Source: Opitutia bacterium (GTDB lineage Bacteria > Verrucomicrobiota > Verrucomicrobiia > Opitutales > Opitutaceae). From it: DNA of 64,000 nucleotides. Where the stretch lies: assembly GCA_016187925.1 (NCBI GenBank), contig JACPIS010000009.1, positions 1 to 64,000 on the forward strand, given 5' to 3'. Below the pieces are notes generated by a model. It saw only the letters and a list, made by a program, of their open reading frames with translations, was not told the origin of the DNA and did not search any database. Below, one piece after another: positions 1-64,000 of this stretch (positions are counted from its first letter, which is position 1; every line of letters begins with the position of its first letter). A program made the translations under genes and the position numbers.

Positions 1-3000
1 GCCGCCGTCAGCCCGGTCTGCTGCGTGATCGTGTAGTTGGTGTTGGCGGTGCTCAGCCCGGTGACCGTCACCGGCTTCGTCGGGCCGACGTCCTTGTCGG
101 CAAACGCGCCCGCGGCCGTGCCGTCGAGCGTCACCGTGTCTCCCGTGTAGGGCTTGCCGTCCGAAGTCGTGCCGCTCCCCGCCGTCTCGCTCGCCTGGAG
201 CACGGCCGTGCCGCCGAGTGTGGCTGTCGTCGTGCCGTCATAAACCTTGGCACCCGCCGTCAGGCCCGACACCGTCAGCGCCTTCGCCGTGATGGCCGCC
301 GTCAGCCCGGTGGGCTGCGTGAGGGTGTAATTATCCTTCTTTGCGCCGCTGAGCGTCAGCCCGGTGACCGTCACGAGCCTGCTCGGCCCGGTGTTCTTGC
401 TGTCCGTCTGGGCGGAGTAGGCGCTCGCATCGAGCGTCACCGCATCGGAGCCTTCGATCGTGGCCAGGACGGCGCTCGTGGTGTTGAGCGTGACGCTGGT
501 CGTGCCGTCATAGGTGCGGTTGACAGCCGTGACCCCGCTCAAGGTGAGAGCCTTCTTGTTGACCGTGAAGCTGCGTGCGACCGCCGCCGCGGGCAGATAA
601 CTGGCGTTGCCGCCTTGCATCGCCGTCACCGTCACGGTGCCGGCGCCGGTGATCGTGACCGTGGTGCCCGAAAGCGTGGCCGGTCCGGTGATCGTGTAGG
701 CAACCCCGAGACCCGAGGAGGCCGAGGCACTCACCGAGAAAGATGCCGCGCCGTAGGTGACATCACCCAAGGCTGCGAAAGTGATCGTCTGCGCCGTCTT
801 GCTTTCGGCGGAGTATTGAGAGTGGACCTGATTCTGCACCGCCGTGGGGGTCGCCGCGGGGTTGGCGGAGCCAGCGGCGTCCTTGAACACCTGCCACAGC
901 ATCAGGCCGTCGTGCGGGTTGGCGTTGACGGTGTTGGCCTGCACGGTCGCCGCAAAGCGTTCCACCGAATACGCTCCAGGGTTGGCCGTCCCATATTGGT
1001 CCGCCGTGACCAGCGTGCCGGCCGCACCGGCGGAAGCGTTGGTGATCGCGAGCACGGCCTTGTTTGGCGCCCCCGCGGCTTCATCGGGTATCTCGACGCC
1101 GATGGAGACCGGGGTCGTCGCCGGGAGGAGCTTGCGATAATCCGAGTAAGCCCGCACCGGGTCGAAATGCTGGTAGCCCGCATCGTAAGACATGATGTTC
1201 ACCACATCGAGCAGGCTCATGGTCGGGCGGCCGACCAGCGCCGGTTGATCGGCGCTCGCCGTCACGGTGGCGCGGAAGACCCGGCGCTCCCGGCCGGCCG
1301 AGCCGCCAAAATAGGAAGTCTGGCCCGCATAGTCCGGATCGGTGGTCGTGTCCGCCGTGAAATCCGCGCCGGTGGACCACGCCGCTATGGCGAGGAGGTG
1401 CGGCGTGCCGGTGGCGGTCGTCGCCGCGTCCACGGCCTCGCGCATCGCCTGGATCGCCTTCTTGTAGCGCGTCTCGTTAGCGGTGTCCGCGGTCGTCGCG
1501 CTGGCGATCTCGTAATCGACGTCCAGGCCGTCCAATCCGAGGTCCACCACGAAGTTCTTCAGCGCCGTCTTCGTCGGAGCGCTGGCCATGGTCGTCCCCG
1601 CTTCGTTGGCGAGCGTATCCCAGTTGTTATAGGTGGCGCCGCCGACGGCCAGCAGCACCTTCTTGCCCAGCGCCTTCATCACCCGGACGGCTTCCTTGAT
1701 GTCCTTGGGCGTGGATTGGGCTCCGAAATTCAGGCCGGTGCCGGTCCAATTGTTCGCCGCCAGACCATTCCAGGTAAAATCCGGCTGGGCGAACGAGATC
1801 ACCACATGGGTGTAGTCGGCCGGCAGGCCGGCCAGGTTGCTCTGGCTGAAAATTTCCGCATCGGTCTTCGGCGAGGCGTAGGTGCCGGGATCGTTGAACG
1901 CCGAGAAAAGGTTGGCGCTCCACGTCGGATAATAGCCCGTGAAATACCGGGCGCCCTGGCTGGCGCCGGTGATATCGGCCGTCAGGCCGGTGGGTTGTGT
2001 GAGCGCGTAGTTCCCGGCCTCCGCACCGTCCAACCCGAGGTTGGTCACCGTCACCGCCTTGGCCGTGCCCACATTCGCGGTATCAAACTGGGCGGTATAG
2101 CCGCTGGTTTTCACCGTCACGGTGTCGCCAGCATACAGCGCCGGGCTGAAACTCGGGGTCGCGACGTTCAGTGTGGCGGTGGTCGTGCCGTCGTAGGTCT
2201 TGCTCAGCGCCACTACCCCCGGGGCCGTCAGGGCCTTCGCCGTGATGCTCGCCGTCAGGCCGGCCTGTTGGGTGAACGTGTAATTGGGCGCATCGTCGCC
2301 CGTGATCGTGTTGCCCGTCACCGTCACCGCCTTGCCTGCCTCGACTTGCTTGTTGGCGAACGTGCCTACGGCCGTGCCGCCCAAGGTCACCAGATCGCCC
2401 ACCACCAGTCCGTTCAGCGCGGCTGTGCCACTGAGGGTCGCCGTCGTCGTGCCGTCATACACCTTGTTGCTCGCCGTCAGCCCCGATACCGTCAGCGCCT
2501 TAGCCGTGATGCTCGCCGTCAGGCCGGCCTGCTGGGTGAACGTGTAGTTGGGCGCATCGTCGCCCGTGATCGTGTTGCCCGTGATCGTCACGGCCTTGCC
2601 CGCCTCGACTTGCTTGTTGGCGAACGTGCCGACGGCTGTGCCGCCCAAGGTCACCAGATCGCCCACCACCAGTCCGCTCAGCGCGGCGGTGCCGCTGAGG
2701 GTCGCCGTCGTCGTGCCGTCATACACCTTGTTGCTCGCCGTCAGCCCCGACACCGTCAGGGCCTTCGCCGTGATGTCGGCCGTGGCCGTCAGCGTGGCGC
2801 CGGAAAGGGTGTAGTTGGCGACGTCGGCGCCCGCGATGCTGAGCCCGGAGACCAGGATGGACTTGCCGGTCCCCGCGTTCTTGTTGGCAAAGGCGCCGCT
2901 GGCCGTGCCGCTGACCGAGACCGACTCGGAGCCGACCACGTTGGCCACGGTGCCGGTGCCAGTGATCGTGACGGAGGTGGTGCCATCGTAGGTCTTGGAG

Positions 3001-6000
3001 GTCGCGGTGATGCCGGAGATCGTCACCACCCGCTGAGTGATGCCGCCGGTGAGGGTCGCACCGGTGAGCGTGTAGTTGGCCGCGGCGGAGCCGCCGAGCG
3101 AGAGGCCGCTCAGGGTGACGGTCTTGCCGGTGCCGACTGCGGCGTTGGCATAGGAGCCCGCGGCCGTCCCGGAGAGCGTGACATTCGCGGCATCGCCCGG
3201 GAGCACACCGGAAAGGGCCGGCGTGCCGGTGAGGGTCGCGGTCGTTCCCCCGTCGTATTGCTTGGTCGCGGTCAGGCCGGTGACGGTGAGCGTGATGGGA
3301 CTGATCGTGATGGTGAGCGGCACGGCAGATCCGGTGCCGTAGGCATTGGTCGCCGTGATATTGACCGTGCTTGCCCCCGCCGCAGTGGGGGTGCCGGAGA
3401 TCACACCGGTGGTGGGGTTGAAAGTGAGGCCGGCCGGCAGTGTGCCCGTGAGAGCGAAACTCGTGGGATCGTTGACCGCGGTTACCGTGAAGCTGAATGA
3501 CGATCCGTAGGGGCCGGTTGCCGTCGTGGCGCTGGTGATCACAGGATACGGTGGCGTGCCCAGCCGGATGACGCCGTTGGAGAGATCAGCTATATAGAGA
3601 CGCCCGCCTGCGTCGACCACGATGCCGCGCGGTCCATCAAACTGCGCCACAGTGCCTTCGCCCTCGCGGTAGCCGGTGCCGCCGCTGCCTCCCAGCGTGG
3701 TTACCCCGGTAGAGGGCGATATCTTTCGGATACGTGCTCCATTTGCGACCGTTACGTAGAGATTGCCTGCGCTATCCCGCGCGAGCCCCTGAGGGGCACT
3801 AAACTGTGCCAGCGCTGGATCTGCATTGTCCGCGTAGCCGCTCACGCCGGTTCCAGCATACGTCGTGACTGTTCCGCCGGAGATTTTCCGGATCACATGA
3901 TTGCTTGAATCGACCACGTAAAGCGCACCGCTTCCATCAGACACCAAATCCACTGGGTTATCAAAACGGGCTGATCCAACTGGTCCGTTAACCAAGCCGG
4001 GGGTGCCTGCCGTGCCGGCCACAGTGCTGACCGCCCCAGTGGACATCGTGATCTGACGGATCACATGGTTGCTAAAATCCGCCACATACAGCACGTCCTT
4101 TGATGGGCTGAAAGCCAGACCGGCGGGTGAGCTGAATCTCGCGGTGGTCGGCGCGGTAGAATCCAAATATCCGGAGGTCCCGTCGCCGGCAAAGGTCGTG
4201 GTGCCACCGCTCGGGGTGACCTTGCGAATCCGGTGATTGTTCTGGTCTGCGACATAGACGTTACCCGCTGCATCCACCGCCACATCCAAAGGTGTATTAA
4301 ACCATCCGCCTTGGCCCGTGCCCTCGTTGAAGCCGGCCCAACCGAAATTGCCGGCGAGAAGCGTCACCGCGCCACTCGGCGTTATCTTCCAGATCATATG
4401 GGAGCCTCGATCAGCAACGTAGAGATTGCCGCTGGCATCCCAATCCATGCCATTTGGCCCACTGAAAGAGGGTGTCGGCTTGGCAAGGCCGTCAACCTCG
4501 CCGGAGCCTGCAACGCCATTACCCCGCAGCCAACCGGCTTCGGTGCTGACCACGCCCGCAGGCGTGACCCGGCGCACCGCATAGTTATAGAGATCCGCGA
4601 CAATGAGATCACCGCTTGTCGGATCCGTGGCGACATCGTAGGGAGCCCAAAAGCTAGCGTTCGTGCCACTACCGTCGACGAGCCCGGTGCCGGCGGAGCC
4701 CGCAAGCGAGGTGACCGAACCACTTGGCGTCACCTTTCGGATCTTGTTATTTTGAGTGTCTGCGACGTAGAGATTGCCCGCCGCGTCAATCGCCAAGCCC
4801 CACGGCCCGTTGAAGCGAGCATTGATACCCTCGCCATCAGTGTTGCCGGAGTTGCCGGAGTTGTCGCCGGCAAAGGTGGAGACAAGCAGGGTGCCCGCTT
4901 CGATCTTCCGAATACGATGCATGCCCGCTTCGGAAATGTAGAGACTGCCGCTGGCATCCGTTACGACATCGGTAGGCGTCCAAAATCGGGCAACGGTTGC
5001 CAGTTGGCCATCGCCATAATTCCCCTGGTTGCCATCACCAGCATAGGTGCTCACCGCATAATTGCTGCCCGCGGCAAGGCTGATTTTCCGGATGCGAACG
5101 TTTGCGCTGTCGATGACATAGAGGGCGTTGGCGGTTGCATCGTAACAGAGCCTCCCAGGGCTTCCGAATCTCGCACTTAGGCCGTCGCTGGAGTCGACAT
5201 AACCGTTCCCACCATCACCAGCGATCGTGGTGACAAGCCCCGCCGGGGTGATCCTACGTATCCGACGATTCCCCACCTCACTCACATAAAGGTTACCAGC
5301 CGAGTCGAACGCGAGGCCCTGAATGTTGTTGAATCTCGCAAACCGCAGGCCATTGGCATCAGCGTATCCACTGATTGGGCTGCCAGCATAGGTCGTGACC
5401 ATTCCGTTGGCGATCTTACGAATAGAGTGCCCCCCATCCGCCGCAAAGTAGATGGCGCCGGATGCGTCAACCGCTGCGTTCCTTATCGTCGGAAGTTTCG
5501 CCCAGGAGCGCGCGCCGTTAGTATTGCCGTATCTATCAGTTGCGCCGGCAAACGTGGATGTCCAGTCGCCGCTGAAAGTCACTTCGCGTATCCTGGCACT
5601 ATAGTCGGAAACATAGAGGGTGCCGCGAGAGTTCACGACAATGCCACGTGGATAATTGAAGCGGGCGGTCGGAAGATCGCCATCTGCGGTTCCTTGTTGT
5701 CCACTAGTGCCGGCAATGGCAAAATAGGATCCATTCGTGTTGAATCTCTGGATTGTGTGATCGGTATAGCTCGGAGCGTAAATAACGTCGCCCGCCCCGA
5801 CTGCGAAATCTAATATACCCACCGCGCCCGGATGAGAAATATATGTGCTGACGGTCGGCACCGTGCCCGGGTTCACGATTTTCCGTATCCGTTTGTTTTG
5901 ATAATCGGCCACTAATAGGTCGCCATTGCTCGCGAAGTGGATGCCCACGGGGCTGGAGAAACGAGCATCGATCCCGGCGCCTTCGGCATATCCGGGAGTC

Positions 6001-6689
6001 GCTGTAGGAGAACCTGCCACCAGCGTGACCATGAGGGTTCCCTGCTCGATCTTTCGTATCCTGTTCCCCTTTTGCTCGCTGACATAGATATCGCCGTTCG
6101 CTGCGACCGCAATGCCACTGGGCTCACTAAAGCGCGCGGCTGTGCCGGCCACGTTGTCCACAAAGCCATCACCACCATCGCCCGCGATCGTGGTGACGAC
6201 GCCCGCCGGCGTGACCTTGCGGACCCGGTGGTTATACAACTCCGTTACATAGAGGCTCCCGTCGCTGGCCAGCGCCAGACCGTAAGGATAATTGAAGCTC
6301 GCAGCCAGACCGGTGCCATCTGCATACCCCTGCGCGCCGCTCCCGGCGAGGGTGGTGACATAACCGTCGGGCGATATTTTCCGAATCTGGTTATTGACGG
6401 GATCGGCGACGTAGAGGTTGCCACTGGCATCCTCCACGAGGCTATGGAGGTTAGGGCCAAAGCGAGCCTGGACCCCCTGGCCGTTTGTGGTTCCCAAGGC
6501 ATCGGAATTTCCGCCGGCAAACGTCGTGAAGCGATAATCGCCAACCGCCGCCAATCCGGCGCTGGCGCCGACCAGCAGCACCACCGCCAGCAGCGCGACG
6601 CCGCGGGCCGCCATCAGGCGCGATGCGAAGCCGTGCCCGACCAACGAGCAAGGAGAAGGGACCAACCGGGAGAATAAGCAGGAGAACAT
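1..6689 (-). CDS. Giant NHL-repeat / YDG-repeat / GH18 chitinase-like surface protein (3' end outside window)
   Basis: A single frame is open from the ATG at 6689 to position 1, at least 2229 codons; the C-terminus lies outside the window. Residues about 26-45 form a hydrophobic signal or anchor segment. Residues about 50-1045 hold 18 NHL motifs of the type NLYVADxxNxxIRK, spaced about 55 residues, enough for three six-bladed propellers. Then come an Ig-like domain (about 1050-1130), YDG-type Ig repeats (about 1130-1568), a GH18 domain (about 1573-1960) with DGLDVDYE, catalytic Glu near residue 1727, another Ig-like domain and more YDG repeats. I checked that the frame is continuous at several points. 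GH18 enzymes hydrolyse chitin or related beta-1,4-GlcNAc polymers; NHL and YDG domains usually mediate binding or extension at the cell surface. A regulatory palindrome lies 48 nt upstream, and the T2SS operon ends just beyond it, so this is a candidate secretion substrate (inference). Activity is unproven. Confidence 0.9.
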   Translation of the reverse strand, partial: MFSCLFSRLVPSPCSLVGHGFASRLMAARGVALLAVVLLVGASAGLAAVGDYRFTTFAGGNSDALGTTNGQGVQARFGPNLHSLVEDASGNLYVADPVNNQIRKISPDGYVTTLAGSGAQGYADGTGLAASFNYPYGLALASDGSLYVTELYNHRVRKVTPAGVVTTIAGDGGDGFVDNVAGTAARFSEPSGIAVAANGDIYVSEQKGNRIRKIEQGTLMVTLVAGSPTATPGYAEGAGIDARFSSPVGIHFASNGDLLVADYQNKRIRKIVNPGTVPTVSTYISHPGAVGILDFAVGAGDVIYAPSYTDHTIQRFNTNGSYFAIAGTSGQQGTADGDLPTARFNYPRGIVVNSRGTLYVSDYSARIREVTFSGDWTSTFAGATDRYGNTNGARSWAKLPTIRNAAVDASGAIYFAADGGHSIRKIANGMVTTYAGSPISGYADANGLRFARFNNIQGLAFDSAGNLYVSEVGNRRIRRITPAGLVTTIAGDGGNGYVDSSDGLSARFGSPGRLCYDATANALYVIDSANVRIRKISLAAGSNYAVSTYAGDGNQGNYGDGQLATVARFWTPTDVVTDASGSLYISEAGMHRIRKIEAGTLLVSTFAGDNSGNSGNTDGEGINARFNGPWGLAIDAAGNLYVADTQNNKIRKVTPSGSVTSLAGSAGTGLVDGSGTNASFWAPYDVATDPTSGDLIVADLYNYAVRRVTPAGVVSTEAGWLRGNGVAGSGEVDGLAKPTPSFSGPNGMDWDASGNLYVADRGSHMIWKITPSGAVTLLAGNFGWAGFNEGTGQGGWFNTPLDVAVDAAGNVYVADQNNHRIRKVTPSGGTTTFAGDGTSGYLDSTAPTTARFSSPAGLAFSPSKDVLYVADFSNHVIRQITMSTGAVSTVAGTAGTPGLVNGPVGSARFDNPVDLVSDGSGALYVVDSSNHVIRKISGGTVTTYAGTGVSGYADNADPALAQFSAPQGLARDSAGNLYVTVANGARIRKISPSTGVTTLGGSGGTGYREGEGTVAQFDGPRGIVVDAGGRLYIADLSNGVIRLGTPPYPVITSATTATGPYGSSFSFTVTAVNDPTSFALTGTLPAGLTFNPTTGVISGTPTAAGASTVNITATNAYGTGSAVPLTITISPITLTVTGLTATKQYDGGTTATLTGTPALSGVLPGDAANVTLSGTAAGSYANAAVGTGKTVTLSGLSLGGSAAANYTLTGATLTGGITQRVVTISGITATSKTYDGTTSVTITGTGTVANVVGSESVSVSGTASGAFANKNAGTGKSILVSGLSIAGADVANYTLSGATLTATADITAKALTVSGLTASNKVYDGTTTATLSGTAALSGLVVGDLVTLGGTAVGTFANKQVEAGKAVTITGNTITGDDAPNYTFTQQAGLTASITAKALTVSGLTASNKVYDGTTTATLSGTAALNGLVVGDLVTLGGTAVGTFANKQVEAGKAVTVTGNTITGDDAPNYTFTQQAGLTASITAKALTAPGVVALSKTYDGTTTATLNVATPSFSPALYAGDTVTVKTSGYTAQFDTANVGTAKAVTVTNLGLDGAEAGNYALTQPTGLTADITGASQGARYFTGYYPTWSANLFSAFNDPGTYASPKTDAEIFSQSNLAGLPADYTHVVISFAQPDFTWNGLAANNWTGTGLNFGAQSTPKDIKEAVRVMKALGKKVLLAVGGATYNNWDTLANEAGTTMASAPTKTALKNFVVDLGLDGLDVDYEIASATTADTANETRYKKAIQAMREAVDAATTATGTPHLLAIAAWSTGADFTADTTTDPDYAGQTSYFGGSAGRERRVFRATVTASADQPALVGRPTMSLLDVVNIMSYDAGYQHFDPVRAYSDYRKLLPATTPVSIGVEIPDEAAGAPNKAVLAITNASAGAAGTLVTADQYGTANPGAYSVERFAATVQANTVNANPHDGLMLWQVFKDAAGSANPAATPTAVQNQVHSQYSAESKTAQTITFAALGDVTYGAASFSVSASASSGLGVAYTITGPATLSGTTVTITGAGTVTVTAMQGGNASYLPAAAVARSFTVNKKALTLSGVTAVNRTYDGTTSVTLNTTSAVLATIEGSDAVTLDASAYSAQTDSKNTGPSRLVTVTGLTLSGAKKDNYTLTQPTGLTAAITAKALTVSGLTAGAKVYDGTTTATLGGTAVLQASETAGSGTTSDGKPYTGDTVTLDGTAAGAFADKDVGPTKPVTVTGLSTANTNYTITQQTGLTA
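2233..2760 (-). repeat. Tandem near-identical 264-bp YDG repeat pair
   Basis: Two adjacent copies (about 2233-2496 and 2497-2760) are almost identical at DNA level and each encodes 88 residues of a YDG-type Ig repeat. More diverged copies flank them on both sides of the GH18 domain. The period is a multiple of three, so gain or loss of a copy keeps the frame. The high identity points to recent duplication or homogenisation. Confidence 0.85.
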
Positions 6690-6737
6690 GGTGAGTGGGT
6701 ACGTCACGAGAGTAGCAATTTATTTACGCAATAGGGA

Positions 6738-6753
6738 TACCACCTAGGGAGTA
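6738..6753. promoter_or_regulatory. Palindromic regulatory site 1 (upstream of NHL/GH18 gene)
   Basis: TACCACCTAGGGAGTA matches 14 of 16 positions of the perfect palindrome at 18860-18875. It lies 48 nt upstream of the start of the giant surface protein and is the only notable element in the 283-nt gap between that gene and gspG. Inferred to be an operator for a LuxR-type regulator. Confidence 0.7.
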
Positions 6754-6972
6754 TCCACCCCGCCTCACGCCCCGGCCGGAAATCCGCCGGCCGAGCGCCC
6801 GCGAGCGTCGCAGTTTCGCGATCGCGGAGTGGCGCAAGCGACTCTGCCGTGGACCGGATAGCCGCGGGATCCAGCCGCGCTCCGCCGGACCGCGGTCGGA
6901 CGCCCAGGCGCGCCGCGCCCGCTCCAAGGGGCGATGCCCCGGGCAGCCTTCCCACTGGAACCGCCGGCGCCA

Positions 6973-7416
6973 TCACCAATTCCCGATATCGTCGTCGCTC
7001 TCGGCCACCTTGTCCGGGCCTTTGGAAAAAAGATCGTAACCGCCGGGATTTTTCGTGCCGGGATACCGGTAGACGTAGGGTTCGCCCCACGGGTCGACGG
7101 GCAACCGGCCGCCGGGGGTCTCGATATACGGACCACGCCAGCGCCCGGCACCCGAGCCACTGTTGGGAGCGGAGACGAGGGAGGCCAGGCCTTCGGCCGT
7201 GGAGGGATATCCTCCCATGTCCATGCGATAGCGCATCAGCGGAGTCTTGAGCGAATCCTGCACATAAAGGCGGGCCATCGCGGCCTGGCTCTGCCCGAAA
7301 ATATTGTCCATGTTGCTCACCACGAGTCCCGCAAGCAGACCGACCAGCGCGACCACGATGAGAATTTCAAGCAGGGTGAAGGCCCGAAGATTGGAACGAG
7401 CCGAGGCGTGTTTCAT
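6973..7416 (-). CDS. gspG: Type II secretion major pseudopilin GspG
   Basis: Major pseudopilin that builds the periplasmic piston of the type II secretion system. Starting at the Met at 7416 gives a 12-residue basic leader, cleavage before FTLLEIL (Ala at -1 instead of the usual Gly, Glu at +5) and a 20-residue hydrophobic helix. An upstream Met at 7437 is possible. The C-terminal half carries the family hallmarks GGYPSTAEGLASL, WRGPYI and DPWGEPYVYRYPG, ending in an acidic stretch typical of the calcium-binding GspG tail. It is last in the operon, about 110 nt after gspM, instead of the usual place first among the pseudopilins. Confidence 0.92.
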   Translation of the reverse strand: MKHASARSNLRAFTLLEILIVVALVGLLAGLVVSNMDNIFGQSQAAMARLYVQDSLKTPLMRYRMDMGGYPSTAEGLASLVSAPNSGSGAGRWRGPYIETPGGRLPVDPWGEPYVYRYPGTKNPGGYDLFSKGPDKVAESDDDIGNW

Positions 7417-7529
7417 TTTGATGGAGCAGTTGAGCATGAGCTTAAGGGAAACTGGTCGCAGCTTCCGGCACGGGGAGCGGCAAACAATCGCCGGAAACTA
7501 CGGACGGGGGTCATGGGCCGGCTGAGCGC

Positions 7530-8120
7530 CTAAGGGTTTGTTTCGTGCGGCGCAGGAGTGACGTCCGGAGTCGGCCGCGCCGGCGCGGATACCGGCCCGG
7601 AATCAGGATCGACTATCTGGATGGAATAGATCCGGAACGTCGCATTCAGCGTTCCGGGAGCGCCCGGATCGGAGGACAGCAGGCACTGCTCGATGCCCAA
7701 ATAGGGGGCGCGCCTGACCAGCCGGTCGTAAAATTCGATCAACCGCCCGAAATTGGTCCGACGAATTGTGATCTGGTGAAAGTGCAGGGCAAAAGAGCCG
7801 GTGATCTCCGTGCGCGGGGTCCCGAGTTCGACCGTCAGTCCCCGGGCCATGTCATTCAGCTCCGCGAAACTCTGGCCGGAATCGAGGGTCCGGACCGGAT
7901 CCAGAATCTTGGCGGCCTCCTTGACGCGAGAGAGTATCTCGTCGCGCTGCGCGAGCAGCAAACTCTGCCGCGCTTGCTCGCCAAGACTGAGCCGCCATGC
8001 GCGGACCGTGAAGGCGGTGCGCTTGGCGAGCACCGATGCACCCCACGCCAGACCAGCCATCGCCACGGCCAGAAGCAGCAGCTGTTCACGAAACGAGCGT
8101 TGTCGAAAGTACGTTTTCAT
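7530..8120 (-). CDS. gspM: GspM-like inner-membrane assembly protein
   Basis: 196 residues: a short cytoplasmic N-terminus, one transmembrane helix at about 14-32, then a periplasmic part with a predicted coiled coil (about 40-70) and a ferredoxin-like C-terminal region, ending in a Pro-rich tail. Sequence similarity to GspM is weak, as usual for the family; the call rests on topology, length and position directly after the GspL-like gene with a 4-nt ATGA overlap. GspM pairs with GspL to form the inner-membrane platform that links the cytoplasmic ATPase to the pseudopilus. Confidence 0.65.
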   Translation of the reverse strand: MKTYFRQRSFREQLLLLAVAMAGLAWGASVLAKRTAFTVRAWRLSLGEQARQSLLLAQRDEILSRVKEAAKILDPVRTLDSGQSFAELNDMARGLTVELGTPRTEITGSFALHFHQITIRRTNFGRLIEFYDRLVRRAPYLGIEQCLLSSDPGAPGTLNATFRIYSIQIVDPDSGPVSAPARPTPDVTPAPHETNP

Positions 8121-9238
8121 GAGTCGACCTGGGGCGAGAACCAGCCGGGTTTGAAAGTCACATCCAGGGAGAAGGTTGTCAGGCCGTCCTTGGTGCGCGG
8201 GTCGTGCAATTCCGCCCGCTCGATCTCCGGGACCTGGCGCAACGCGGACTCCAAGGTCCGCAGATCCCCGGCATTGGCCGTTTGCGCGGCGATCGCCATG
8301 CGGAACGGGCCATCGGTGCTGACGCGGAGAAATCCGACCGAGTCAGGCCGGCGGTGGTTGACGACCGCCAGCATTTCCAACGGACGCGCCTGATCGCGCC
8401 CGACCTTGTCCAGCCGCCGGGCGAGCTCCATCGCGGACTCGATGAGCCGGATTTCCGCCCTGTGGATGGCGACCGCCTCGCGTCGCTGCCGAAGCAACCG
8501 GTGAGAAACCGCCAACGTCGCCCCCCAGACGAGGCAGGCGGCGAGCCCAGCCAGCGCACCGACAAAAACGCGCCAACGCAGATTTTGCCGCCGGACAGCC
8601 AGTCGGTGGCTCTGCAAGACCGCACGATCTCGCACATCCGCGGTCAAGAGGCGGGCGGTGTCGAGGGCGACCCTCTGCCCTTCCGGGCCGACGAGGAACA
8701 AGGCGCGCTCGCCGGCGCGGAGAATCGAGATGGCGCCGCTCGCCTGCTGCCGCGCCAGGAGGGGTGTTTCCGTGCCGGAAACCTGACGCTCGCCCGAGCA
8801 CTCCGAAAGCACCTGCCCGTCGAAGCAACGCGAGCAAAATTCGGCCGGCAGTTCCGACGCCTCATCCCAGGTTACAGTTTCGATGTTGTCCGCCTGGCGG
8901 CGCACAACGACCGCCGGGTCTCCGGGTCGATTCCTGGATGCGCACCAAAAAACCGCTTCGGGGAGCACAAAGGCGGCGGCGTTCCACCCGGCCACCTGCT
9001 CAGCGGGAAAAGACTTGCGATGTGCCGCGAATACGAGCGCGTAGCGCCGGCCGGCATCGAGATAGTAACCGTGATACAATTGCTCCAATGGAAAGGGAGC
9101 CTGCGCCTCAAGAGCCAGTTCCACCTGCCCGGACGGATCGGCCGATGGAGCCAGTTTGATCCGGCGAACGAAGAAATGCCGGTTCGGCAGCAGAAAAACG
9201 GAAGACTGGGCGGCTAAGGCATGCGAGTCAGGATCCAT
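8117..9238 (-). CDS. gspL: GspL-like inner-membrane assembly protein
   Basis: 373 residues. A cytoplasmic actin-like region of about 220 residues is followed by a single transmembrane helix (about 224-243), an RQRREA-type coiled coil and a periplasmic ferredoxin-like domain. This is the architecture of GspL (or of fused PilM-PilN), which anchors the GspE ATPase to the inner membrane. It overlaps gspK by 11 nt and the GspM-like gene by 4 nt, so it is translationally coupled on both sides. The primary sequence is divergent and the call relies mainly on architecture and the canonical K-L-M order. Confidence 0.7.
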   Translation of the reverse strand: MDPDSHALAAQSSVFLLPNRHFFVRRIKLAPSADPSGQVELALEAQAPFPLEQLYHGYYLDAGRRYALVFAAHRKSFPAEQVAGWNAAAFVLPEAVFWCASRNRPGDPAVVVRRQADNIETVTWDEASELPAEFCSRCFDGQVLSECSGERQVSGTETPLLARQQASGAISILRAGERALFLVGPEGQRVALDTARLLTADVRDRAVLQSHRLAVRRQNLRWRVFVGALAGLAACLVWGATLAVSHRLLRQRREAVAIHRAEIRLIESAMELARRLDKVGRDQARPLEMLAVVNHRRPDSVGFLRVSTDGPFRMAIAAQTANAGDLRTLESALRQVPEIERAELHDPRTKDGLTTFSLDVTFKPGWFSPQVDS

Positions 9239-10280
9239 GGGTATCGCTTTCGGTGATTTCGAGAAAACGGAGGCCGGAGCGGGAGCCCAGCGCGGTCCAA
9301 GGGCGAGGCGAAGCTCGCTGCGGATCGGCTGCTGCGGAATGAACCGGCGACTTAACGGGATCCGCCCCGAGATCGATGACTGCTTCGAGCCGGAATCCCC
9401 GGCTGCCCGACCGGGTGAGGACCGTCACCCGGACACAGTTCGCCTGGGCCCGAAGGCGGAGGGCGGCCGGACTACTGCCGAATACGGAACGGATATCATC
9501 CGCTGTCGTATAAATGGGCCGTGCATCGACCTTCCCCTGCGGCCCCTTGGGCTGCCCCTCGAACGCAGCGTCCGGCACGCTCAGGCCGAGCGAGCGAAAA
9601 ACCATTCCGGAGGCCGTGTTGGCGTTGATCCGGTCGAACTCATACAGGCTGGCCTCCGCGCAGAAGCGCCGCCCCAATTCGTTCCACCGCCCATCCTTGT
9701 CCAGAAGGCACCGACGGGCCGCCGGAAGACAGCGCAACTCATCGAATGTGCGCAGCGGGCGACCCGGCGGATGCGAATAGGCGTCGTCCAACTCGCGATA
9801 GAGCGAGGCATGATCCGCCCTCGTCCAAGTAAGCAAAGCATCGCTCAGCTCGTCGGCGTCCGTCGCCGCCAATCCAAGCACGCCTAAAAAAAGGCGCAAC
9901 GTGGCATCGTCCACCACCGCCAACGGCAGCTTGCCCGTCTCATCCGCCACGACCACATCGACCTTGATGCCCGGTGGGGCGGCATAATCGTAAATCTCAA
10001 GCGGCCGCCCCCACCCTTCTGCCGGAGAATGCAGCCCGGCGTGAAGAGCGGCTTGGTCGGCAAGCGCCGCCTGCGCCCACTCGAGCACAGCGTAGGCCTC
10101 CTCGCGCAGAAAAACACGCTGCGCCGCCTTGGTTTCCGCAGCCAATTCAACCCCAGAGCGCTCAATGAAAGCGGTCAGCAGAAGTGACGCGAGAAATACC
10201 ATCCCCAGCACGAACACGATGACGAAGCCCCGCTGGCTGCGGGGAAACGGTATGCAGCGGAATCGTAGGAAGACAGCCAT
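9228..10280 (-). CDS. gspK: Type II secretion minor pseudopilin GspK
   Basis: 350 residues, the size expected for GspK, the large minor pseudopilin that caps the pseudopilus tip. The leader ends in SQRG, followed by FVIVFVLGMVF; as in known GspK proteins Glu+5 is absent. The body contains the helical insert (DADELSDALLTW), YSHPPGRPLRTFDELRCLP and the DRINANTAS motif, all typical of the T2SSK family. The ATG at 10280 follows the gspJ stop by 2 nt; a TTG at 10286 is an alternative start. Confidence 0.9.
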   Translation of the reverse strand: MAVFLRFRCIPFPRSQRGFVIVFVLGMVFLASLLLTAFIERSGVELAAETKAAQRVFLREEAYAVLEWAQAALADQAALHAGLHSPAEGWGRPLEIYDYAAPPGIKVDVVVADETGKLPLAVVDDATLRLFLGVLGLAATDADELSDALLTWTRADHASLYRELDDAYSHPPGRPLRTFDELRCLPAARRCLLDKDGRWNELGRRFCAEASLYEFDRINANTASGMVFRSLGLSVPDAAFEGQPKGPQGKVDARPIYTTADDIRSVFGSSPAALRLRAQANCVRVTVLTRSGSRGFRLEAVIDLGADPVKSPVHSAAADPQRASPRPWTALGSRSGLRFLEITESDTHGS

Positions 10281-10282
10281 GT

Positions 10283-10936
10283 TCAAAAAGCGGCCCGCCC
10301 GTTCAGCACAAGGGGCAGGGTCACGATGCGCTCCGCCACCAGGTTTTTATGCCGAAACTGCAGGCGGATCTGCTCCGGAGTCTGCCAGACCCCTTGGCCG
10401 ACCCGAAGAGGCGTCCGCTCAAACCGCCAACGATCCGCCTTTTCGTCGAAATATCCAAATTCCAGCCGCGTGGCGAGCGGGCTGACTTCGACCGAATGCA
10501 TTTCGTCCTCCTCCGCCGCTTCCAACTCGGAACGCCAGAAGAGGCTTAAGCCAGCGGCGTCCTCGATCGCAAGGGCACAATGGATATCGGGCGCCGGCGG
10601 AACGCTGCCGGCCATCAACCGATCACGCTCCAGCAGCACAAATCCCAAGGCAGCAAATCGGCCGGCCCCCTTGCCGCGAACCTCGCAGATGAAGAAGGGT
10701 TCAGGCCGGACGACGCCCGCCTTGGGCAGCGAGGCCCGTCGCAAAAGCGACTCCAAGTGGCGCGTCACGGCATTCACATGCTGCACGAACAGCCGCTCCT
10801 CGCTGCCGCGCCCCCAAATTTCCCCCATCGAAAACATGAAGGTGAGAAGCGCGGTCAATAGCAGCCCCATCAGCGTGATCGCGAGCAGGACCTCCATGAG
10901 CGTAAAGCCATCGGTTGACTTGGTGCGGGATTTCAT
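10283..10936 (-). CDS. gspJ: Type II secretion minor pseudopilin GspJ
   Basis: 217 residues from the Met at 10936 (MKSRTKSTDG, cleavage before FTLMEVLLAITLMG with Glu at +5). Upstream Met codons would overlap gspI and add a non-pilin extension, so I prefer this start, 4 nt after the gspI stop. The rest is the beta-rich globular domain of minor pseudopilins. GspJ joins GspI and GspK in the tip complex that initiates pseudopilus assembly. Confidence 0.85.
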   Translation of the reverse strand: MKSRTKSTDGFTLMEVLLAITLMGLLLTALLTFMFSMGEIWGRGSEERLFVQHVNAVTRHLESLLRRASLPKAGVVRPEPFFICEVRGKGAGRFAALGFVLLERDRLMAGSVPPAPDIHCALAIEDAAGLSLFWRSELEAAEEDEMHSVEVSPLATRLEFGYFDEKADRWRFERTPLRVGQGVWQTPEQIRLQFRHKNLVAERIVTLPLVLNGRAAF

Positions 10937-10940
10937 CGCG

Positions 10941-11384
10941 TCAATGGGGCCTTTCCAAGCGCCGCCGGCTTTCATCGCGCAGGCGGTCCCGATCCGCCGG
11001 GTCGGACCATTCCGGCCGGAAGAGCATGAGGCGAATCTCCCAGATCGGCCTCGGAGCCTCGGAGCCTTCCACCCGCACGTGCACCTCATACAGATCCGCC
11101 AAGGCGGCAGGGGCGATGCGCGCCGTCCAGAGAAAGTACCGGTCGTTCGTCAACGCGAGACGCCCGCCCCCGGCAACCTCGGCACGGTCGCGCCGAGATT
11201 GGATCACCGCACGCACCAACTGGATCTCGCCCTCATCCTTCTGCCCGTCGGCCACGCGGTGGTAGTTACCAAGGACGTTTAGGTAAGCCGCGGAGAGAGC
11301 CACGGCGGCGATGGCAAAAACAGCGAGGCCTACCAGGACCTCGAGCAGCGTAAAGCCCACGCCCAATCTCATCCGGCACTTCAT
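10941..11384 (-). CDS. gspI: Type II secretion minor pseudopilin GspI
   Basis: 147 residues starting at MKCRMRLGVG, cleavage before FTLLEVLVGLAVFAI. The ATG at 11384 overlaps the stop of the gspH-like gene as ATGA. Small size, methylation leader and place between gspH and gspJ fit GspI of the tip complex. The C-terminal 25 residues are unusually rich in Arg and Asp. Confidence 0.85.
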   Translation of the reverse strand: MKCRMRLGVGFTLLEVLVGLAVFAIAAVALSAAYLNVLGNYHRVADGQKDEGEIQLVRAVIQSRRDRAEVAGGGRLALTNDRYFLWTARIAPAALADLYEVHVRVEGSEAPRPIWEIRLMLFRPEWSDPADRDRLRDESRRRLERPH

Positions 11385-11932
11385 GGGGAAGGTGCGTCGA
11401 ACACCGGAGCGCAGGTCCAAGGATCGATGCGCAGCAATGCCCGCGCACCGGTATCGGGCGACAACTGAATCTTGAATGCGTCACACGAACCGTCGGGATA
11501 AAATCGCACTGCCTCCAGCCGGCCGGTTTCCGCCAGCTCGCCGCCCAGCAGGATCTTCGCATTTGAGGTCACGGGGAGGAATTCAACGTCCGCGTCCGGC
11601 ACCGGGACCGCGCCCAGGGACCGCTCCGCATCCCCTAAGAACCACCGCAGCGAACGTTCCCGGGCCTCGAAGCGCAGCGAAACCTCGCTGTCCCGCTGCA
11701 AGGCGGCGGCGCGGGCGGAAGAAACTGCCGCCCAGACGCTATCCTCCGGCGCCTTCGCCCGACGTTGGAACATCCCGCCGGCGCCATCGACGAAAAGGAC
11801 CCCGACCAGGGCCATTAACGCGAGCGCGAGCACCAGTTCAAAAAGGGTGAAAGCGGACTCGCGCCGCACTGCCGCACTGCCGCAGGGACGCCGGATTGCC
11901 GAAGCAGGATCGCTGGAGACACGCCGGTCCAT
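11381..11932 (-). CDS. gspH: GspH-like minor pseudopilin
   Basis: 183 residues from MDRRVSS, 2 nt after the stop of the preceding gene. A long basic leader of about 27 residues ends in RESA, followed by FTLFELVLALALMALVG with Glu at +5. The middle contains AAVSSARAAALQRDSEVSLRF, which resembles the GspH/FimT helix-plus-strand element. GspH links the minor tip complex to the GspG body. Family assignment rests on the N-terminal motif and operon position. Confidence 0.8.
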   Translation of the reverse strand: MDRRVSSDPASAIRRPCGSAAVRRESAFTLFELVLALALMALVGVLFVDGAGGMFQRRAKAPEDSVWAAVSSARAAALQRDSEVSLRFEARERSLRWFLGDAERSLGAVPVPDADVEFLPVTSNAKILLGGELAETGRLEAVRFYPDGSCDAFKIQLSPDTGARALLRIDPWTCAPVFDAPSP

Positions 11933-11934
11933 AA

Positions 11935-12504
11935 CTAGGGCTGGCCGGCGGGCGCCTTGGGAGAGGGCTGCACCGCACGCCGCCGATGAAGCGTTTCGAC
12001 CGCCGCTTGCTGCAACTGCCGGGCAGCTTCCACCTGTTGCACAGCGCCATCGCCGACCGCCGTCACGGGACCCACGGCTTCCGGCCGGACCTGCTGGGAC
12101 GGAAGCGTGGAGGCCGCAGTCAACACAGCGCGACTCACCGGTGCCGATCGCAGAGGCAGTGCAAGCTTTTGGCCGCGATATTCGACCAGCAGTTCGCGAC
12201 GGTCTACATCGTAGCCAAGAACGAAAATGCCCTGTCCGGTCTCCTCCTGCAGCCCGATCCAATACGAACGGCCCGAGGCTGACTCGAACAGACTGAAGAT
12301 GCTTTTATCGCCTTCAGACAGCATGCCGCGGAACTGCAACGGCCCGTGAGCGACGCCCGCATCGGGTTGATCGGATTTCCTGACTGGTCCGAAAGGCGAC
12401 CGGTTCACCAAAGAGGAGAGCGACGGCAACGATGCGCCCTCGGCCGGGATGAGAAGGCCGAACAACCCGCATAGAAGCACGACTGCCAGCAAGACTCGCA
12501 TCAT
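11935..12504 (-). CDS. Exported GspC/PilP-like protein of the T2SS operon
   Basis: 189 residues starting at MMRVLLAVVLLCGLFGLL, a signal peptide or membrane anchor; the ATG overlaps the upstream stop as ATGA. Residues about 45-120 contain SPFGPV and LQFRGMLSEGDKSIFSL, followed by a short beta-rich stretch, reminiscent of the HR domain of GspC, which contacts the secretin N0 domain; the C-terminal 60 residues are Ala/Gln-rich and probably helical. Since the operon has no other GspC, this is the best candidate for the inner-membrane to secretin connector, but the similarity is weak. Confidence 0.55.
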   Translation of the reverse strand: MMRVLLAVVLLCGLFGLLIPAEGASLPSLSSLVNRSPFGPVRKSDQPDAGVAHGPLQFRGMLSEGDKSIFSLFESASGRSYWIGLQEETGQGIFVLGYDVDRRELLVEYRGQKLALPLRSAPVSRAVLTAASTLPSQQVRPEAVGPVTAVGDGAVQQVEAARQLQQAAVETLHRRRAVQPSPKAPAGQP

Positions 12505-13118
12505 CCCGCAAGCCTCCTGCAGACGACATTCCGCTCTTCGTCGACCACATCGCTCGCCGGCCGAAGGTGCCATTGGTATTGCAAAACCAAGCCGTTGCCG
12601 AGCGGCCGTCCGCAACCGACCGCCGAGCGCTCATTCAGCCACCGATACTCCAGATCGTCAGAGGTGAATCTCAGCTCGCTCCAAAGGTCGAGATCACTCG
12701 GAATGATACCGGCCATGCATTGCCTTGCCTGAGCCTGGCTCACGATCATCGCTCCGCGGCAGACCACATGGATGAGGGCACAATCATCAGTCACGATGCA
12801 CCAGTGCGCCTCGGCACCGGCATCAAAATACATCCTGACGGCATCCAAATCGGCTCCTTCGTCATGGATGACCCCGGTGAGCTTCGGACCGTGGATGAAA
12901 CCCAATCCCGCCAACGGAAACACCAGTCTCGAATTCAGAGCGAACGAATTTTCGACCACAGGGCGCCCAACGTGATACAAAACCTCACCGAGGTAGGATG
13001 CTCCATCCTGATCGCACAAGCGCCTACGTTCCTCCGCCGACGCCACCGCATTTGCTGCTGGCGCTTCGTTCAAAGCGGGGATCGGGAAGGCATCTTGCAC
13101 GGAATTAATGGGCGGCAT
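12501..13118 (-). CDS. DUF3237-family protein, first gene of the T2SS operon
   Basis: 205 residues with no signal peptide visible. Residues about 55-200 match the pattern of DUF3237 proteins: PLAGLGFIHGPKLTGVIHDE, then a TDDCALIHV-type strand (normally tDDGalI) and a late FTSDDLEYRWLNE segment followed by VGCGRP. DUF3237 members are small beta-barrels of unknown biochemical role. The gene overlaps the next by 4 nt, and a palindromic site lies 65 nt upstream of its start, so it heads the secretion operon. The link between DUF3237 and type II secretion is unusual; no function can be assigned. Confidence 0.75.
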   Translation of the reverse strand: MPPINSVQDAFPIPALNEAPAANAVASAEERRRLCDQDGASYLGEVLYHVGRPVVENSFALNSRLVFPLAGLGFIHGPKLTGVIHDEGADLDAVRMYFDAGAEAHWCIVTDDCALIHVVCRGAMIVSQAQARQCMAGIIPSDLDLWSELRFTSDDLEYRWLNERSAVGCGRPLGNGLVLQYQWHLRPASDVVDEERNVVCRRLAG

Positions 13119-13183
13119 CGCGCCCGCATGGGCACGACTACATCAGAAAAAATCATGGTATCGTTCCTCCCCCCCGGTATCCA

Positions 13184-13199
13184 TGCTTCCTAGGGAGTA
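13184..13199. promoter_or_regulatory. Palindromic regulatory site 2 (upstream of T2SS operon)
   Basis: TGCTTCCTAGGGAGTA, 14 of 16 matches to TACTCCCTAGGGAGTA, ends 65 nt upstream of the DUF3237 start and thus of the whole T2SS operon. Confidence 0.7.
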
Positions 13200-13355
13200 G
13201 TCGCGCCCGGGTCCCCCACCGGCGCCAGCCCGCCTGCCGTGGCAAAGATGGCATCTCCTGCGCGTATACGGCAGTCCGGCTATGGTGAAAGCGAGATACC
13301 GAACCCGGTAGGCCCGGCAACACGCCCATGCATTATTGATGAGGGGAGCCGCATG

Positions 13356-13371
13356 TTATCACAACGGAGTA
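13356..13371. promoter_or_regulatory. Degenerate palindromic site 3 (upstream of receiver gene)
   Basis: TTATCACAACGGAGTA matches 11 of 16 positions; only the right half-site is well kept. It lies 63 nt upstream of the receiver-protein start, a spacing similar to the better sites. Confidence 0.4.
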
Positions 13372-13434
13372 TACGCAGTCAGTCGCACGTATGGCATGTT
13401 GGGCGCGCCCCCCAGGGCTCACTCAACCACGCGC

Positions 13435-13971
13435 ATGAATCCTCCCTTCAATTCCAACCTTCCTTCCCTGCCGGCGCGAAAAAGCGGCGCCGTGTTGGTT
13501 GCGGACGACAGTGAAGTCGTCCGCCGTCTCGCCGGCCACATGTTGAACCGACTCGGCTACCTAGCCGTCCTCGCTTGCGATGGTGATGAGGCGTGGGATT
13601 ACTTCCAAAAGAAGCGCTTCAGCGCCGTGCTAAGCGACTGGCATATGCCAAACTGTGACGGCCTTGAGCTGTGTCGTCGGGTCCGAGCCAGCGAAGGATC
13701 CCGCCTGCCCTTTTTGCTCATGAGCAGCGACCCCGTGGGAGCCAGCACCGAGGCGCGTCGCCGCGGAATCGAAATCGACGCTTCCATGGGCAAACCCTTC
13801 GAGTATTCGCTGCTCAAGGTATATTTGCGTCCCGACTCCATTGAATCCCGCAAACGCGACTGCACGCAAGATTCGGCCCCGGTGCAAATCCAGCCTGCGC
13901 CTCCCGAAGATACATTCGAGGTCCATTCGTTCTGGAAAAGGATGGACGAAACAGTTCTGCGCCAACGGTGA
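13435..13971 (+). CDS. Single-domain response regulator (CheY-like)
   Basis: 178 residues from MNPPFNSN; an earlier in-frame Met would add a long non-conserved leader, so I chose 13435. The receiver domain spans about 17-140: acidic pair in VADDSEVV, phosphoacceptor Asp68 in AVLSDWHMPNCDG and Lys in MGKPF. No output domain follows, only a short Pro-rich tail, so it probably acts by protein-protein contact or as a phosphate sink. It may be a partner of the hybrid kinase at 19186. Transcribed away from the T2SS operon under its own degenerate palindromic site. Confidence 0.88.
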   Translation: MNPPFNSNLPSLPARKSGAVLVADDSEVVRRLAGHMLNRLGYLAVLACDGDEAWDYFQKKRFSAVLSDWHMPNCDGLELCRRVRASEGSRLPFLLMSSDPVGASTEARRRGIEIDASMGKPFEYSLLKVYLRPDSIESRKRDCTQDSAPVQIQPAPPEDTFEVHSFWKRMDETVLRQR

Positions 13972-14011
13972 CCGTATCGTCCGAGATCGACGCAAAATAA
14001 TCCCCCAGTTT

Positions 14012-14671
14012 ATGCCAATGTACAAAAACACATCTGTCCAATCTCTGCTGATTCTGAGCCTGGCGCTCTTTTCCGGTGCTTGCGCCACCCGCGCCCAGAC
14101 GGTGATAGCAACCGAACCGGCCAGCACCAAGCCGGCGGCGCGCCTGATCGGAGCATCCCGCGTGGGGCTGTCATACAACTACACAAAAATGTACGAGGCC
14201 CCCTTGTATCGCGCCAGCGGCTATTCGCTGGAGCTCAATCAACTCATCCGCCCCGGTTTGGACGGCAAAATCGACTACGAGTACACGCAAGCCTCCCTCG
14301 GCAAAGATACAGGGCGACAGTCACTGGCGCGGGGGGCGTTGGTACTGTTCCGCTCGTATCCCTGGGGGCGACCGTACATCGAGGCAGGCGTGGGAAAAAT
14401 CTGGGCGAACTCGAAACGTGTTTCGGACAGCTCGTTCAACTACTTCGCCGGCGCAGGGGTGGAGATCCCGATCTCCCGGGCCGTGTCCGCCGCCATCGGA
14501 GTGAGCTTTTCGAGGTACACTGGATACAAAAGCACAGAATACGAGCCGAACCTGCGGGGAATGTGGCGCCTGAACGAAGGTTGGTCGGCCACAGTCGGAA
14601 TTCGCCACACTGTCATCCGCCACACCAAGGGAGCCACGCTCTTTTCATTCGGCCTGGCTGCCCACTACTGA
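14012..14671 (+). CDS. Outer-membrane beta-barrel protein
   Basis: 219 residues from MPMYKNTS. A signal peptide (hydrophobic LLILSLALFSGACA, then TRAQ) is followed by alternating amphipathic strands rich in Tyr, Gly and Ser (VGLSYNYTKMY, GKIDYEYTQA, YIEAGVGKIWA), ending in an aromatic residue (FGLAAHY), the usual signature of outer-membrane porin-like barrels of the OmpA/OmpW size class. It follows the receiver gene by about 40 nt and may be co-transcribed. No specific substrate can be inferred. Confidence 0.75.
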   Translation: MPMYKNTSVQSLLILSLALFSGACATRAQTVIATEPASTKPAARLIGASRVGLSYNYTKMYEAPLYRASGYSLELNQLIRPGLDGKIDYEYTQASLGKDTGRQSLARGALVLFRSYPWGRPYIEAGVGKIWANSKRVSDSSFNYFAGAGVEIPISRAVSAAIGVSFSRYTGYKSTEYEPNLRGMWRLNEGWSATVGIRHTVIRHTKGATLFSFGLAAHY

Positions 14672-14820
14672 TCGGAGAGCCAACCGCTTCATCGGCTGCG
14701 ATAGCTTCCCTCTTCTCCTGATCACGGGGTGAGCATACGCCCTCGCAGTGGATACTACAGGCACCCCTGAACGCGCATATCGCCACGCCCCTGTGGCTTC
14801 TCTCCAAGGAGTCTTCTTCC

Positions 14821-15039
14821 ATGTCGAGCAGGTGGAAACACCTAGAGTCAGTGAACGCGGAAAACGAAATCGAGCACAGCTTGAATCTGCTGGAGGAGCT
14901 CGAGCTGCGGCTAGGCACCCACCTCGAGAAGCCTGGCGATCTTGATCGATGCCGCGACCTAGCCCACCGGATCAGGGAATTAAAATGCATACTCTATCTC
15001 CGGAGCGAACTGCGCAACATCAACCCCTCGCCCGGCTAA
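14821..15039 (+). CDS. Small helical hypothetical protein
   Basis: 72 residues, highly charged and Leu-rich (SLNLLEELELRL, ARDLAHRIRELKCILYL-like), predicted all-helical and cytoplasmic. It ends 9 nt before the signal-peptidase-like gene, so the two are probably one transcription unit. A very weak resemblance to the palindromic site occurs about 85 nt upstream. Not recognised as a known family. Confidence 0.5.
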   Translation: MSSRWKHLESVNAENEIEHSLNLLEELELRLGTHLEKPGDLDRCRDLAHRIRELKCILYLRSELRNINPSPG

Positions 15040-15048
15040 GCCATCGAT

Positions 15049-15594
15049 ATGCCGCGCATGTCGACCGTCAAACGAGTGGAGCGGATGGTGATTGGTACGT
15101 TGTCCGAAGGGCTTCCCCTTTTGCTCGTCGCCCTGCTTGCGACGATCGATTCTCGCGCCGCGGAAATCAATCTGAGTAACCGGCGCCTGCTTGGCAAAAT
15201 CGCCTGCTTCAATCCTGAACCAGCGATCGTGCCGGACGGTCAGCAAATGGCTGCAGCGGAGAAACTGGCGCGCCAGATCGGCGGCCTTGCCTTCTTCGGT
15301 CTCGGAGGATCGATGAGTCCACTTTACGGGGACAAGACAGCCTTGGTGGTCCGGAGTTGCTCCTACGGGCAAATCCGCCGGGGAATGACCGTGGTCTACC
15401 TGAAACAGAACGGTTTCAGGGTTGCCCATCTGGTAATCGACGAAGATGCGAACGGTTATGTTGTCCAGGGACTGGCGAGCCCCGAGCCAGATCCCGTGTC
15501 GGTCAACGAGGACAATCTCATCGGCTATGTGGTGGCGGCATTCAGTTCCACCCCTCGCCCCCCATCATGGCAAAGTAGGGTTCAGTCGAAGTAA
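15049..15594 (+). CDS. Signal-peptidase-like (S26/S24 fold) protein with intact Ser-His pair
   Basis: 181 residues. An N-terminal hydrophobic segment (about 20-32, LPLLLVALLA) is followed by a domain resembling SipW/ER-type signal peptidases: GGSMSPLYGDK with candidate nucleophile Ser88, a strand ending RRGMTVVYL, and FRVAHLVIDEDANGYVVQG with candidate His127, followed by the usual NLIGYVVA strand. In this subclass Ser and His form the catalytic pair. A paralogue at 17014 lacks both residues. Function in processing exported or surface proteins is inferred from neighbours; a LexA/UmuD-like role is the alternative, though the N-terminal membrane segment argues against it. Confidence 0.65.
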   Translation: MPRMSTVKRVERMVIGTLSEGLPLLLVALLATIDSRAAEINLSNRRLLGKIACFNPEPAIVPDGQQMAAAEKLARQIGGLAFFGLGGSMSPLYGDKTALVVRSCSYGQIRRGMTVVYLKQNGFRVAHLVIDEDANGYVVQGLASPEPDPVSVNEDNLIGYVVAAFSSTPRPPSWQSRVQSK

Positions 15595-15693
15595 CCCGAC
15601 CGTCGCGGGCCCAGCTTCACACGAGCGGAATAACGCCGGACACAAAAAGACTCTCGGGCGTCGGTGATACCCGCGAACAAAAGCGCCTGTCTG

Positions 15694-16716
15694 CTACGAA
15701 GCGCGGTCAGTAACCGAAGGAGCGAACTGCGGCCGCATGGTTGCTGCGCCGCCTTCTCCTTCGGTTTCTCCAGCCTTTCTCAAGCTCAGCAGCTCTTTGG
15801 CATAAAGCGCCGCTGCCAAGCGGGACTCGACGTTCAGTTTTGGGAGTATGTGCTGGACGTGTTTTTTCACGGTGTGGGGAGAAACCTGCAAGATAATACC
15901 GATCTCCTGGCTGGTTTTCCCTTGGGCGATCCAATACAGGATTTCGGCTTCCCGCGTGGTCAGGCCAAGCACCTCCAAGCTTTCCGGTGACGCTTCCTGT
16001 TCCACCACAGCGAGCGTGATGAGCATACTACCCGCCTGATTGGGTGCGTTGCGACGTTCGATCACCAAGCTGCCGGCACGCGAATGAGTGAAAAGAGCCG
16101 ACGGTAAATGAGGCGGGGCGTAGTCCGGAAAGGTTCCCCGGAGCAGTTCATCCGCCTTGCGACTGCAAAATAGCAGTTCCTTTTTCGGGGAAACAATCAC
16201 GACGGCCTGATCGAGGGTCTGCTGAAGCGTGACTTCCGCTTGGGCGCGTCGCTGTTCTCGTTGATACAATTGACGGTTAGCGCGCAAGAGATCCGTCTGC
16301 TCGTCCACCGTTTGCAGACGAATCTGAATGCGCGCGAGCACCTCGGCGGGCATGAGCGGCTTGCTCATGAAATCAATCGCTCCGACACGAAACCCACACA
16401 CCTTGTCCACCTCGCTTAAACGCGTGCCGGTGATGAAGATTACGGGGATGTCGCGTGAATCCGCCTGAGCCTTGAGCCGCCGACAAGCCTCGAACCCATC
16501 AACCCAAGGCATCATCACATCAAGCAAGATGATGTCCGGTCGGCGAAGTAGCTCGTTTTGTACCCCCACCCAGTCTTGAACGCACGCGACTTCCAAACCG
16601 TGATCCCGAAGATAGTGGGCGAGAAACGTCAACGAGTCTGGGTTGTCATCCACTATCAAGACGCGCCTGCCCGACATCTCGATAAGTTTTTCGCTATAAG
16701 TTGGTTCCGTTTTCAT
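15694..16716 (-). CDS. Response regulator: receiver + middle domain + LuxR-type HTH
   Basis: 340 residues from MKTEPTYSEK at 16716; the frame is open to 16890, but the extra 58 residues look non-coding. Receiver domain about 16-130 with DD in LIVDDNPDS, phosphoacceptor Asp66 in IILLDVMMPWVDG and Lys in DFMSKP. A coiled linker and a PAS-like middle region follow. The C-terminus (about 270-330) is a NarL/FixJ-type LuxR helix-turn-helix (LTTREAEIL, GKTSQEIG, VSPHTVKKHVQHIL). LuxR HTH dimers bind palindromes; a 14/16 copy of the local palindrome lies upstream of this gene, which suggests autoregulation. Best candidate for the regulator of the palindrome regulon. Confidence 0.9.
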   Translation of the reverse strand: MKTEPTYSEKLIEMSGRRVLIVDDNPDSLTFLAHYLRDHGLEVACVQDWVGVQNELLRRPDIILLDVMMPWVDGFEACRRLKAQADSRDIPVIFITGTRLSEVDKVCGFRVGAIDFMSKPLMPAEVLARIQIRLQTVDEQTDLLRANRQLYQREQRRAQAEVTLQQTLDQAVVIVSPKKELLFCSRKADELLRGTFPDYAPPHLPSALFTHSRAGSLVIERRNAPNQAGSMLITLAVVEQEASPESLEVLGLTTREAEILYWIAQGKTSQEIGIILQVSPHTVKKHVQHILPKLNVESRLAAALYAKELLSLRKAGETEGEGGAATMRPQFAPSVTDRAS

Positions 16717-16939
16717 TGATTTAAGCGAAGGAGCGTTGACCCAATTGAAGAACCAGCGAGGTGGTGAAATGAATACTTTCCACCGCAAGGGAACCGAGTC
16801 TCCTGCAAGTCCGGCATACACTGTAAAATCGACGCCATTTGACTGAGAAATCCCGACGAACCCGTCCCGACCCCCTATTTCTTTTAACAAGGCCGTATTA
16901 ATTCGACGTCATTGAAGACGAAAGAAGAATAATGTTACA

Positions 16940-16955
16940 TTCTCCCAAGGGAGTA
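16940..16955. promoter_or_regulatory. Palindromic regulatory site 4 (upstream of LuxR regulator)
   Basis: TTCTCCCAAGGGAGTA, 14 of 16 matches. It lies in the 123-nt gap between the signal-peptidase-like gene and the LuxR gene, 49 nt before the first possible Met of the regulator frame and 223 nt before the preferred start. Confidence 0.7.
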
Positions 16956-17013
16956 GTGGGGGCTTTATCCTAGCTATTTGGTTGTGCCCGCTCCCCACGA
17001 GCCTCCTCATTCC

Positions 17014-17472
17014 TCATAAGTGTAACCCGTGATTTGCCCTTAACTCATCAACGTACGCCGCGATCACCACACCGACTACGCGCTCTCGACCCACTGGTGA
17101 CGGGTCTGGCCAGCGGAAGTCCAAGCCCTGGACGATGTAGTTGCCCATGCAGCGTCCGACGACAGCTCGAGTCATTCTGCGCCCAGCCTCCCCAAGATAC
17201 ACGATTGTTTGCCCGCTACGCAGATGCGCCCAGCGGAGCGGGAGAATCACGCATGACGTGCAATGCGGATATAAAGGAGCCATTGCATCCCCCAAGACTT
17301 GACAGGCAAGCCCACCGACTCTTTCTGCATGCCACTCAGCTGCTGGCCATCCCTGATTGCGCAACACTACCGTTGGGATCGGTGAGCGGAGGGATATTTG
17401 GGTGAACAACTTTTGCTCAGTTATGCCCCTCCTGCTCTCGTCGCCGTGATTCTGATAGGAGAAAAGACTCAT
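17014..17472 (-). CDS. Signal-peptidase-like paralogue lacking catalytic residues
   Basis: 152 residues, clearly paralogous to the protein at 15049: VGGLACQVLGDAMAPLYPH aligns with IGGLAFFGLGGSMSPLYGD, GQTIVYLGE with GMTVVYLKQ, and NYIVQGLDF with GYVVQGLAS. The expected nucleophile Ser is Ala63 and the expected His is Arg102, so it should not hydrolyse peptides. It also lacks the N-terminal membrane segment. It could bind the same ligand without cutting, or partner or antagonise the intact paralogue. Convergent with nothing; transcribed in the same direction as the LuxR gene. Confidence 0.6.
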   Translation of the reverse strand: MSLFSYQNHGDESRRGITEQKLFTQISLRSPIPTVVLRNQGWPAAEWHAERVGGLACQVLGDAMAPLYPHCTSCVILPLRWAHLRSGQTIVYLGEAGRRMTRAVVGRCMGNYIVQGLDFRWPDPSPVGRERVVGVVIAAYVDELRANHGLHL

Positions 17473-17542
17473 CTAAACGCCTTGATTCGCTGCAGCAACA
17501 CGGCTTCCTGAGAATTAGAGCATGACGTCGCGCTCGCCGGAC

Positions 17543-17731
17543 CTAATCATGTGGATCATGGTCGGACCTCTTCTCCGCCAAATACGCGATCGCGAGAACC
17601 AACAGCACCGTGGCTATCAAGCCCACCATCGCGGAGAAATCTTGCGCACTCAGTCCCGCTACACCGCTACTCCGGATTGGGATAGCGGCCATGATCGGCA
17701 CTCTGAATGACAGGGGTTCGAAAGTGAGCAT
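17543..17731 (-). CDS. Possible small single-pass membrane protein
   Basis: 62 residues or fewer, depending on start; a downstream Met (MAAIPIRS) gives about 49 residues. One strong transmembrane helix (VGLIATVLLVLAIAYLAE) is followed by a charged tail (KRSDHDPHD), which resembles a real small membrane protein, but there is no homology or ribosome-site support. Confidence 0.35.
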   Translation of the reverse strand: MLTFEPLSFRVPIMAAIPIRSSGVAGLSAQDFSAMVGLIATVLLVLAIAYLAEKRSDHDPHD

Positions 17732-18030
17732 AAATAGTGACGGACGATGCGCTCACCGCTATAGGTCAGGAGCACACGGTGTCTTGAGAAGACTGATAGC
17801 TTAGCCTATCCCGCGACAGATGGGCTATGCTCCCTTGGCAGCACATCGGGTCGACTGCCGGAACGTGTGATATCAATCGCCCATAGCATTTGGACTTTGG
17901 CGCAGCAGCGCAGGTAGGGACGGACCGCCGGGCCGTCCGCGAATGTCCTTATGGCGCGCCAAGCGGTCGCGCCCTACCTCGTCGAACCTGACCCGATAGT
18001 CTATTTCCTACGGGCGCTTGGTATGACTGA
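17732..18030. other. Gene-free stretch
   Basis: About 300 nt between the small membrane ORF and the 3' end of the rhombosortase. No convincing gene, repeat or palindromic site was seen. Confidence 0.4.
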
Positions 18031-18714
18031 TCAGGAAGCCCCAGCTGGCTTGCGCCGCCACTTGCGATACAGCGCCCAAGTCGACAATGCCGTCCCCCCC
18101 CCCGAAACATGCGCCATTGGCACGGGCCCAACATCCTGAAGATCGGAAGCGAGCAGCGCATTCCCGGTAATTAGCTCGCAGATAATTTTACCAGCGAGCA
18201 GGGTGAGAACAAGAAACCAAAACCACGACGACTCCCGACGACTACCACAAGAAAGCTGCCAGCACGAAAGCAGCACCAGCATCCCGGCGGCAAGTCCCGA
18301 CAAACCACGATAGGCGAGCAGGTCGGGCTGGACAAAATATAGCACCGCAGAGATCAACGGAGCGGAGAAAAAAAGATAGGCGCGAAACAGCCAAGGCTGG
18401 TTCCTCTCCAGCCAGACGCCGGTAGGCAAGAAAAGCAGCAAATTCCAGAAGAGATGGCTTGCGCCGAAGTGCGCGAGATGGTCCGTCCATGCACGCCATA
18501 GTTCCCCTCCCACCAACGCGTCCCGCCGGTATTCAAAAACAATCCCCAACGATGGCCACGCCCCTAGGGCCACCGCTCCAAGAGCTGACATGGCGGTCAG
18601 CCATGGTTGTCCAAATGGTGGACCGAAGTGCGCGGGGCACTTCGCGTGCGGAAACCTGGATCTGGAGCCAACGCGACTTTCAGTCGCCCTGATATCGCCG
18701 TTATCTGTCGCCAT
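18031..18714 (-). CDS. rrtA: Rhombosortase (rhomboid-family intramembrane serine protease)
   Basis: 227 residues, polytopic. It has the features of the rhombosortase branch of rhomboid proteases: GGELWRAWTDHLAHFGASH, then HLFWN in the second membrane region, nucleophile Ser139 in YRGLSGLAAG, a KIICELITG segment, and catalytic His202 in PVPMAHVSGG. Known rhombosortases process proteins carrying a C-terminal GlyGly-CTERM anchor, often exported by type II secretion. No GlyGly-CTERM tail is visible in the complete proteins of this window; the C-terminus of the giant protein is outside it. Two palindromic sites lie 95-160 nt upstream. Confidence 0.8.
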   Translation of the reverse strand: MATDNGDIRATESRVGSRSRFPHAKCPAHFGPPFGQPWLTAMSALGAVALGAWPSLGIVFEYRRDALVGGELWRAWTDHLAHFGASHLFWNLLLFLPTGVWLERNQPWLFRAYLFFSAPLISAVLYFVQPDLLAYRGLSGLAAGMLVLLSCWQLSCGSRRESSWFWFLVLTLLAGKIICELITGNALLASDLQDVGPVPMAHVSGGGTALSTWALYRKWRRKPAGAS

Positions 18715-18809
18715 AAATAATCAAAACATGAACCGCGGCACACATTGTGCGACATACGTGGCGTTTCATGGAAATTTCAAAAAGATAACCGGCTGGCGCA
18801 ATTTCAACA

Positions 18810-18825
18810 TGCTTCCTAGGGATAG
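18810..18825. promoter_or_regulatory. Degenerate palindromic site 5
   Basis: TGCTTCCTAGGGATAG, 11 of 16 matches, sharing its first 13 bases with site 2 (13184). It lies 95 nt upstream of the rhombosortase start and 34 nt from the perfect site 6. Confidence 0.5.
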
Positions 18826-18859
18826 GTATCAACCGGTAAATTAGGCCCTACAATTTCCC

Positions 18860-18875
18860 TACTCCCTAGGGAGTA
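18860..18875. promoter_or_regulatory. Perfect palindromic regulatory site 6
   Basis: TACTCCCTAGGGAGTA is a perfect 16-bp palindrome and serves as the reference for all other copies. Located between the divergent rhombosortase and hybrid kinase genes. A two-fold symmetric site fits a LuxR-type dimer. Confidence 0.8.
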
Positions 18876-19185
18876 TTAATCAAACCGACTGCCCCCAATA
18901 TCTTCGTTGAACGGCAAGACCGAAGGGCCCACGGATTTGTCGCCCCCACGAGCCATCGTGCTCAGAGAGTACTGAACTCAAATCACTGACACTGAAAACC
19001 CACAGTAATTCTCCGCTTACCAACCAACATGCCGTTTGCCCGTTTGATGCGCTGCTTGGCCACACATAACGCCAATATGTGCGAGATATCTCCCGCCAAT
19101 CTTTCCAAAATTTCACGCCTGCTATGGGGGGCAGTGAGGCGGATTACGGGTCATTCGCAATGAAACCGCCGATTGGCGTTATCCG

Positions 19186-21489
19186 ATGAACACATTGCTG
19201 GTGATGTGGTTGATTTTCGCTGCGGCGTGTGAAGCTGGGCTGGCATTGCTGGTTTGCCGGCGCTTGAACACCACAGGGGGGTTGCTGTTCGCCTTGGGCT
19301 TTCTCATCAACGCTCTCTGGTGTCTGACGTTCGCATTCGATCTGTGGCTCACTGACTCGAACACCAAGATATTGCTTTTGCAGATACGCTACGCGTTTCT
19401 GCCGTTCTCCACTCTGATCTGGCTCGAGGGCTGTTGTCGCTTCTCCACCGGAAAAGCATTCCTCTTTGGCTGGCGCCTCATGCTGGCCACAGCTCCCGCG
19501 GTGTTCACGGTCATCCTGACATGGGCCGGGCCGGATTTTGGATTTCATCCGTGGTTCCGGCATTCCTTTATTGCCAATCCCGATGCAGAGATCCCGTTTC
19601 TCAGATACTCGGCAGGGCCTTGGAACTACTGTTACTACGCCATCAACTATGCGATACTTTGCATTTCCATTGTAATTCTACTTCGCAATCGAAACGATAC
19701 GACTTGGAAGCGCACCTCGCACCTGCTGATGGCTGGCACCCTGGCTGCGGCCAGCATGACAGACATGCTCGGAGTGCTAGGCTTCACTCGACCAAGTGGA
19801 ATTGCCTATACGCCGCTCGCATTCCCGCTATTCAGCGGGACAATCGCTTGGGCCCTTTTACGCAAAAGCGTGATTGACTTAACACCGGTTGCACGGGCCA
19901 TGCTGATCGAATCGCTGCCGGATATACTCATTGTGATGAACGCCGCACGCGTGGTCATTGACATGAACAAGAGCGCCCGGGAAGCCCTCGGCATCTGCAA
20001 AGTCTCCGAATATTATCTGCAACCAGCGGTCCAGGTGTTGGGCAATTGGCCTGAATTGCTTTCCTGCTACAAATCCCGGGTTACCAAAGCAGATATCTTC
20101 CACGGTCAAGAGAGTTTCGAGTACCTGAGCACACCCGTGCTCACGGGCCGCGAAAATGAGCCAAGCGCCACTATCCTGCAGGTGCGGAATGTGACTATGC
20201 GCGTCCGCTACGAACGCGAACTTGCCTATGCAAAGCACGTCGCCGAAGGAGCGAACGAAGCGCAAAAGCGCTTTCTGGCGATCATGAGCCATGAGATTCG
20301 CACCCCCATGAACGCAGTACTCGGTTTCGCGCATCTGCTCAGGGAGACTCCGCTGGAATTGCATCAAAAACAGTATATCGACAGCCTGTCACAATACTCC
20401 CAAGCCCTGTTGGTCGTCATCGACGATCTATTGGATTACACTAAAATCACGACGGGCCGGCTGGTACTGGAAGAGGTCGCATTCGATATCTCTCAGCTCG
20501 TCGGGGATCTGTGTCGCGTTTTGTCTCCGCTGGCCAAACAAAAGGGCTTGGTCTTTCGATACGACGTTGCGGTCGGCACACCCATGCTTCTCCTAGGTGA
20601 CCCGGTACGAATTGGTCAAATTATCACGAATCTTGCAGGGAATGCCTTGAAGTTCACCCATAAAGGCGAAGTGGTCCTCCAGGTGTCCTATTCTGCGCCG
20701 CCCGATGCCTCTCCAGGAACCTTGACGATCACAGTGCAAGACTCGGGCATTGGCCTGTCGAAGACGGAATTGGCCGGCTTGTTCCGCCCTTACACGCAGG
20801 CCAATTCTTCGATACATCGAGCCTACGGCGGGAGCGGCTTGGGATTGTCTATCGTCAAAGGACTTTGCGAACTCATGAACGGCAGTGTCACGGTAAACAG
20901 CGAGCAGGGACAGGGGGCGCTTTTCACCGCCGTAGTGAAGATCGCGCGCGCCCAGTGTACCAACTTGCATCCCGAGGTACTGACGCATCCCTGCCGAATC
21001 CCGCCCCTGAATATCCTTGTGTTTGAAGACGATCGCGGGATCCAAGACTTGCTCCGCGCCATCCTCGAGCAAGACGAGCATCGAGTGTGCTTTGTGACCC
21101 ACAGCCTGGCGGGTTTGTCGATTTTAAACCGGGAAAACTTCGATGTGATACTGTTGGACATATTCATGCCAGGGTTGGATGGCATTGAGACTGCTCGCCA
21201 GATTCGCGAACTGCCCATCGCGAATGCAAACAAGCCTTATATCATCGGGCTCACGGGGTGCCAAGAGCCCAGTCTGAAGACTAAATGCCTCGCTGCCGGC
21301 ATGGATGATTTTCTTCTTAAGCCGGTGGGCGTGGTAACACTTCGCATGGCCCTAATGCGCGCCTGTCCGCGGGCCAGGGGGCGGCTATCTGCGGCTAAGG
21401 ACAATTTGGCCTCTCGGACCCCTTGTCTTTTTCTGCAATCCCCCAAGGGCGGATGCACGCTGATCTCCATTGCCTCCAAGAGTAATTAG
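19186..21489 (+). CDS. Hybrid sensor histidine kinase with seven-helix N-terminal sensor
   Basis: 767 residues. About 1-225 form seven or so membrane helices of the 7TM histidine-kinase sensor type. A short PAS-like part (about 235-350) follows, then HisKA with His369 in IMSHEIRTPMNAVLG, HATPase with NLAGNALKF, DSGIGLS and GGSGLGLSIVK, and a C-terminal receiver (about 607-730) with Asp in DVILLDIFMPGLDG and Lys in FLLKP. It would sense a membrane or periplasmic signal and phosphorylate its own receiver or a partner such as the receiver at 13435 or the LuxR regulator. The stop codon falls inside TAATTAG at the left edge of an IS element; the same stop would be restored without the insertion. 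Confidence 0.93.
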   Translation: MNTLLVMWLIFAAACEAGLALLVCRRLNTTGGLLFALGFLINALWCLTFAFDLWLTDSNTKILLLQIRYAFLPFSTLIWLEGCCRFSTGKAFLFGWRLMLATAPAVFTVILTWAGPDFGFHPWFRHSFIANPDAEIPFLRYSAGPWNYCYYAINYAILCISIVILLRNRNDTTWKRTSHLLMAGTLAAASMTDMLGVLGFTRPSGIAYTPLAFPLFSGTIAWALLRKSVIDLTPVARAMLIESLPDILIVMNAARVVIDMNKSAREALGICKVSEYYLQPAVQVLGNWPELLSCYKSRVTKADIFHGQESFEYLSTPVLTGRENEPSATILQVRNVTMRVRYERELAYAKHVAEGANEAQKRFLAIMSHEIRTPMNAVLGFAHLLRETPLELHQKQYIDSLSQYSQALLVVIDDLLDYTKITTGRLVLEEVAFDISQLVGDLCRVLSPLAKQKGLVFRYDVAVGTPMLLLGDPVRIGQIITNLAGNALKFTHKGEVVLQVSYSAPPDASPGTLTITVQDSGIGLSKTELAGLFRPYTQANSSIHRAYGGSGLGLSIVKGLCELMNGSVTVNSEQGQGALFTAVVKIARAQCTNLHPEVLTHPCRIPPLNILVFEDDRGIQDLLRAILEQDEHRVCFVTHSLAGLSILNRENFDVILLDIFMPGLDGIETARQIRELPIANANKPYIIGLTGCQEPSLKTKCLAAGMDDFLLKPVGVVTLRMALMRACPRARGRLSAAKDNLASRTPCLFLQSPKGGCTLISIASKSN

Positions 21490-22950
21490 TCGGTCCTGAA
21501 ATAATCGCATCCTATTGCTGAGTAATAGCTTGAGATTTACCAATCGGTGTTCATTTTCCCGGAAACCTTCCACGCAAGATCGTAAATCCGGGAAAACCGA
21601 TGAAGCCCAAAGCCCTGGTCCACCAAGCGCAGCGTGAACTTTTCCGGGTCGAGTTGGAGCACCTCGTGGATGCCGGGCATCCGCTGGTGAAACTGGGTCG
21701 GCAAATTGACTGGGCGGTTTTCGCGGATCGGTTGGGCCAGACGTATGCGGCCGCGAACGGTGCGCCCGGCGTGCGCACGCGTTTGCTGGTGGCGTTGCAC
21801 TATCTCAAGTATCAGCACGACCTCAGCGATGAGGCGGTGGTGCAGCAGTGGGTCGAGAATCCCTATTGGCAGCACTTCAGCGGCGAACAATTTTTCCAGC
21901 ACGAGATGCCGATTGATCCGTCGAGCATGACGCGGTGGCGTCAGCGCCTCGGTGAAGCCGGCGCGGAAGCGATGCTCAAGGAGACGATCCAGACCGGACT
22001 GCGGATGAAGGTGATTACGCCGACGCAGCTCAAGCGGGTGAACGTCGATACCACGGTGCAGACCAAGGCCGTGCGCTACCCGACGGACGCCCGGCTCTAC
22101 AATCGGGCGCGGGAGCGCCTGGTCAAAGTGGCGCGCGAGCGCGGGCTGCAGATCAAGCAGAGTTACGAACGAGTCGGTCCACGATTGCTGATGCAGTAAA
22201 GTCGCTACGCCCACGCCCGGCAGATGAAACGGGCCCGGGCCTGCACCCGCAAACTGCGCACCAACCTCGGCCGGGTGATCCGCGAGATCCTCCGTCAGGG
22301 CGGCGCCCTCCAGCGACTCTTGGCGACCGCGCAACGCATCCACGCGCAGCAACCCACCGACAAAAACAAAGTTTACAGCGTGCATGAACCCGAGGTTTGC
22401 TGCATCGCCAAGGGCAAGGCCGGCAAAAAATACGAGTTTGGCAACAAGGCGAGTGTCGCGACGACCAGCCGGGGCGGCTGGTTGCTCGGCGCCCTGAGCC
22501 AGCCGGGCAATCCTTACGACGGGCACACCCTCGATGATCAACTCGCGCAAGTGCTTCGGCTCGTCGGCGAGAAAAGCCCACCAGCAGCGGAAGCGCACGT
22601 CGACATGGGCTATCGCGGTCACAATCACTCTGGCCCCGAGACGATCCATGTCGACAAACGCCGCCGGGGCTCGACCCCGCGGCCGCTCTGGCGGTGGATG
22701 AAACGCCGGGCCGCAGTCGAACCCACCATCGGTCACCTCAAGAGCGAACACCGCCTCGAACGCAACCGCCTCAAAGGCTCGCTCGGTGATGCCATCAACG
22801 CCATCCTCAGCGCCGCGGCCATGAACCTTCAGAAGCTCCAGGGCTTCTTTTGGCACTTTGGGCTACGCTTCCTTCATCAGCTCAGTTCCACTCTCGTTGC
22901 GCGTCCCTCTTTTGGTCTCAGCCCGTATAACGGGCTTTTTCAGGACCGAC
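21489..22950 (+). mobile_element. IS5-family insertion sequence
   Basis: About 1462 bp bounded by perfect 13-bp inverted ends, GTCGGTCCTGAAA at 21489-21501 and its complement at 22938-22950. TAATTA flanks it on both sides (21483-21488 and 22951-22956); because TAATTA is itself palindromic the exact duplication length is ambiguous. It contains one IS5-type transposase frame broken by a stop codon. Inserted precisely at the end of the kinase gene. Confidence 0.85.
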
Positions 22951-23012
22951 TAATTAGTGGCCGGGTCGGGTTGATATTCCCCCAAGGGAGCATGGTCGGT
23001 CGAGTTCCGTAG
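21600..23012 (+). pseudogene. IS5-family DDE transposase interrupted by an in-frame stop
   Basis: The frame runs from MKPKALVHQ to about 23012. It shows the IS5-type N-terminal block (LSDEAVVQQWVENPYWQHF), the first catalytic Asp in RVNVDTTVQTKA, PTDARLYNRAR, PEVCCIAKGKAGKKYEFG, GNPYDGHTL, the second Asp in HVDMGYRGHNH and the Glu in AAVEPTIGHLKSEHRL. A TAA at 22197-22199 interrupts it after LLMQ; the downstream half (22200 on) continues in the same frame with SRYAHARQMKRAR, as in intact relatives. A single C-to-T change of CAA would explain it. The last 20 codons run past the right inverted end into flanking DNA. Probably inactive unless suppressed. Confidence 0.85.
22977..22992. promoter_or_regulatory. 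Palindromic regulatory site 7
   Basis: TTCCCCCAAGGGAGCA, 12 of 16 matches, 26 nt beyond the right end of the IS and 52 nt upstream of the TTG start of the membrane-protein gene at 23045. Confidence 0.5.
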
Positions 23013-23044
23013 GGGTAGGCTAACAACGTTTTTAGCCCCCCCTC

Positions 23045-23434
23045 TTGCCTCACCTCCCTCCATCGACCACATCTTCTCCACCGACCGTCGACAACAACTG
23101 GCGGTTCAGTGCCCCCGTCGTCCTCGCGATAAGTCTGTTCGTAACCTACGCCTCCTGCATGGGTCGCTTTGCATGGGCTTGCTTGGGGTTGTTTTGGCTC
23201 ACCTTATTCATTGGCATGCTGATCCAATTCAAGCGTGCACCCGTGGGCTACGAGGACGAAAGAGGGTTTCATTACGGAATCGAATCGCTGTCCCCGGCGC
23301 TTCGGCGGACGATCCTGGGCCAGTCCCCCATTCAGATTAGCGACAAGCGACATACGCCGAGCGAAACGCCATTGCCATGCTCCGCCAAGCCCAATGAGCA
23401 CGACGTCTTCGAATCTGGCGCCCCAAAGGTCTGA
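23045..23434 (+). CDS. Small membrane hypothetical protein
   Basis: 129 residues if the TTG at 23045 is used. Two adjacent hydrophobic helices (about 26-60: VVLAISLFVTYAS, LGLFWLTLFIGMLI) precede a hydrophilic tail. No family recognised. A palindromic site 52 nt upstream, the same spacing as for the PEP-CTERM gene, supports a real transcription unit. Confidence 0.45.
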   Translation: MPHLPPSTTSSPPTVDNNWRFSAPVVLAISLFVTYASCMGRFAWACLGLFWLTLFIGMLIQFKRAPVGYEDERGFHYGIESLSPALRRTILGQSPIQISDKRHTPSETPLPCSAKPNEHDVFESGAPKV

Positions 23435-23445
23435 TCGGGCTGCAT

Positions 23446-23955
23446 TCAACGGTTCGCCCGCTTCCCTCTGCAAACTCTTGCGGACGTTTTCTCACTGCAT
23501 TTACGGACGGACACGGACCTGCGGGACAGCAAACTTCCATAGCAAGCGTTTCCTGCCTCCTTCCGGGTCGTCTTCGCCAAACGCAGCACTTCGTTCGCCA
23601 ACACTCCCAATAAGACGCCCTGCGGCTTGTCGCTGAAGCGAAGCAACAGCGCCAAGGGGGTGACCGCCGGTTTATCAAAGCATCTGGCCACCCGCCCGCA
23701 CGCTTCCTCGCGTTGTTTTCGCCGGGTATGCACGACCTGCATTTGCTCGGAAATGGCCACAAGCAAGCCGTCCTGTGTCGCCCCATGGTTGGCTATTGTG
23801 CGAAGTCGACCGAACATTTCGTGCAACTGGCTGTACGCAGCTATCTCCGCTCTGTAGCACGCTATCAATTGCATCCAGACCAGATTCGCGCCACCATCCC
23901 CTAAAGGGCAAGTGCCAGGAGGATTCGTCCTAGAAGGCGGCATATTGAAAATCAT
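23446..23955 (-). CDS. Helical hypothetical protein
   Basis: About 169 residues from MIFNMPPS (a Met at 23943 or 23979 is also possible). Mostly helical, with YRAEIAAYSQLHEMFGRL and RRKQREEACGRV-like segments, superficially reminiscent of FlgN-type export chaperones, but the C-terminal third is basic and unlike them. No flagellar genes are nearby. A palindromic site (23979-23994) lies directly upstream. Function unknown. Confidence 0.4.
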   Translation of the reverse strand: MIFNMPPSRTNPPGTCPLGDGGANLVWMQLIACYRAEIAAYSQLHEMFGRLRTIANHGATQDGLLVAISEQMQVVHTRRKQREEACGRVARCFDKPAVTPLALLLRFSDKPQGVLLGVLANEVLRLAKTTRKEAGNACYGSLLSRRSVSVRKCSEKTSARVCRGKRANR

Positions 23956-23978
23956 AAACGAGGTGCGTGGAGCCGCCA

Positions 23979-23994
23979 TACTACCTTGGGAGAG
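23979..23994. promoter_or_regulatory. Palindromic regulatory site 8
   Basis: TACTACCTTGGGAGAG, 12 of 16 matches. Located just upstream of the leftward helical hypothetical gene and 40 nt from site 9, forming a divergent pair. Confidence 0.45.
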
Positions 23995-24033
23995 CACAGC
24001 ATCCTTTGCTGGGATTTTACATCCGCTATGCCA

Positions 24034-24049
24034 TGGCCCCAAGGGAGTA
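24034..24049. promoter_or_regulatory. Palindromic regulatory site 9 (upstream of FecR gene)
   Basis: TGGCCCCAAGGGAGTA, 12 of 16 matches with an intact right half-site, 92 nt upstream of the FecR-domain gene. Confidence 0.5.
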
Positions 24050-24141
24050 TGCCCAAAGTAGCTCCGAACAGATAGGGTCTGCTCAAGCCTGCGCCCCCAT
24101 GCGCTTCAAGCATGGGAGTCGCTGGGTATTGAGCAACTCCC

Positions 24142-24972
24142 ATGATGATTCGCCTACACCGATTATCTTTTGCCCGAGTACTACCCGCCATCCTGTGCAC
24201 CTTGCTTTCAGCAGCAGAGTTCCCCAACCAGTCACCGCAAATGAACCCTCGAAACGGGCTTGCCCGTCTCGATCCTCCTGTCCCCAAATTCCACCTGACG
24301 TCTGCTTATGGAGAGGCCGAGGTCACTCAAGGTGAGCGCACTCGTCGCTTGGAATTTCGCGACACCGCTGCGGCACGGGACGCGACATTCCGAACCAAGG
24401 CAGGAACGGAAATCAGTCTGGCCTTTTCCAACGGGGCGATCATCGCACTCGCTGACGAAAGCAACATTCATATCGACGATTTCACACAGGACACAAGCGC
24501 CCGACAAGAGTCTGACGTCGAGGCAGAACTGGCCGCGTCGCGCTTACAGATCCGCCTCAAACATGGGCGTGTTGCCTTTGCCGCTTCGGCCGGTCAAAGT
24601 TCTTTAGTCAGCGAGTTCGGCACGGTACGGATGCATGGAGGCCGCGTAACGATGGAAGTCGGCCTGCAGGGAATGAACGTCTCCATATTCTCGGGCGAAG
24701 CACTCGTTACTGTCGGCTTGAATGGGATGGGAGCAGTGGTGCGCGCGGGAGAGCAAGCCAAACTGCTACCCGGCGAACCTATGACCATCGGCCCCATCCC
24801 CTCTGAGGGGAAAAATCGGGACGCAAAGTTGATGGCGCTTGTGGAGCAGGCAGCAAACGCCGTTGTTTTCGAGCAAACAGGACGCGGGGGCGATTGGGAG
24901 TTTGTGCCGCACCCCCTAACTTCCGCCAACCCGCCCAGCTCACTTGTAATCAGTCCGGACCGACTTCAATAG
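24142..24972 (+). CDS. Exported FecR-domain protein
   Basis: 276 residues. Signal peptide at about 1-25 (RVLPAILCTLLSAAEF). Residues about 60-215 form a FecR-like beta domain: an FRTKAGTEISLAFSNGAIIAL strand pair, a central ASRLQIRLKHGRVAFA, SEFGTVRMHGGRVTMEV and SIFSGEALVTV, ending in VRAGEQAKLLPGE. FecR domains of this type occur in exported proteins that decorate the envelope, often near PEP-CTERM genes; the sigma-regulating FecR of E. coli is a different context and no ECF sigma gene is adjacent. Its own palindromic site precedes it, and the PEP-CTERM gene follows. Confidence 0.8.
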   Translation: MMIRLHRLSFARVLPAILCTLLSAAEFPNQSPQMNPRNGLARLDPPVPKFHLTSAYGEAEVTQGERTRRLEFRDTAAARDATFRTKAGTEISLAFSNGAIIALADESNIHIDDFTQDTSARQESDVEAELAASRLQIRLKHGRVAFAASAGQSSLVSEFGTVRMHGGRVTMEVGLQGMNVSIFSGEALVTVGLNGMGAVVRAGEQAKLLPGEPMTIGPIPSEGKNRDAKLMALVEQAANAVVFEQTGRGGDWEFVPHPLTSANPPSSLVISPDRLQ

Positions 24973-25060
24973 CGCGCCTTGGACTGCACGCACCGAAAGA
25001 TTCGCGTAGATCCCAGCCACCGCGGAATATTCGGCCTCTCCTCAAGGTTCATATTATCCA

Positions 25061-25076
25061 TTATCCCATGGGAGCA
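25061..25076. promoter_or_regulatory. Palindromic regulatory site 10 (upstream of PEP-CTERM gene)
   Basis: TTATCCCATGGGAGCA, 11 of 16 matches with AT at the centre, 50 nt upstream of the GTG start of the PEP-CTERM protein. Confidence 0.45.
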
Positions 25077-25126
25077 TACCCTCGAATAACAACTGCGGGT
25101 AGATTGTCTTCTAGAGACACCACCCT

Positions 25127-26092
25127 GTGACACCCGCCGCGCTTCAGCTCCTCCCTCAATCCATTCACCATGGAAATCGGCTGACACACAAGTGGCGAAG
25201 GATACGGCTGCAAATTGTCACTTTCTCAGTTTTCACCACCGTCTTGAGCCCTGCGTTTCCGCAGACAACGCTCTATTGGGACTCAAACAAGACGACTGCA
25301 GGCTCTGGTAATTTGGGTGGCTCATGGTCCAGCACTTCCAAAAAGTGGAGCACGGCTCCGGCAGGCAACATTGCCACTCAAGGCTGGATTGGCGATTCGT
25401 CCGCCATCTTCAGCGCTGGCACCGATTCCACGGGAAGCTACACCGTCAATGTCGTCGCCACGCAAACGGTGAAAAATATCACGGTGGAGGAAGGCAACCC
25501 CACCCTTCGCGGCGGATCACTCAACTTTTCCGTTACCACTTCTACGATCGATGTCGCTGCGAACAGTACCCTGACACTCAGCAATTCCCTCGATGCAAAC
25601 GGTAGCATGTCGATTGTTACAGCCGGCAGCTTAACCAAAAGCGGCGAAGGCACATTAGCACTGGCGAAAAATCTCTCTCTGGCCGGTTCATTGAACATCA
25701 GCGGCGGCACACTTTTGCTTTCAGGCACAAATTATTCCTTTGGCACAATGGATGTCACTGGAAACTCAATTATCGATTTCGTTGGCAACACCACGCTGAG
25801 CATCGGCACCTTGGTGCTCGCCCCTGGTGCAACTCTCACGATCCGCGATTGGCTTGACGCGAGTGATGCGTTCTCGGTCACGACTTGGACAGGTGCAACC
25901 ATGGACACAAAGGATGTGGCCCCGATGAACCAAGTGAGTTTTGTCGGCAACATCGGGCCCGGTTCGATATGGGAGAGCTTCGACCATCGAGTACGTCCGG
26001 TTCCCGAACCGTCGCACTATGGTGCAATCTTGGTGGGTACGCTCGGCGGCATCGGGTTATTCTGTCGATTCCTCAATATCCGCAGGCAATAA
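25127..26092 (+). CDS. PEP-CTERM protein with autotransporter-associated beta-strand repeats
   Basis: 321 residues from a GTG start. A signal peptide (about 20-45, ending PAFPQT) leads into WDSNKTTAGSGNLGGSW and Gly/Thr/Ser-rich beta-helix-like repeats (ITVEEGNPTLRGGSL, LTKSGEGTLALAKN, LNISGGTLLLSG), typical of the autotransporter-associated repeat family in Verrucomicrobiota. The C-terminus is a PEP-CTERM sorting signal: VPEPSHYGA, a hydrophobic stretch, then a basic RRQ end. Such signals are recognised by exosortase; no exosortase gene is in this window. Predicted fate: sorting to the envelope or exopolysaccharide. Confidence 0.88.
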   Translation: MTPAALQLLPQSIHHGNRLTHKWRRIRLQIVTFSVFTTVLSPAFPQTTLYWDSNKTTAGSGNLGGSWSSTSKKWSTAPAGNIATQGWIGDSSAIFSAGTDSTGSYTVNVVATQTVKNITVEEGNPTLRGGSLNFSVTTSTIDVAANSTLTLSNSLDANGSMSIVTAGSLTKSGEGTLALAKNLSLAGSLNISGGTLLLSGTNYSFGTMDVTGNSIIDFVGNTTLSIGTLVLAPGATLTIRDWLDASDAFSVTTWTGATMDTKDVAPMNQVSFVGNIGPGSIWESFDHRVRPVPEPSHYGAILVGTLGGIGLFCRFLNIRRQ

Positions 26093-26120
26093 TGGCAAGC
26101 TCAAGGGCACGTCTTCAAAG

Positions 26121-26262
26121 TCACATGAGCCCGAGGGAAACACAGGTCAGGGAGACGAAGGCGGCATAGGCGGTGGTGGTCTGTTTGTAACGAGTGGCGA
26201 TGCGGCGGGTGGATTTGAGTCTGGCGAAGGCGTTTTCGATGGTAAGCGTCCGACCGGCGACC
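26121..26262 (-). pseudogene. IS5-family transposase C-terminal remnant
   Basis: The last about 46 codons of an IS5-type transposase: GRTLTIENAFARLKSTRRIA, then TRYKQTTTAYAAFVSLTC and a stop at 26121. The DDE glutamate would be the E of ENAFARLK. Nothing upstream in frame continues the homology, so only the 3' end survives. Confidence 0.65.
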
Positions 26263-26524
26263 TCTTGACAGGCAGTAGCCACTCATCTGACAGAGATCTC
26301 GTTGCCGATGGTGACTACTGCCTACGAGTTCTGCCTCGTAGTGGTGACCATCACGAAGCAGACCGCGAGGACTCCCGCACTTCGCGCCAACGAGCCGGAG
26401 TCAGATCTACACCACATTCGTGGAAGCGCGTTTGTCTCGGCAGCTTCCGACCAGACCGTTACCAGTCTCGCCGGTGCCGATAGGCGACTGCGGGTGGAAC
26501 CGCAGGTTCTATTCTTATGGTGGA

Positions 26525-26872
26525 TCACGCATAGTGAACATCTACTTGAGCGACTTCACGTCGCACCGCGCCATACGCATCGGACTGGAGCAGTCTGCGA
26601 TAATCGTTGAGCAAGGACGTGAGCTCACCATGACGACGCGACAGTCGCCAATCGAACACGACATCGCCGCCGGGTCGGCTGATCACCCACAGCCAACCTT
26701 GAGTTGTCCCACCGCGTTTCTCATCCGGGTCGTTACATCGCACCGGCGTCTCGTCCGCCTGGACCGCAACCGCGCTCCCTTGCTCGCCCAGGCCCCCGCC
26801 CGCGTGGTGCCCGGCGGCTTCGCCTCGGCCGGGCTGATCGCCTGGGCGCTGACCGCGAAGTACTGCGATCAT
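26525..26872 (-). pseudogene. IS66-type transposase fragment
   Basis: An internal piece of an IS66-family transposase: ADETPVRCNDPDEK, the WLWVISRPGGDVVFDWR strand and LLQSDAYGAV correspond to the family's HADETP, WVY..VFDF and LQADAY blocks around the first two catalytic Asp residues. The start and end are lost and the upstream 30 codons look frameshifted. Together with the IS5 remnant it marks a decayed insertion zone, 26.1-26.9 kb, with no intact gene. Confidence 0.7.
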
Positions 26873-26951
26873 CTTCGTAAACGTGGCCAGGCGACCAGAA
26901 CACTATTCCCCAGCGCCACTCACGGCCGACTACACAAGAGTCCGTTCGAAT

Positions 26952-27443
26952 CTAAAGCATGAGTCGCAATACGACATCGCTGTCGTCCAATGTCTGACTG
27001 GGTGCGTATTTTGCCGCCGGTCCGAGAACCTCAAATCCCAGGCTTTCGTAGAACTTCACCGTGTGGGCATCTACTGACCCTGTGTAAACCCAGAGTTCCT
27101 TTCCGCCTCTCGCCTTCGCGCGCGCGGCAACATTTATGATCGCCGCACTACCCAGTCCGAGCCGGCGCCATTTGGGACGGATACCAAACCATGTGATCCA
27201 ATAGGCGGATTGAGGAGTCTCCGGCCGCTGGTAGAGACCCGTAACGCCGACGATTTCCCCGGCGTGCTTGATGAGGTATATCTGCCAATAGGCCAGCGGG
27301 GTTGAGCGCACTCCGATGCCACACCAATGCAGCATCGAAAGTAAAAAACGATCGCCCAACTCGATCTCCCGAAGGACCGGAACGAATTGCTCTACATGCC
27401 GGCTCTCAAGCAGGGTCACGGCGTTGAAGTCGATGGCGCTCAT
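26952..27443 (-). CDS. GNAT-family N-acetyltransferase
   Basis: 163 residues with the GNAT fold: strand IYLIKHAGEIVGVTGLY, the WITWFGIRPKWRRLGLGSAA acetyl-CoA binding loop (R/Q-x-x-G-x-G/A type, here RRLGLGSA), and the C-terminal TVKFYESLGFEVLG motif. Substrate unknown; a small molecule or protein amine is likely. It lies 10 nt after the HTH-GNAT gene and is probably co-transcribed with it. Confidence 0.85.
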   Translation of the reverse strand: MSAIDFNAVTLLESRHVEQFVPVLREIELGDRFLLSMLHWCGIGVRSTPLAYWQIYLIKHAGEIVGVTGLYQRPETPQSAYWITWFGIRPKWRRLGLGSAAIINVAARAKARGGKELWVYTGSVDAHTVKFYESLGFEVLGPAAKYAPSQTLDDSDVVLRLML

Positions 27444-27453
27444 GGAAGGTAAG

Positions 27454-28434
27454 TCAGGTCAACTTGAGATCAAGATTTCTGGCACGGAACAGCTTGACCA
27501 GCTCCAATTCATTGCCGGCCATCAGTCGATAGAGAGCGCAATTGTCCGGCATGGCTGCTTTGTGCTGCGTGATATGGAAGCCAAACCCCTGTAACAAGCG
27601 GTCGCCGTGGTCGGAGTAAGCCAACGCCAGAATCTCGCAGGGATAGCGCACATAAAGATCGTTCAGCCATGAACCCAAAGCGCCATTGAGAAGGTTCTTC
27701 ACGCAGCCGCCTTTCCCGATTAGTTCCACGCGCAACATCAGGCCGGTAATGTACCAATGGCACGAGGGGCGCCGGGAGGCCAATCTCACCATTCGGGCAT
27801 CGAGTTCCGCCTCCTTCAGCTTAGCGGACTTGATCTGCTCGGACCATCGTCGTGTCACCGGCCAAATACCCATGGCACCCATGATCTCATTCTCGTGGAA
27901 GAGCACGTGCAGCCCCGAAGGAAACGCCCTCCAAAGGTCCAGAAAATGATCGAAAGTTATGTTTCCTTCGCCGTAGGCCTCGTTGTCGATGGTCCAAAGA
28001 TCGTGCAGTTCGCCTTCGGTACGAATCTTGCCCATGCGCAGTCTGGCTTTTCCGGTTTTGGGCGCAGTGTGCCGCAAAGCCTCGAACATGGCGACCAAGT
28101 GCGGATTGGCCAGCGGCGCGACGGCGGGGCGTGACGTTCGGCGCCGATCAACCACATCATGAGGAAACGGGATGTCGTTGAAAGACACGACTGGCATGCG
28201 TTTCTTGGAATGCGCGGCAAGAGCTTGAACCAGCTCGTAGTGGCTGCGTTGGTCAATAGCGTGCCCTGCCTCGGCTTTTTGGATCAGACGAAGGGAATAG
28301 CCCGACACGTCAGCGAACATCTGCTGGCTCCAACCGAGGCGCTTCCTGCCTGCGGCAAACAAACGCCCGGTTTCCGGAAACGGCGGCGGCATCTTCTGGG
28401 CGGAATATAGCGTGCGGTCTTGTGCGGTTTTCAT
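27454..28434 (-). CDS. XRE-type HTH fused to a GNAT-like domain
   Basis: 326 residues. Residues about 22-80 form an XRE helix-turn-helix (FAAGRKRLGWSQQMFADVSG, LRLIQKAEAGHAI). Residues about 125-300 look like a GNAT acyltransferase: LHDLWTIDNEAYGEG, a central GLHVLFHENEIMGAMGIWPV strand pair, WYITGLMLRVELIGKGG and a GFGFHIT element near the end. A DNA-binding domain on an acetyltransferase suggests autoregulation or an effector-sensing repressor. It is the outermost intact leftward gene pair of the mobile element with the GNAT gene at 26952. Confidence 0.7.
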   Translation of the reverse strand: MKTAQDRTLYSAQKMPPPFPETGRLFAAGRKRLGWSQQMFADVSGYSLRLIQKAEAGHAIDQRSHYELVQALAAHSKKRMPVVSFNDIPFPHDVVDRRRTSRPAVAPLANPHLVAMFEALRHTAPKTGKARLRMGKIRTEGELHDLWTIDNEAYGEGNITFDHFLDLWRAFPSGLHVLFHENEIMGAMGIWPVTRRWSEQIKSAKLKEAELDARMVRLASRRPSCHWYITGLMLRVELIGKGGCVKNLLNGALGSWLNDLYVRYPCEILALAYSDHGDRLLQGFGFHITQHKAAMPDNCALYRLMAGNELELVKLFRARNLDLKLT

Positions 28435-28548
28435 GCGGGTGCGTGCGGCGCCATGTGAACAGAAACGTGATAATCTGTTCGTGCCTGCCGGTTATTACCC
28501 GTCAGCACACCGAACCTCCACAAAACCTCAGATATCCACAGCATACTT

Positions 28549-29001
28549 ATGAAGAAAAATACTCCATCGAAACAGGTCGCGAGAAATATCGGCCATCCCG
28601 AGCCGGTGGTTGAGCCCGATTTTTCGGGTCTCGATACAGCGGCCGACATAATTCGAGACGCTGCGAAAATGGGTTTACTGGCTGAATTGCGCGCACTGCT
28701 CTGCAAGGACTGCTCGATAGAGAAAGCAGATGCTCAGCAAACGGCGCGGGACATCGCTTATGAGCTGGCGGGGGCCAAGGACCGGCACCTGGCGGTCGAT
28801 GTGTTTATCCGCGCCACCGGCATAGCGGAATTTGGTCCGGCAAGTCTGCGCGATTACGCTACAAGGCACGGCGTCTGCCATGAATGGTTCCGGCAGGAAG
28901 TACTCGCTATGCAGAAGCGCCTCAACCTGCGCGTGAACGCGCTGATCCCATTTCGTCCCCCGGGCCCAACAATCCATCCCGATCTCGACCATGCTGCCTG
29001 A
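28549..29001 (+). CDS. Mobile-element hypothetical protein
   Basis: 150 residues, soluble, mainly helical; contains DIIRDAAKMGLLAELRALL and a SLRDYATRHGVCHEWFRQEV segment that could be a helix-turn-helix. It overlaps the next gene by 11 nt, so the two are translationally coupled. Not recognised beyond a resemblance to DNA-binding accessory proteins of phages and plasmids. Confidence 0.6.
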   Translation: MKKNTPSKQVARNIGHPEPVVEPDFSGLDTAADIIRDAAKMGLLAELRALLCKDCSIEKADAQQTARDIAYELAGAKDRHLAVDVFIRATGIAEFGPASLRDYATRHGVCHEWFRQEVLAMQKRLNLRVNALIPFRPPGPTIHPDLDHAA

Positions 29002-29686
29002 CGAGCACACGCTGTTTGCGAGTCTTCCCGGTGAGCATGTGACCGAGGCTACCCGACTCGGGCTGAAATTATCCTCCACGGTGGATGGCCAGGCCTGGTC
29101 TAGGCTGGTCGTACAACTCGCGAAGATCGCCGGCAGCGTCACACGCAGATCCGACACGCTGACCGCGTGGCTGGGAGATGTGCTTGTTTATGGAGAGGAG
29201 AAGAAATATCGCGGACAAATCACCGAGTATGCCCGCGCCGCCGGACTTCACCCCACCACACTCCGCAACGCCAAGCTGGTCTGCGCCCGCATTCCCGTGT
29301 CGTGCCGGCGCGACGCTTTGAGCTGGGCGCATCATTGCGAAATCGGCAAGGCATTCCGCGATGCGCCGGAAATCGCCAACTGGCTGGATTTGTCCGCCAA
29401 AGAAAACTTGAGCCGAACCGAATTGAGGCAACGCATCCGGGAACAGCAGAGAAGACCGGAATATTCTTCCGCGCGGGGCAACCCGCTCGAAACCGACTCT
29501 TTCGGCATGCTGCGCGATTTGCGGGCACTCGACCGCCAAATCTCAAACCGCCGCTCCACATGGGTAACTTGGTCGCCGTCGGCCTGTCGCCTGGCCCTGA
29601 CGGAAATGCGTGAGCTGGTCACTTTTTTGCAGACAATTCAGGCGAAAGCCGTCGCCAGCCAATCAAACGAAAACTCCTCCGGTTAA
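28991..29686 (+). CDS. Phage/plasmid-type helical DNA-binding-like protein
   Basis: 231 residues. Segments such as TLTAWLGDVLVYGEEKKYRG, YARAAGLHPTTLRNAKLVC and SCRRDALSWAHHCEIGKAF form a pattern shared by small replication or control proteins of phages and plasmids, in which an HTH-like region is followed by SxRR-x-LSW-x-HH. The C-terminus is helical. Coupled to the preceding gene; convergent with the XRE regulator, whose stop overlaps its end by 4 nt. Confidence 0.6.
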   Translation: MLPDEHTLFASLPGEHVTEATRLGLKLSSTVDGQAWSRLVVQLAKIAGSVTRRSDTLTAWLGDVLVYGEEKKYRGQITEYARAAGLHPTTLRNAKLVCARIPVSCRRDALSWAHHCEIGKAFRDAPEIANWLDLSAKENLSRTELRQRIREQQRRPEYSSARGNPLETDSFGMLRDLRALDRQISNRRSTWVTWSPSACRLALTEMRELVTFLQTIQAKAVASQSNENSSG

Positions 29687-29949
29687 CTTGTCCGCTTGCG
29701 ACCGGTTTTCGCTCTGATCAATCGCGTGGCGTCAGGTAGCTCCGGTGCGAGCAGCTGCCACGCCTCCAAACCAAACGGTGCCGCCAGCTTTTCCACCGTG
29801 CTGATTTTCAGCTCCCGCTTGGACTGGTCGTTCTCAATGCGCTGGTAAAATTTGTAGCTGACCCCGGAGATTTCAGAAAGGGCCTCCTGTGTCAGCTCAT
29901 GCCTCGTGCGCAGGGTGCGAAGGTGGGCACGAAGGCGGTTGAGCAGCAT
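29683..29949 (-). CDS. XRE-family transcriptional regulator
   Basis: 88 residues; about 5-60 form a Cro/CI-type helix-turn-helix (LRTRHELTQEALSEISGVSY, then FYQRIENDQ, ISTVEKLAAPFGLEAW). Probable repressor of the divergent transfer-type genes from 30041. Two direct repeats lie in the 91-nt gap between them and are candidate operators. Confidence 0.85.
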   Translation of the reverse strand: MLLNRLRAHLRTLRTRHELTQEALSEISGVSYKFYQRIENDQSKRELKISTVEKLAAPFGLEAWQLLAPELPDATRLIRAKTGRKRTS

Positions 29950-29989
29950 GGGCTCAGACTAACCGAGCCGGATTAGGCTTTACACCCCA

Positions 29990-30038
29990 CCATCGGTAGA
30001 GTCTTGGTGTCAACAACACCCCTCCATCGGTAGAGTCT
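29990..30038. promoter_or_regulatory. Direct repeats in the XRE/30041 divergent promoter
   Basis: CCATCGGTAGAGTCT occurs twice, at 29990-30004 and 30024-30038, spaced 34 nt apart in the same orientation. Located between the divergent XRE gene and the secreted-protein gene, so probably an operator pair for the XRE regulator; a duplicated promoter is an alternative. Confidence 0.5.
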
Positions 30039-30040
30039 CT

Positions 30041-30763
30041 GTGCTCGTTCGCCTTATCCTCCTCCTTCTGCTCATGGGCTCGACCCGCGCCACCGAACTG
30101 CCCGCCCCGATCTGGCAATATCGCCCGGCGAGCCTGCCGAACGGCTGTTTCGTAGAGGCCGTCGTGTTTGCGGATTGGTACATGACCAAGGAATTCGATG
30201 GCCCGAAAACCTGGGCGAAGCCGGTTTTCATCACCGCATGGGTCGGATCCCGATCCTTCGCCCATGCGGTTGCCATATTTCAGTGGCGAGGACGGTACTA
30301 TCTATGGGACGCAGAATGGGGAGCGATGCCCTTGCGCATGGATCGCTATAAGGGCCGTCCGGGAATCACGCTGGCCGGGTTTGCCGAACTGACCTATCGC
30401 GATGCTCTCGAAGGTAAACTGGCCAAAGCACAACAGGGGCCGGCGCCGCAACCCCTGCTTCATCTGTCATGGCCACCTGGCCTGGATGTTCTTGGTTGGG
30501 CAGAGCAGAGGCTTGGGTCAACTCGGCCCACGTTTCGCCTGGTCATTGCAACCCCCGATGGTGAGCGCCGCATGCTCGGCTTTGTAGTGCAGGAGGAAAT
30601 GTTTCTCTATAATGAGGAGAAAGGCACCGTCGGCGGAAAGATTACGGGCGACCCCACCAAGCATCTCCACGAACTTGCCCGCCGGATTTATCCACAAGTT
30701 AAAGATATTCGGCTATCGGCTTTAAAAACTCCCGCGCAGGGTGCGGCGGGCTCAGGTCGCTGA
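30041..30763 (+). CDS. Exported protein with papain-like Cys-His motif
   Basis: 240 residues from a GTG start directly after the second direct repeat. Signal peptide (LVRLILLLLLMGSTRA). A possible catalytic Cys lies in LPNGCFVEAVVFADWY and a His in SFAHAVAIFQWRGRYYLWDAEWG, where the WDAEWG Asp could complete a papain or transglutaminase-like triad. The C-terminal part is mixed alpha/beta. No closer family recognised; a cell-wall or protein-processing role in transfer is conceivable. Confidence 0.5.
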   Translation: MLVRLILLLLLMGSTRATELPAPIWQYRPASLPNGCFVEAVVFADWYMTKEFDGPKTWAKPVFITAWVGSRSFAHAVAIFQWRGRYYLWDAEWGAMPLRMDRYKGRPGITLAGFAELTYRDALEGKLAKAQQGPAPQPLLHLSWPPGLDVLGWAEQRLGSTRPTFRLVIATPDGERRMLGFVVQEEMFLYNEEKGTVGGKITGDPTKHLHELARRIYPQVKDIRLSALKTPAQGAAGSGR

Positions 30764-30823
30764 CTGGCGCTGCCGGTTGACACGAGGAGGTAGGTATCCG
30801 GCCGTGATCTCGCGCCGGTATCT

Positions 30824-31093
30824 ATGAAATACATCGGACGCCTTCTCACACTCATCTCATTTGTCTGGTTGCTGACCGCTGGTCTGCATTCCACGACGCA
30901 TCTCCTGCAGCCCATTTTCGGTGTGCCGCCTTCGCTCCGCTGGTTTTGGCGGCTGCCATTGCCGGTTTCGGTTTGGGATCCCTGGTCGGTCTGGCCCCTG
31001 CTGCTCGGTATCGCCGGAGCATTAGTCGGAGCGCTATTGGTCGACCGCGCCAAACGGACCGAGAAGGAACGGAAGGAGGAAAGCGAAGCATGA
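30824..31093 (+). CDS. Small two-helix membrane protein of the transfer operon
   Basis: 89 residues with two hydrophobic segments (about 5-25 and 54-72, WPLLLGIAGALVGALLVD) and a charged tail (RAKRTEKERKEESEA). Its stop overlaps the start of the next gene as ATGA. Unknown family; position suggests a transfer-related inner-membrane protein. Confidence 0.65.
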   Translation: MKYIGRLLTLISFVWLLTAGLHSTTHLLQPIFGVPPSLRWFWRLPLPVSVWDPWSVWPLLLGIAGALVGALLVDRAKRTEKERKEESEA

Positions 31094-31914
31094 GCTCTGT
31101 GCAGCATCGCCTTATCACCTGCCTGCAACGGCGCGGCAATCTCGGTAAAAGCACCGTGCTCGCTGCCCTTGCGCAATACTGCGACCAGCGCCGGGTGTCG
31201 TGGCAAGGCTTCGATCTCGACCCCGATCACCGGAGCCTTTCCCGGCTGTTCCCGGAGAGCGTTTCGTTGCGCGAACTCGGCGACGAACCCGAGGGCGAAA
31301 TCATCAAACTTGCCCGTGTCGCCACCGAAGCCCCCGTGACCCTCTTCGATCCGCGCGCCCATGTCGCCGATACGGTGCTCCGCGGCTGGGACATGATTCG
31401 GTTTCCCCAGCAGTTCATCGCCGGCGGCGGACGGATCACCTCGCTCGTCTTTCCCGGCGACGATCTGGAATTGCTCACCGACATCGATGCGATTGTCACG
31501 CGCATGGGCGGCACCATTGATTATGTCGTCGTCCGCAATCCGGCGCGCCAGCCACGGTGCCGCATGTTCGATGGCTCGCAACTCGAGACCGATCTCCGGC
31601 AGCTCGGCGCCGTCTTCTTGGAAATCCCCACCCTGCTCGCTCTCGCCCGCAATCATCTCGCGGCCTTGGAAACCGAACTTGGCCGCGGCGTTACCCACGT
31701 AGAGGCGGTCGCCAACCGGGAGCTTCCGCTCGACGGCCTGGTTCGCCTTGTCATCGAAGATTGGGTCAAGACCGTGTTCCGGCGGCTCGACGCCGTTGCC
31801 GACCAAGTGCTGCCGGCGGCCTATGCCGCCAAAATCGGGCGCGTCGACCCGATGTCTTCGACCGAGGCACCGCGCATCACGCGTGGGGCAAAGATCAACC
31901 GCCAAAACCTCTGA
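31090..31914 (+). CDS. ParA/TraL-like P-loop ATPase
   Basis: 274 residues. N-terminal LQRRGNLGKSTVLAALAQY is a deviant Walker A motif (G-N-L-G-K-S-T, resembling the KGGxGKS of ParA/TraL); WQGFDLDPDHRSLSRLF follows as in TraL-type ATPases, and VTLFDPRAHVAD could hold the Walker B Asp. Members of this group assist conjugative DNA processing or partition. Coupled to the preceding gene (ATGA) and 3 nt before the next. Confidence 0.7.
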   Translation: MSSVQHRLITCLQRRGNLGKSTVLAALAQYCDQRRVSWQGFDLDPDHRSLSRLFPESVSLRELGDEPEGEIIKLARVATEAPVTLFDPRAHVADTVLRGWDMIRFPQQFIAGGGRITSLVFPGDDLELLTDIDAIVTRMGGTIDYVVVRNPARQPRCRMFDGSQLETDLRQLGAVFLEIPTLLALARNHLAALETELGRGVTHVEAVANRELPLDGLVRLVIEDWVKTVFRRLDAVADQVLPAAYAAKIGRVDPMSSTEAPRITRGAKINRQNL

Positions 31915-31917
31915 ACC

Positions 31918-32604
31918 ATGCCTGAATCCTATCTCGAAAAATGCGTCCGCGCACTTCCGCCGGAAAAGCAAACCACCGCCCGAGAAGCCTTCCGGGCCAT
32001 CGCAGAAAACGGCGACGACAATCTGATTTCCAAGCTGCTGGTGACTTTGGAGGCTACCTCTGCCTACTCCGCGACCATACCGGAAACCCTCGCCTCCAGC
32101 GGAGAGAGGTTTCTCAGCGAACTAGATCTCCGCCTGGCCCGGACCGTCCAGGCCCAAACCGAGCAAGAAACACGCCGGGAGGAACGGCTGCGCCAGTTGC
32201 TTACCGAGCTGGTACCGCAGCTCGGCAAGTCGCTGGCGCTGGACCGCGTCGCGGCCGGCTTGCAGGCTCAGACGACGGAGCTGGGCCGAGTGGAACGAAG
32301 CTTGGTGCGACTGCGGCGGGCCCGGGTGGGCGGTCTCTGCTTGCTCATGGCACTGGGTTTTCTTCTGGGAGCCGGTGCTGTCGCGGCCTACGGCTGGCGC
32401 GAGTACCGCGACGCCCGGCAGGCGGCACGATTTGTGGATCGGCTCAGTGACGTCGGCGTTGTCGCAAAAATTCAGCGCTCGGAAAACGGCGAGCACCTGT
32501 CCATCGAAGGTCCGGCCGCTCTACGCGGCACCGCTTGGCGGAAGGATGAGCGAGGCTACATCAACGGAGCGGACTTGGTATTTCCGATCCGGAACGAACG
32601 ATGA
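31918..32604 (+). CDS. Coiled-coil membrane protein of the transfer operon
   Basis: 228 residues. The N-terminal about 140 residues are helical and coiled-coil-like (LARTVQAQTEQETRREERLR), followed by one transmembrane helix (about 142-160, LCLLMALGFLLGAGAVAAYG) and a small C-terminal domain. Its last codons overlap the coupling ATPase gene by 4 nt. It may act with that ATPase at the inner membrane, like accessory proteins of other mobilization systems. Confidence 0.6.
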   Translation: MPESYLEKCVRALPPEKQTTAREAFRAIAENGDDNLISKLLVTLEATSAYSATIPETLASSGERFLSELDLRLARTVQAQTEQETRREERLRQLLTELVPQLGKSLALDRVAAGLQAQTTELGRVERSLVRLRRARVGGLCLLMALGFLLGAGAVAAYGWREYRDARQAARFVDRLSDVGVVAKIQRSENGEHLSIEGPAALRGTAWRKDERGYINGADLVFPIRNER

Positions 32605-33986
32605 AACCGTTGGCCGAACTCATCGAGCGTATCGCCATTGGCGCCGAGCCTGATCCGGCCGATATGCCCGTGCTGGGCTTCGGCGACGGCCTGACCGTGA
32701 CCCGTCGCCAGTTGACCGAATCCGTCCTCGTTCTGGCCAGCGTCGGCACCGGCAAAACGACCCTTTCGCGCACGCTCTCCCGTGCCATGCTGCGCGACCG
32801 ATTCGGCGGACTTGTGCTGTGCGTGAAGCAGTCGCAAGTAGGGGACTTTGCCCGCACATGCGCCTTGGAATCCCGCGAGTGTGACTTGATTGTCCTCGGC
32901 CCCGGGCGGAATCAGGTGTTCAACCCGCTGGCCGCGGAGACAAGTAGCTCCGAAGCCGCGGCCCTCGTGAGCGAACTGGCCGAGGTACTCGCCGAGCGGG
33001 TGAAGGAAGGCGGAGAAAACGATGCGTTCTGGCGGGCGCAACTGGGCATCATTCTGCGCAATCTCTTCACGCTCTGCCGGCTCGTCAGCGGCCGGCACGA
33101 TCTGCTGCGGGCCGCCGAGCTGTTTGACGGCCGGGCCAACACTCTAGCCGAACTGTCCGATCCAGTCTGGCAGCAACGCAGCCCGATGGCTGCAGCACTG
33201 GCCGCGGCGCAATACCACAGCGCAGACCCCGACGTCCGTTTGGCCGTGGAATATTTCACGCGCGCCTACCCCACGCACGGCGACCGGCTGCAGGGTTCGC
33301 TCGCTGCCACGGTGGCCGGGGTGTTCGACCACTTGCGCCGCTCGCCACTGCAAGAATTATTTACCGGCGAATCGACCTTCGCGATGGACGACCTGCTCGA
33401 CCATGGAAAGATCTGCGTCGTCGGGCTGCCGGCGCTGGATTCGACGGAGGGACGGATCGCCAACGCGGTAATGCAATTTTGCTTCTGCCGGGCCGCAACA
33501 CGCCGGCCCCGCCGACACTACTCGTTCCTTCTAGCCGACGAATGCCAGGAAACCGTCAGTCGCGAGCTGATGCGGAAGCTGGCGGTGTTGCGGGAATTCA
33601 AGGTCGCCTCGGTCATGCTGACCCAAAACCTTGCGGTGCTGGATGACCGGATCGGCGAGACCGCCCGCGAGGGGTTTTGTGGGCTGCTCGGCCTCAAAAT
33701 CTTCGGCCTGCAGGGCCATGCCGCCACCCGGCAGTGGGCGACCGAGCAGATCGGCAAACGCAAGGTGCCGGTCGAGACCAGGAGCACCGGGCGCAACACG
33801 GGAGAACGCAGCCGCGGCCGAACGACCAGTGTCTCGACCCATGAGCATTGGGACTACCGGGTGCCGCCGTCCCGGTTCGCCGAATTGAAGACCGGGGAGT
33901 CAATCTGCCTGCGCCAAAGCCGGGTGTGGCTGGCACGCTGGCACCAGCATCACCCGGGCACTGCCGGCACCGTGGGCATACTCTGA
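32601..33986 (+). CDS. VirD4/TraG-like coupling ATPase
   Basis: 461 residues. Walker A VLASVGTGKTTLSRTL (about 45-55) and Walker B SFLLADECQE (about 306-315) flank the RecA-like core; further matches are FNPLAAE and a MLTQNLAVLDD sensor segment with the Gln-Asn typical of TraG-family proteins. Unlike classical coupling proteins it lacks N-terminal membrane helices; the coiled-coil membrane partner immediately upstream may supply the anchor. It would pump the relaxase-bound strand to a transfer channel, here probably borrowed from another element since no mating-pair genes are present. Confidence 0.8.
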   Translation: MKPLAELIERIAIGAEPDPADMPVLGFGDGLTVTRRQLTESVLVLASVGTGKTTLSRTLSRAMLRDRFGGLVLCVKQSQVGDFARTCALESRECDLIVLGPGRNQVFNPLAAETSSSEAAALVSELAEVLAERVKEGGENDAFWRAQLGIILRNLFTLCRLVSGRHDLLRAAELFDGRANTLAELSDPVWQQRSPMAAALAAAQYHSADPDVRLAVEYFTRAYPTHGDRLQGSLAATVAGVFDHLRRSPLQELFTGESTFAMDDLLDHGKICVVGLPALDSTEGRIANAVMQFCFCRAATRRPRRHYSFLLADECQETVSRELMRKLAVLREFKVASVMLTQNLAVLDDRIGETAREGFCGLLGLKIFGLQGHAATRQWATEQIGKRKVPVETRSTGRNTGERSRGRTTSVSTHEHWDYRVPPSRFAELKTGESICLRQSRVWLARWHQHHPGTAGTVGIL

Positions 33987-33990
33987 ACTT

Positions 33991-34032
33991 TACAATACCA
34001 AGTCCTTTGTAGATATAGGACGAGGTATTGTA
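33991..34032. promoter_or_regulatory. Inverted-repeat operator of the AbiE operon
   Basis: Arms TACAATACCAAGTCCT (33991-34006) and AGGACGAGGTATTGTA (34017-34032) are complementary at 14 of 16 positions, with a 10-nt spacer. The right arm reaches the A of the ATG of the antitoxin gene. AbiEi antitoxins of studied systems bind inverted repeats in their own promoter, so this fits negative autoregulation. Confidence 0.75.
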
Positions 34033-34628
34033 TGAAGCGCACCAACCCCATGACCACCGCATTCAAAGGCGCCCTCGTCAAGCGGACCCGAGAGCTGGAA
34101 ACAAGCGGGATCAACCGCGTGCAGCTGCAAGCGGCCGTCCGGGCCGGACAGGTGGTGCGGGTGGCCCGGGGGCTCTACCGCCTGCCGCAGGCCCCGGTCG
34201 GAGAGCATCATTCGCTGGCGCTGGCCGCCAAGCGTGCGCCCCAGGGGGTCGTTTGCCTCCTAAGCGCTCTGCGCTTCCACCGCCTGACCACGCAGAGCCC
34301 GCATGAGGTCTGGCTCGCCCTGCCCAAACACGGTTGGCAACCACAGGTAGGCGGCCTGCCGCTGCGGTACTTTTGGTTTTCCGGTGCGGCTCTGACGGCG
34401 GGTATCGAACACCACACCCTCGATGGTGTGCCGGTCCGGATTTATTCGCCGGCTAAGACCGTCGCGGATTGCTTCAAGTATCGACGGAAAATCGGCCTCG
34501 ATGTTGCGCTGGAAGCCCTGCGCGAGGCTTGGCGGGAGCGTCGCTGCACGATGGATGAGCTGATGCGTTACGCCCGGATTTGCCGGGTCGCCAATGTCAT
34601 CCGCCCCTATCTGGAGGCGCTGACCTGA
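34032..34628 (+). CDS. abiEi: AbiEi antitoxin / transcriptional autorepressor
   Basis: 198 residues. N-terminal winged-helix part (about 10-60: GINRVQLQAAVRAGQVVRV, ARGLYRLP) as in AbiEi-family antitoxins, followed by the C-terminal antitoxin domain (SALRFHRLTTQSPHEVWLAL, VPVRIYSPAKTVADCFKYRR and a helical DVALEALREAW). It neutralises the AbiEii nucleotidyltransferase in a type IV toxin-antitoxin pair and represses the operon through the preceding inverted repeat. The toxin gene follows after 1 nt. Confidence 0.88.
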   Translation: MKRTNPMTTAFKGALVKRTRELETSGINRVQLQAAVRAGQVVRVARGLYRLPQAPVGEHHSLALAAKRAPQGVVCLLSALRFHRLTTQSPHEVWLALPKHGWQPQVGGLPLRYFWFSGAALTAGIEHHTLDGVPVRIYSPAKTVADCFKYRRKIGLDVALEALREAWRERRCTMDELMRYARICRVANVIRPYLEALT

Positions 34629-34629
34629 A

Positions 34630-35544
34630 ATGGCCGGTCAGCGCAACCTGCCCGCCTCGGTCCGCCAGCAATTGCTCAACTTGAGCGCGAAGCGGGGCGA
34701 GGCCTTTGATCTTGTTCTGGTGCGGTTTGCCATTGAACGCCTGCTGTATCGGTTGAGCCAGTCACCCCATGCCGACCGATTTTTGCTCAAGGGGGCCATG
34801 CTCTTTGCGATCTGGCTGGACGGTTCGCACCGCCCGACGCGGGATGTCGATTTGCTGGGATTCGGACCGGATGACGCCAACGACATTACCGCAGTGTTCC
34901 GGGAAGTGTGCGCCGTCGCCGTCGAGGACGATGGGTTGCAATTCCAGGCCAGCACGCTGCGGGTCGATCCGATCCGAGGGAATACGCACTACTCCGGGCT
35001 CCGCGTCCGGCTGGAAGCTAGGCTCTCCACCATCCGGATTCCCGTCCAGGTGGATATTGGCTTTGGCGATGCGGTCACCCCGGAGCCGGAAACCGTCACT
35101 TTCCCAGGGCTATTGGATTTCGCGACCCCGGTGCTGCGCGCCTACCCCATCTACACGGTCGTCGCGGAGAAAACCGAAGCCATGGTACATCTCGGCGAAA
35201 CCAACACCCGGATGAAAGATTTCTATGATGTGTGGTTTCTCAGCGGGCGTTTTGATTTTGACGGACCGACGTTGGCCAAGGCCATGTACGCTACGTTTGC
35301 GCGACGCAGGACTGCCCTGCCGGCGGGCATGCCGCTGGCTTTGACGGAGGGGTTTGTGGAAACACGTGCGCCGATGTGGCGAGCATTCCTCAGACGCAAC
35401 GGTCTGCGCGAATTACCCTTCCCGGAAGTGAGCGAGAAATTGCGGGAGTTTCTCGGACCGGTATTGGCGAGCCCCCACCAGGAGATTCAGCGGCGCCACT
35501 GGAAAGCCAACCGTGGATGGATCAAACTGCCGAGCATTTCCTGA
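34630..35544 (+). CDS. abiEii: AbiEii nucleotidyltransferase toxin
   Basis: 304 residues. Nucleotidyltransferase motifs of the AbiEii/DUF1814 family are all present: FLLKGAMLF (about 51-59), TRDVDLLGFG with the catalytic acidic pair (about 74-81), a mid Lys in VVAEKTEAMVHLG, and RMKDFYDVWFL. Such toxins transfer nucleotides to tRNA or other targets and can abort phage infection. It sits as cargo between the coupling ATPase and the relaxase of the mobilizable element. Confidence 0.9.
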   Translation: MAGQRNLPASVRQQLLNLSAKRGEAFDLVLVRFAIERLLYRLSQSPHADRFLLKGAMLFAIWLDGSHRPTRDVDLLGFGPDDANDITAVFREVCAVAVEDDGLQFQASTLRVDPIRGNTHYSGLRVRLEARLSTIRIPVQVDIGFGDAVTPEPETVTFPGLLDFATPVLRAYPIYTVVAEKTEAMVHLGETNTRMKDFYDVWFLSGRFDFDGPTLAKAMYATFARRRTALPAGMPLALTEGFVETRAPMWRAFLRRNGLRELPFPEVSEKLREFLGPVLASPHQEIQRRHWKANRGWIKLPSIS

Positions 35545-35666
35545 CCCAGTGCTTTGGAATATTCGTGCCACTGGTCAATAACTCCTCGCCGGTACGAGCC
35601 CATCCCGCCAATCCCTTCACTCGGCACAAAAGACAAGACGAGCCATTAACATCACCACAATATCCA

Positions 35667-36155
35667 ATGATCGCATTCCTGAAGAGAATACTTGGGGTGC
35701 CTGTCTCCCGAAAGGACAAGGAGTGCGCAGACTCCGAGTGGCGCAAAGCGCTATGGGAGCAGCATCAGCGAGACAAGTTTGAGCAGGAAGAGAAACGACG
35801 CCTGAATTCTGCCGCGACCGATATGCTCGGTTCATGGGGCTGGGATTTCGACAAGCGGACCCTGGCCGACACCATCTCGCTATTGCTGACTGATCGAAAA
35901 ACAAAGACGCACCTCTTTTCCCAGTACACTGAGAAGCTGCATTATCTGGCGAAAAAGCGCGTCGATGGAAAGGTAACCAAAACCCTCTACATCGCGCAAG
36001 GAGCATGGCAGCTAAACGCGGCCTACGTAGGACATGCCAGGGCCGGCTTGGAAAACGGGTATGAAGTTTCTTGCTGCCTGGTGCTTTCGGACTATGAGTC
36101 CGTCATGCCATTACACGCATGCCCATTCCCCTCGCCAGCTGAGGATGTGAGGTAG
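35667..36155 (+). CDS. Hypothetical protein
   Basis: 162 residues from MIAFLKRILG; the frame is open further upstream but overlaps the toxin gene there. N-terminal hydrophobic-basic segment, charged helix (EWRKALWEQHQRDKFEQEEK), then a mixed domain with LYIAQGAWQLNAAYVGHARA. No known family. Base composition is less GC-rich than the neighbours. Confidence 0.45.
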   Translation: MIAFLKRILGVPVSRKDKECADSEWRKALWEQHQRDKFEQEEKRRLNSAATDMLGSWGWDFDKRTLADTISLLLTDRKTKTHLFSQYTEKLHYLAKKRVDGKVTKTLYIAQGAWQLNAAYVGHARAGLENGYEVSCCLVLSDYESVMPLHACPFPSPAEDVR

Positions 36156-36188
36156 GGGAAAGCCAATCTCTGCGCAGAGCCACAGGGC

Positions 36189-36485
36189 TCATGCATCCAG
36201 ATTGAATCGCGGACGTTTCACCGATCCGACCTGCGCCGAAATCATGGAGGGAGGCCGCTCTGGCAGGGATGATGCCCGCCGCTGTCGTACTTTCTGGAAA
36301 TTATGAATGGTGCTCGGTGCCACGCTAAGGTCGAACATCTCGCGGAGCGCCGTAGCGATTCGCTGGTAGGTCCAGCGCCGCTGCCTAAGCTGGGTGATCA
36401 GCTCCGCGTAGGGTTCCAATTTGCTGGGAGCTGGCCTGGTGTCGGCCTGCGCGAGGAAGGCGGCGATTTTCTGGTCTAGGCTCAT
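36189..36485 (-). CDS. Small plasmid-type HTH protein divergent from relaxase
   Basis: 98 residues. The central stretch LEPYAELITQLRQRRWTYQR plus IATALREMFDLSVAPSTIHNF is a helix-turn-helix module frequently encoded beside relaxase genes. Divergent from the MobF gene across the putative oriT, so it may be a relaxosome accessory or regulator. Confidence 0.7.
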   Translation of the reverse strand: MSLDQKIAAFLAQADTRPAPSKLEPYAELITQLRQRRWTYQRIATALREMFDLSVAPSTIHNFQKVRQRRASSLPERPPSMISAQVGSVKRPRFNLDA

Positions 36486-36634
36486 ACGGAGGGGATGTCG
36501 TCAACCGAGCCTGTTCGAGTCGCATCCGGGTAGATTCGAGGGGATTCAAAGGAATTCGCAAGGTTGGTCTAAACACAATCGAACGGCCTCGAATTCGCTG
36601 CCCCGGCGTTCGAGCCCGTTCGGGCGTTCCTAAC

Positions 36635-36665
36635 GACGCAAATATGGCGCTAGACATATTGCGTC
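36635..36665. other. Candidate oriT inverted repeat
   Basis: GACGCAAATATG (36635-36646) and CATATTGCGTC (36655-36665) are complementary except for one extra A, with an 8-nt spacer. It lies 60 nt upstream of the MobF relaxase start, in the 240-nt gap to the divergent HTH gene, where oriT sites are usually found. A nic site could not be identified by eye. Confidence 0.45.
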
Positions 36666-36725
36666 TCTCCTCAAAGCCGCCCGCTCCCGGCCCGGTTGAC
36701 AACGTACCTTTCTGAAAAGGGACGC

Positions 36726-39515
36726 ATGTTCACGATGGCCAAGATCAAGGACGGGGGCACTTACCTTGCACAACACCTGAGCGCGAATGACTACTATTGC
36801 GAAAACGAGAAAGTCACCGGGCTCTGGCAAGGACGCGCCGCCGAAAGACTCGGTTTGCACGGGGAAATCCATGCCGATGATGCCGCCTTTGAAAACCTCC
36901 GGCACAACCGCTACCCGGACGGTCAGGGCAAGCTCACCGCCCGGGATGGCCATGACCGGGTGCGGTTCTTTGATTTCCAATGCAGCGCCCAAAAGTCGGT
37001 TTCCATCATGGCGGTCACCATGGGCGACACCCGGCTCCTGGTGGCCCATGACCGGGCGGCGGTGGTGGCGTTCGGGGAATTGGAGAAATTTGCCGCCTGC
37101 CAAGCCAACACCGTTTTTCAGCGCAATAACCGAATCACCGGTAACGTCGTCGCCGCGACCTTTCGGCATACCGCGAGCCGAGCCCTAGACCCGCAGGTCC
37201 ATACGCATTTCGTGGTGGCCAATGCGACCTGGGATAAGGCCACCAAGTCATGGAAGGCGTTAACGGAATTTGAAATGGTCCGGGCCATCCGCTACGCCGG
37301 GAAAACGTACCAGAACGAGTTGGCGAAGGAATGCCGCCAACTGGGGTATGAAATCACCCCGGCCCGGGATGCCCGGGGGACTGTTACCGGCTTTGAAATC
37401 GCCGGAGTTTCTGAGGACGTGCGCACGCGGTTTTCCAAGCGCCGTGCGGAAGTCGAACGCGGGATTGCTGCATTTGAGACGAAAAACGGCCGGACCCCGA
37501 CCACGGCAGAGGTCCACGCCATCACGGTAGAGAGCCGCAACGCCAAGCTGGCAGAGGTGACCACCCCGGCCGTCTTAGCGGCCCAGAAGGGGCAGCTAAT
37601 GCCCGCAGAATGGGCCGAACTGTCTGCCCTCAAGGCCCAAGCCTTGGCACAGGGAGACCCTGAGTCGATACCGACCCGGGAACGCGAGAGCCTGCGGCTG
37701 TCCGTGGGGCACCTGTATGAGCGCCGGTCGGTGGTAGTGGGACATGAGGTCTTGGCGGAAGCGCTCAACCAGAATCTGGGTTACGTCGAGCTGGGGCGCC
37801 TGCACGCGCAGGCCGCCAAGGGCGGACTGGTTGCCCTTGATGAAAAGCCCTGGCTGCACGGGTCATTCGCCACACCGCGCGGACTTGCCCAAGAGCGGTG
37901 GGCCGTGGAATTCATCGGCCGCACGAACGGCACGTTCCCGGAATTAGGCCATGCGGATCAATCCGCCCTGGCTCATCTTTCACCCGAGCAACGACGGGCT
38001 GTTGCTGAAGTGCTCGGCTCCCGGGATCAGGTCGTCTGCCTTCGCGGGGCAGCCGGTGTCGGCAAAACAACCGTCCTCAAGGTCATGCATGACGCGCTGG
38101 TTGCGGACGGACGGCAGGTCTTGACCTGTGCTCCAACCTCGTCGGCGGCCGACACGCTGCGTCATGACGATATGACGAATGCCACCACCGTGGCCAACCT
38201 CCTGCAAAATGTCGCGCCGCGCGACATTCGCCAAGGGACTGTGCTGATTGTCGATGAGGCTGGTCTGGCCTCCAACCAACAGGGAGCGGAATTGCTCCAG
38301 TTGGCCGAAAGAAACGGCGCACGTGTCGTTGTTCTAGGCGACAGCCGGCAGCATACCTCCGTTGAAGCCGGTGACTTCCTGCGCATCCTCGAAACCCATG
38401 CCCCAATCTATCGGGTGGAATTGACCGACGTTCGCCGGCAAACGGTCAAGGAATACCGTGATGCCGTCCGGCTCATGGCCGCCGGATCGGCTCGGGACGG
38501 ATTGGAGCAGTTGGACGGCATGGGCTGGCTACATGAGTGCAAAGCCGAATACCTCCGGTCCGCCGTCGGCGACTACCTGCGCGTGTCCGATAATGGCCAA
38601 CGGTTGGACCGGGTGTTGGCCGTCACGCCGACTTGGGAGGAAAACCACGCCTTTACCGCCTTGCTGCGCAATGAGCTGAAAGCCCACGGCACGCTCGGGG
38701 CCGGGGAAACGCTGATCTCCCATGACCCGCTCCCCTGGACCAAGGCGCAACTGGGTCGGGCCGCAAGTTACACCCCTGGCCTCGTGGTTACCTTCAACCG
38801 GAGCGGGGACGGGTTCAAACGCGGAGAGTTTGCCCCGGTCGTCCGTGTCGAGGCGGGGCAAGTTTGGGTCGCCGGTCGCACCGGCGAACAGGCCCTCCCC
38901 TTGCGAGGCGGGAATTTTTCGGTAGCCAAGGTGCAACCCATGGAGGTTTGCCCGGGTGATAAATTGCTCGTCCGGGCCAATGACCGTGCCGCCAAACTCA
39001 TCAACGGGCAGACGCTGAACGTTACGGCAGTCAAGGACGGCATCATCCACACCACCGAAGGCCGGAAGATCGACACCGGGAAATTTCGGCAATTTGGCTA
39101 CGGTTTCGCCGTCACCAGCCATCGCTCCCAGAGCAAGACCACGGATCACGTCGTGGTCGCCGCCGCCCGCTTGGATGCGAAGGCGGCTTATGTCGCCTGC
39201 TCCCGTGGGCGGCTCAGTTGCTCTGTGCACACCCCGGACAAGGTCGCGCTGCTGGAAAGGTTGCCGCAGGGTACCCGGCCAGCCGGGCTGGATTTTCAGC
39301 CGCTGGCGGCAGGGCTGGCACGCACGGAAGCTTGGGCCCGGCTGGATCGTCATGTGCCAGGGACGGAGGACAGGCCCGATCCCGCCGTCTCCGCGTTGGC
39401 CCATCCCTGGTGGCGCGGCATCATGCACGGGGTGGCGGAATGGGGCCGAAAGGCCATGCCGGGACACCCGGTAGACAGGGCCGCAGAGGTAAGAATTCAC
39501 AACCAAACGCGCTAA
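36726..39515 (+). CDS. MobF-family conjugative relaxase-helicase (TrwC/TraI type)
   Basis: 929 residues from the ATG at 36726 (an upstream TTG at 36696 is possible). Relaxase domain about 1-300: candidate nucleophile Tyr in NDYYCENEKVTGLW (about 23-24) and the metal-binding His cluster RHTASRALDPQVHTHFVV with His159 and His161. Helicase part: Walker A LRGAAGVGKTTVLK (about 441-448), Walker B VLIVDEAGLAS, RecD2-like motifs to the end (GYGFAVTSHRSQSKT, AAYVACSRGR). It nicks oriT, stays bound to the 5' end and unwinds the plasmid or element strand. It replaces the Mob module of an integrative mobilizable element. Confidence 0.92.
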   Translation: MFTMAKIKDGGTYLAQHLSANDYYCENEKVTGLWQGRAAERLGLHGEIHADDAAFENLRHNRYPDGQGKLTARDGHDRVRFFDFQCSAQKSVSIMAVTMGDTRLLVAHDRAAVVAFGELEKFAACQANTVFQRNNRITGNVVAATFRHTASRALDPQVHTHFVVANATWDKATKSWKALTEFEMVRAIRYAGKTYQNELAKECRQLGYEITPARDARGTVTGFEIAGVSEDVRTRFSKRRAEVERGIAAFETKNGRTPTTAEVHAITVESRNAKLAEVTTPAVLAAQKGQLMPAEWAELSALKAQALAQGDPESIPTRERESLRLSVGHLYERRSVVVGHEVLAEALNQNLGYVELGRLHAQAAKGGLVALDEKPWLHGSFATPRGLAQERWAVEFIGRTNGTFPELGHADQSALAHLSPEQRRAVAEVLGSRDQVVCLRGAAGVGKTTVLKVMHDALVADGRQVLTCAPTSSAADTLRHDDMTNATTVANLLQNVAPRDIRQGTVLIVDEAGLASNQQGAELLQLAERNGARVVVLGDSRQHTSVEAGDFLRILETHAPIYRVELTDVRRQTVKEYRDAVRLMAAGSARDGLEQLDGMGWLHECKAEYLRSAVGDYLRVSDNGQRLDRVLAVTPTWEENHAFTALLRNELKAHGTLGAGETLISHDPLPWTKAQLGRAASYTPGLVVTFNRSGDGFKRGEFAPVVRVEAGQVWVAGRTGEQALPLRGGNFSVAKVQPMEVCPGDKLLVRANDRAAKLINGQTLNVTAVKDGIIHTTEGRKIDTGKFRQFGYGFAVTSHRSQSKTTDHVVVAAARLDAKAAYVACSRGRLSCSVHTPDKVALLERLPQGTRPAGLDFQPLAAGLARTEAWARLDRHVPGTEDRPDPAVSALAHPWWRGIMHGVAEWGRKAMPGHPVDRAAEVRIHNQTR

Positions 39516-39520
39516 CATCC

Positions 39521-39814
39521 ATGCCCGACCAATCCCCGCACCCCTATGAAATGCACCCGCAAGGCGGGGCCGGTTTCACCGTTTTTGAGGCCGGTGAAGC
39601 CGTGGGCCTGCCGCTCCTGCATTTGAACAAGGCCACCTTGCGTGGGGCCGGGGGCCTGAAAATGACGTTGGAATTCAGCGCGGCGCAGGTGGTGGTAGAA
39701 GGCGAGGGACTGGCGGAGCTATTCGGACACCTGCTGGCGGGCAAGGTTAAGACCATACGCCGTGGGACGCACGGCGTTTGTGTCGTCACGGCGGTTCAGG
39801 TCTTGGATGTGTAG
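39521..39814 (+). CDS. Small hypothetical protein downstream of relaxase
   Basis: 97 residues, soluble, beta-rich (FTVFEAGEAVGLPLLHL, LKMTLEFSAAQVVVEGEG). It starts 5 nt after the relaxase stop and is probably co-transcribed. The alternating hydrophobic pattern looks like a small sandwich fold; no family recognised. Confidence 0.6.
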   Translation: MPDQSPHPYEMHPQGGAGFTVFEAGEAVGLPLLHLNKATLRGAGGLKMTLEFSAAQVVVEGEGLAELFGHLLAGKVKTIRRGTHGVCVVTAVQVLDV

Positions 39815-39887
39815 CGGCGTCAGCCGCGTTGGCGACCGGCAGCAGTCTTCGGCCGCAACGCGCGCCGAAGTGTGCGGACGGTCGCCC

Positions 39888-39909
39888 CTTTTGGTTCTTT
39901 TTCCAAAAG
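39888..39909 (+). terminator. Possible terminator hairpin
   Basis: CTTTTGG (39888-39894) pairs with CCAAAAG (39903-39909) across an 8-nt loop with a run of T in it. The 290-nt gap between the small gene and radC shows nothing else of note. No clear T tail on either strand. Confidence 0.3.
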
Positions 39910-40103
39910 AAGGGAGGAGCAGTCGGGCGGGATTGGCAAAAGGCGGACAGCGTCCGCGCTGGTAGTCTTTGGCCAATCCTGTCCGTCTGCGGGGTGGGCG
40001 CTTTTTGAGGCGGAGCCGCCAGTCTGGGGTGGCTCCGGGTGGATGAGATCGGTACGGAGCGGGCTGCAAGGATCATCCCGCTCCCAAGCGACCCCAACGG
40101 GGC

Positions 40104-40556
40104 TCAGACGAGCCCCGCTTCGCGGAAGGAGTAGTATCCGCGTCCGGTCGGATCGGCCTCAACCTCGCCAACGATCACATGGTCGAGCAAGTCGATGTCC
40201 ACGGCGCGGCAGGCCTCCCGGAGTTGGCGGGTGACCTGGATGTCAGCCTGGCTCGGTGTCGGGTCCCCGCTCGGATGGTTGTGTCCCACGATAATCGCTG
40301 CGGCAGAACCTAGAATGGCTGCACGCAATACTTCCCGGGGATGCACGAGGGATGAAGTCAGGGTGCCAAGGGACACCATGGTCCGGCCGATGGGATGGTT
40401 CCTCCGATCGAGGAGGATGACCCAGAAGGATTCCTGCGTTGGGTGGCTCTCGAAGCCGGAGCGGAGATAATCCGCCGCTAGGGCGGGCTGGTTGAGGATG
40501 ACTTTCTCCCCTTTGGAGATCAGATTGTAGCGGATGGAGGCTTCATAGATGCGCAT
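40104..40556 (-). CDS. radC: RadC-family JAB/MPN metalloprotease-like protein
   Basis: 150 residues from MRIYEAS. The JAB domain has the catalytic metal motif VGHNHPSGDPTPS and a late LLDHVIVGE segment. The N-terminal helical part of chromosomal RadC is shortened, as in the versions carried by plasmids and integrative elements. Despite the historic name, a role in DNA repair is doubtful; mobile copies may counter host defences or aid element maintenance. Confidence 0.85.
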   Translation of the reverse strand: MRIYEASIRYNLISKGEKVILNQPALAADYLRSGFESHPTQESFWVILLDRRNHPIGRTMVSLGTLTSSLVHPREVLRAAILGSAAAIIVGHNHPSGDPTPSQADIQVTRQLREACRAVDIDLLDHVIVGEVEADPTGRGYYSFREAGLV

Positions 40557-40674
40557 GCGGTGTTCGAGCCGCCGGCGCATCGGTTCCCGACTGACTGCCA
40601 GGTTGTCTCCGCGCGCCCGCGGCTCTACCGCGGGTTTCCACGTGGGGAGTCACGGCCCGGGAGTGCCGAGGAGA

Positions 40675-40690
40675 GGCGGCTTCAGCCGCC
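40675..40690. repeat. Perfect GC-rich inverted repeat
   Basis: GGCGGCT pairs perfectly with AGCCGCC around a 2-nt centre in the gap between radC and the excisionase-like gene. Could be a terminator hairpin without T tail, or a recombination arm site. Confidence 0.35.
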
Positions 40691-40837
40691 CGACGAGGGG
40701 GAAACGGACGGGCCAGAGGTGGAGCTGCCGTTAGGCGGACTACCTTGACCCCCACGTACAATGGAAAACCACGGCACGGGCGCTTAGCTGACAAAAAACC
40801 GGCCACCCGGGGCCGGCATAGATCGACACCCCCTGCG

Positions 40838-41065
40838 CTATCGCGCAGGCACCTTGAGCTTGGTGCGGATATGCACCGCCACTTCTGTCGGGTCGTAATA
40901 AACGAAATGCCCCACCCGATGATGTGGGATGCGCCGTAGGCGGGTCCACTCCCGCAGTGTCCGGATCGATGGCTCTCGCCCTGGCGGGAATATTCCACAG
41001 GCACGAAGACCGGTTATGTCAGTCAGGCTGTTGCCGAAAATGCTTGAGGCATGCATTGACTCCAT
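40838..41065 (-). CDS. Excisionase-like MerR-type HTH protein
   Basis: 75 residues. RTLREWTRLRRIPHHRVGHF and YYDPTEVAVHI match the winged-helix of excisionases and MerR-like DNA-binding domains (helix, then R-I-P-x-H-R wing). Directly downstream of the integrase and in the same direction, the standard place for Xis, which bends att DNA and biases recombination to excision. Confidence 0.75.
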   Translation of the reverse strand: MESMHASSIFGNSLTDITGLRACGIFPPGREPSIRTLREWTRLRRIPHHRVGHFVYYDPTEVAVHIRTKLKVPAR

Positions 41066-41080
41066 ACTCCCGCCTGCGCG

Positions 41081-42307
41081 TCAACCCGCCTTGCGGAGGG
41101 TATCTGATGGGAATGGCAAAGCTGGTGCCGGTGTGGCTGCCGCGTTTTCGGCGATGCTCCGTTTCGGCATGATTCTGAAGAACGCCTCGGCCTCTTCTTT
41201 GCTTTTCAAATCGAGGTAGTGCTTGCGGATGATTGATTCCGAATTGCCCGCTTGCAGCGCAGCTTCGCCGATGGAACGAAATTTCGCCACGAACATCGAG
41301 ATGAACGTGTGCCGCATGACGTCGTGCGAGAGACTGAATTTCTCGACGACTTTCTCTCGGATGTGCTGGAGGTTCGTCGGGATGATCGGAAACTTCTCCA
41401 GCGGGTAAGTCTTAAGCCAAGCGGCGAGGTTCGGTTGGATAGAAATGCTGCGCGGCTCGCGCACCTTGGAAACTTCACCGTCGATGCGGACGATGTCCGA
41501 GTCGATGCGGATGTGCTCTGGCCTGAGTCGGAGAATCTCGCCGGAGCGGACGCAGGGTCGGATGCCAGCAAAGAGACAGAGAGCAAAGAACGGCACCGCC
41601 GCCGGATGCTCCTGTTCCACAAATGCCATCATGCCGGTGGCCTGCTGCGCCGACAGGGTTACTGCGCCGTAGCGCCGTTTGCGAAGTCGCCGTGCTGAAA
41701 TCCTCTGCATCGGATTCTCGACAATCCAGTCACGCTCCAGCGCGAATTTGAGGAAAGTCCCCACGTGGCCGCGACGGTTGTTATAGGTCTTGTGCCCGAC
41801 CCGGTCGAGTTCGAGATAGTCGCGGAGCCGTGCACCTGTGATCTCAGCCATGGTTACGTTCGGAAAGTGCTTAACGAGCCGATCCATCTCACGTTTGATG
41901 CGAGTAACGTGCATGGCCGAGATCAGGTCCTGTTGATGCTCGTGCTCTTTCGCCGCCTTGTAGTCACGGACCGCGTCTGTGAGCAGTTTGCTGGTGAGCG
42001 GCTCCCGGTAGTTGGAGAGGGCAAAATCCAAATAAAAGGTCAGTGGATGATGATGCCCCGTAAGCCGCCGAAAAATGGCCTCGGCCTCACGCACCTGTTC
42101 TATCGAGAGCGAGGTCGCAACGGTTTGCAGGCCCGAGCCCTTTTGCAGAGCCTGAATCTCCAGCGTGGCCTTCTCGGTCGCGGCCTCCTCGCGAAGCTTG
42201 AAGTTCTTGCGAATCCGGGTACCGGCAAGCCAACCGGAGACCCGCCAAGAGGTGGTCCCGTTGGAATTCTTGAACCGAACGATCTTGAATGATGAGGTAG
42301 CGGCCAT
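41081..42307 (-). CDS. Tyrosine recombinase / integrase
   Basis: 408 residues. An N-terminal arm-binding part (about 1-60), a core-binding SAM-like domain (about 100-200) and a catalytic domain. Catalytic residues: Arg250 in LFAGIRP, Arg332 in SHDVMRHTFISM, His363 and the nucleophile Tyr364 in IIRKHYLDL. It lies 63 nt from the 3' end of the tRNA-Ser gene, facing away from it, the usual layout at an attachment site. It would catalyse integration and excision of the 26.9-42.3 kb element. Confidence 0.9.
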   Translation of the reverse strand: MAATSSFKIVRFKNSNGTTSWRVSGWLAGTRIRKNFKLREEAATEKATLEIQALQKGSGLQTVATSLSIEQVREAEAIFRRLTGHHHPLTFYLDFALSNYREPLTSKLLTDAVRDYKAAKEHEHQQDLISAMHVTRIKREMDRLVKHFPNVTMAEITGARLRDYLELDRVGHKTYNNRRGHVGTFLKFALERDWIVENPMQRISARRLRKRRYGAVTLSAQQATGMMAFVEQEHPAAVPFFALCLFAGIRPCVRSGEILRLRPEHIRIDSDIVRIDGEVSKVREPRSISIQPNLAAWLKTYPLEKFPIIPTNLQHIREKVVEKFSLSHDVMRHTFISMFVAKFRSIGEAALQAGNSESIIRKHYLDLKSKEEAEAFFRIMPKRSIAENAAATPAPALPFPSDTLRKAG

Positions 42308-42311
42308 GTTT

Positions 42312-42336
42312 AGGTTGCCACGTCAACTGGCAACCT
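42312..42336. promoter_or_regulatory. Perfect inverted repeat upstream of integrase
   Basis: AGGTTGCCA (42312-42320) and TGGCAACCT (42328-42336) are perfectly complementary with a 7-nt spacer. It begins 5 nt upstream of the integrase start and lies between it and the tRNA. Either an integrase promoter operator or part of the attachment site. Confidence 0.5.
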
Positions 42337-42369
42337 AGCCTCGCCCGAACCGCTCTCACTCGGGAAAAC

Positions 42370-42457
42370 TGGCGGAGAGGGGGGGATTCGAACCCCCGAT
42401 ACCTTGCGGTATACGCGCTTTCCAAGCGCGCGCATTCGACCACTCTGCCACCTCTCC
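42370..42457 (-). tRNA. tRNA-Ser (anticodon GGA), probable integration site
   Basis: 88 nt read leftward: acceptor GGAGAGG pairs with CCTCTCC, discriminator G and an encoded CCA (42370-42372). The anticodon loop CTTGGAAAG gives GGA at 42421-42423. The long variable arm and GGTTCGAAT T-loop are typical of class II tRNA-Ser. Its 3' end faces the integrase gene and is the likely attB/attR core. No second copy of the 3' end was found by eye to the left. Confidence 0.95.
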
Positions 42458-42657
42458 GGGAATGCGAAAGAGGCCGAGTAAAGGTGGAAGTCGCCGCCCC
42501 GGTCAATGGAAATTCCTCCCTGCGCCCCAGCCTTGCCGAAAACCATGGCGGCACCGCTTTTGCGCGGAATCGGATGCGGCCAAAAACCTCCCGGACTCGC
42601 GGGCGAACGCCGCGTTGCAATCCCTCCGCCGGCGGGCAGACTTCCGTCCATCCACGC

Positions 42658-44718
42658 ATGGGCACTCGACGCATTGTCATCATCGGCGGCGGCTTTGGCG
42701 GCGTGAAGTGCGCCCGCACCCTGCGCGCCCGCCTGCGGGCCGAGGAGGCCGAGATCGTGCTCTTCAACCGCGAAAACCATCTCGTGTTCAGCCCGCTGCT
42801 GGCCGACGCCGTCGGCTCCTCGCTGAACCTCATGGATGTCATCGTGCCGCTGCGCCAGTTGCTGCCGGGCGTCGTCTGCCGCACGGAGGAGGTGCAGCAG
42901 GTCGACCTCGCGCGCCACGAGATCGAGTTCGAGGGCTTCGACGGGCAGCCGCGCCGCCTCAGCTACGACCACGTCGTGCTCGCCTGCGGCAACATCTCCA
43001 ACCTCAACGTCGTGCCCGGCATGGCCGATCACGCCTTCCCGCTCAAGACCGTCGGCGACGCCGCCGTGCTGCGCACGCATGTGCTCCAGCAGTTGGAAAA
43101 GGCCGAGGTGTGCGACGATCCCGTGCGGCGCCGGTGGTTTTTGTCGTTCATCATCGTCGGCGGCGGCTACAGCGGCGTCGAGTCGGCCGGCGAGATCAAC
43201 GACCTCGTGCGCGGCAGCGTGCGCTTCTACCGGAACGTCCGCGCGGAGGAAATCACGGTCACTCTGATCCATTCGCGCGACCAGCTGCTGCCCGAGATCA
43301 GCGCGCAGCTGCGGGAGTTCGCGCGGAAGAAAATGGAGCGGGCCGGCGTCACCATGCGGCTCAACGCCCGCGTGCAGCTCGCCACCGGCGAGGGCGTGGG
43401 CCTGAAGGACGGTTTCGTCGCCGGCGCCACCATCGTCTGCACCATCGGCAGCACCATCGCGCCGGTCGTCGAGCGCCTGGCCACGCCGAAGGAGAAGGGG
43501 CGCCTGCTCACCACGCCCGACATGCGGCTGCAGGGCAGCGCCAACGCGTGGTCCATCGGCGACTGCGCCGCCATCATCAACGCGCACGACGGCCAGCCGT
43601 CGCCACCCACTGGCCAGTTCGCCGAACGCGAGGGCCGCCAATGCGCCGAAAACATCGTCCGTGTGCTGCGCGGGGAGCCGGTGCGTCCCTTCCGCTTCAA
43701 GGTGCTCGGGCAGCTCTGCTCCATCGGCGGCCACAGCGCCGTCGCGGAGATGTTCGGCTTCAAGCTTTCCGGTTTCTGGGCGTGGTTCGCCTGGCGCGGC
43801 GTTTATCTTTTCAAGCTGCCCGACTGGTCGCGCCGCATCCAGGTGGGCCTCGACTGGGCCTGGCTGCTGTTCTTCCCGCGCGACCTCAGCCACCTGAAAA
43901 CCGACGTCACCGACCGCGTGACGCACGCACATTACGAGCCGGGCGACATCATCATCAAGCAAGGCGAGCCGCCGACCAACTTCTACGTCATCGAGAAGGG
44001 CGAGGTGGAGGTCGTGCGGGCCACGCCCGAGAAACCCGACGGCGAAGTCATTGCCGTGCTCAACGGCGGCAATTTCTTCGGCGAGGCCGCGCTCGTGAAC
44101 AACCAGCCGCGTGTCGCCTCGGTCCGCGCCCGCACCGCCGTCGAGGTGGTCGTGATGGGGCGTCACGTCTTCACGACGGTCTCGCGCTCGCTGGCGCCGC
44201 TGCGGCAGGCCATCGCCCAGGCGGTCACGCGCCGCGCCGCCTCGTTCTGGACGCAGCGGCCCGAGGCGCTGGCCGTTCTGCGCGGCAGCGAGCTGCGGGA
44301 GTTCATCGAACCGGCCCCTGCCCCGTTGCTCGCCGCCAACACGCCGTTGCTCGAGGTCACGCGCGTCTTCGCCGAGTGCGCCCCGGATTTCTTCTTCGTC
44401 TCGACCGACGGCGCCCGGCTTGACGGGCTCGTGACCCTGACCGACCTGCTGCGCGCGCAGTCGTCCAATCTCGGACCCGACGCCCCGGTCGCGTCGTTCA
44501 TGACCAAGGATCCCGTCGCGATCCTCGCGACGGACACCGCGCTGGTCGCCGCCTCGGTCTTCCGCGAGTATGGCCTGAAGACGTTGCCCATCGTGGCCGA
44601 CAAGGACTCGCGCCGCATCGTCGGGTGCGTGCGCGCCCGCCGGCTCCTGGCCCGCGTACTCGCTCACACCGCCGTCCAGCCGCGCGACCCGGGCAGTGCC
44701 GTCTCCGGCGCGTCATAA
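42658..44718 (+). CDS. Type II NADH dehydrogenase fused to cNMP-binding and CBS domains
   Basis: 686 residues from MGTRRIVIIGGGFGG (earlier in-frame Met codons lie in the tRNA flank). Residues about 1-400: NDH-2 fold with an FAD-binding GGGFGG near residue 8, an NAD-binding FIIVGGGYSGVESAG (about 163) and a C-terminal amphipathic region (FKLSGFWAWFAWRGVYLFKL) for membrane attachment. Residues about 420-540: cyclic-nucleotide-binding domain (HYEPGDIIIKQGE, GGNFFGEAALVN with RVAS). Residues about 560-670: two CBS motifs (LVTLTDLLRA, DPVAILATDTALVAA). NDH-2 passes electrons from NADH to quinone without pumping; the extra domains suggest control by cNMP and adenine nucleotides. The combination is uncommon. 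Confidence 0.88.
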   Translation: MGTRRIVIIGGGFGGVKCARTLRARLRAEEAEIVLFNRENHLVFSPLLADAVGSSLNLMDVIVPLRQLLPGVVCRTEEVQQVDLARHEIEFEGFDGQPRRLSYDHVVLACGNISNLNVVPGMADHAFPLKTVGDAAVLRTHVLQQLEKAEVCDDPVRRRWFLSFIIVGGGYSGVESAGEINDLVRGSVRFYRNVRAEEITVTLIHSRDQLLPEISAQLREFARKKMERAGVTMRLNARVQLATGEGVGLKDGFVAGATIVCTIGSTIAPVVERLATPKEKGRLLTTPDMRLQGSANAWSIGDCAAIINAHDGQPSPPTGQFAEREGRQCAENIVRVLRGEPVRPFRFKVLGQLCSIGGHSAVAEMFGFKLSGFWAWFAWRGVYLFKLPDWSRRIQVGLDWAWLLFFPRDLSHLKTDVTDRVTHAHYEPGDIIIKQGEPPTNFYVIEKGEVEVVRATPEKPDGEVIAVLNGGNFFGEAALVNNQPRVASVRARTAVEVVVMGRHVFTTVSRSLAPLRQAIAQAVTRRAASFWTQRPEALAVLRGSELREFIEPAPAPLLAANTPLLEVTRVFAECAPDFFFVSTDGARLDGLVTLTDLLRAQSSNLGPDAPVASFMTKDPVAILATDTALVAASVFREYGLKTLPIVADKDSRRIVGCVRARRLLARVLAHTAVQPRDPGSAVSGAS

Positions 44719-44804
44719 CAGTGCCTTGCCGCCGCGGCGGCGCGGAAACTCTGTTTGCCAAACCCGGCCGCCCGGGTAGCGTCCGCCTTTCCCAGCCACC
44801 GGCG

Positions 44805-45260
44805 ATGAACGACCTCACCGACCTCTATCAATCCGTCATCCTCGACCACAACCGCCGTCCGAGGAACTACCAGGTCCTGCCCACCGCCAACCGCGTCGGC
44901 TCCGGCAACAATCCCCTCTGCGGCGACGAGATCACCGTCTACGTGAAACTCGAGGGCGACCGCATCGCCGACATCAGCTTCCAAGGCAGCGGCTGCGCCA
45001 TCTCGCAGGCTTCTGCCTCGCTCATGACCGTCAACCTCAAGGGCAAGACCATCAAGGAAGCCGAGGCCATCGCTGCCGACGTCATGAAGCTCATCACCAC
45101 CGGCGAGGTGAAGGACGACGAGATGTCCGACCTCAGCGCACTGGCCGGCGTCCACCAGTTCCCCGCCCGCATCAAGTGCGCCACACTTAGCTGGCACGCC
45201 GCCCTCAACGCCGCCAAGGGCGAAGCCCGGCCGGCCACCACCGAAAAGACCAGCGACTGA
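44805..45260 (+). CDS. sufU: Fe-S cluster assembly protein SufU
   Basis: 151 residues with the NifU/SufU scaffold fold: Cys39 in NPLCGDE (with Asp41), Cys64 in GSGCAIS and Cys125 in RIKCATLSW, ligands of zinc or a transient cluster. The 18-20 residue insert before the third Cys characteristic of SufU is present. It activates SufS as a zinc-dependent sulphurtransferase. SufS follows 71 nt downstream. Confidence 0.92.
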   Translation: MNDLTDLYQSVILDHNRRPRNYQVLPTANRVGSGNNPLCGDEITVYVKLEGDRIADISFQGSGCAISQASASLMTVNLKGKTIKEAEAIAADVMKLITTGEVKDDEMSDLSALAGVHQFPARIKCATLSWHAALNAAKGEARPATTEKTSD

Positions 45261-45331
45261 CCCTCCCGGCTGCACCACGCTTCAGCCTCTTCGGTCCCTC
45301 AACCTTCACCGCTCAACTTTCAATTCGTTCG

Positions 45332-46564
45332 ATGTCCCCCGCCTGGAAAAACATCCGCGCCGACTTCCCGATCCTCGACCAGCAGGTCAACGGCAAGCCG
45401 CTCGTCTATCTCGACAACGCCGCCACGTCCCAGAAGCCGCGCTGCGTCATCGACGCGCTCACGCATTTCTACGAGCGCGACAACGCCAACGTGCACCGCG
45501 GCATCCACGCGCTCTCCATGCGCGCGACGTCCGCCTATGAGCATGCGCGCGAGCGCAGCGCCAGGTTCCTCAACGCCGGCTCGCCCGCCGAGATCGTCTT
45601 CACCGCCGGCACCACCGACAGCATCAACCTGGTGGCCAATGCGTGGGGCGACGAGAACCTGAAGACGGGCGACGTCATCCTGCTCACCGAGATGGAGCAC
45701 CACTCCAACCTGGTGCCGTGGCAGCTGCTCGCCCGCCGCACCGGCGCCAAGCTCCGCTACCTGCCCATCGTCCCCGGCGACACGGGACTGCTCGACATGG
45801 CACAGCTGAGCAAGGTGCTCACGCCTGATGTGAAGATTTTCGCGTTCACGCACGTCTCGAACACGCTGGGCGTCATCAACCCCGCCGCCGAGCTTTGCGC
45901 CGCGGCGAAGAAAGTCGGCGCGCTCACGGTCATCGACGCCGCCCAGAGCGCCGGACACATGCCGCTCGACGTGCGCGCGATGGGCTGCGACTTTCTCGCC
46001 GTTTCCGGCCACAAGATGTGCGGCCCCACCGGCGTCGGCCTGCTCTACGGCCGCGCGCCGTTGCTGGACAACATGCCGCCCTACCGCGGCGGCGGCTCGA
46101 TGATCTCCTCGGTCGAGTATTTCGAGAGCAAGTGGGCGCCCGCCCCGGCGAAGTTCGAGGCCGGCACGCCCAACATCGCCGACGCCATCGCGCTCGCCCG
46201 GGCCATGGATTACCTCGACGATCTCGGCCGCGAGGCCATTGCCCAGCATGACGAGAAGCTCGCCGCCCTCGCCTATCACCGCATCACCACCGAGATTCCC
46301 GGCATCCGCGTGCTCGGGCCGGCGCACCACCGCAGCGGCGTCGTCTCCTTCGCCCTGCCCGGCGCGCACGCGCACGACGTCGTGACGCTGGCCGACCAGG
46401 AAGGCATCGCGCTGCGCGGCGGCCACCACTGCAACCAGCCGCTCATGCGCAAACTCGGGCTCAACTCGACCTCGCGCGCCAGCTTCTACCTCTACAACAC
46501 CGAGGACGAGATCGAGCGCCTCATCGCCGCGCTGAAGAAGATCCAGAAATTCTTCGCGGTCTGA
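45332..46564 (+). CDS. sufS: Cysteine desulfurase SufS
   Basis: 410 residues, class V aminotransferase fold. PLP lysine is Lys228 in AVSGHKMCGPTGVG; active-site Cys367 in GGHHCNQPLM; an FTAGTTDSINLVA substrate loop (usual FTRGTTE is altered). Takes sulphur from cysteine to supply SufU. With SufU it forms the two-gene sulphur-mobilising unit found in Gram-positives and several other phyla; SufB/C/D must be elsewhere. Confidence 0.94.
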   Translation: MSPAWKNIRADFPILDQQVNGKPLVYLDNAATSQKPRCVIDALTHFYERDNANVHRGIHALSMRATSAYEHARERSARFLNAGSPAEIVFTAGTTDSINLVANAWGDENLKTGDVILLTEMEHHSNLVPWQLLARRTGAKLRYLPIVPGDTGLLDMAQLSKVLTPDVKIFAFTHVSNTLGVINPAAELCAAAKKVGALTVIDAAQSAGHMPLDVRAMGCDFLAVSGHKMCGPTGVGLLYGRAPLLDNMPPYRGGGSMISSVEYFESKWAPAPAKFEAGTPNIADAIALARAMDYLDDLGREAIAQHDEKLAALAYHRITTEIPGIRVLGPAHHRSGVVSFALPGAHAHDVVTLADQEGIALRGGHHCNQPLMRKLGLNSTSRASFYLYNTEDEIERLIAALKKIQKFFAV

Positions 46565-46619
46565 ACCGCGGGGCGAGTGAATTCTTTGCCGCACTCGGAA
46601 TGATGGGGAACGGAAGCAG

Positions 46620-46640
46620 GGCCTCACCTCGCGTGAGGCC
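46620..46640 (+). terminator. Possible terminator hairpin after sufS
   Basis: GGCCTCAC (46620-46627) pairs perfectly with GTGAGGCC (46633-46640), 5-nt loop. No T run follows, so either Rho-dependent or a REP-like palindrome. The rest of the 234-nt gap between the convergent genes is GC-rich with several smaller palindromes. Confidence 0.4.
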
Positions 46641-46798
46641 TCGGGCCAGTGGCTCGACTCAAGGTCGAGCCCTACGGACTTCGCGGCCTGAGCCGCGGTG
46701 CGCAACCGAAGCTTCGGCTTGAGCATACTTCGCTCCGCTCACAATGCCACGGAACGCGGCTCAGCAGGGACGCCTCGCCCTGCCTGCCGCAGTCCGGC

Positions 46799-47755
46799 TC
46801 AGTAGCTGTAGCTTACCATCTGGTGGTCGACGGAGCCGTCGTCGTAGAAGTCGAGCAGCGCATAGGCGGGGCCGAATTCCTGCCATTTGCCCTTCCACCA
46901 GCCGCCGCAGACGGCGCCGTTGCAGAGATAGCGCACGCCGAGGTAGGTGGCGTCGTCCTCCATGTGCAGGTGCCCGCTGAGGCAGAGCTTCACGTTCGGG
47001 TGGCGTTTGAAGACGTCCTTGATGCGGCGGGCGTCGATGTGCATCCAGGCGCCGGGGATGATCCAGGTGCCCGTGCCGTAGTTCTCGCCGTCGAAGAACA
47101 CCGCCGGGCTGAGAATGGGAATGTGTGAGAGCACGCAGATGGGGGTCGAGGCGGGCGTGGCGGCGAGGTCGCGCTGGAGCCAGTCGAACTGCCCGTCGTC
47201 GAGCCGCGCGATGTAGCCGTTGAAGTTGGTGTGGTTCAGCTCCTGGCTGTCGAGCACCACAAAGTGCCAGCCGCCGTGGTCGAAGGAGTAATAGCGCTCC
47301 TTGAGCCCGAGATGCTGGAGGGCGAGCGTCTTGCCGTAGGCGGGGTCGGCGGCGAGGCCGGGGGTGTTGCGCTGGTTCCAGCCGAAGATGTCGTGGTTGC
47401 CGATGCAGTAATAGGCCGGGGTCTTCACCTCGGCCGCGATGACGCGGTCCCATATCTCCCACTGGGGGAGCACGCGGTCCTTCGGCGTCTCGAGGGCGTC
47501 GCCGATGCAGTCGCCGCCGAAGAGCAGGAGGTCGGGCTTGTCGGCGTGGCCTTGCGCGTGGCGAAGCGCGGCGGTCATGCCCTCGGGGGCGCGGTTTTCG
47601 GGCGAGACATGGATATCGGTCAGGTGCGCGGCGCGAAAGAGGCGCTTGCGCTGCGGGTTCGGGGTGGCGGCGGCAGCGGAGACGGGCAGGCCGGCAGCCG
47701 CGCCCAGCGCGAGGGTCCCGGCTTTCCGGATGAAAGAGCGGCGGTTCATGTTCAT
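46799..47755 (-). CDS. Tat-exported calcineurin-like metallophosphatase
   Basis: 318 residues from MNMNRRSF. The twin-arginine signal NRRSFIRKAG precedes a hydrophobic Ala-rich segment. All five metallophosphoesterase blocks are present: LTDIHVS, FGGDCIGD, GNHDIFG, VLSHIPIL and LSGHLHMEDD. Folded in the cytoplasm with its metals and exported by Tat. Substrate unknown; a phosphodiester or phosphomonoester in the periplasm is likely. Divergent from hemN. Confidence 0.9.
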   Translation of the reverse strand: MNMNRRSFIRKAGTLALGAAAGLPVSAAAATPNPQRKRLFRAAHLTDIHVSPENRAPEGMTAALRHAQGHADKPDLLLFGGDCIGDALETPKDRVLPQWEIWDRVIAAEVKTPAYYCIGNHDIFGWNQRNTPGLAADPAYGKTLALQHLGLKERYYSFDHGGWHFVVLDSQELNHTNFNGYIARLDDGQFDWLQRDLAATPASTPICVLSHIPILSPAVFFDGENYGTGTWIIPGAWMHIDARRIKDVFKRHPNVKLCLSGHLHMEDDATYLGVRYLCNGAVCGGWWKGKWQEFGPAYALLDFYDDGSVDHQMVSYSY

Positions 47756-47938
47756 GGGGTGGGGATTCAGACTGGATAACGTGTTCTCTGTCGTGGCAAC
47801 CGGCAGCCCATGCACAACTGGAAATTCAGTGCACAGCGGCGGGCAGGCGGTGAGGCGTTTTTTACCCCCAAGGCTTGCCGAATCTTGCGCAATATCTGCG
47901 CAGCGGGCCGGGCGGGGTTGGATTACCCTGTCCGCACT

Positions 47939-49339
47939 ATGGTGTCCCCACGCTACACCGTCCAAACTCCGGTCGAGCCCGCCCACGAGCTCGTTCGGAA
48001 ATACAACATCCCCGGGCCGCGCTACACGTCCTACCCGACTGCTCCGCAGTTTTCGGCCGACGTCGATCGCCCTGCCCTGATGGCCGAGATTGTCGCGGAC
48101 AACCGCGACGCCTCGCGCCCGCTCTCGCTCTATTTCCATCTGCCGTTCTGCGAGTCGCTCTGCTGGTATTGCGGTTGCAACACCGTCATCACGCAGCGCC
48201 GCGCCTCGGCCGGGGAATACGTCGACCTGCTCTGCCAGGAGATCGCGCTCACGCAGCCGCTGCTCAACACCGCGCGGCCCGTCACGCAGCTCCATTTCGG
48301 CGGCGGCACGCCGACGTTCCTGCCCCCGGAGGAGATCGACCGGCTCGGCCGCGCCATCAACGCGGTGTTCACCTTCGCGCCCGACGCGGAGATCTCGGTC
48401 GAGATCGATCCGCGCCGCCTGACCAAGGCGCACGTCCAGGCCTACCGCCGGCTCGGCTGCAACCGCGCTTCGCTCGGCGTGCAGGACACCAATCCCGAGG
48501 TGCAGATGGCCATCCACCGCTGGCAGCCGCTGGCCCAGACCGCCCAAGCCATCAAGTGGCTGCGCGACGCCGGCTACCAGTCCGTCAGCGTCGACCTCAT
48601 CTACGGCCTGCCGCTCCAGACCGAAGCCTCGTTCGCCAAGACGGTCGAGGAGGTCATCGCGCTCAATCCCGACCGGCTCGCGGTCTTCAGCTACGCGCAC
48701 GTCCCGTGGATCAAGCCCGCCCAAAAGATTTTCGACCAGCGCAACCAGCTCCCCTCCACCGAAGCCAAGCTCGCCATGCTGACCGCGGCCACCCGCGCGC
48801 TCACCGCCGCCGGCTACGCGCATATCGGCATGGATCACTTCGCCCGCCCGAACGACGAGCTGGCGATCGCCCACGACAACGGCACGCTCTATCGCAACTT
48901 CCAGGGCTACACCACCCGCGCCGGCGCCTCGCTCTACGGCTTCGGCATGTCGTCGATCTCGCAGACCGACGGCTCATTCCGGCAGAATTTCAAGGATTTG
49001 CCCGAGTACGAACAGGCGCTCAAGCAAGGCATCCTGCCCATCGAGCGCGGCTTCCTGCTCAGTCCGGAGGACAAGCGCCGCCGCGCCCTCGTCATGGACA
49101 TCATGTGCCGCAGCCGCGTCGACTATCCGACGCTGTCCTCGCGTCTCGACGTCGAGGTAGCCGCGACCTACGCCTCCGAGATCGACTCTCTCGCCGACCT
49201 CGAAGCCGACGGTTTGCTCGCGCGCGACGCGACCGGCTTCGACATCACGCCGCTCGGCGAACTTTTCCGCCGCATCATCGCGATGCGGTTCGACGCCTAC
49301 CTCGACCGAGGGCCGCGCAAGTATTCCAAGACCGTATAG
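47939..49339 (+). CDS. hemN: Oxygen-independent coproporphyrinogen III oxidase
   Basis: 466 residues from MVSPRYTV. Radical-SAM Cys motif at 71-78 (CESLCWYC, CxxxCxxC), preceded by PLSLYFHLPF; HFGGGTPTFL and the N-terminal GPRYTSYPTAPQF are HemN hallmarks that distinguish it from HemW. Converts coproporphyrinogen III to protoporphyrinogen IX using two SAM molecules, in the absence of oxygen. Monocistronic, with a strong terminator after it. Confidence 0.93.
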   Translation: MVSPRYTVQTPVEPAHELVRKYNIPGPRYTSYPTAPQFSADVDRPALMAEIVADNRDASRPLSLYFHLPFCESLCWYCGCNTVITQRRASAGEYVDLLCQEIALTQPLLNTARPVTQLHFGGGTPTFLPPEEIDRLGRAINAVFTFAPDAEISVEIDPRRLTKAHVQAYRRLGCNRASLGVQDTNPEVQMAIHRWQPLAQTAQAIKWLRDAGYQSVSVDLIYGLPLQTEASFAKTVEEVIALNPDRLAVFSYAHVPWIKPAQKIFDQRNQLPSTEAKLAMLTAATRALTAAGYAHIGMDHFARPNDELAIAHDNGTLYRNFQGYTTRAGASLYGFGMSSISQTDGSFRQNFKDLPEYEQALKQGILPIERGFLLSPEDKRRRALVMDIMCRSRVDYPTLSSRLDVEVAATYASEIDSLADLEADGLLARDATGFDITPLGELFRRIIAMRFDAYLDRGPRKYSKTV

Positions 49340-49362
49340 GTCTTGGGGGTTATCAAGGGTAA

Positions 49363-49402
49363 GTCTCCTGGTGCTCGCTTAGCGGCGCCAGGAGACGTGT
49401 TT
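49363..49402 (+). terminator. Terminator downstream of hemN
   Basis: GTCTCCTGG (49363-49371) pairs with CCAGGAGAC (49388-49396), followed by GTGTTTTA. A smaller perfect hairpin AAGACC-gtata-GGTCTT overlaps the hemN stop just upstream. Confidence 0.65.
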
Positions 49403-49487
49403 TAGGGGGTCGCGATTCGCCCATGGCCTCACTCGCCCTGCGCGCCGGGCTCGACGCGGCGGGGACAACCCTTTAGTTCCATCGCGC

Positions 49488-50066
49488 ATGGAGTCCTCTG
49501 CCCCCCGCCCGCCTGTCGACGAAGCGGCCATCCTCGCCATCACGCGACCGCATCGCGACCTCTGGACGTACTATCTTCTGGGCTGCTGCGTGTTCCCACC
49601 CAGCCTGCTGTTTTTCGCGCCCTACCTGTGGTTCCGCTATCAGACCATGCGCTACAAGTTCACCGACGAGGGCATCTCGATGAGCTGGGGCATCCTCTTC
49701 CGGCGCGAAATCATCATCAACTACGCCCGCATCCAGGACATCCACCTGCGGTCCAATTTCATCGAGCGCTGGCTCGGCCTGGCCAAGATCCTCGTGCAGA
49801 CCGCCAGCGGCAGCTCGGGCGCGGAGATGACGCTCGAAGGCCTGAAGGAATTCGAGGCCGTCCGGGATTTTCTCTATTCCAAGATGCGCGGCGTGAAGGA
49901 TCCCGCGCACCACCGGCCGGCCGCTGCTCCGGCGACAGGCGCTGCCCCCCACGACACCGAGCTCGCCGCCGCACTGCGCGAGGTTGCGCACGAACTGCGC
50001 GAAACCCGCCTCGCCCTCGCGAAACGCGCACCGCAAACAGTGATCGAGGACGGCCGCCATGTTTGA
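49488..50066 (+). CDS. PH-domain (YdbS/bPH2-like) membrane protein 1
   Basis: 192 residues. Two membrane helices near the start (about 28-50, YYLLGCCVFPPSLLFFAPYL) then a bacterial PH domain (YKFTDEGISMSWGILFRREIII, YARIQDIHLRSNFIERWLGLA, VQTASGSSGAEMTL). A Lys/Arg-rich helical tail follows. Its end overlaps the next gene by 8 nt; together they look like the two halves of a YdbS/YdbT-type pair with unknown envelope role. Confidence 0.75.
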   Translation: MESSAPRPPVDEAAILAITRPHRDLWTYYLLGCCVFPPSLLFFAPYLWFRYQTMRYKFTDEGISMSWGILFRREIIINYARIQDIHLRSNFIERWLGLAKILVQTASGSSGAEMTLEGLKEFEAVRDFLYSKMRGVKDPAHHRPAAAPATGAAPHDTELAAALREVAHELRETRLALAKRAPQTVIEDGRHV

Positions 50067-50988
50067 CCGCGTGCGCCAGCTGGTCCTGCGCTACCTGCGC
50101 GTGCCCGCCGAGCCCGAGCCGCCCTTCGGCGCACCCGGCTCGGTCCGCGTCTTCCGCGCCGGCCGCAATTACTACCGCCTGCGCCTGCTGCGCTGGCTGG
50201 TCGGCCAGATCGGCGCCGCCGTGGGCATCGCATTTTCGCTGATGTTCATCGACTACATCCAGGGCGAGGTGGATGCCCTGCGGGCGGCGCACGCCAAAGC
50301 ACAGCAAACGCAGCAGGCCGCTCCTGCCACCACCCCGCCAACCGTCACCCCAAGCAGTGAACCACAGGTCACGGGCGCCAACCCCATCAGGCGCGTCCCG
50401 CTCGGCAAAACCCAGAGAAACGGTCAACGCGCCATTGTGCAGACCCTGGAGCACTGGCCGTGGTGGGTTTTCCCGCTGATGCATATCTTCGAATACGGCG
50501 CGCTGGCCCTGTTCGTCGCCCAGATTCCGTTCAGCTATGCCATCGTGCGGCTCGAATTCGAACAGCACTGGTACATCGTGACCGACCGCAGCCTGCGCAT
50601 CCGCACGGGCCTGTTCTCCCTGCAGGAATCCACCATGAGCTTCGCCAACCTGCAACAGGTGCAGGTACAGCAGGGCCCACTCCAACGCCTGCTCAGGCTC
50701 GCCGACGTGCATGTGCAGTCCGCCGGTGGCGGAGGCGACCACGAACACGAGGGCGGGCATGATTCCCTGCACACCGGGATCTTCCACAGCGTCGAGAACG
50801 CGCCGGAAATCCGCGACCTCATCCTCGAGCGCCTGCGCCTCTTCCGGGCCACCGGCCTGGGCGACCCCGACGATCCGCATCAGCATGCGACTGCCGCGGC
50901 AGCAACCACCTCTCAATCCGCCGATGCCCTCGCCGCCGCCCGCGAACTGCTCACCGAGGCGCGTGCGCTGCGGCAGGCGGTCGGCTGA
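50059..50988 (+). CDS. PH-domain membrane protein 2
   Basis: 309 residues, partner of the preceding gene. Two membrane segments (about 45-60 and 136-158), separated by an Ala/Pro/Thr-rich linker, lead to a bPH2 domain (HWYIVTDRSLRIRTGLFSL, MSFANLQQVQVQQGPLQRLL, DVHVQSAGGG), then a His-rich loop and a helical Ala-rich tail. Together the two form an envelope complex of unknown function. Confidence 0.75.
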   Translation: MFDRVRQLVLRYLRVPAEPEPPFGAPGSVRVFRAGRNYYRLRLLRWLVGQIGAAVGIAFSLMFIDYIQGEVDALRAAHAKAQQTQQAAPATTPPTVTPSSEPQVTGANPIRRVPLGKTQRNGQRAIVQTLEHWPWWVFPLMHIFEYGALALFVAQIPFSYAIVRLEFEQHWYIVTDRSLRIRTGLFSLQESTMSFANLQQVQVQQGPLQRLLRLADVHVQSAGGGGDHEHEGGHDSLHTGIFHSVENAPEIRDLILERLRLFRATGLGDPDDPHQHATAAAATTSQSADALAAARELLTEARALRQAVG

Positions 50989-50990
50989 GC

Positions 50991-52145
50991 CTACCCGCGC
51001 TGAAGTTTGAGCAGGCGTTCGCCCGCGGCGTGCAGCGTCTCGTGTTTCTTGGCAAAGTTGAGCCGGACATAGCGGTGCTCGGGCGTGTGGAAGAACACCG
51101 AGCCCGGCACCGGCGCGACGCCGATCTCCTTGGTCATCCAATGGGCAAACTCCACATCGTTGGCGTAACCGAACGGCGACACGTCGAGCATCACGAAGTA
51201 GGCTCCCTGCGGCCGTGTGTAGCCGAGCCCGGTGCGATCGAGATAACCCAGGAAGATGTCGCGCCGCTCGGCGTATTCGGTCGCGAGACCGGCGTAGTAG
51301 CTCGCGGGCATCTTCAGGCCGGCGACGATGGCGTGCTGCAGCGGGGCGGCGGCGCCGACAGTGAGGAAATCATGCACCTTGCGCCCCTGCGCCACGACGG
51401 AGGGCGAGGCGCACACGTAGCCCAGCCGCCAGCCGGTGATGGCAAAGGTCTTGGAAAGTGAGCTGCACATCAGCGTGCGCTCCGCCATGCCGGGCAGCGT
51501 GGAGAAGTAGACGTGCTGGTGCGGCGCGAAGACGATGTGCTCGTAGACTTCGTCGGTGATGATCCAGACGTCGAACTCCTCCGCGAGCGCGGCGATCTGC
51601 CGCAGCTCGGCGCGCGTGAAGACCTTGCCGCAGGGATTCGACGGATTGCAGAGCACGAAAGCCTTGATGCCGCTCGCGAACACCCGGCGCAGTTCAGCCG
51701 GATCGAACGTGTAGTCCGGCGGGTGCAAATGCGCGAAGACCGGCGTCACGCCCGAGAGGATGGCGTCGGCGCTGTAGTTTTCATAGAAGGGCGAGAACAG
51801 GCCGATCTTGTCGCCCACGTCCGTGGCCGTCATCACCGCGACCATCATCGCCTCGGTGGCGCCGCAGGTGACGATGAGGTTGGCGTCGGGATCGCAGGCC
51901 TGGCCGGTGCAGCGGGCGATTTTCTCCGCCAGCGCGGCGCGCAACGGCGGGGCGCCCCACGTGATCGCGTATTGGTGGTGATCGGTATCCATCTCGGCCT
52001 TGGCGGCGTCGAGAATGGCTTGGGGCGGGTTGAAGTCCGGGAAACCTTGCGAGAGATTGATGGCGCCGTGCTTCTGGGCGACGCGCGTCATCTCGCGGAT
52101 CAGCGACTCGGTGAAAACGGAAGTGCGACGGGAAGTGCGGGGCAT
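50991..52145 (-). CDS. Class I/II pyridoxal-phosphate aminotransferase
   Basis: 384 residues. PLP lysine is Lys232 in CSSLSKTFAITGWRLGY; further fold-type I hallmarks are INLSQGFPDFNPP, VTCGATEAM, CNPSNPCGK and IITDEVYEHIVF. Closest in appearance to the kynurenine/glutamine transaminase and methionine-aminotransferase group (YbdL-like). The substrate cannot be deduced. Convergent with the PH-domain gene, 2 nt apart. Confidence 0.85.
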   Translation of the reverse strand: MPRTSRRTSVFTESLIREMTRVAQKHGAINLSQGFPDFNPPQAILDAAKAEMDTDHHQYAITWGAPPLRAALAEKIARCTGQACDPDANLIVTCGATEAMMVAVMTATDVGDKIGLFSPFYENYSADAILSGVTPVFAHLHPPDYTFDPAELRRVFASGIKAFVLCNPSNPCGKVFTRAELRQIAALAEEFDVWIITDEVYEHIVFAPHQHVYFSTLPGMAERTLMCSSLSKTFAITGWRLGYVCASPSVVAQGRKVHDFLTVGAAAPLQHAIVAGLKMPASYYAGLATEYAERRDIFLGYLDRTGLGYTRPQGAYFVMLDVSPFGYANDVEFAHWMTKEIGVAPVPGSVFFHTPEHRYVRLNFAKKHETLHAAGERLLKLQRG

Positions 52146-52250
52146 GGCGTGAGCGAGATCAGGGGAAGGCTGTCCGCTTTCCCGGCTGCCGCAAGCCGCC
52201 CCTCTGGCTTAAATGCGGACTGACGCTCGCGCCGGAAAACACGCCCGCCG

Positions 52251-53162
52251 TCAGGGGATGGTCAGCTCCATGCCGACGCGCAGATCGCCCTCGTTTTTCA
52301 TGACCCCGCGGTTCGCGGCGAAGATGTCGCGCCACTTGGCGCGGTTGCCGTAGTAGCGCTGCGCGAGATTGGAGAGCGTGTCGCCCTTCTGCACCGTGTG
52401 CTTGCGGGTGGCGTTGCGCGCGGGAACCGGCTGCGCCGGGCTGGTCGCGGCGCCGGTGCGCGTGGGCGGCGGCGGGGCGGGGCGGCGGCTCGTCGTAACC
52501 GGGGCCGGAGTGGGCGGCGGCTCGGCCCGCTGCGGTCGGGTGCGGACGGTCGGGATCGAGTCCAGATTGAACGCGATCTTGTTGTCCGCCGGAGCTTGGG
52601 TGGACGAGACGGTCGAGCCGGAGCCGGCCGGCGCACCGATCGCAGAAACATCAACCCCCTTCCCCGCCTGCAGGTCGGCGATCTGCTGCTTGAGGAGCTC
52701 GTTCTCGACCTTGAGCTTGTCGAGCGTGGCGATGAGATCGACGCGCTGGAGCTGGCTGTCGAGCGGCTGGGCCGGCAGGGTGCGCGCGAACTCCCGGAGC
52801 GCGGCGTCGATGCGCTGCTTCACGAGCGGCGCCTGCGGGCTGTTGGGGCGCAGTGAAAGGTATTTCTTGAAATGGTAGATCGCCGAGACGGGATCGTTGA
52901 TGTGCTGCAGGTAGAGCAGGCCGACCTCGAGGTGCGACTCCGGCGCGTCGTCGCCGCGTTTCTCGATGACCTTGAGGAACGAGCTGAGCGCCTCCTGCCT
53001 GCGGCCGGTCTTCAGCAGCGACTGGCCCTCGCGATAAGCGGGCTCGTCGGTCTCGGTCGCGTAGGAGAAACGGTCGTTGTCGCCGCAGCCCGCCAGCCAC
53101 ATCGCCGCGGCCCCGCAGAGCAGGAGCAGCCAGCGGCGGAGAGGGAACGTGGTGCGCGGCAT
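52251..53162 (-). CDS. LysM lipoprotein with TPR-like region
   Basis: 303 residues from MPRTTFPLRR. Lipobox LAGC with the lipidated Cys26. Residues about 40-130 look like two TPR units (YREGQSLLKTGRRQEALSSF, HLEVGLLYLQHINDPVSAIY), a coiled coil about 145-170 and a Pro-rich linker, ending in a LysM domain (HTVQKGDTLSNLAQRYYGN to the C-terminus). LysM binds peptidoglycan, so the protein probably bridges a membrane and the wall. Divergent from kdsD. Confidence 0.88.
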   Translation of the reverse strand: MPRTTFPLRRWLLLLCGAAAMWLAGCGDNDRFSYATETDEPAYREGQSLLKTGRRQEALSSFLKVIEKRGDDAPESHLEVGLLYLQHINDPVSAIYHFKKYLSLRPNSPQAPLVKQRIDAALREFARTLPAQPLDSQLQRVDLIATLDKLKVENELLKQQIADLQAGKGVDVSAIGAPAGSGSTVSSTQAPADNKIAFNLDSIPTVRTRPQRAEPPPTPAPVTTSRRPAPPPPTRTGAATSPAQPVPARNATRKHTVQKGDTLSNLAQRYYGNRAKWRDIFAANRGVMKNEGDLRVGMELTIP

Positions 53163-53234
53163 GACCGGAATGGAGTTGAACGACGGAGACCGACCGGTAG
53201 GTTTGCCCCAGCGTTCCCCCAATACAAGTTTTAG

Positions 53235-54227
53235 ATGCCGCTGTCCGACAAAACCATCCTCGCCCAAGCCCGCCAATGCCTCGCCATCGAGCGCGAGGCT
53301 CTCGACGCCACCGCCGAGGTGCTGGACGCGGAGTTCGTCCGCGTGGTGCGCGCAGTGGAGGCGGCGGTCGCCACCGGGCACAAGTTGATTTTCAGCGGCG
53401 TGGGCAAGTCCGCACATATCGCGGAAAAACTGACCGGCACTTTCAACAGCACGGGAGTGCCCTCGTGTTTTCTCGATCCGACGCAGGCCCTGCACGGCGA
53501 CCTCGGCCTGTGTGCCGCCGGCGATGTGGCGATCCTGCTCAGCAACAGCGGCGCGAGCGAGGAGATGCTGAAGCTGCTGCCGCTCTTTGAGAAGTTCGGA
53601 CTGCAGACCGTCGCGCTCACGGGATCGGCAGACAGCGAACTCGCCCGCGGGGCGGATCTCCGGCTCGTCTACTCCGCGCCGCGCGAGGCATGCCCGCTCG
53701 CCCTCGCGCCGACGGCGAGCACGACGGCCGCGCTCGCGCTCGGCGACGCGCTGGCGATGGTGCTGCTCGAGAGCCGCGGCCTGACACGCGAAGATTTCGC
53801 CAAGTATCATCCCGCCGGCACGCTCGGCATGACGCTGCTGCTGCGCGTGAAGGACATCATGCGCACCGGCGCCGCCTGCCCCGTGCTCAAGGAAACCAAG
53901 ACTTCCGTGCAAGCGGCGATCTTTGCCATGACCAGCGCCAAGGCCGGCGCGGTGGCACTCGTCGACGCCAAGGGCAAACTCACGGGCATCTTCACCGATG
54001 GCGATTTCCGGCGCACAGCACTGGCCGGCGGCGCGGATTTTCTGAAGAAGCCCGTCAGCGGCTTCATGACCCGCGGCGGCAAGACCGTGCCGGTGGACGC
54101 GCTCGCCGTGGAAGCGCTGAAGCTTTTCCAGCAGTTCAAGATTTCGGACCTGTTTGCCATCGACGCCAAAGGCCGGCCGGCCGGCTACATCGATGTGCAG
54201 GATCTGCCGAAGCTGAAGATGCTCTGA
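53235..54227 (+). CDS. kdsD: D-arabinose-5-phosphate isomerase (KpsF/GutQ family)
   Basis: 330 residues. SIS sugar-isomerase domain about 30-185 (IFSGVGKSAHIAEKLTGTF, HGDLGLCAAGDVAILLSNSG, LALAPTASTTAALALGDAL) and a C-terminal CBS pair about 205-325 (MRTGAACPVL, GIFTDGDFRR, PVSGFMTRGG). The family interconverts ribulose-5-phosphate and arabinose-5-phosphate for Kdo and lipopolysaccharide synthesis, which fits a Gram-negative envelope. Confidence 0.92.
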   Translation: MPLSDKTILAQARQCLAIEREALDATAEVLDAEFVRVVRAVEAAVATGHKLIFSGVGKSAHIAEKLTGTFNSTGVPSCFLDPTQALHGDLGLCAAGDVAILLSNSGASEEMLKLLPLFEKFGLQTVALTGSADSELARGADLRLVYSAPREACPLALAPTASTTAALALGDALAMVLLESRGLTREDFAKYHPAGTLGMTLLLRVKDIMRTGAACPVLKETKTSVQAAIFAMTSAKAGAVALVDAKGKLTGIFTDGDFRRTALAGGADFLKKPVSGFMTRGGKTVPVDALAVEALKLFQQFKISDLFAIDAKGRPAGYIDVQDLPKLKML

Positions 54228-54326
54228 GTTGCGCGGCGTTTATAGCGCCCGTGCGAGCCGGTTATAGGGCGCGCCCGGCCCGCGCGGCAGCTTGTCAACC
54301 CGCGCAATCGGCGTAACTGTTGCCGC

Positions 54327-55967
54327 ATGCCTACGCCGCCCTTCGTCTATCAGGATCCGCTGCCGCTCGGCGCGGATGAGACCGAATACCGCCTGCTCAC
54401 CAAGGAAGGCGTTTCCACGACGATGTTCGAGGAGAAGGAAATCCTCAAGGTCACGCCCGAGACCCTCGCCTACGTGGCGCGCGAGGCGTTCCACGACGCC
54501 AATTTTTTCCTGCGGCCCAAGCATCTCGCACAGGTGGCCGGGATCCTGCAGGATCCCGAGGCTTCGGCCAACGACCGCTATGTGGCGCTGACCCTGCTGA
54601 AAAACGCCGAGATCGCCGCGCGCGGTATCCTGCCGATGTGCCAGGACACGGGGACCTGCGCCATCTTCGCAAAAAAGGGCCAGCAAGTCTGGACCGGCGC
54701 GAACGACGCCGAGTGGCTCTCGCAGGGCGTCTACGAATGCTACACGAAGGAGAATCTCCGTTATTCCCAGGTGGCGCCGCTCGACATGTTCAAAGAGGTC
54801 AACACCGGCACCAACCTGCCCGCGCAGATCGATCTGTATGCCACCGAGGGCGCGAAGTACGAATTTCTCTTCGTTGCCAAGGGCGGCGGCTCGGCCAACA
54901 AGCTTTTCCTCTTCCAGGAGACGAAGGCGCTGCTCAACCCGAAGAGCCTCGAAAAATTCTTCACCGACAAGATGCAGCTGCTCGGCACTTCCGCGTGCCC
55001 GCCCTACCATCTCGTGTTCGTCATCGGCGGCACGAGCGCCGAGGCTTGCACCAAGGTGCTCAAACTCGCGACGACCAAATATCTCGATGCCCTGCCCACC
55101 ACGGGCAACGCGCACGGCCGCGCCTTCCGCGACCTCGAGATGGAAGCCAAGGTGCTCAAGCTCGCGCAGGCCGCAAAGGTCGGCGCGCAGTTCGGCGGCA
55201 AATATTTCGCCCTCGACGTTCGGATCGTCCGCCTGCCGCGCCACGGCGCCAGTTGCCCGGTGGGCATGGGTGTGTCGTGCAGCGCCGACCGCAATATCAA
55301 GGCCAAGATCACCCAGGACGGCGTCTTCCTCGAAAAGATGGAGACGAACCCCGGCCGCTTCATCCCGGCCGAGGCGCGGACATTCAAGGACGACCAAGCC
55401 GTGCACATCGACCTCAACCGGCCGATGAAGGACATCCTCGCGGAACTTTCGAAGTATCCGGTCACGACCCGCGTGCTGCTCACCGGCCCGATGATCGTCG
55501 CGCGCGATAGCGCCCACGCGAAGTTGAAGGAGCGCATCGACGCCGGCCAAGGGCTGCCCGACTACGTCAAGAACCACCCGATCTACTACGCCGGTCCGGC
55601 CAAGACACCGACCGGCTATGCCTCGGGCTCGTTCGGTCCGACCACCGCCGGCCGCATGGACAGCTATGTCGGGCTTTTCCAATCGCACGGCGGCTCGATG
55701 GTGATGCTCGCCAAGGGCAATCGCAGCAAGGCCGTGACCGATTCGTGCAAGCAGCACGGCGGTTTCTATCTCGGCAGCATCGGCGGCCCCGCCGCCATCC
55801 TTGCCCAGGAAAACATCAAAAAAGTCGAGGTGCTCGAGTATCCCGAGCTCGGCATGGAGGCCGTCTGGCGCATTCAAGTGAAAGACTTCCCCGCTTTCAT
55901 CCTCGTCGACGACAAGGGCCACGATTTCTTCTACGACGTCTGCGGTCTTTGCGTGGCCGAGAAATAA
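54327..55967 (+). CDS. Class I fumarate hydratase
   Basis: 546 residues, the normal length of the two-domain class I (4Fe-4S) fumarases. N-terminal alpha domain with [24 protein letters not shown] and [14 protein letters not shown]; late Cys in [10 protein letters not shown] and the beta-domain motifs [25 protein letters not shown] and [12 protein letters not shown] third cluster Cys lies in [12 protein letters not shown]. Catalyses fumarate to L-malate in the TCA cycle; the class is oxygen-sensitive. Cofactor labels follow family knowledge. Confidence 0.93.
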
Positions 55968-55991
55968 AAAACCCGCCGCGGTTGCGGCGGG
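55964..55991 (-). terminator. Rho-independent terminator of the 56019 gene
   Basis: Read leftward: CCCGCCGC-aac-GCGGCGGG followed by TTTTTTATTTC. The hairpin lies between the convergent fumarase and regulator genes; the T tract serves the leftward gene. Confidence 0.85.
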
Positions 55992-56018
55992 CAAGTAGCC
56001 GGCGGGGCGATACGCGGC

Positions 56019-56837
56019 TCAGAATTTCACGAGCACCCGGTCGCCTTGCACGCCGATGCGGCTGAAGCGCTCGGCAAACTCGGGATCGGCCAGACGGCGG
56101 GAGAGGCGCTCGCGCACGATTTCAGGAGCCTGCGGCTCCGGAGTGAAACGCCGCTCCGTCAGCTCGGCGAGCAGGCGGTTGCGCTTGGACGCCAGGGCGG
56201 AGACCGCGGCAAGCTCGACGACCGGAGTCGCCACATCGATCATCCGAGGAGTGGCCGGCAGCGCACTGTCGATCGGAGTCGTAGTCAACTCGATGCCGGA
56301 CCGGCCAAGTTGCGCCATGTTTTCGACCAGCATGCGGTCGGAGGGCTTTTCAATCTGTCGCGGTGCGCTCCATGGCACCAATTCGGCGGAGTGCGTCGGG
56401 ATGTTTTCGGAAAGGGACTGGCTGGCCGCCACCGCCGTGCGATCATCAATCACCGGCGTTTCTGCCGCCGTTGGGCCGGAGGCCACGGTCTCCATCGAAA
56501 CTGCTCCCAGATTGTCGGCGTGCGGCGTTTGTGCGGCGCTGACCTGCGCAACCGGTGCGGCGCCACTGGCCTCGTCCACCGGCGCGACCTGGCTGGGCGT
56601 GTAGTATTTGACGGAGACCAGCGTGAAAGCGATGACTGCGGTCGCGCCGATGGGCAGATAGGCGCGACGGGAAATCATCTGCGGCAGGTTCTGCCACCAC
56701 GGACGGCGCTCCAGCAGCGCGGTCAATTGCTTTTGGCGAAGCTCGCGCTCGAAGCCGGTCCAAAATTCGGCACTGGGGCGTTCGGCGCGTTTCAAGCGCA
56801 GGAGGGTTTCGACGGTGATTTTGGGACGTTGCTCCAT
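56019..56837 (-). CDS. Membrane-anchored partner of ECF sigma (probable anti-sigma factor)
   Basis: 272 residues from MEQRPKIT. A cytoplasmic basic N-terminus of about 55 residues (VETLLRLKRAERPSAEFWTG, FERELRQKQLTALL), one transmembrane helix (about 63-80, YLPIGATAVIAFTLVSV), and a periplasmic low-complexity tail ending in a charged C-terminal part. It starts 11 nt after the sigma gene. No zinc-type ZAS motif is visible, so the anti-sigma role is inferred from topology and operon. Confidence 0.65.
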   Translation of the reverse strand: MEQRPKITVETLLRLKRAERPSAEFWTGFERELRQKQLTALLERRPWWQNLPQMISRRAYLPIGATAVIAFTLVSVKYYTPSQVAPVDEASGAAPVAQVSAAQTPHADNLGAVSMETVASGPTAAETPVIDDRTAVAASQSLSENIPTHSAELVPWSAPRQIEKPSDRMLVENMAQLGRSGIELTTTPIDSALPATPRMIDVATPVVELAAVSALASKRNRLLAELTERRFTPEPQAPEIVRERLSRRLADPEFAERFSRIGVQGDRVLVKF

Positions 56838-56848
56838 GTTCGCGGGGA

Positions 56849-57478
56849 TCAGCGGAGATATTTGGCCAGTTCGCCTTGGAGGAATTGTTTGGCGTAATGG
56901 AGGCGCGAGCGCACGGTGCCCTCCGAGCATCCCATGACTTCGGCGATCTCGGCGTGGCTTAATCCATCAATCTCAAACAAAGTAATCACAGTTCGATGCT
57001 TGATAGACAATTTATGCATCGCTTCGTTCAATTTTTCCTGAAGCTCACGTAGGTAGGTATCCCGATCCACCCCGGTTTTATCCGTCAGCTGGTTGAGAAT
57101 TTGGGAGCTCGTGTCGTCTTCTTGAAGCTTCTCAAGACTGAAGAAGCTGCGCAGTCGGCTCTTGCGCAAGTGGCTGAGCGTCGTGTTGATGCCAATCTTG
57201 TAGAGCCAAGTAAAGAACGAGGATTGCCCGTGAAACCGGTTGATGGCTTGGAAGGCCTTGATGAAGGCGTCCTGCGTGAGATCGGCGGCGTCCTCGCGGT
57301 TCGAGGTCAGGTTGTAAATCACACCATAGAGCCGCTCGCGATATTTGAGCATCAACTGGTCAAAAGCCGCGACATCTCCCGCCTGCACGCGCTTCACGAT
57401 GGTAAAATCAGAATCGGCCTCCTGCTGTCGCTCGGGGGAGGTGACGATGGTCCGGTTGAAGACCTTCGACAGGTTCAT
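56849..57478 (-). CDS. ECF RNA polymerase sigma factor
   Basis: 209 residues from MNLSKVFN. Region 2 (YRERLYGVIYNLTSNREDAA, DLTQDAFIKAFQAINRF, SSFFTWLYKIGINTTLSHLR) and region 4 (LSIKHRTVITLFEIDGLSHA, EIAEVMGCSEGTVRSRLHYA) of an RpoE-like ECF sigma factor. The domain linker contains an acidic loop. Controls an envelope or stress regulon, probably restrained by the downstream membrane protein. Confidence 0.92.
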   Translation of the reverse strand: MNLSKVFNRTIVTSPERQQEADSDFTIVKRVQAGDVAAFDQLMLKYRERLYGVIYNLTSNREDAADLTQDAFIKAFQAINRFHGQSSFFTWLYKIGINTTLSHLRKSRLRSFFSLEKLQEDDTSSQILNQLTDKTGVDRDTYLRELQEKLNEAMHKLSIKHRTVITLFEIDGLSHAEIAEVMGCSEGTVRSRLHYAKQFLQGELAKYLR

Positions 57479-57523
57479 CGGGAATGGGGAGACTACTTCG
57501 GCAGGAAAAGGTGGCAAATGAAA

Positions 57524-58564
57524 TTACTTCGCAACGGAGGGAGCGTATAACCCGGTTACTTGGGACCGGAGCACGTCGCACAGTTGCCGCATCATCGGCA
57601 CGGGAGCCAGCCCGGCGTGCGGCGCCAGAGCCGCGCTAGCCGCGCTCAATTCCTGCTCGATGGCCCGCACCACTCCATCGGCGATGCCGAGTGCGCGCAT
57701 CCGCTCCACGCTCACCGCCAACGGCAAGGGTCGGCCGCCGTGCAGGGCCTCGATCACCTCGGCGCGTTCGGCCGCCGGCAGCTTCTCCAACAGGAGCATC
57801 AGAGGCAACGTCAGCTTCCCGCTGGCCAAATCGGTGCCGAGCGTCTTGCCGATGTTCTTTTCCTCTCCGAGAAAATCCACCAGGTCGTCGTAGATCTGGT
57901 AGGCAATGCCCAGGTGCCGCCCAAAGTCGTTCGCGGCCGTCGCGAACGCCGGCGTGTAACCCGCCATCCGCGCACCCAGCAGGCACGACACCCGGAAAAG
58001 CTCCGCGGTCTTCAGATCAATCACCCGATAGTAATCGGCCATGGACACGGTCGTGTCGCGACGACGCAAGGTCTGCATGATTTCCCCGGAACAAACTTGG
58101 CGGGTCGACGCCGAGACGAGACGGCAAACCTCGGTGGTCGGAAACTGCGACGCGATGTGCAGCGCCTGAGAGAACAGCGCATCGCCGAGCAGGACGGCGG
58201 CATCCGGGCCGAACTCGCGCGCCGCCGTGCGCCGGTTGCGGCGGATGTCCGCGCTATCCATGATGTCATCGTGCACCAAGGTCGCCAAGTGGACCATCTC
58301 AACCACGCCGGCGGCCCGCACCAGATCCGGATTCACCACGGTCTCGCCCTGCCAGCCGCTGATGAACACCAGCGTGGGGCGCAGGCGCTTGCCCGAAGTC
58401 TCGAGGCAATAGGCCGCCATACTGCGGATCTCCGGCTCAAAACTCGCGACCTGCTCGTGCATGAAACGGTCGAGCGCGGTCATTTGCTGACCGACGCGCT
58501 TGAAGACCTCGTTGAGATCGCGCGGCTGGGCGTAGGTGGCGGACGGGACTGGCTGACCGGACAT
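57524..58564 (-). CDS. Polyprenyl diphosphate synthase (trans-type)
   Basis: 346 residues from MSGQPVPS. Asp-rich motifs LVHDDIMDSADIRRNR (first) and YQIYDDLVDFLGEE (second), GKRLRPTL and GDALFSQAL near the start, and KTAELFRVSCLLGA. Long-chain prenyl synthases of the octaprenyl/heptaprenyl group make the side chain of quinones. Directly upstream of the sigma gene on the same strand, 46 nt away. Confidence 0.92.
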   Translation of the reverse strand: MSGQPVPSATYAQPRDLNEVFKRVGQQMTALDRFMHEQVASFEPEIRSMAAYCLETSGKRLRPTLVFISGWQGETVVNPDLVRAAGVVEMVHLATLVHDDIMDSADIRRNRRTAAREFGPDAAVLLGDALFSQALHIASQFPTTEVCRLVSASTRQVCSGEIMQTLRRRDTTVSMADYYRVIDLKTAELFRVSCLLGARMAGYTPAFATAANDFGRHLGIAYQIYDDLVDFLGEEKNIGKTLGTDLASGKLTLPLMLLLEKLPAAERAEVIEALHGGRPLPLAVSVERMRALGIADGVVRAIEQELSAASAALAPHAGLAPVPMMRQLCDVLRSQVTGLYAPSVAK

Positions 58565-58720
58565 CGTTTGGCAGGCTAGGCACACCGTCCCAAATGGCTA
58601 ACAAATACTGAGCCTGGCTCATGTCATCGAGGCAGGAGCATCGCGCTTGTGGACACCCGGGGGCGGTCAAGCCGCCCCCTACACCGTCAGTTACGCGGTT
58701 GGCTACTGCTGGCCTGCCCC

Positions 58721-58752
58721 AAAAACAAAAGGCCGGCGCAAGGCCGGCCTTG
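58721..58752 (-). terminator. Rho-independent terminator of the secretin operon
   Basis: Read leftward: AAGGCCGG-ccttgcg-CCGGCCTT followed by TTGTTTTTGGGG. It lies about 20 nt after the secretin stop and ends the pilus-type operon. The remaining 200-nt gap before the prenyl synthase shows nothing else. Confidence 0.8.
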
Positions 58753-58773
58753 GAAAATCAGAAGCGCAGAAGC

Positions 58774-60657
58774 TTATTTATTCTGTTTGCTCCGTTCCTC
58801 AGCCGTCGTCGGTGCGCCGTAGAGGTCGGCGCCCTTCGGAGCCCGGAAGCCGGGCAGCTCATCGCGAGTCATCTCAGAGGCCCGGATCGCCCGTGGGTCG
58901 AAGACTTCCTCTGGGCTGGCGCCATCCGCTGTCACCGTCTTGGCGGTGATGAAGATCAGGAGATTGCTCGTGACGTCATTGACCGATTTTGAACTGAAGA
59001 GCCGACCGAGTCCGGGGATGTCGCCGAGGATCGGCACCTTGGTGTTGCCGTGATCCTTCTGGGTGGTGATGAGGCCGCCGATGCCGGCCGTGTAACCGCT
59101 CTGCAGTGAAATCTGGGTCTTCACCTTACGGGTGGCGATGATCGGAATACTTGCTCCGCCCGCACCACCAAAGGACGTCGTACCGTTCGTCTGGCTCACT
59201 TCCGGTTCGAGTGCCATCTTGATTGTGCCGCGCGCGTTGACCTGCGGGGTGACCTTGAGGATCACGCCGATCGGCTTGTATTGGAAGCCGGACACCTCGA
59301 ACGTGCCACGCTCCGAATTGTAGGTGTAGCTCGGGATCGGGAATTCTTGGCCGATATTGATGAAGGCCTCGGTATTGTTCAGCGTGACGATGGTTGGATT
59401 ATTCACGACCTTAACCGAGTTGAGTGTCTTTAGAGCAGAGATGATGATGTTGAAGTCCGATGCGGAGAACACGGCCGAGGCCAAACGGTTGGTAGAACCT
59501 GTATTCGCCAAGCTCGTAAGAGAGTTGAGAGCATTGGTCGCTGTATTCGTCAGTCCCGTGGTGATCGTGTCCGAGATCGAATTGCTCGTACTTCCACTCG
59601 TACCATTCGTGATGTTGTTCGTATTGCTTCCGGTGTACGTGTTGACGGCGGTGTATGTGGGCGCCTGTCCAGCCATGAAGGTCGTGCTAGGCACACTGCC
59701 TGTGGGGAATGTGACCTGTCCATTGGGCAGGGAGGTCGTTGTCGCTATCGGATTATCAAAGCCGGTTACATATGTGATAGCATTACCCGCCGTAGTCCCA
59801 GTGGTGGTGGTAGAGGTCGTGCCATTCGTTGTGCTGTTTGAGTTACTGTTCGTATTGGAGTTGTTGGTAGTGTTGGTCGTGCCATTGCTATTGGTAACAC
59901 CGTCACTGGAAGTCTGCCCGCGACCGCGGTTGAAGGTCTGGCTGATCTTACCGACGCCCAACTGATAAGCTGCAAGCGACTGCCAGTTGACGCCGATATT
60001 GCGGATGTCGCGATCGGTGACTTCCACAAACTTGGACTCGATCATCACCTGGTCGGTGGCCTTGTCGAGCTGGTCAATAATGACGCGGATGCGGCCCATG
60101 CGGGAGGGGCGCTCGGTCACAACCAGCGCGTTGGAGCGCGCATCGATCAGGATTTTGCCGCCACCGGCCGTATCGACGAGGCCGTCGACCGTGGGCTTGA
60201 TGTCCGCGGCCTTGGCGTTGTTGAGGATGAAGACCTCCGTGGCCGTCGGCTCCTGGGTGAGGGACTCGTTGCTGACGATCTTGATGATGTTGCCTTCCTC
60301 GACGTAGCTGTAGTTGGCGGGGCTGAGGACAACCTGGAAGATCTGGCGCCAAGTAACATCGCGCAGCTTGATGGAGGTCTTGCCGGTGAGCGTGTCGGGC
60401 ACCACGAGGTTGAGCTCAAAGAGGTCGGCGACGTTGCGGAGGATCGTCTTGATGTCCTCGTCAGGGAAGTCGACCGAGAGGGTGTCCTTGTCGCGGGTGG
60501 CGGAGCCGGTCGCCTTGACGGGTTCGGCGCCTTGCACGGTGACCGCATCCGGCTTGGCGGGCTCGGTGGTCGGTGCGGCCGGTGGATTCTCCTGGGCAAA
60601 GCCGATGGCCGTGATGGCCAGGGCCGAGAGCGCGGTGAGAAGGTTGCGTGTGCTCAT
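58774..60657 (-). CDS. pilQ: PilQ/GspD-type secretin
   Basis: 627 residues from MSTRNLL (signal peptide). STN/N0-like domain about 50-120 (VDFPDEDIKTILRNVADLF, SIKLRDVTWRQIFQVVL), N1 domain about 130-215, then a low-complexity Asn/Ser/Thr/Gly-rich stretch of about 150 residues (232-385), then the secretin barrel domain (VVNNPTIVTLNNTEAFINIG, VTPQVNARGTIKMALEPEVS, GYTAGIGGLITTQ, VPILGDIPGLGRLFSS). Makes the outer-membrane gate. Encoded last in a PilMNOP-like operon, so it belongs to that system; it might also serve the T2SS genes, which lack a GspD here. Confidence 0.9.
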   Translation of the reverse strand: MSTRNLLTALSALAITAIGFAQENPPAAPTTEPAKPDAVTVQGAEPVKATGSATRDKDTLSVDFPDEDIKTILRNVADLFELNLVVPDTLTGKTSIKLRDVTWRQIFQVVLSPANYSYVEEGNIIKIVSNESLTQEPTATEVFILNNAKAADIKPTVDGLVDTAGGGKILIDARSNALVVTERPSRMGRIRVIIDQLDKATDQVMIESKFVEVTDRDIRNIGVNWQSLAAYQLGVGKISQTFNRGRGQTSSDGVTNSNGTTNTTNNSNTNSNSNSTTNGTTSTTTTGTTAGNAITYVTGFDNPIATTTSLPNGQVTFPTGSVPSTTFMAGQAPTYTAVNTYTGSNTNNITNGTSGSTSNSISDTITTGLTNTATNALNSLTSLANTGSTNRLASAVFSASDFNIIISALKTLNSVKVVNNPTIVTLNNTEAFINIGQEFPIPSYTYNSERGTFEVSGFQYKPIGVILKVTPQVNARGTIKMALEPEVSQTNGTTSFGGAGGASIPIIATRKVKTQISLQSGYTAGIGGLITTQKDHGNTKVPILGDIPGLGRLFSSKSVNDVTSNLLIFITAKTVTADGASPEEVFDPRAIRASEMTRDELPGFRAPKGADLYGAPTTAEERSKQNK

Positions 60658-60668
60658 GGTGCGGTTCC

Positions 60669-61169
60669 TCATTTGATGGGCCGGGTGAATTCCTCGCGGT
60701 TTAGCCGGAGGGTAAAGTTGGTGCGGTTGATGGCCGTGACTTCTAAGGTGTATTCTGTGCCTTCAAAGGTAATAGTGAGCGGACCGCCGGCTTTGACGCG
60801 CTTTTGACCGAAAACCAACGTCGGCTGCCCGCCGAAAACAAAGTACCCGCTGGGTTTTAAAACCGCAGCGATGGCGGCGAGAATATCCCGCTCGGTCCGC
60901 GGGCCCGCGGGGTGCGCCACAGTCGTACCGGTAGTTTCCGTGCCAGGGCTCGCCACACCCGCGCGGCCGGTGCCGGCCACGGCCTCGGCGAAAGCCTCGG
61001 GACGGAAAGGATTAATTGTGCCCGCTGGCAATCCCGTGTCTTTGGTCGAGAGCAGTTGCTCCGCCGCGGAAATGCTGGCCTGCCGCTTGGCCGGACTCAC
61101 AACTTCTTGGGCTTCGGCCAGGCACAGCGGACCGAGCAGCAATAACAAAAATCGGGGAAGAGTCTTCAT
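60669..61169 (-). CDS. pilP: PilP-like exported protein
   Basis: 166 residues. Signal peptide (FLLLLLGPLCLAEA), disordered linker (about 45-90), and a C-terminal beta domain (GYFVFGGQPTLVFGQKRVKA, ITFEGTEYTLEVTAINRTNF). Length, export and place between PilO-like and the secretin fit PilP, which ties PilN/PilO to the secretin, but the typical lipobox is absent. 4-nt overlap with the PilO-like gene. Confidence 0.6.
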   Translation of the reverse strand: MKTLPRFLLLLLGPLCLAEAQEVVSPAKRQASISAAEQLLSTKDTGLPAGTINPFRPEAFAEAVAGTGRAGVASPGTETTGTTVAHPAGPRTERDILAAIAAVLKPSGYFVFGGQPTLVFGQKRVKAGGPLTITFEGTEYTLEVTAINRTNFTLRLNREEFTRPIK

Positions 61170-61732
61170 GGCGTGCCGAGCAGTTCAACCGCGAACGTAA
61201 CTGTCATGAGGTCGGAGGCTCCGTCTGCTCCGCCGCTTTTGGTCAGGTTAATAGTGGAAAAGCGCGCGAAGTGCGGGCCTTTTTCCAAGTGTTCGATGAA
61301 ATCCATCACCTGCTTGAAGCTGCCTTGAATCGAAATATTGAAGGGAATCGCCGCGAACATCGGCTTGGCTGCGCCCGCTCGCGTAGCGGACAGGGCATTC
61401 TGGCGCACGTCGATCAATTTGACTCCCGTTTCGCTCTCGAGCCGGTAGAAAAACTGCTGATTGAGCGCCAGCTGGCCGGCGCGAACGAGACGCGAATCCA
61501 TCTGCTTGGCGACTGCCCGCATGGCCTCGAGGTGTTGGGGCAACTTGTCGGCATTGCGCACATTGGCGGTGATCTTCTGATCCTCCTGCGTTTTCTGGGC
61601 GAGCAACTGCTGGGCCGCGCCCAGTTTGTCGGCGCGGAAATACAATAACGCGCCACCGATGATGCAGATGATGCCGCATGCCGTGCCAATCGGGTGCTTT
61701 TTCAACAGGGCGATCAAATCGGCGCCGGTCAT
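61166..61732 (-). CDS. pilO: PilO-like inner-membrane protein
   Basis: 188 residues. One transmembrane helix (about 14-31, IGTACGIICIIGGALLYF), coiled coil (about 38-75), and a periplasmic ferredoxin-like domain that includes PFNISIQGSFKQVMDFIEHL, the most recognisable PilO element. ATGA overlap with both neighbours. Forms the alignment subcomplex with PilN. Confidence 0.8.
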   Translation of the reverse strand: MTGADLIALLKKHPIGTACGIICIIGGALLYFRADKLGAAQQLLAQKTQEDQKITANVRNADKLPQHLEAMRAVAKQMDSRLVRAGQLALNQQFFYRLESETGVKLIDVRQNALSATRAGAAKPMFAAIPFNISIQGSFKQVMDFIEHLEKGPHFARFSTINLTKSGGADGASDLMTVTFAVELLGTP

Positions 61733-62373
61733 GACTTCTTCCCCTTCTTGAATTTGAGGATGATCTCAAAGTTGAGCAGGCCGGTGCGCGGATCCGTGTT
61801 GAGCGCCGTCAGGCTGACCGAATCAAACGCCTCGGCAAAGCGGGGCGCCGTGCGCAGGATATCGACGTAATTCGAGGCCGTTCCGCTGGCCTGGTCCTTG
61901 GTGCCGGCCACCAAGCCGCGCAGGATGCACTGCGGGCTGGTCGGATCGGTAATGCGCATGTCCGCAAACTCAATCTGCACCTCTTTCGGCAGGGTCTGGC
62001 CGAGCAGGAGGACAAACTCCGTGACCGGCATCGGGGTGCGAATAAAATTCTGCGCCTCGCTCAGTTTTTTTTCTTCCTCAGCGAAGCTGTTCGAAAGCCG
62101 GATGGCCTCGGCATTCTGCTTCTGATTACGCCCGATCTCGGCCTGCGCCTCATCGATCTGCTGGTTGATATCGTGCAGGTGATATTCGCGGTATCCGACC
62201 CACAGCGAGAGACTCGCCGCCAGAGCAATGGCCGCGGCATTGATGAAGAAAGTCGTGCGCACGACCTTGGTGTCCGGCAACCGTTCAAAGTTGCGGAAAT
62301 TAGGATGCCAAAGCGGCGCGGCGGCCGGCCCGGCGTCACTTTTTCTGGTCAGGGGCAGCTTGAGCGACAGCAT
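61729..62373 (-). CDS. pilN: PilN-like inner-membrane protein
   Basis: 214 residues. A short basic N-terminus, a transmembrane helix (about 42-62), a coiled coil (INQQIDEAQAEIGRNQKQN) and the PilN/Fimbrial-assembly C-terminal domain (PMPVTEFVLLLGQTLPKEVQ, then LRTAPRFAEAFDSVSLTAL). Overlaps the PilM-like gene by 38 nt, so the pair is tightly coupled. Confidence 0.78.
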   Translation of the reverse strand: MLSLKLPLTRKSDAGPAAAPLWHPNFRNFERLPDTKVVRTTFFINAAAIALAASLSLWVGYREYHLHDINQQIDEAQAEIGRNQKQNAEAIRLSNSFAEEEKKLSEAQNFIRTPMPVTEFVLLLGQTLPKEVQIEFADMRITDPTSPQCILRGLVAGTKDQASGTASNYVDILRTAPRFAEAFDSVSLTALNTDPRTGLLNFEIILKFKKGKKS

Positions 62374-63388
62374 TGTTGTGGGAGGCCATCAGGGCGAACA
62401 GGCCGAGCCAGCGTTCGTCCGGCGGGTTGGGCGTTACACCATCGGCAAAGCGAATCCCCAGCGACTCGAGCCAGGGCATCATCTCCATCTTAAAAGTGCT
62501 TACGCCAAGCGCACCGGCCATCGTGGTGCTCAACCAACCGAGGCTGGCCGGCAATTGGGTGCAGAGCACGCCGCCGATCGACTGGCCGGTCTGCACCTCG
62601 TAGAATCCGATGGAGGATTGCAGTTCCTTGAGCAGCTTCTTGATGAGCGTGCCGCCCATGCTCGTGAAATCAAAGGTGTTCGAATAAAACAGCTTCCGCG
62701 CGGACTCCTCATCCTTGAGCCCCAATTCTTTTTGCACGAGCGGGATCATGGCGGCAATGCCGCTGGGAATCGGACGCGAAATATCCACCCCATCGGCGCT
62801 CAGGATAAAGCTCTGGGTCGCCTCGGCTCCCATTTCCAATAGCAACAGCGGCGTCTTCGATTGCTTGAATTTCAGGTAATTGACGAGCGTACCCAGTGTG
62901 GCGACCGTCCCCAACTCAAGATGCTCCGGATAGAATCCTGTTTCCAGCAGTGAATCCTGCGTCTGCACAACATCGTCAGCCGGGACGCCGCAGAAGAGCA
63001 CCTCTTTCTGGGAGCCCTTGGTCGCATCATATTCACTGCCGTCCGCCGGGTTCAGCACCAGCGTGGTGAATTTTTCCGGCTCGATGCGGAATTGCTGGGA
63101 GAGGATCTCGTTGAAATACGCCGGCTCCTTCACGCGCTTCAAATCCAGTGTCTGGCGGCGAACAACCCGGCGCGCCGGATAGATACCGCAAGTGCTGTGG
63201 GCGTAACCGGTCGGTCCTTTCCCGACGGTCGATTTAAGATAGTCTTGCAGGCCGGCGGTATCCGCCACGGCGAACTCTTTCAGTTCCTCCACCAATAGCG
63301 GAGTCTCCGCTTGCGACATACGCGCCAGCTGTACGGTTTGCTCGCCAAACTCGACGCAAAAACCCTTGGTCTTGGTCGCAAAAAACAT
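62336..63388 (-). CDS. pilM: PilM-like actin-fold protein
   Basis: 350 residues, cytoplasmic. FtsA/PilM-type elements: LLLLEMGAEATQSFIL with phosphate-binding-like Gly, GIAAMIPLVQKELGLKDEES, KKLLKELQSSIGFYEVQTGQ and SLGWLSTTMAG. PilM recruits PilN and links it to the cytoplasmic machinery. First gene of the pilM-N-O-P-Q-like operon. Similarity to classical PilM is moderate. Confidence 0.72.
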   Translation of the reverse strand: MFFATKTKGFCVEFGEQTVQLARMSQAETPLLVEELKEFAVADTAGLQDYLKSTVGKGPTGYAHSTCGIYPARRVVRRQTLDLKRVKEPAYFNEILSQQFRIEPEKFTTLVLNPADGSEYDATKGSQKEVLFCGVPADDVVQTQDSLLETGFYPEHLELGTVATLGTLVNYLKFKQSKTPLLLLEMGAEATQSFILSADGVDISRPIPSGIAAMIPLVQKELGLKDEESARKLFYSNTFDFTSMGGTLIKKLLKELQSSIGFYEVQTGQSIGGVLCTQLPASLGWLSTTMAGALGVSTFKMEMMPWLESLGIRFADGVTPNPPDERWLGLFALMASHNNAVAQAAPDQKK

Positions 63389-63598
63389 GGTGAGTGCTTG
63401 GGGGAAGGTGACTTGGGATTAGCCGACAACTCAAGTGGCGGGAAAAAACCCTAACGGAGCCGGGACAAACTCCAAGAAGAAATCAGGTTGCAGGTGGCGA
63501 GCAAGGCGACCCTCCAGCCGAAAGACAAGATGAAAAACCACCGACCCCGTTAGGCTTCAATGATTTCTAGATAATTTACCTTGCATGGTCTCTCCCAA

Positions 63599-63630
63599 TA
63601 AAAAACCCGCCGCATTCAAGTCGGCGGGCT
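63599..63630 (-). terminator. Rho-independent terminator of the small ribosomal-type gene
   Basis: Read leftward: GCCCGCCG-acttgaatg-CGGCGGG then TTTTTTATTGGG. It ends the transcript of the 33-residue basic protein gene 34 nt beyond its stop. Confidence 0.85.
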
Positions 63631-63663
63631 CGCAAGTGAAGACCGGGCGTGAAAATACGCCGG

Positions 63664-63765
63664 TTACTTCTGCCACGTGCGCTTTTTGTGGCGGTTCGCC
63701 TTGAGGCGCTTGCGGCGTTTGTGTTTCGCCATCTTGAGACGGCGCTTTTTCTTCAGATTGCCCAT
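63664..63765 (-). CDS. Small basic AURKAIP1/COX24-domain ribosomal-type protein
   Basis: 33 residues from [10 protein letters not shown] to RTWQK, extremely basic: [20 protein letters not shown] plus RHKKR. This matches the bacterial AURKAIP1/COX24-like mini-protein (bS22-type) that binds the small ribosomal subunit. An upstream in-frame extension to 63852 is unlikely since it has no basic character. Own terminator directly downstream. Confidence 0.85.
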
Positions 63766-63833
63766 AGTGGTGAAAGGAGAATTTGCCGCACCGTGCGGCG
63801 TAAACGCACCTCTGTAAAGCCTTTTCCCGGGCT

Positions 63834-64000
63834 TTACCAAACCACCCAACAACCCGCTCCACTCGCATGCAACGCCACCTGCAGACGGGCTCCCGGGAAA
63901 AACTGATTCAAGCAGGTGCGATACGCCTCCAACTGGGGCCGGTATTCCTCCTGCAAACGGCCCAAAAGTTGTGCGGGCGACTCTCCCGTCGCGAGGTGAT
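63834..64000 (-). CDS. C-terminal part of a helicase/exonuclease-like protein (5' end outside window)
   Basis: 55 codons enter from the right edge and end in a TAA at 63834. The residues [35 protein letters not shown] and [12 protein letters not shown] resemble the end of an AddA/UvrD-type nuclease, where a PQL-x-x-Y helix is followed by a final beta-strand. Identity is tentative since only the tail is visible. Confidence 0.5.

Follow-up and report, generated by a model that had tools for sequence, protein, structure and literature searches.

What is a giant protein that combines propellers, repeats and a chitinase domain doing beside a type II secretion system (T2SS), and how does it end? 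The question is raised by a window of 64,000 nucleotides, the whole stretch of DNA analysed here, which is contig C27 from its first base (G000:C27:1-64000) in an assembly of 48 contigs and 4.0 Mb. An earlier note, made from the sequence alone, had described a single frame of more than 2200 codons open at the window edge, and such a frame is indeed present: giant 1 occupies positions 3 to 6707 of the minus strand, with 2235 codons counted from a GTG, and is cut by the contig end. It lacks an end in the window because C27 begins at window base 1, at an assembly break. The leftward extension that the note had proposed for finding the C-terminus reached a stop on contig C46 by way of an overlap of 89 bases (positions 1 to 89, identical to the end of C46), the remainder of the frame comprising 1339 codons (C46:78084-74065, minus strand). 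No stop interrupts giant 1 either in the window or before the end of these 1339 codons. With positions 1 to 3000 as query against the same genome, the C46 end was matched, and in the hit table C46 alone matched the start of C27. Judged from these matches, the joining of C27 and C46 is likely. A further copy of the 89-mer lies 294 bases away within C46, so that the junction is a repeat, YDG copies may be missing and the exact middle of giant 1 is unsure. The length obtained with a single overlap, 3546 codons including the stop or 3545 amino acids from the GTG, is a lower bound. The true start of giant 1 is likely the ATG at 6614, and positions 6546 to 6614 (minus strand) read as a probable Sec signal peptide (MAARGVALLAVVLLVGASAGLAA, assigned by eye). 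Opposite giant 1 lies an antisense open frame of 1165 codons (window 3-3500, plus strand), which probably reflects no more than the high G+C and the repeats.

The description of giant 1 as a modular protein held as well, with NHL, YDG and GH18 all found by Pfam in its window part (YDG at E 3e-114, NHL at 1.8e-76 and Glyco_hydro_18 at 1.2e-11, the last over residues 1622-1977). A profile built from giant 1's own repeats gives the 18 NHL units that had been counted before (residues 74-1068; positions 3504 to 6488, minus strand). The notion of three six-bladed propellers is drawn from this repeat number, and AlphaFold2 run without alignment on the 1049-residue NHL stretch gave a model too low in confidence to use (mean pLDDT 34.8, pTM 0.23). 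YDG repeats flank the GH18 domain, with five before it (positions 1989 to 3296) and two after it (positions 15 to 560, both on the minus strand) in the window; the C46 portion holds a further two YDG, one MBG_2 and six MBG_3 stretches. NHL giants as such are ordinary in the family Opitutaceae, the NHL part being matched in 79 of 150 family genomes at E <= 1e-30. Among the NHL proteins of solved structure related to this part are teneurins, SOQ1 and TRIM71. Giant 1 has the repeats in common with teneurin-type and other NHL propellers and differs from them in having 18 in one run. At third codon positions, G+C amounts to 0.65 for the NHL part (3504-6488) versus 0.85-0.88 for the YDG and GH18 parts and what follows them (3-3500), and this step within one frame suggests a fusion of two histories.

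The GH18 domain, as aligned and modelled, covers positions 780 to 1952 (minus strand). Its DGLDVDYE signature (positions 1509 to 1532, minus strand; residues 1726-1733), reported earlier as complete, is intact, and its D, D and E do not vary across an alignment of 35 rows. In the same alignment the M.YD (MxY-D) stretch is invariant and the last Trp is kept in at least 90% of rows. The proposed structure prediction gave a GH18 fold (pTM 0.87), and the active-site residues are intact in the sequence. Foldseek and VIA-align both return GH18 proteins for the model, the best fold match being chitinase 1ll6 (Z 21.6, rmsd 3.0 over 267 residues). Membership in the GH18 family is thus indicated by a Pfam score over the cut-off, by a GH18-type TIM barrel and by the DxxDxDxE motif with its catalytic Glu. 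The list of fold matches also contains YKL-39, and inactive chitinase-like proteins share the fold. Support for the chitinase fold and motif is good, and the predicted domain is very probably a working GH18 hydrolase.

The domain has few close relatives. Across 387 genomes of the phylum we found seven GH18 matches at E <= 1e-3, strong only in the genome itself and in G360, so that the close form is present in one other genome among those searched. Vertical inheritance within the genus was considered and set aside: when 38 relatives were searched for the GH18 domain and its flanks, two other genomes matched, both of them solely in the end of the query and outside the catalytic motif. A scan of named genomes gave 34 GH18 loci aligning over the barrel, most of them from Burkholderiales (Roseateles, Pelomonas, Rhizobacter, Inhella), the others from three Spartobacteria, one member of the Armatimonadetes, gill symbionts and a related gammaproteobacterium. 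In this subfamily of 35 rows identity to the window copy is 41-53%, and in the tree the window copy sits on its own long branch beside a group of Spartobacteria and Armatimonadetes and a group of Burkholderiales. The GH18 of a metagenome-assembled genome labelled Methylotenera is identical to the Roseateles puraquae copy (L067, L069), so that this bin may be contaminated. All eight GH18 relatives that we scanned carry a chitin- or cellulose-type carbohydrate-binding module (CBM), one of them weakly: CBM2 in three and CBM5/12 in five (one below the cut-off), with an LPMO in one of the eight as well. No CBM was matched by Pfam in giant 1.

Giant 1 had been placed next to a T2SS operon; in fact it lies inside one, between gspG in the window and gspD-E-F on C46. 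Upstream of giant 1, all on the minus strand, are gspG (6973-7437; TIGR01710, 112.8 bits), gspM (7530-8120) and gspL (8117-9238), gspK (9228-10286, with a match below its model's cut-off), the gspJ-like (10283-11089) and gspI-like (10941-11420) pseudopilins, with prepilin motifs over the cut-off and letters inferred, and a gspH-like pseudopilin (11381-12262, matches below cut-offs). Of these window genes gspG alone exceeds the cut-off of its own model, and gspM and gspL, which have homologues in other T2SS loci and no family match, are named from order and size. On C46, giant 1 is followed by giant 2, by gspD 109 nt beyond giant 2, and by gspE and gspF, the last named from order and homology. 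The secretin and T2SSE domains of gspD and gspE are over the Pfam cut-offs, and the GspD model scores 301 bits on gspD, below its cut-off of 351. The cluster contains gspD, E and G with pseudopilins, several letters being assigned from order, and the T2SS genes from C27 and from C46 are complementary. As gspH-I-J-K-L-M-G, the giants and gspD-E-F follow in order on one strand, both giants lie within the T2SS operon. The palindrome that giant 1 and the T2SS genes were said to share was not confirmed: such inverted repeats as lie close to the starts of the gene and of the operon are short or imperfect. In GspE and GspD trees the focal copies have long branches and positions that lack strong support, from which we conclude nothing beyond divergence. 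A further set of T2SS genes, in the convergent order DEF><MLKJIHG, is present at C27:115.7-126.6 kb (L050).

How giant 1 ends turned out differently from what had been expected. In place of a GlyGly-CTERM, PEP-CTERM or T9-like end, C46 supplies a paired EF-hand, dockerin-like tail, here called T, and the frame closes with it and without any Gly-rich, transmembrane and Arg end. The last 112 residues contain a pair of ~52-residue units, each an EF-hand-like loop with a helix, followed by GTSRTG..Y....GT.DGFAP. Pfam gives EF-hand_6 at 1.8e-4 for the focal tail, with EF-hand models the only matches and all below their cut-offs. Of 28 aligned family tails, 24 match EF-hand_5 and 12 match Dockerin_1 at E <= 1. 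From its sequence T appears dockerin-like with a longer spacing, and it lies within 20 residues of the frame end in 30 of 33 frames. A variant GlyGly or PEP tail was also considered and gave zero model matches.

Giant 2 starts 58 nt past the giant 1 stop on C46 and has 1435 amino acids, with a domain D at residues 29-155, one YDG repeat, and MBG, He_PIG, NHL and Ig domains. Its C-terminus, SGGGSFEGGFVLLMASMFLVRWLAGRRRR, is tripartite by eye (Gly-rich, hydrophobic, Arg) and is unmatched by the GlyGly-CTERM model TIGR03501 even at E 10; the model has two other matches over its cut-off elsewhere in the genome. A rhombosortase-family intramembrane protease is encoded at positions 18031 to 18714 (minus strand; Rhomboid), where TIGR03902 matches 18082-18537 with 101 bits against a cut-off of 84. 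Three places in the genome, one of them in the window, exceed that cut-off, versus none in 14 control genomes. The window copy has GLSG and HVSGGG stretches (by eye), which we take to suggest an active protease. A rhombosortase homologue lies on the same stretch as gspD in six of ten genus loci versus none of six outside the genus. In relatives, all six matrixin-type metalloproteases scanned beside gspD carry Ig or NHL domains (L040, L042, L043, L044, L045, L047), and four of them have a Gly-rich, hydrophobic and basic end by eye. Within the window, a 321-aa frame (25127-26092, plus strand) ends in a PEP-CTERM-like tail, VPEPSHYGAILVGTLGGIGLFCRFLNIRRQ.

T and D occur together across genomes. 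Of 200 family genomes, 22 contain T and 24 contain D; every genome with T also has D, which stands alone in two (G439, G450). In the phylum at E <= 1e-6, T was matched in 5 of 387 genomes, four of them in the family and one weakly, and among viral contigs 44 pattern matches yielded none that was confirmed. Among the 125 tails in the matches listed, with pieces merged, D lies directly before T on the same strand in 81, within 700 nt downstream in 27 (versus two with D there on the other strand), and in neither position in 31; of the 44 tails that lack a preceding D, 13 are closely followed by one, which is the arrangement of the focal pair. These counts score at most ~22 candidates per genome, contigs end near many of the matches, and tails within one genome are not independent. 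They supersede, with 27/125 versus 2/125, an earlier neighbour count (14 of 31 tail frames versus 4 of 164 in the control) that was biased upwards because it drew on 20 stretches picked after viewing the hit tables, plus two others. Three D proteins of about 560-600 codons (L153, L154, L174) end in PEP-CTERM-like tails by eye, which fits a surface-anchored partner. Cohesin was tried as an identity for D and rejected on sequence grounds, the cohesin model being unmatched in 50 of 50 D members at E <= 1, and there was no cohesin among the PDB-chain matches of D at E <= 10. The four tailed giants that we scanned combine Ig domains with RCC1 or NHL propellers, and none has a hydrolase; the chitinase is therefore an unusual cargo, and the tailed propeller giant a theme of the family.

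Taken together, our tentative preference is that giant 1 is a chitinase exported by the T2SS and displayed at the cell surface, perhaps docked on giant 2. Giant 1 would pass the outer membrane through the adjoining T2SS, an export route that we regard as probable, and its GH18 domain would cut chitin or a related GlcNAc polymer, with the YDG/MBG repeats serving as spacers. The rhombosortase would trim giant 2 and anchor it via its Gly-rich, hydrophobic and Arg end, and the EF-hand tail would keep the chitinase at the surface, possibly docked on the N-terminal D of giant 2. The GH18 hydrolase, the T2SS context, the paired EF-hand tail and the conserved association of T and D are the steps for which the sequence speaks. 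Retention at the surface by the tail is conceivable, with considerable doubt, and docking of giant 1 on D in trans is rather doubtful. In its widest form the hypothesis would be that Verrucomicrobiota of the Opitutaceae type have a docking system of their own, in which T of propeller-bearing giants attaches to a D that is often encoded next door and surface-anchored by a sorting tail, the pair here being built into the T2SS operon; we consider this unlikely. Such a system would be unrelated to cohesin-dockerin by sequence models. With the pair in a T2SS operon that also holds the chitinase, export machine, anchored scaffold and enzyme would form one transcription unit.

The strongest point against docking is that D mostly stands before T in the same protein, so that D and T may be one C-terminal module. 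Giant 1 might then be a chitinase simply released by the T2SS, its tail a calcium-stabilised end or an export signal, and D plus T a module acting in cis without docking between proteins. The position of T close to the frame end is what an export or folding signal would show, and D's lack of a cohesin match also agrees with this explanation. However, the focal T has no D before it while the neighbouring giant 2 begins with one, and the 13 tails with D just downstream repeat that arrangement; release with a cis module seems to us less than probable, if a serious contender. It might also be possible that giant 1 is mainly an adhesin, with propellers and stalk binding surfaces and GH18 serving as a chitin-binding head or acting on another GlcNAc polymer. 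The hydrolase-free tailed relatives and the wide spread of NHL giants in the family would fit, whereas the intact catalytic D, D and E and a subfamily that travels with CBM5/12, CBM2 and LPMO argue for catalysis, and make an adhesin improbable. Very improbable is an artefact made by repeats, with C27 and C46 not being neighbours or giant 1 being a recent chimera without a function of its own. Such an artefact could draw on the overlap recurring inside C46 and on the step in third-position G+C, but C46 alone matches the contig start in the genome, strand and reading frame are kept across the join, the frame is open throughout, and the T2SS genes of one side complement those of the other.

The GH18, NHL, YDG, T2SS and rhombosortase families are each known by themselves. 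The novelty lies, as far as the available parts of the literature go, in the GH18 fusion with its domain combination, its placement inside a T2SS operon and the T/D pair; we found no literature on an Opitutaceae chitinase with type II secretion, and nothing on the T/D pair in the accessible portions of work on Verrucomicrobia dockerin/cohesin and related topics. The focal GH18 shares the DxxDxDxE motif and the barrel over most of the domain (Z ~21) with fungal chitinase B/CTS1 and bacterial ChiL (1ll6, 6kst, 6igy), at about 20% identity and within a separate group of 35 rows. ChiW of Paenibacillus sp. FPU-7, which is in the list of fold matches, is described in the available part of its report as a chitinase of several modules on the cell surface, GH18 and Ig-like domains among them, from a Gram-positive host and with two GH18 and CBM54; unlike in giant 1, NHL, YDG and an EF-hand tail are not named in that part (PMC5132251). 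The likeness to GlyGly-CTERM/rhombosortase/T2SS surface proteins, as far as the accessible text of the sources goes, is a rhombosortase in the genome and near the T2SS (PMC3237569, PMC13393428). The tripartite end of giant 2 adds to it, whereas TIGR03501 is unmatched there and giant 1 has no such end. Opitutus terrae is listed in the available portions with one GlyGly-CTERM gene next to rhombosortase (PMC3237569 / PMC13393428), and in the available part of Haft and Varghese evidence for rhombosortase marking a T2SS subclass was not found (PMC3237569). The rhombosortase near gspD in most of the genus loci offers a place to look for such a T2SS link. With the cohesin-dockerin pair of cellulosomes, as described in the accessible part of the source, T appears to share C-terminal paired EF-hand units on large modular proteins (PMC11557425). 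A partner domain, D, is present in the same genomes, yet it is unmatched by the cohesin model and often lies directly before T. Classical dockerin repeats are shorter than the ~52-residue units of T. At minimum, giant 1 is a chitinase architecture worth testing; if T and D do dock, they would offer a second means, apart from cellulosomes, of assembling enzymes on the surface of a Gram-negative cell, and one T2SS would share its operon with an anchored cargo of its own.
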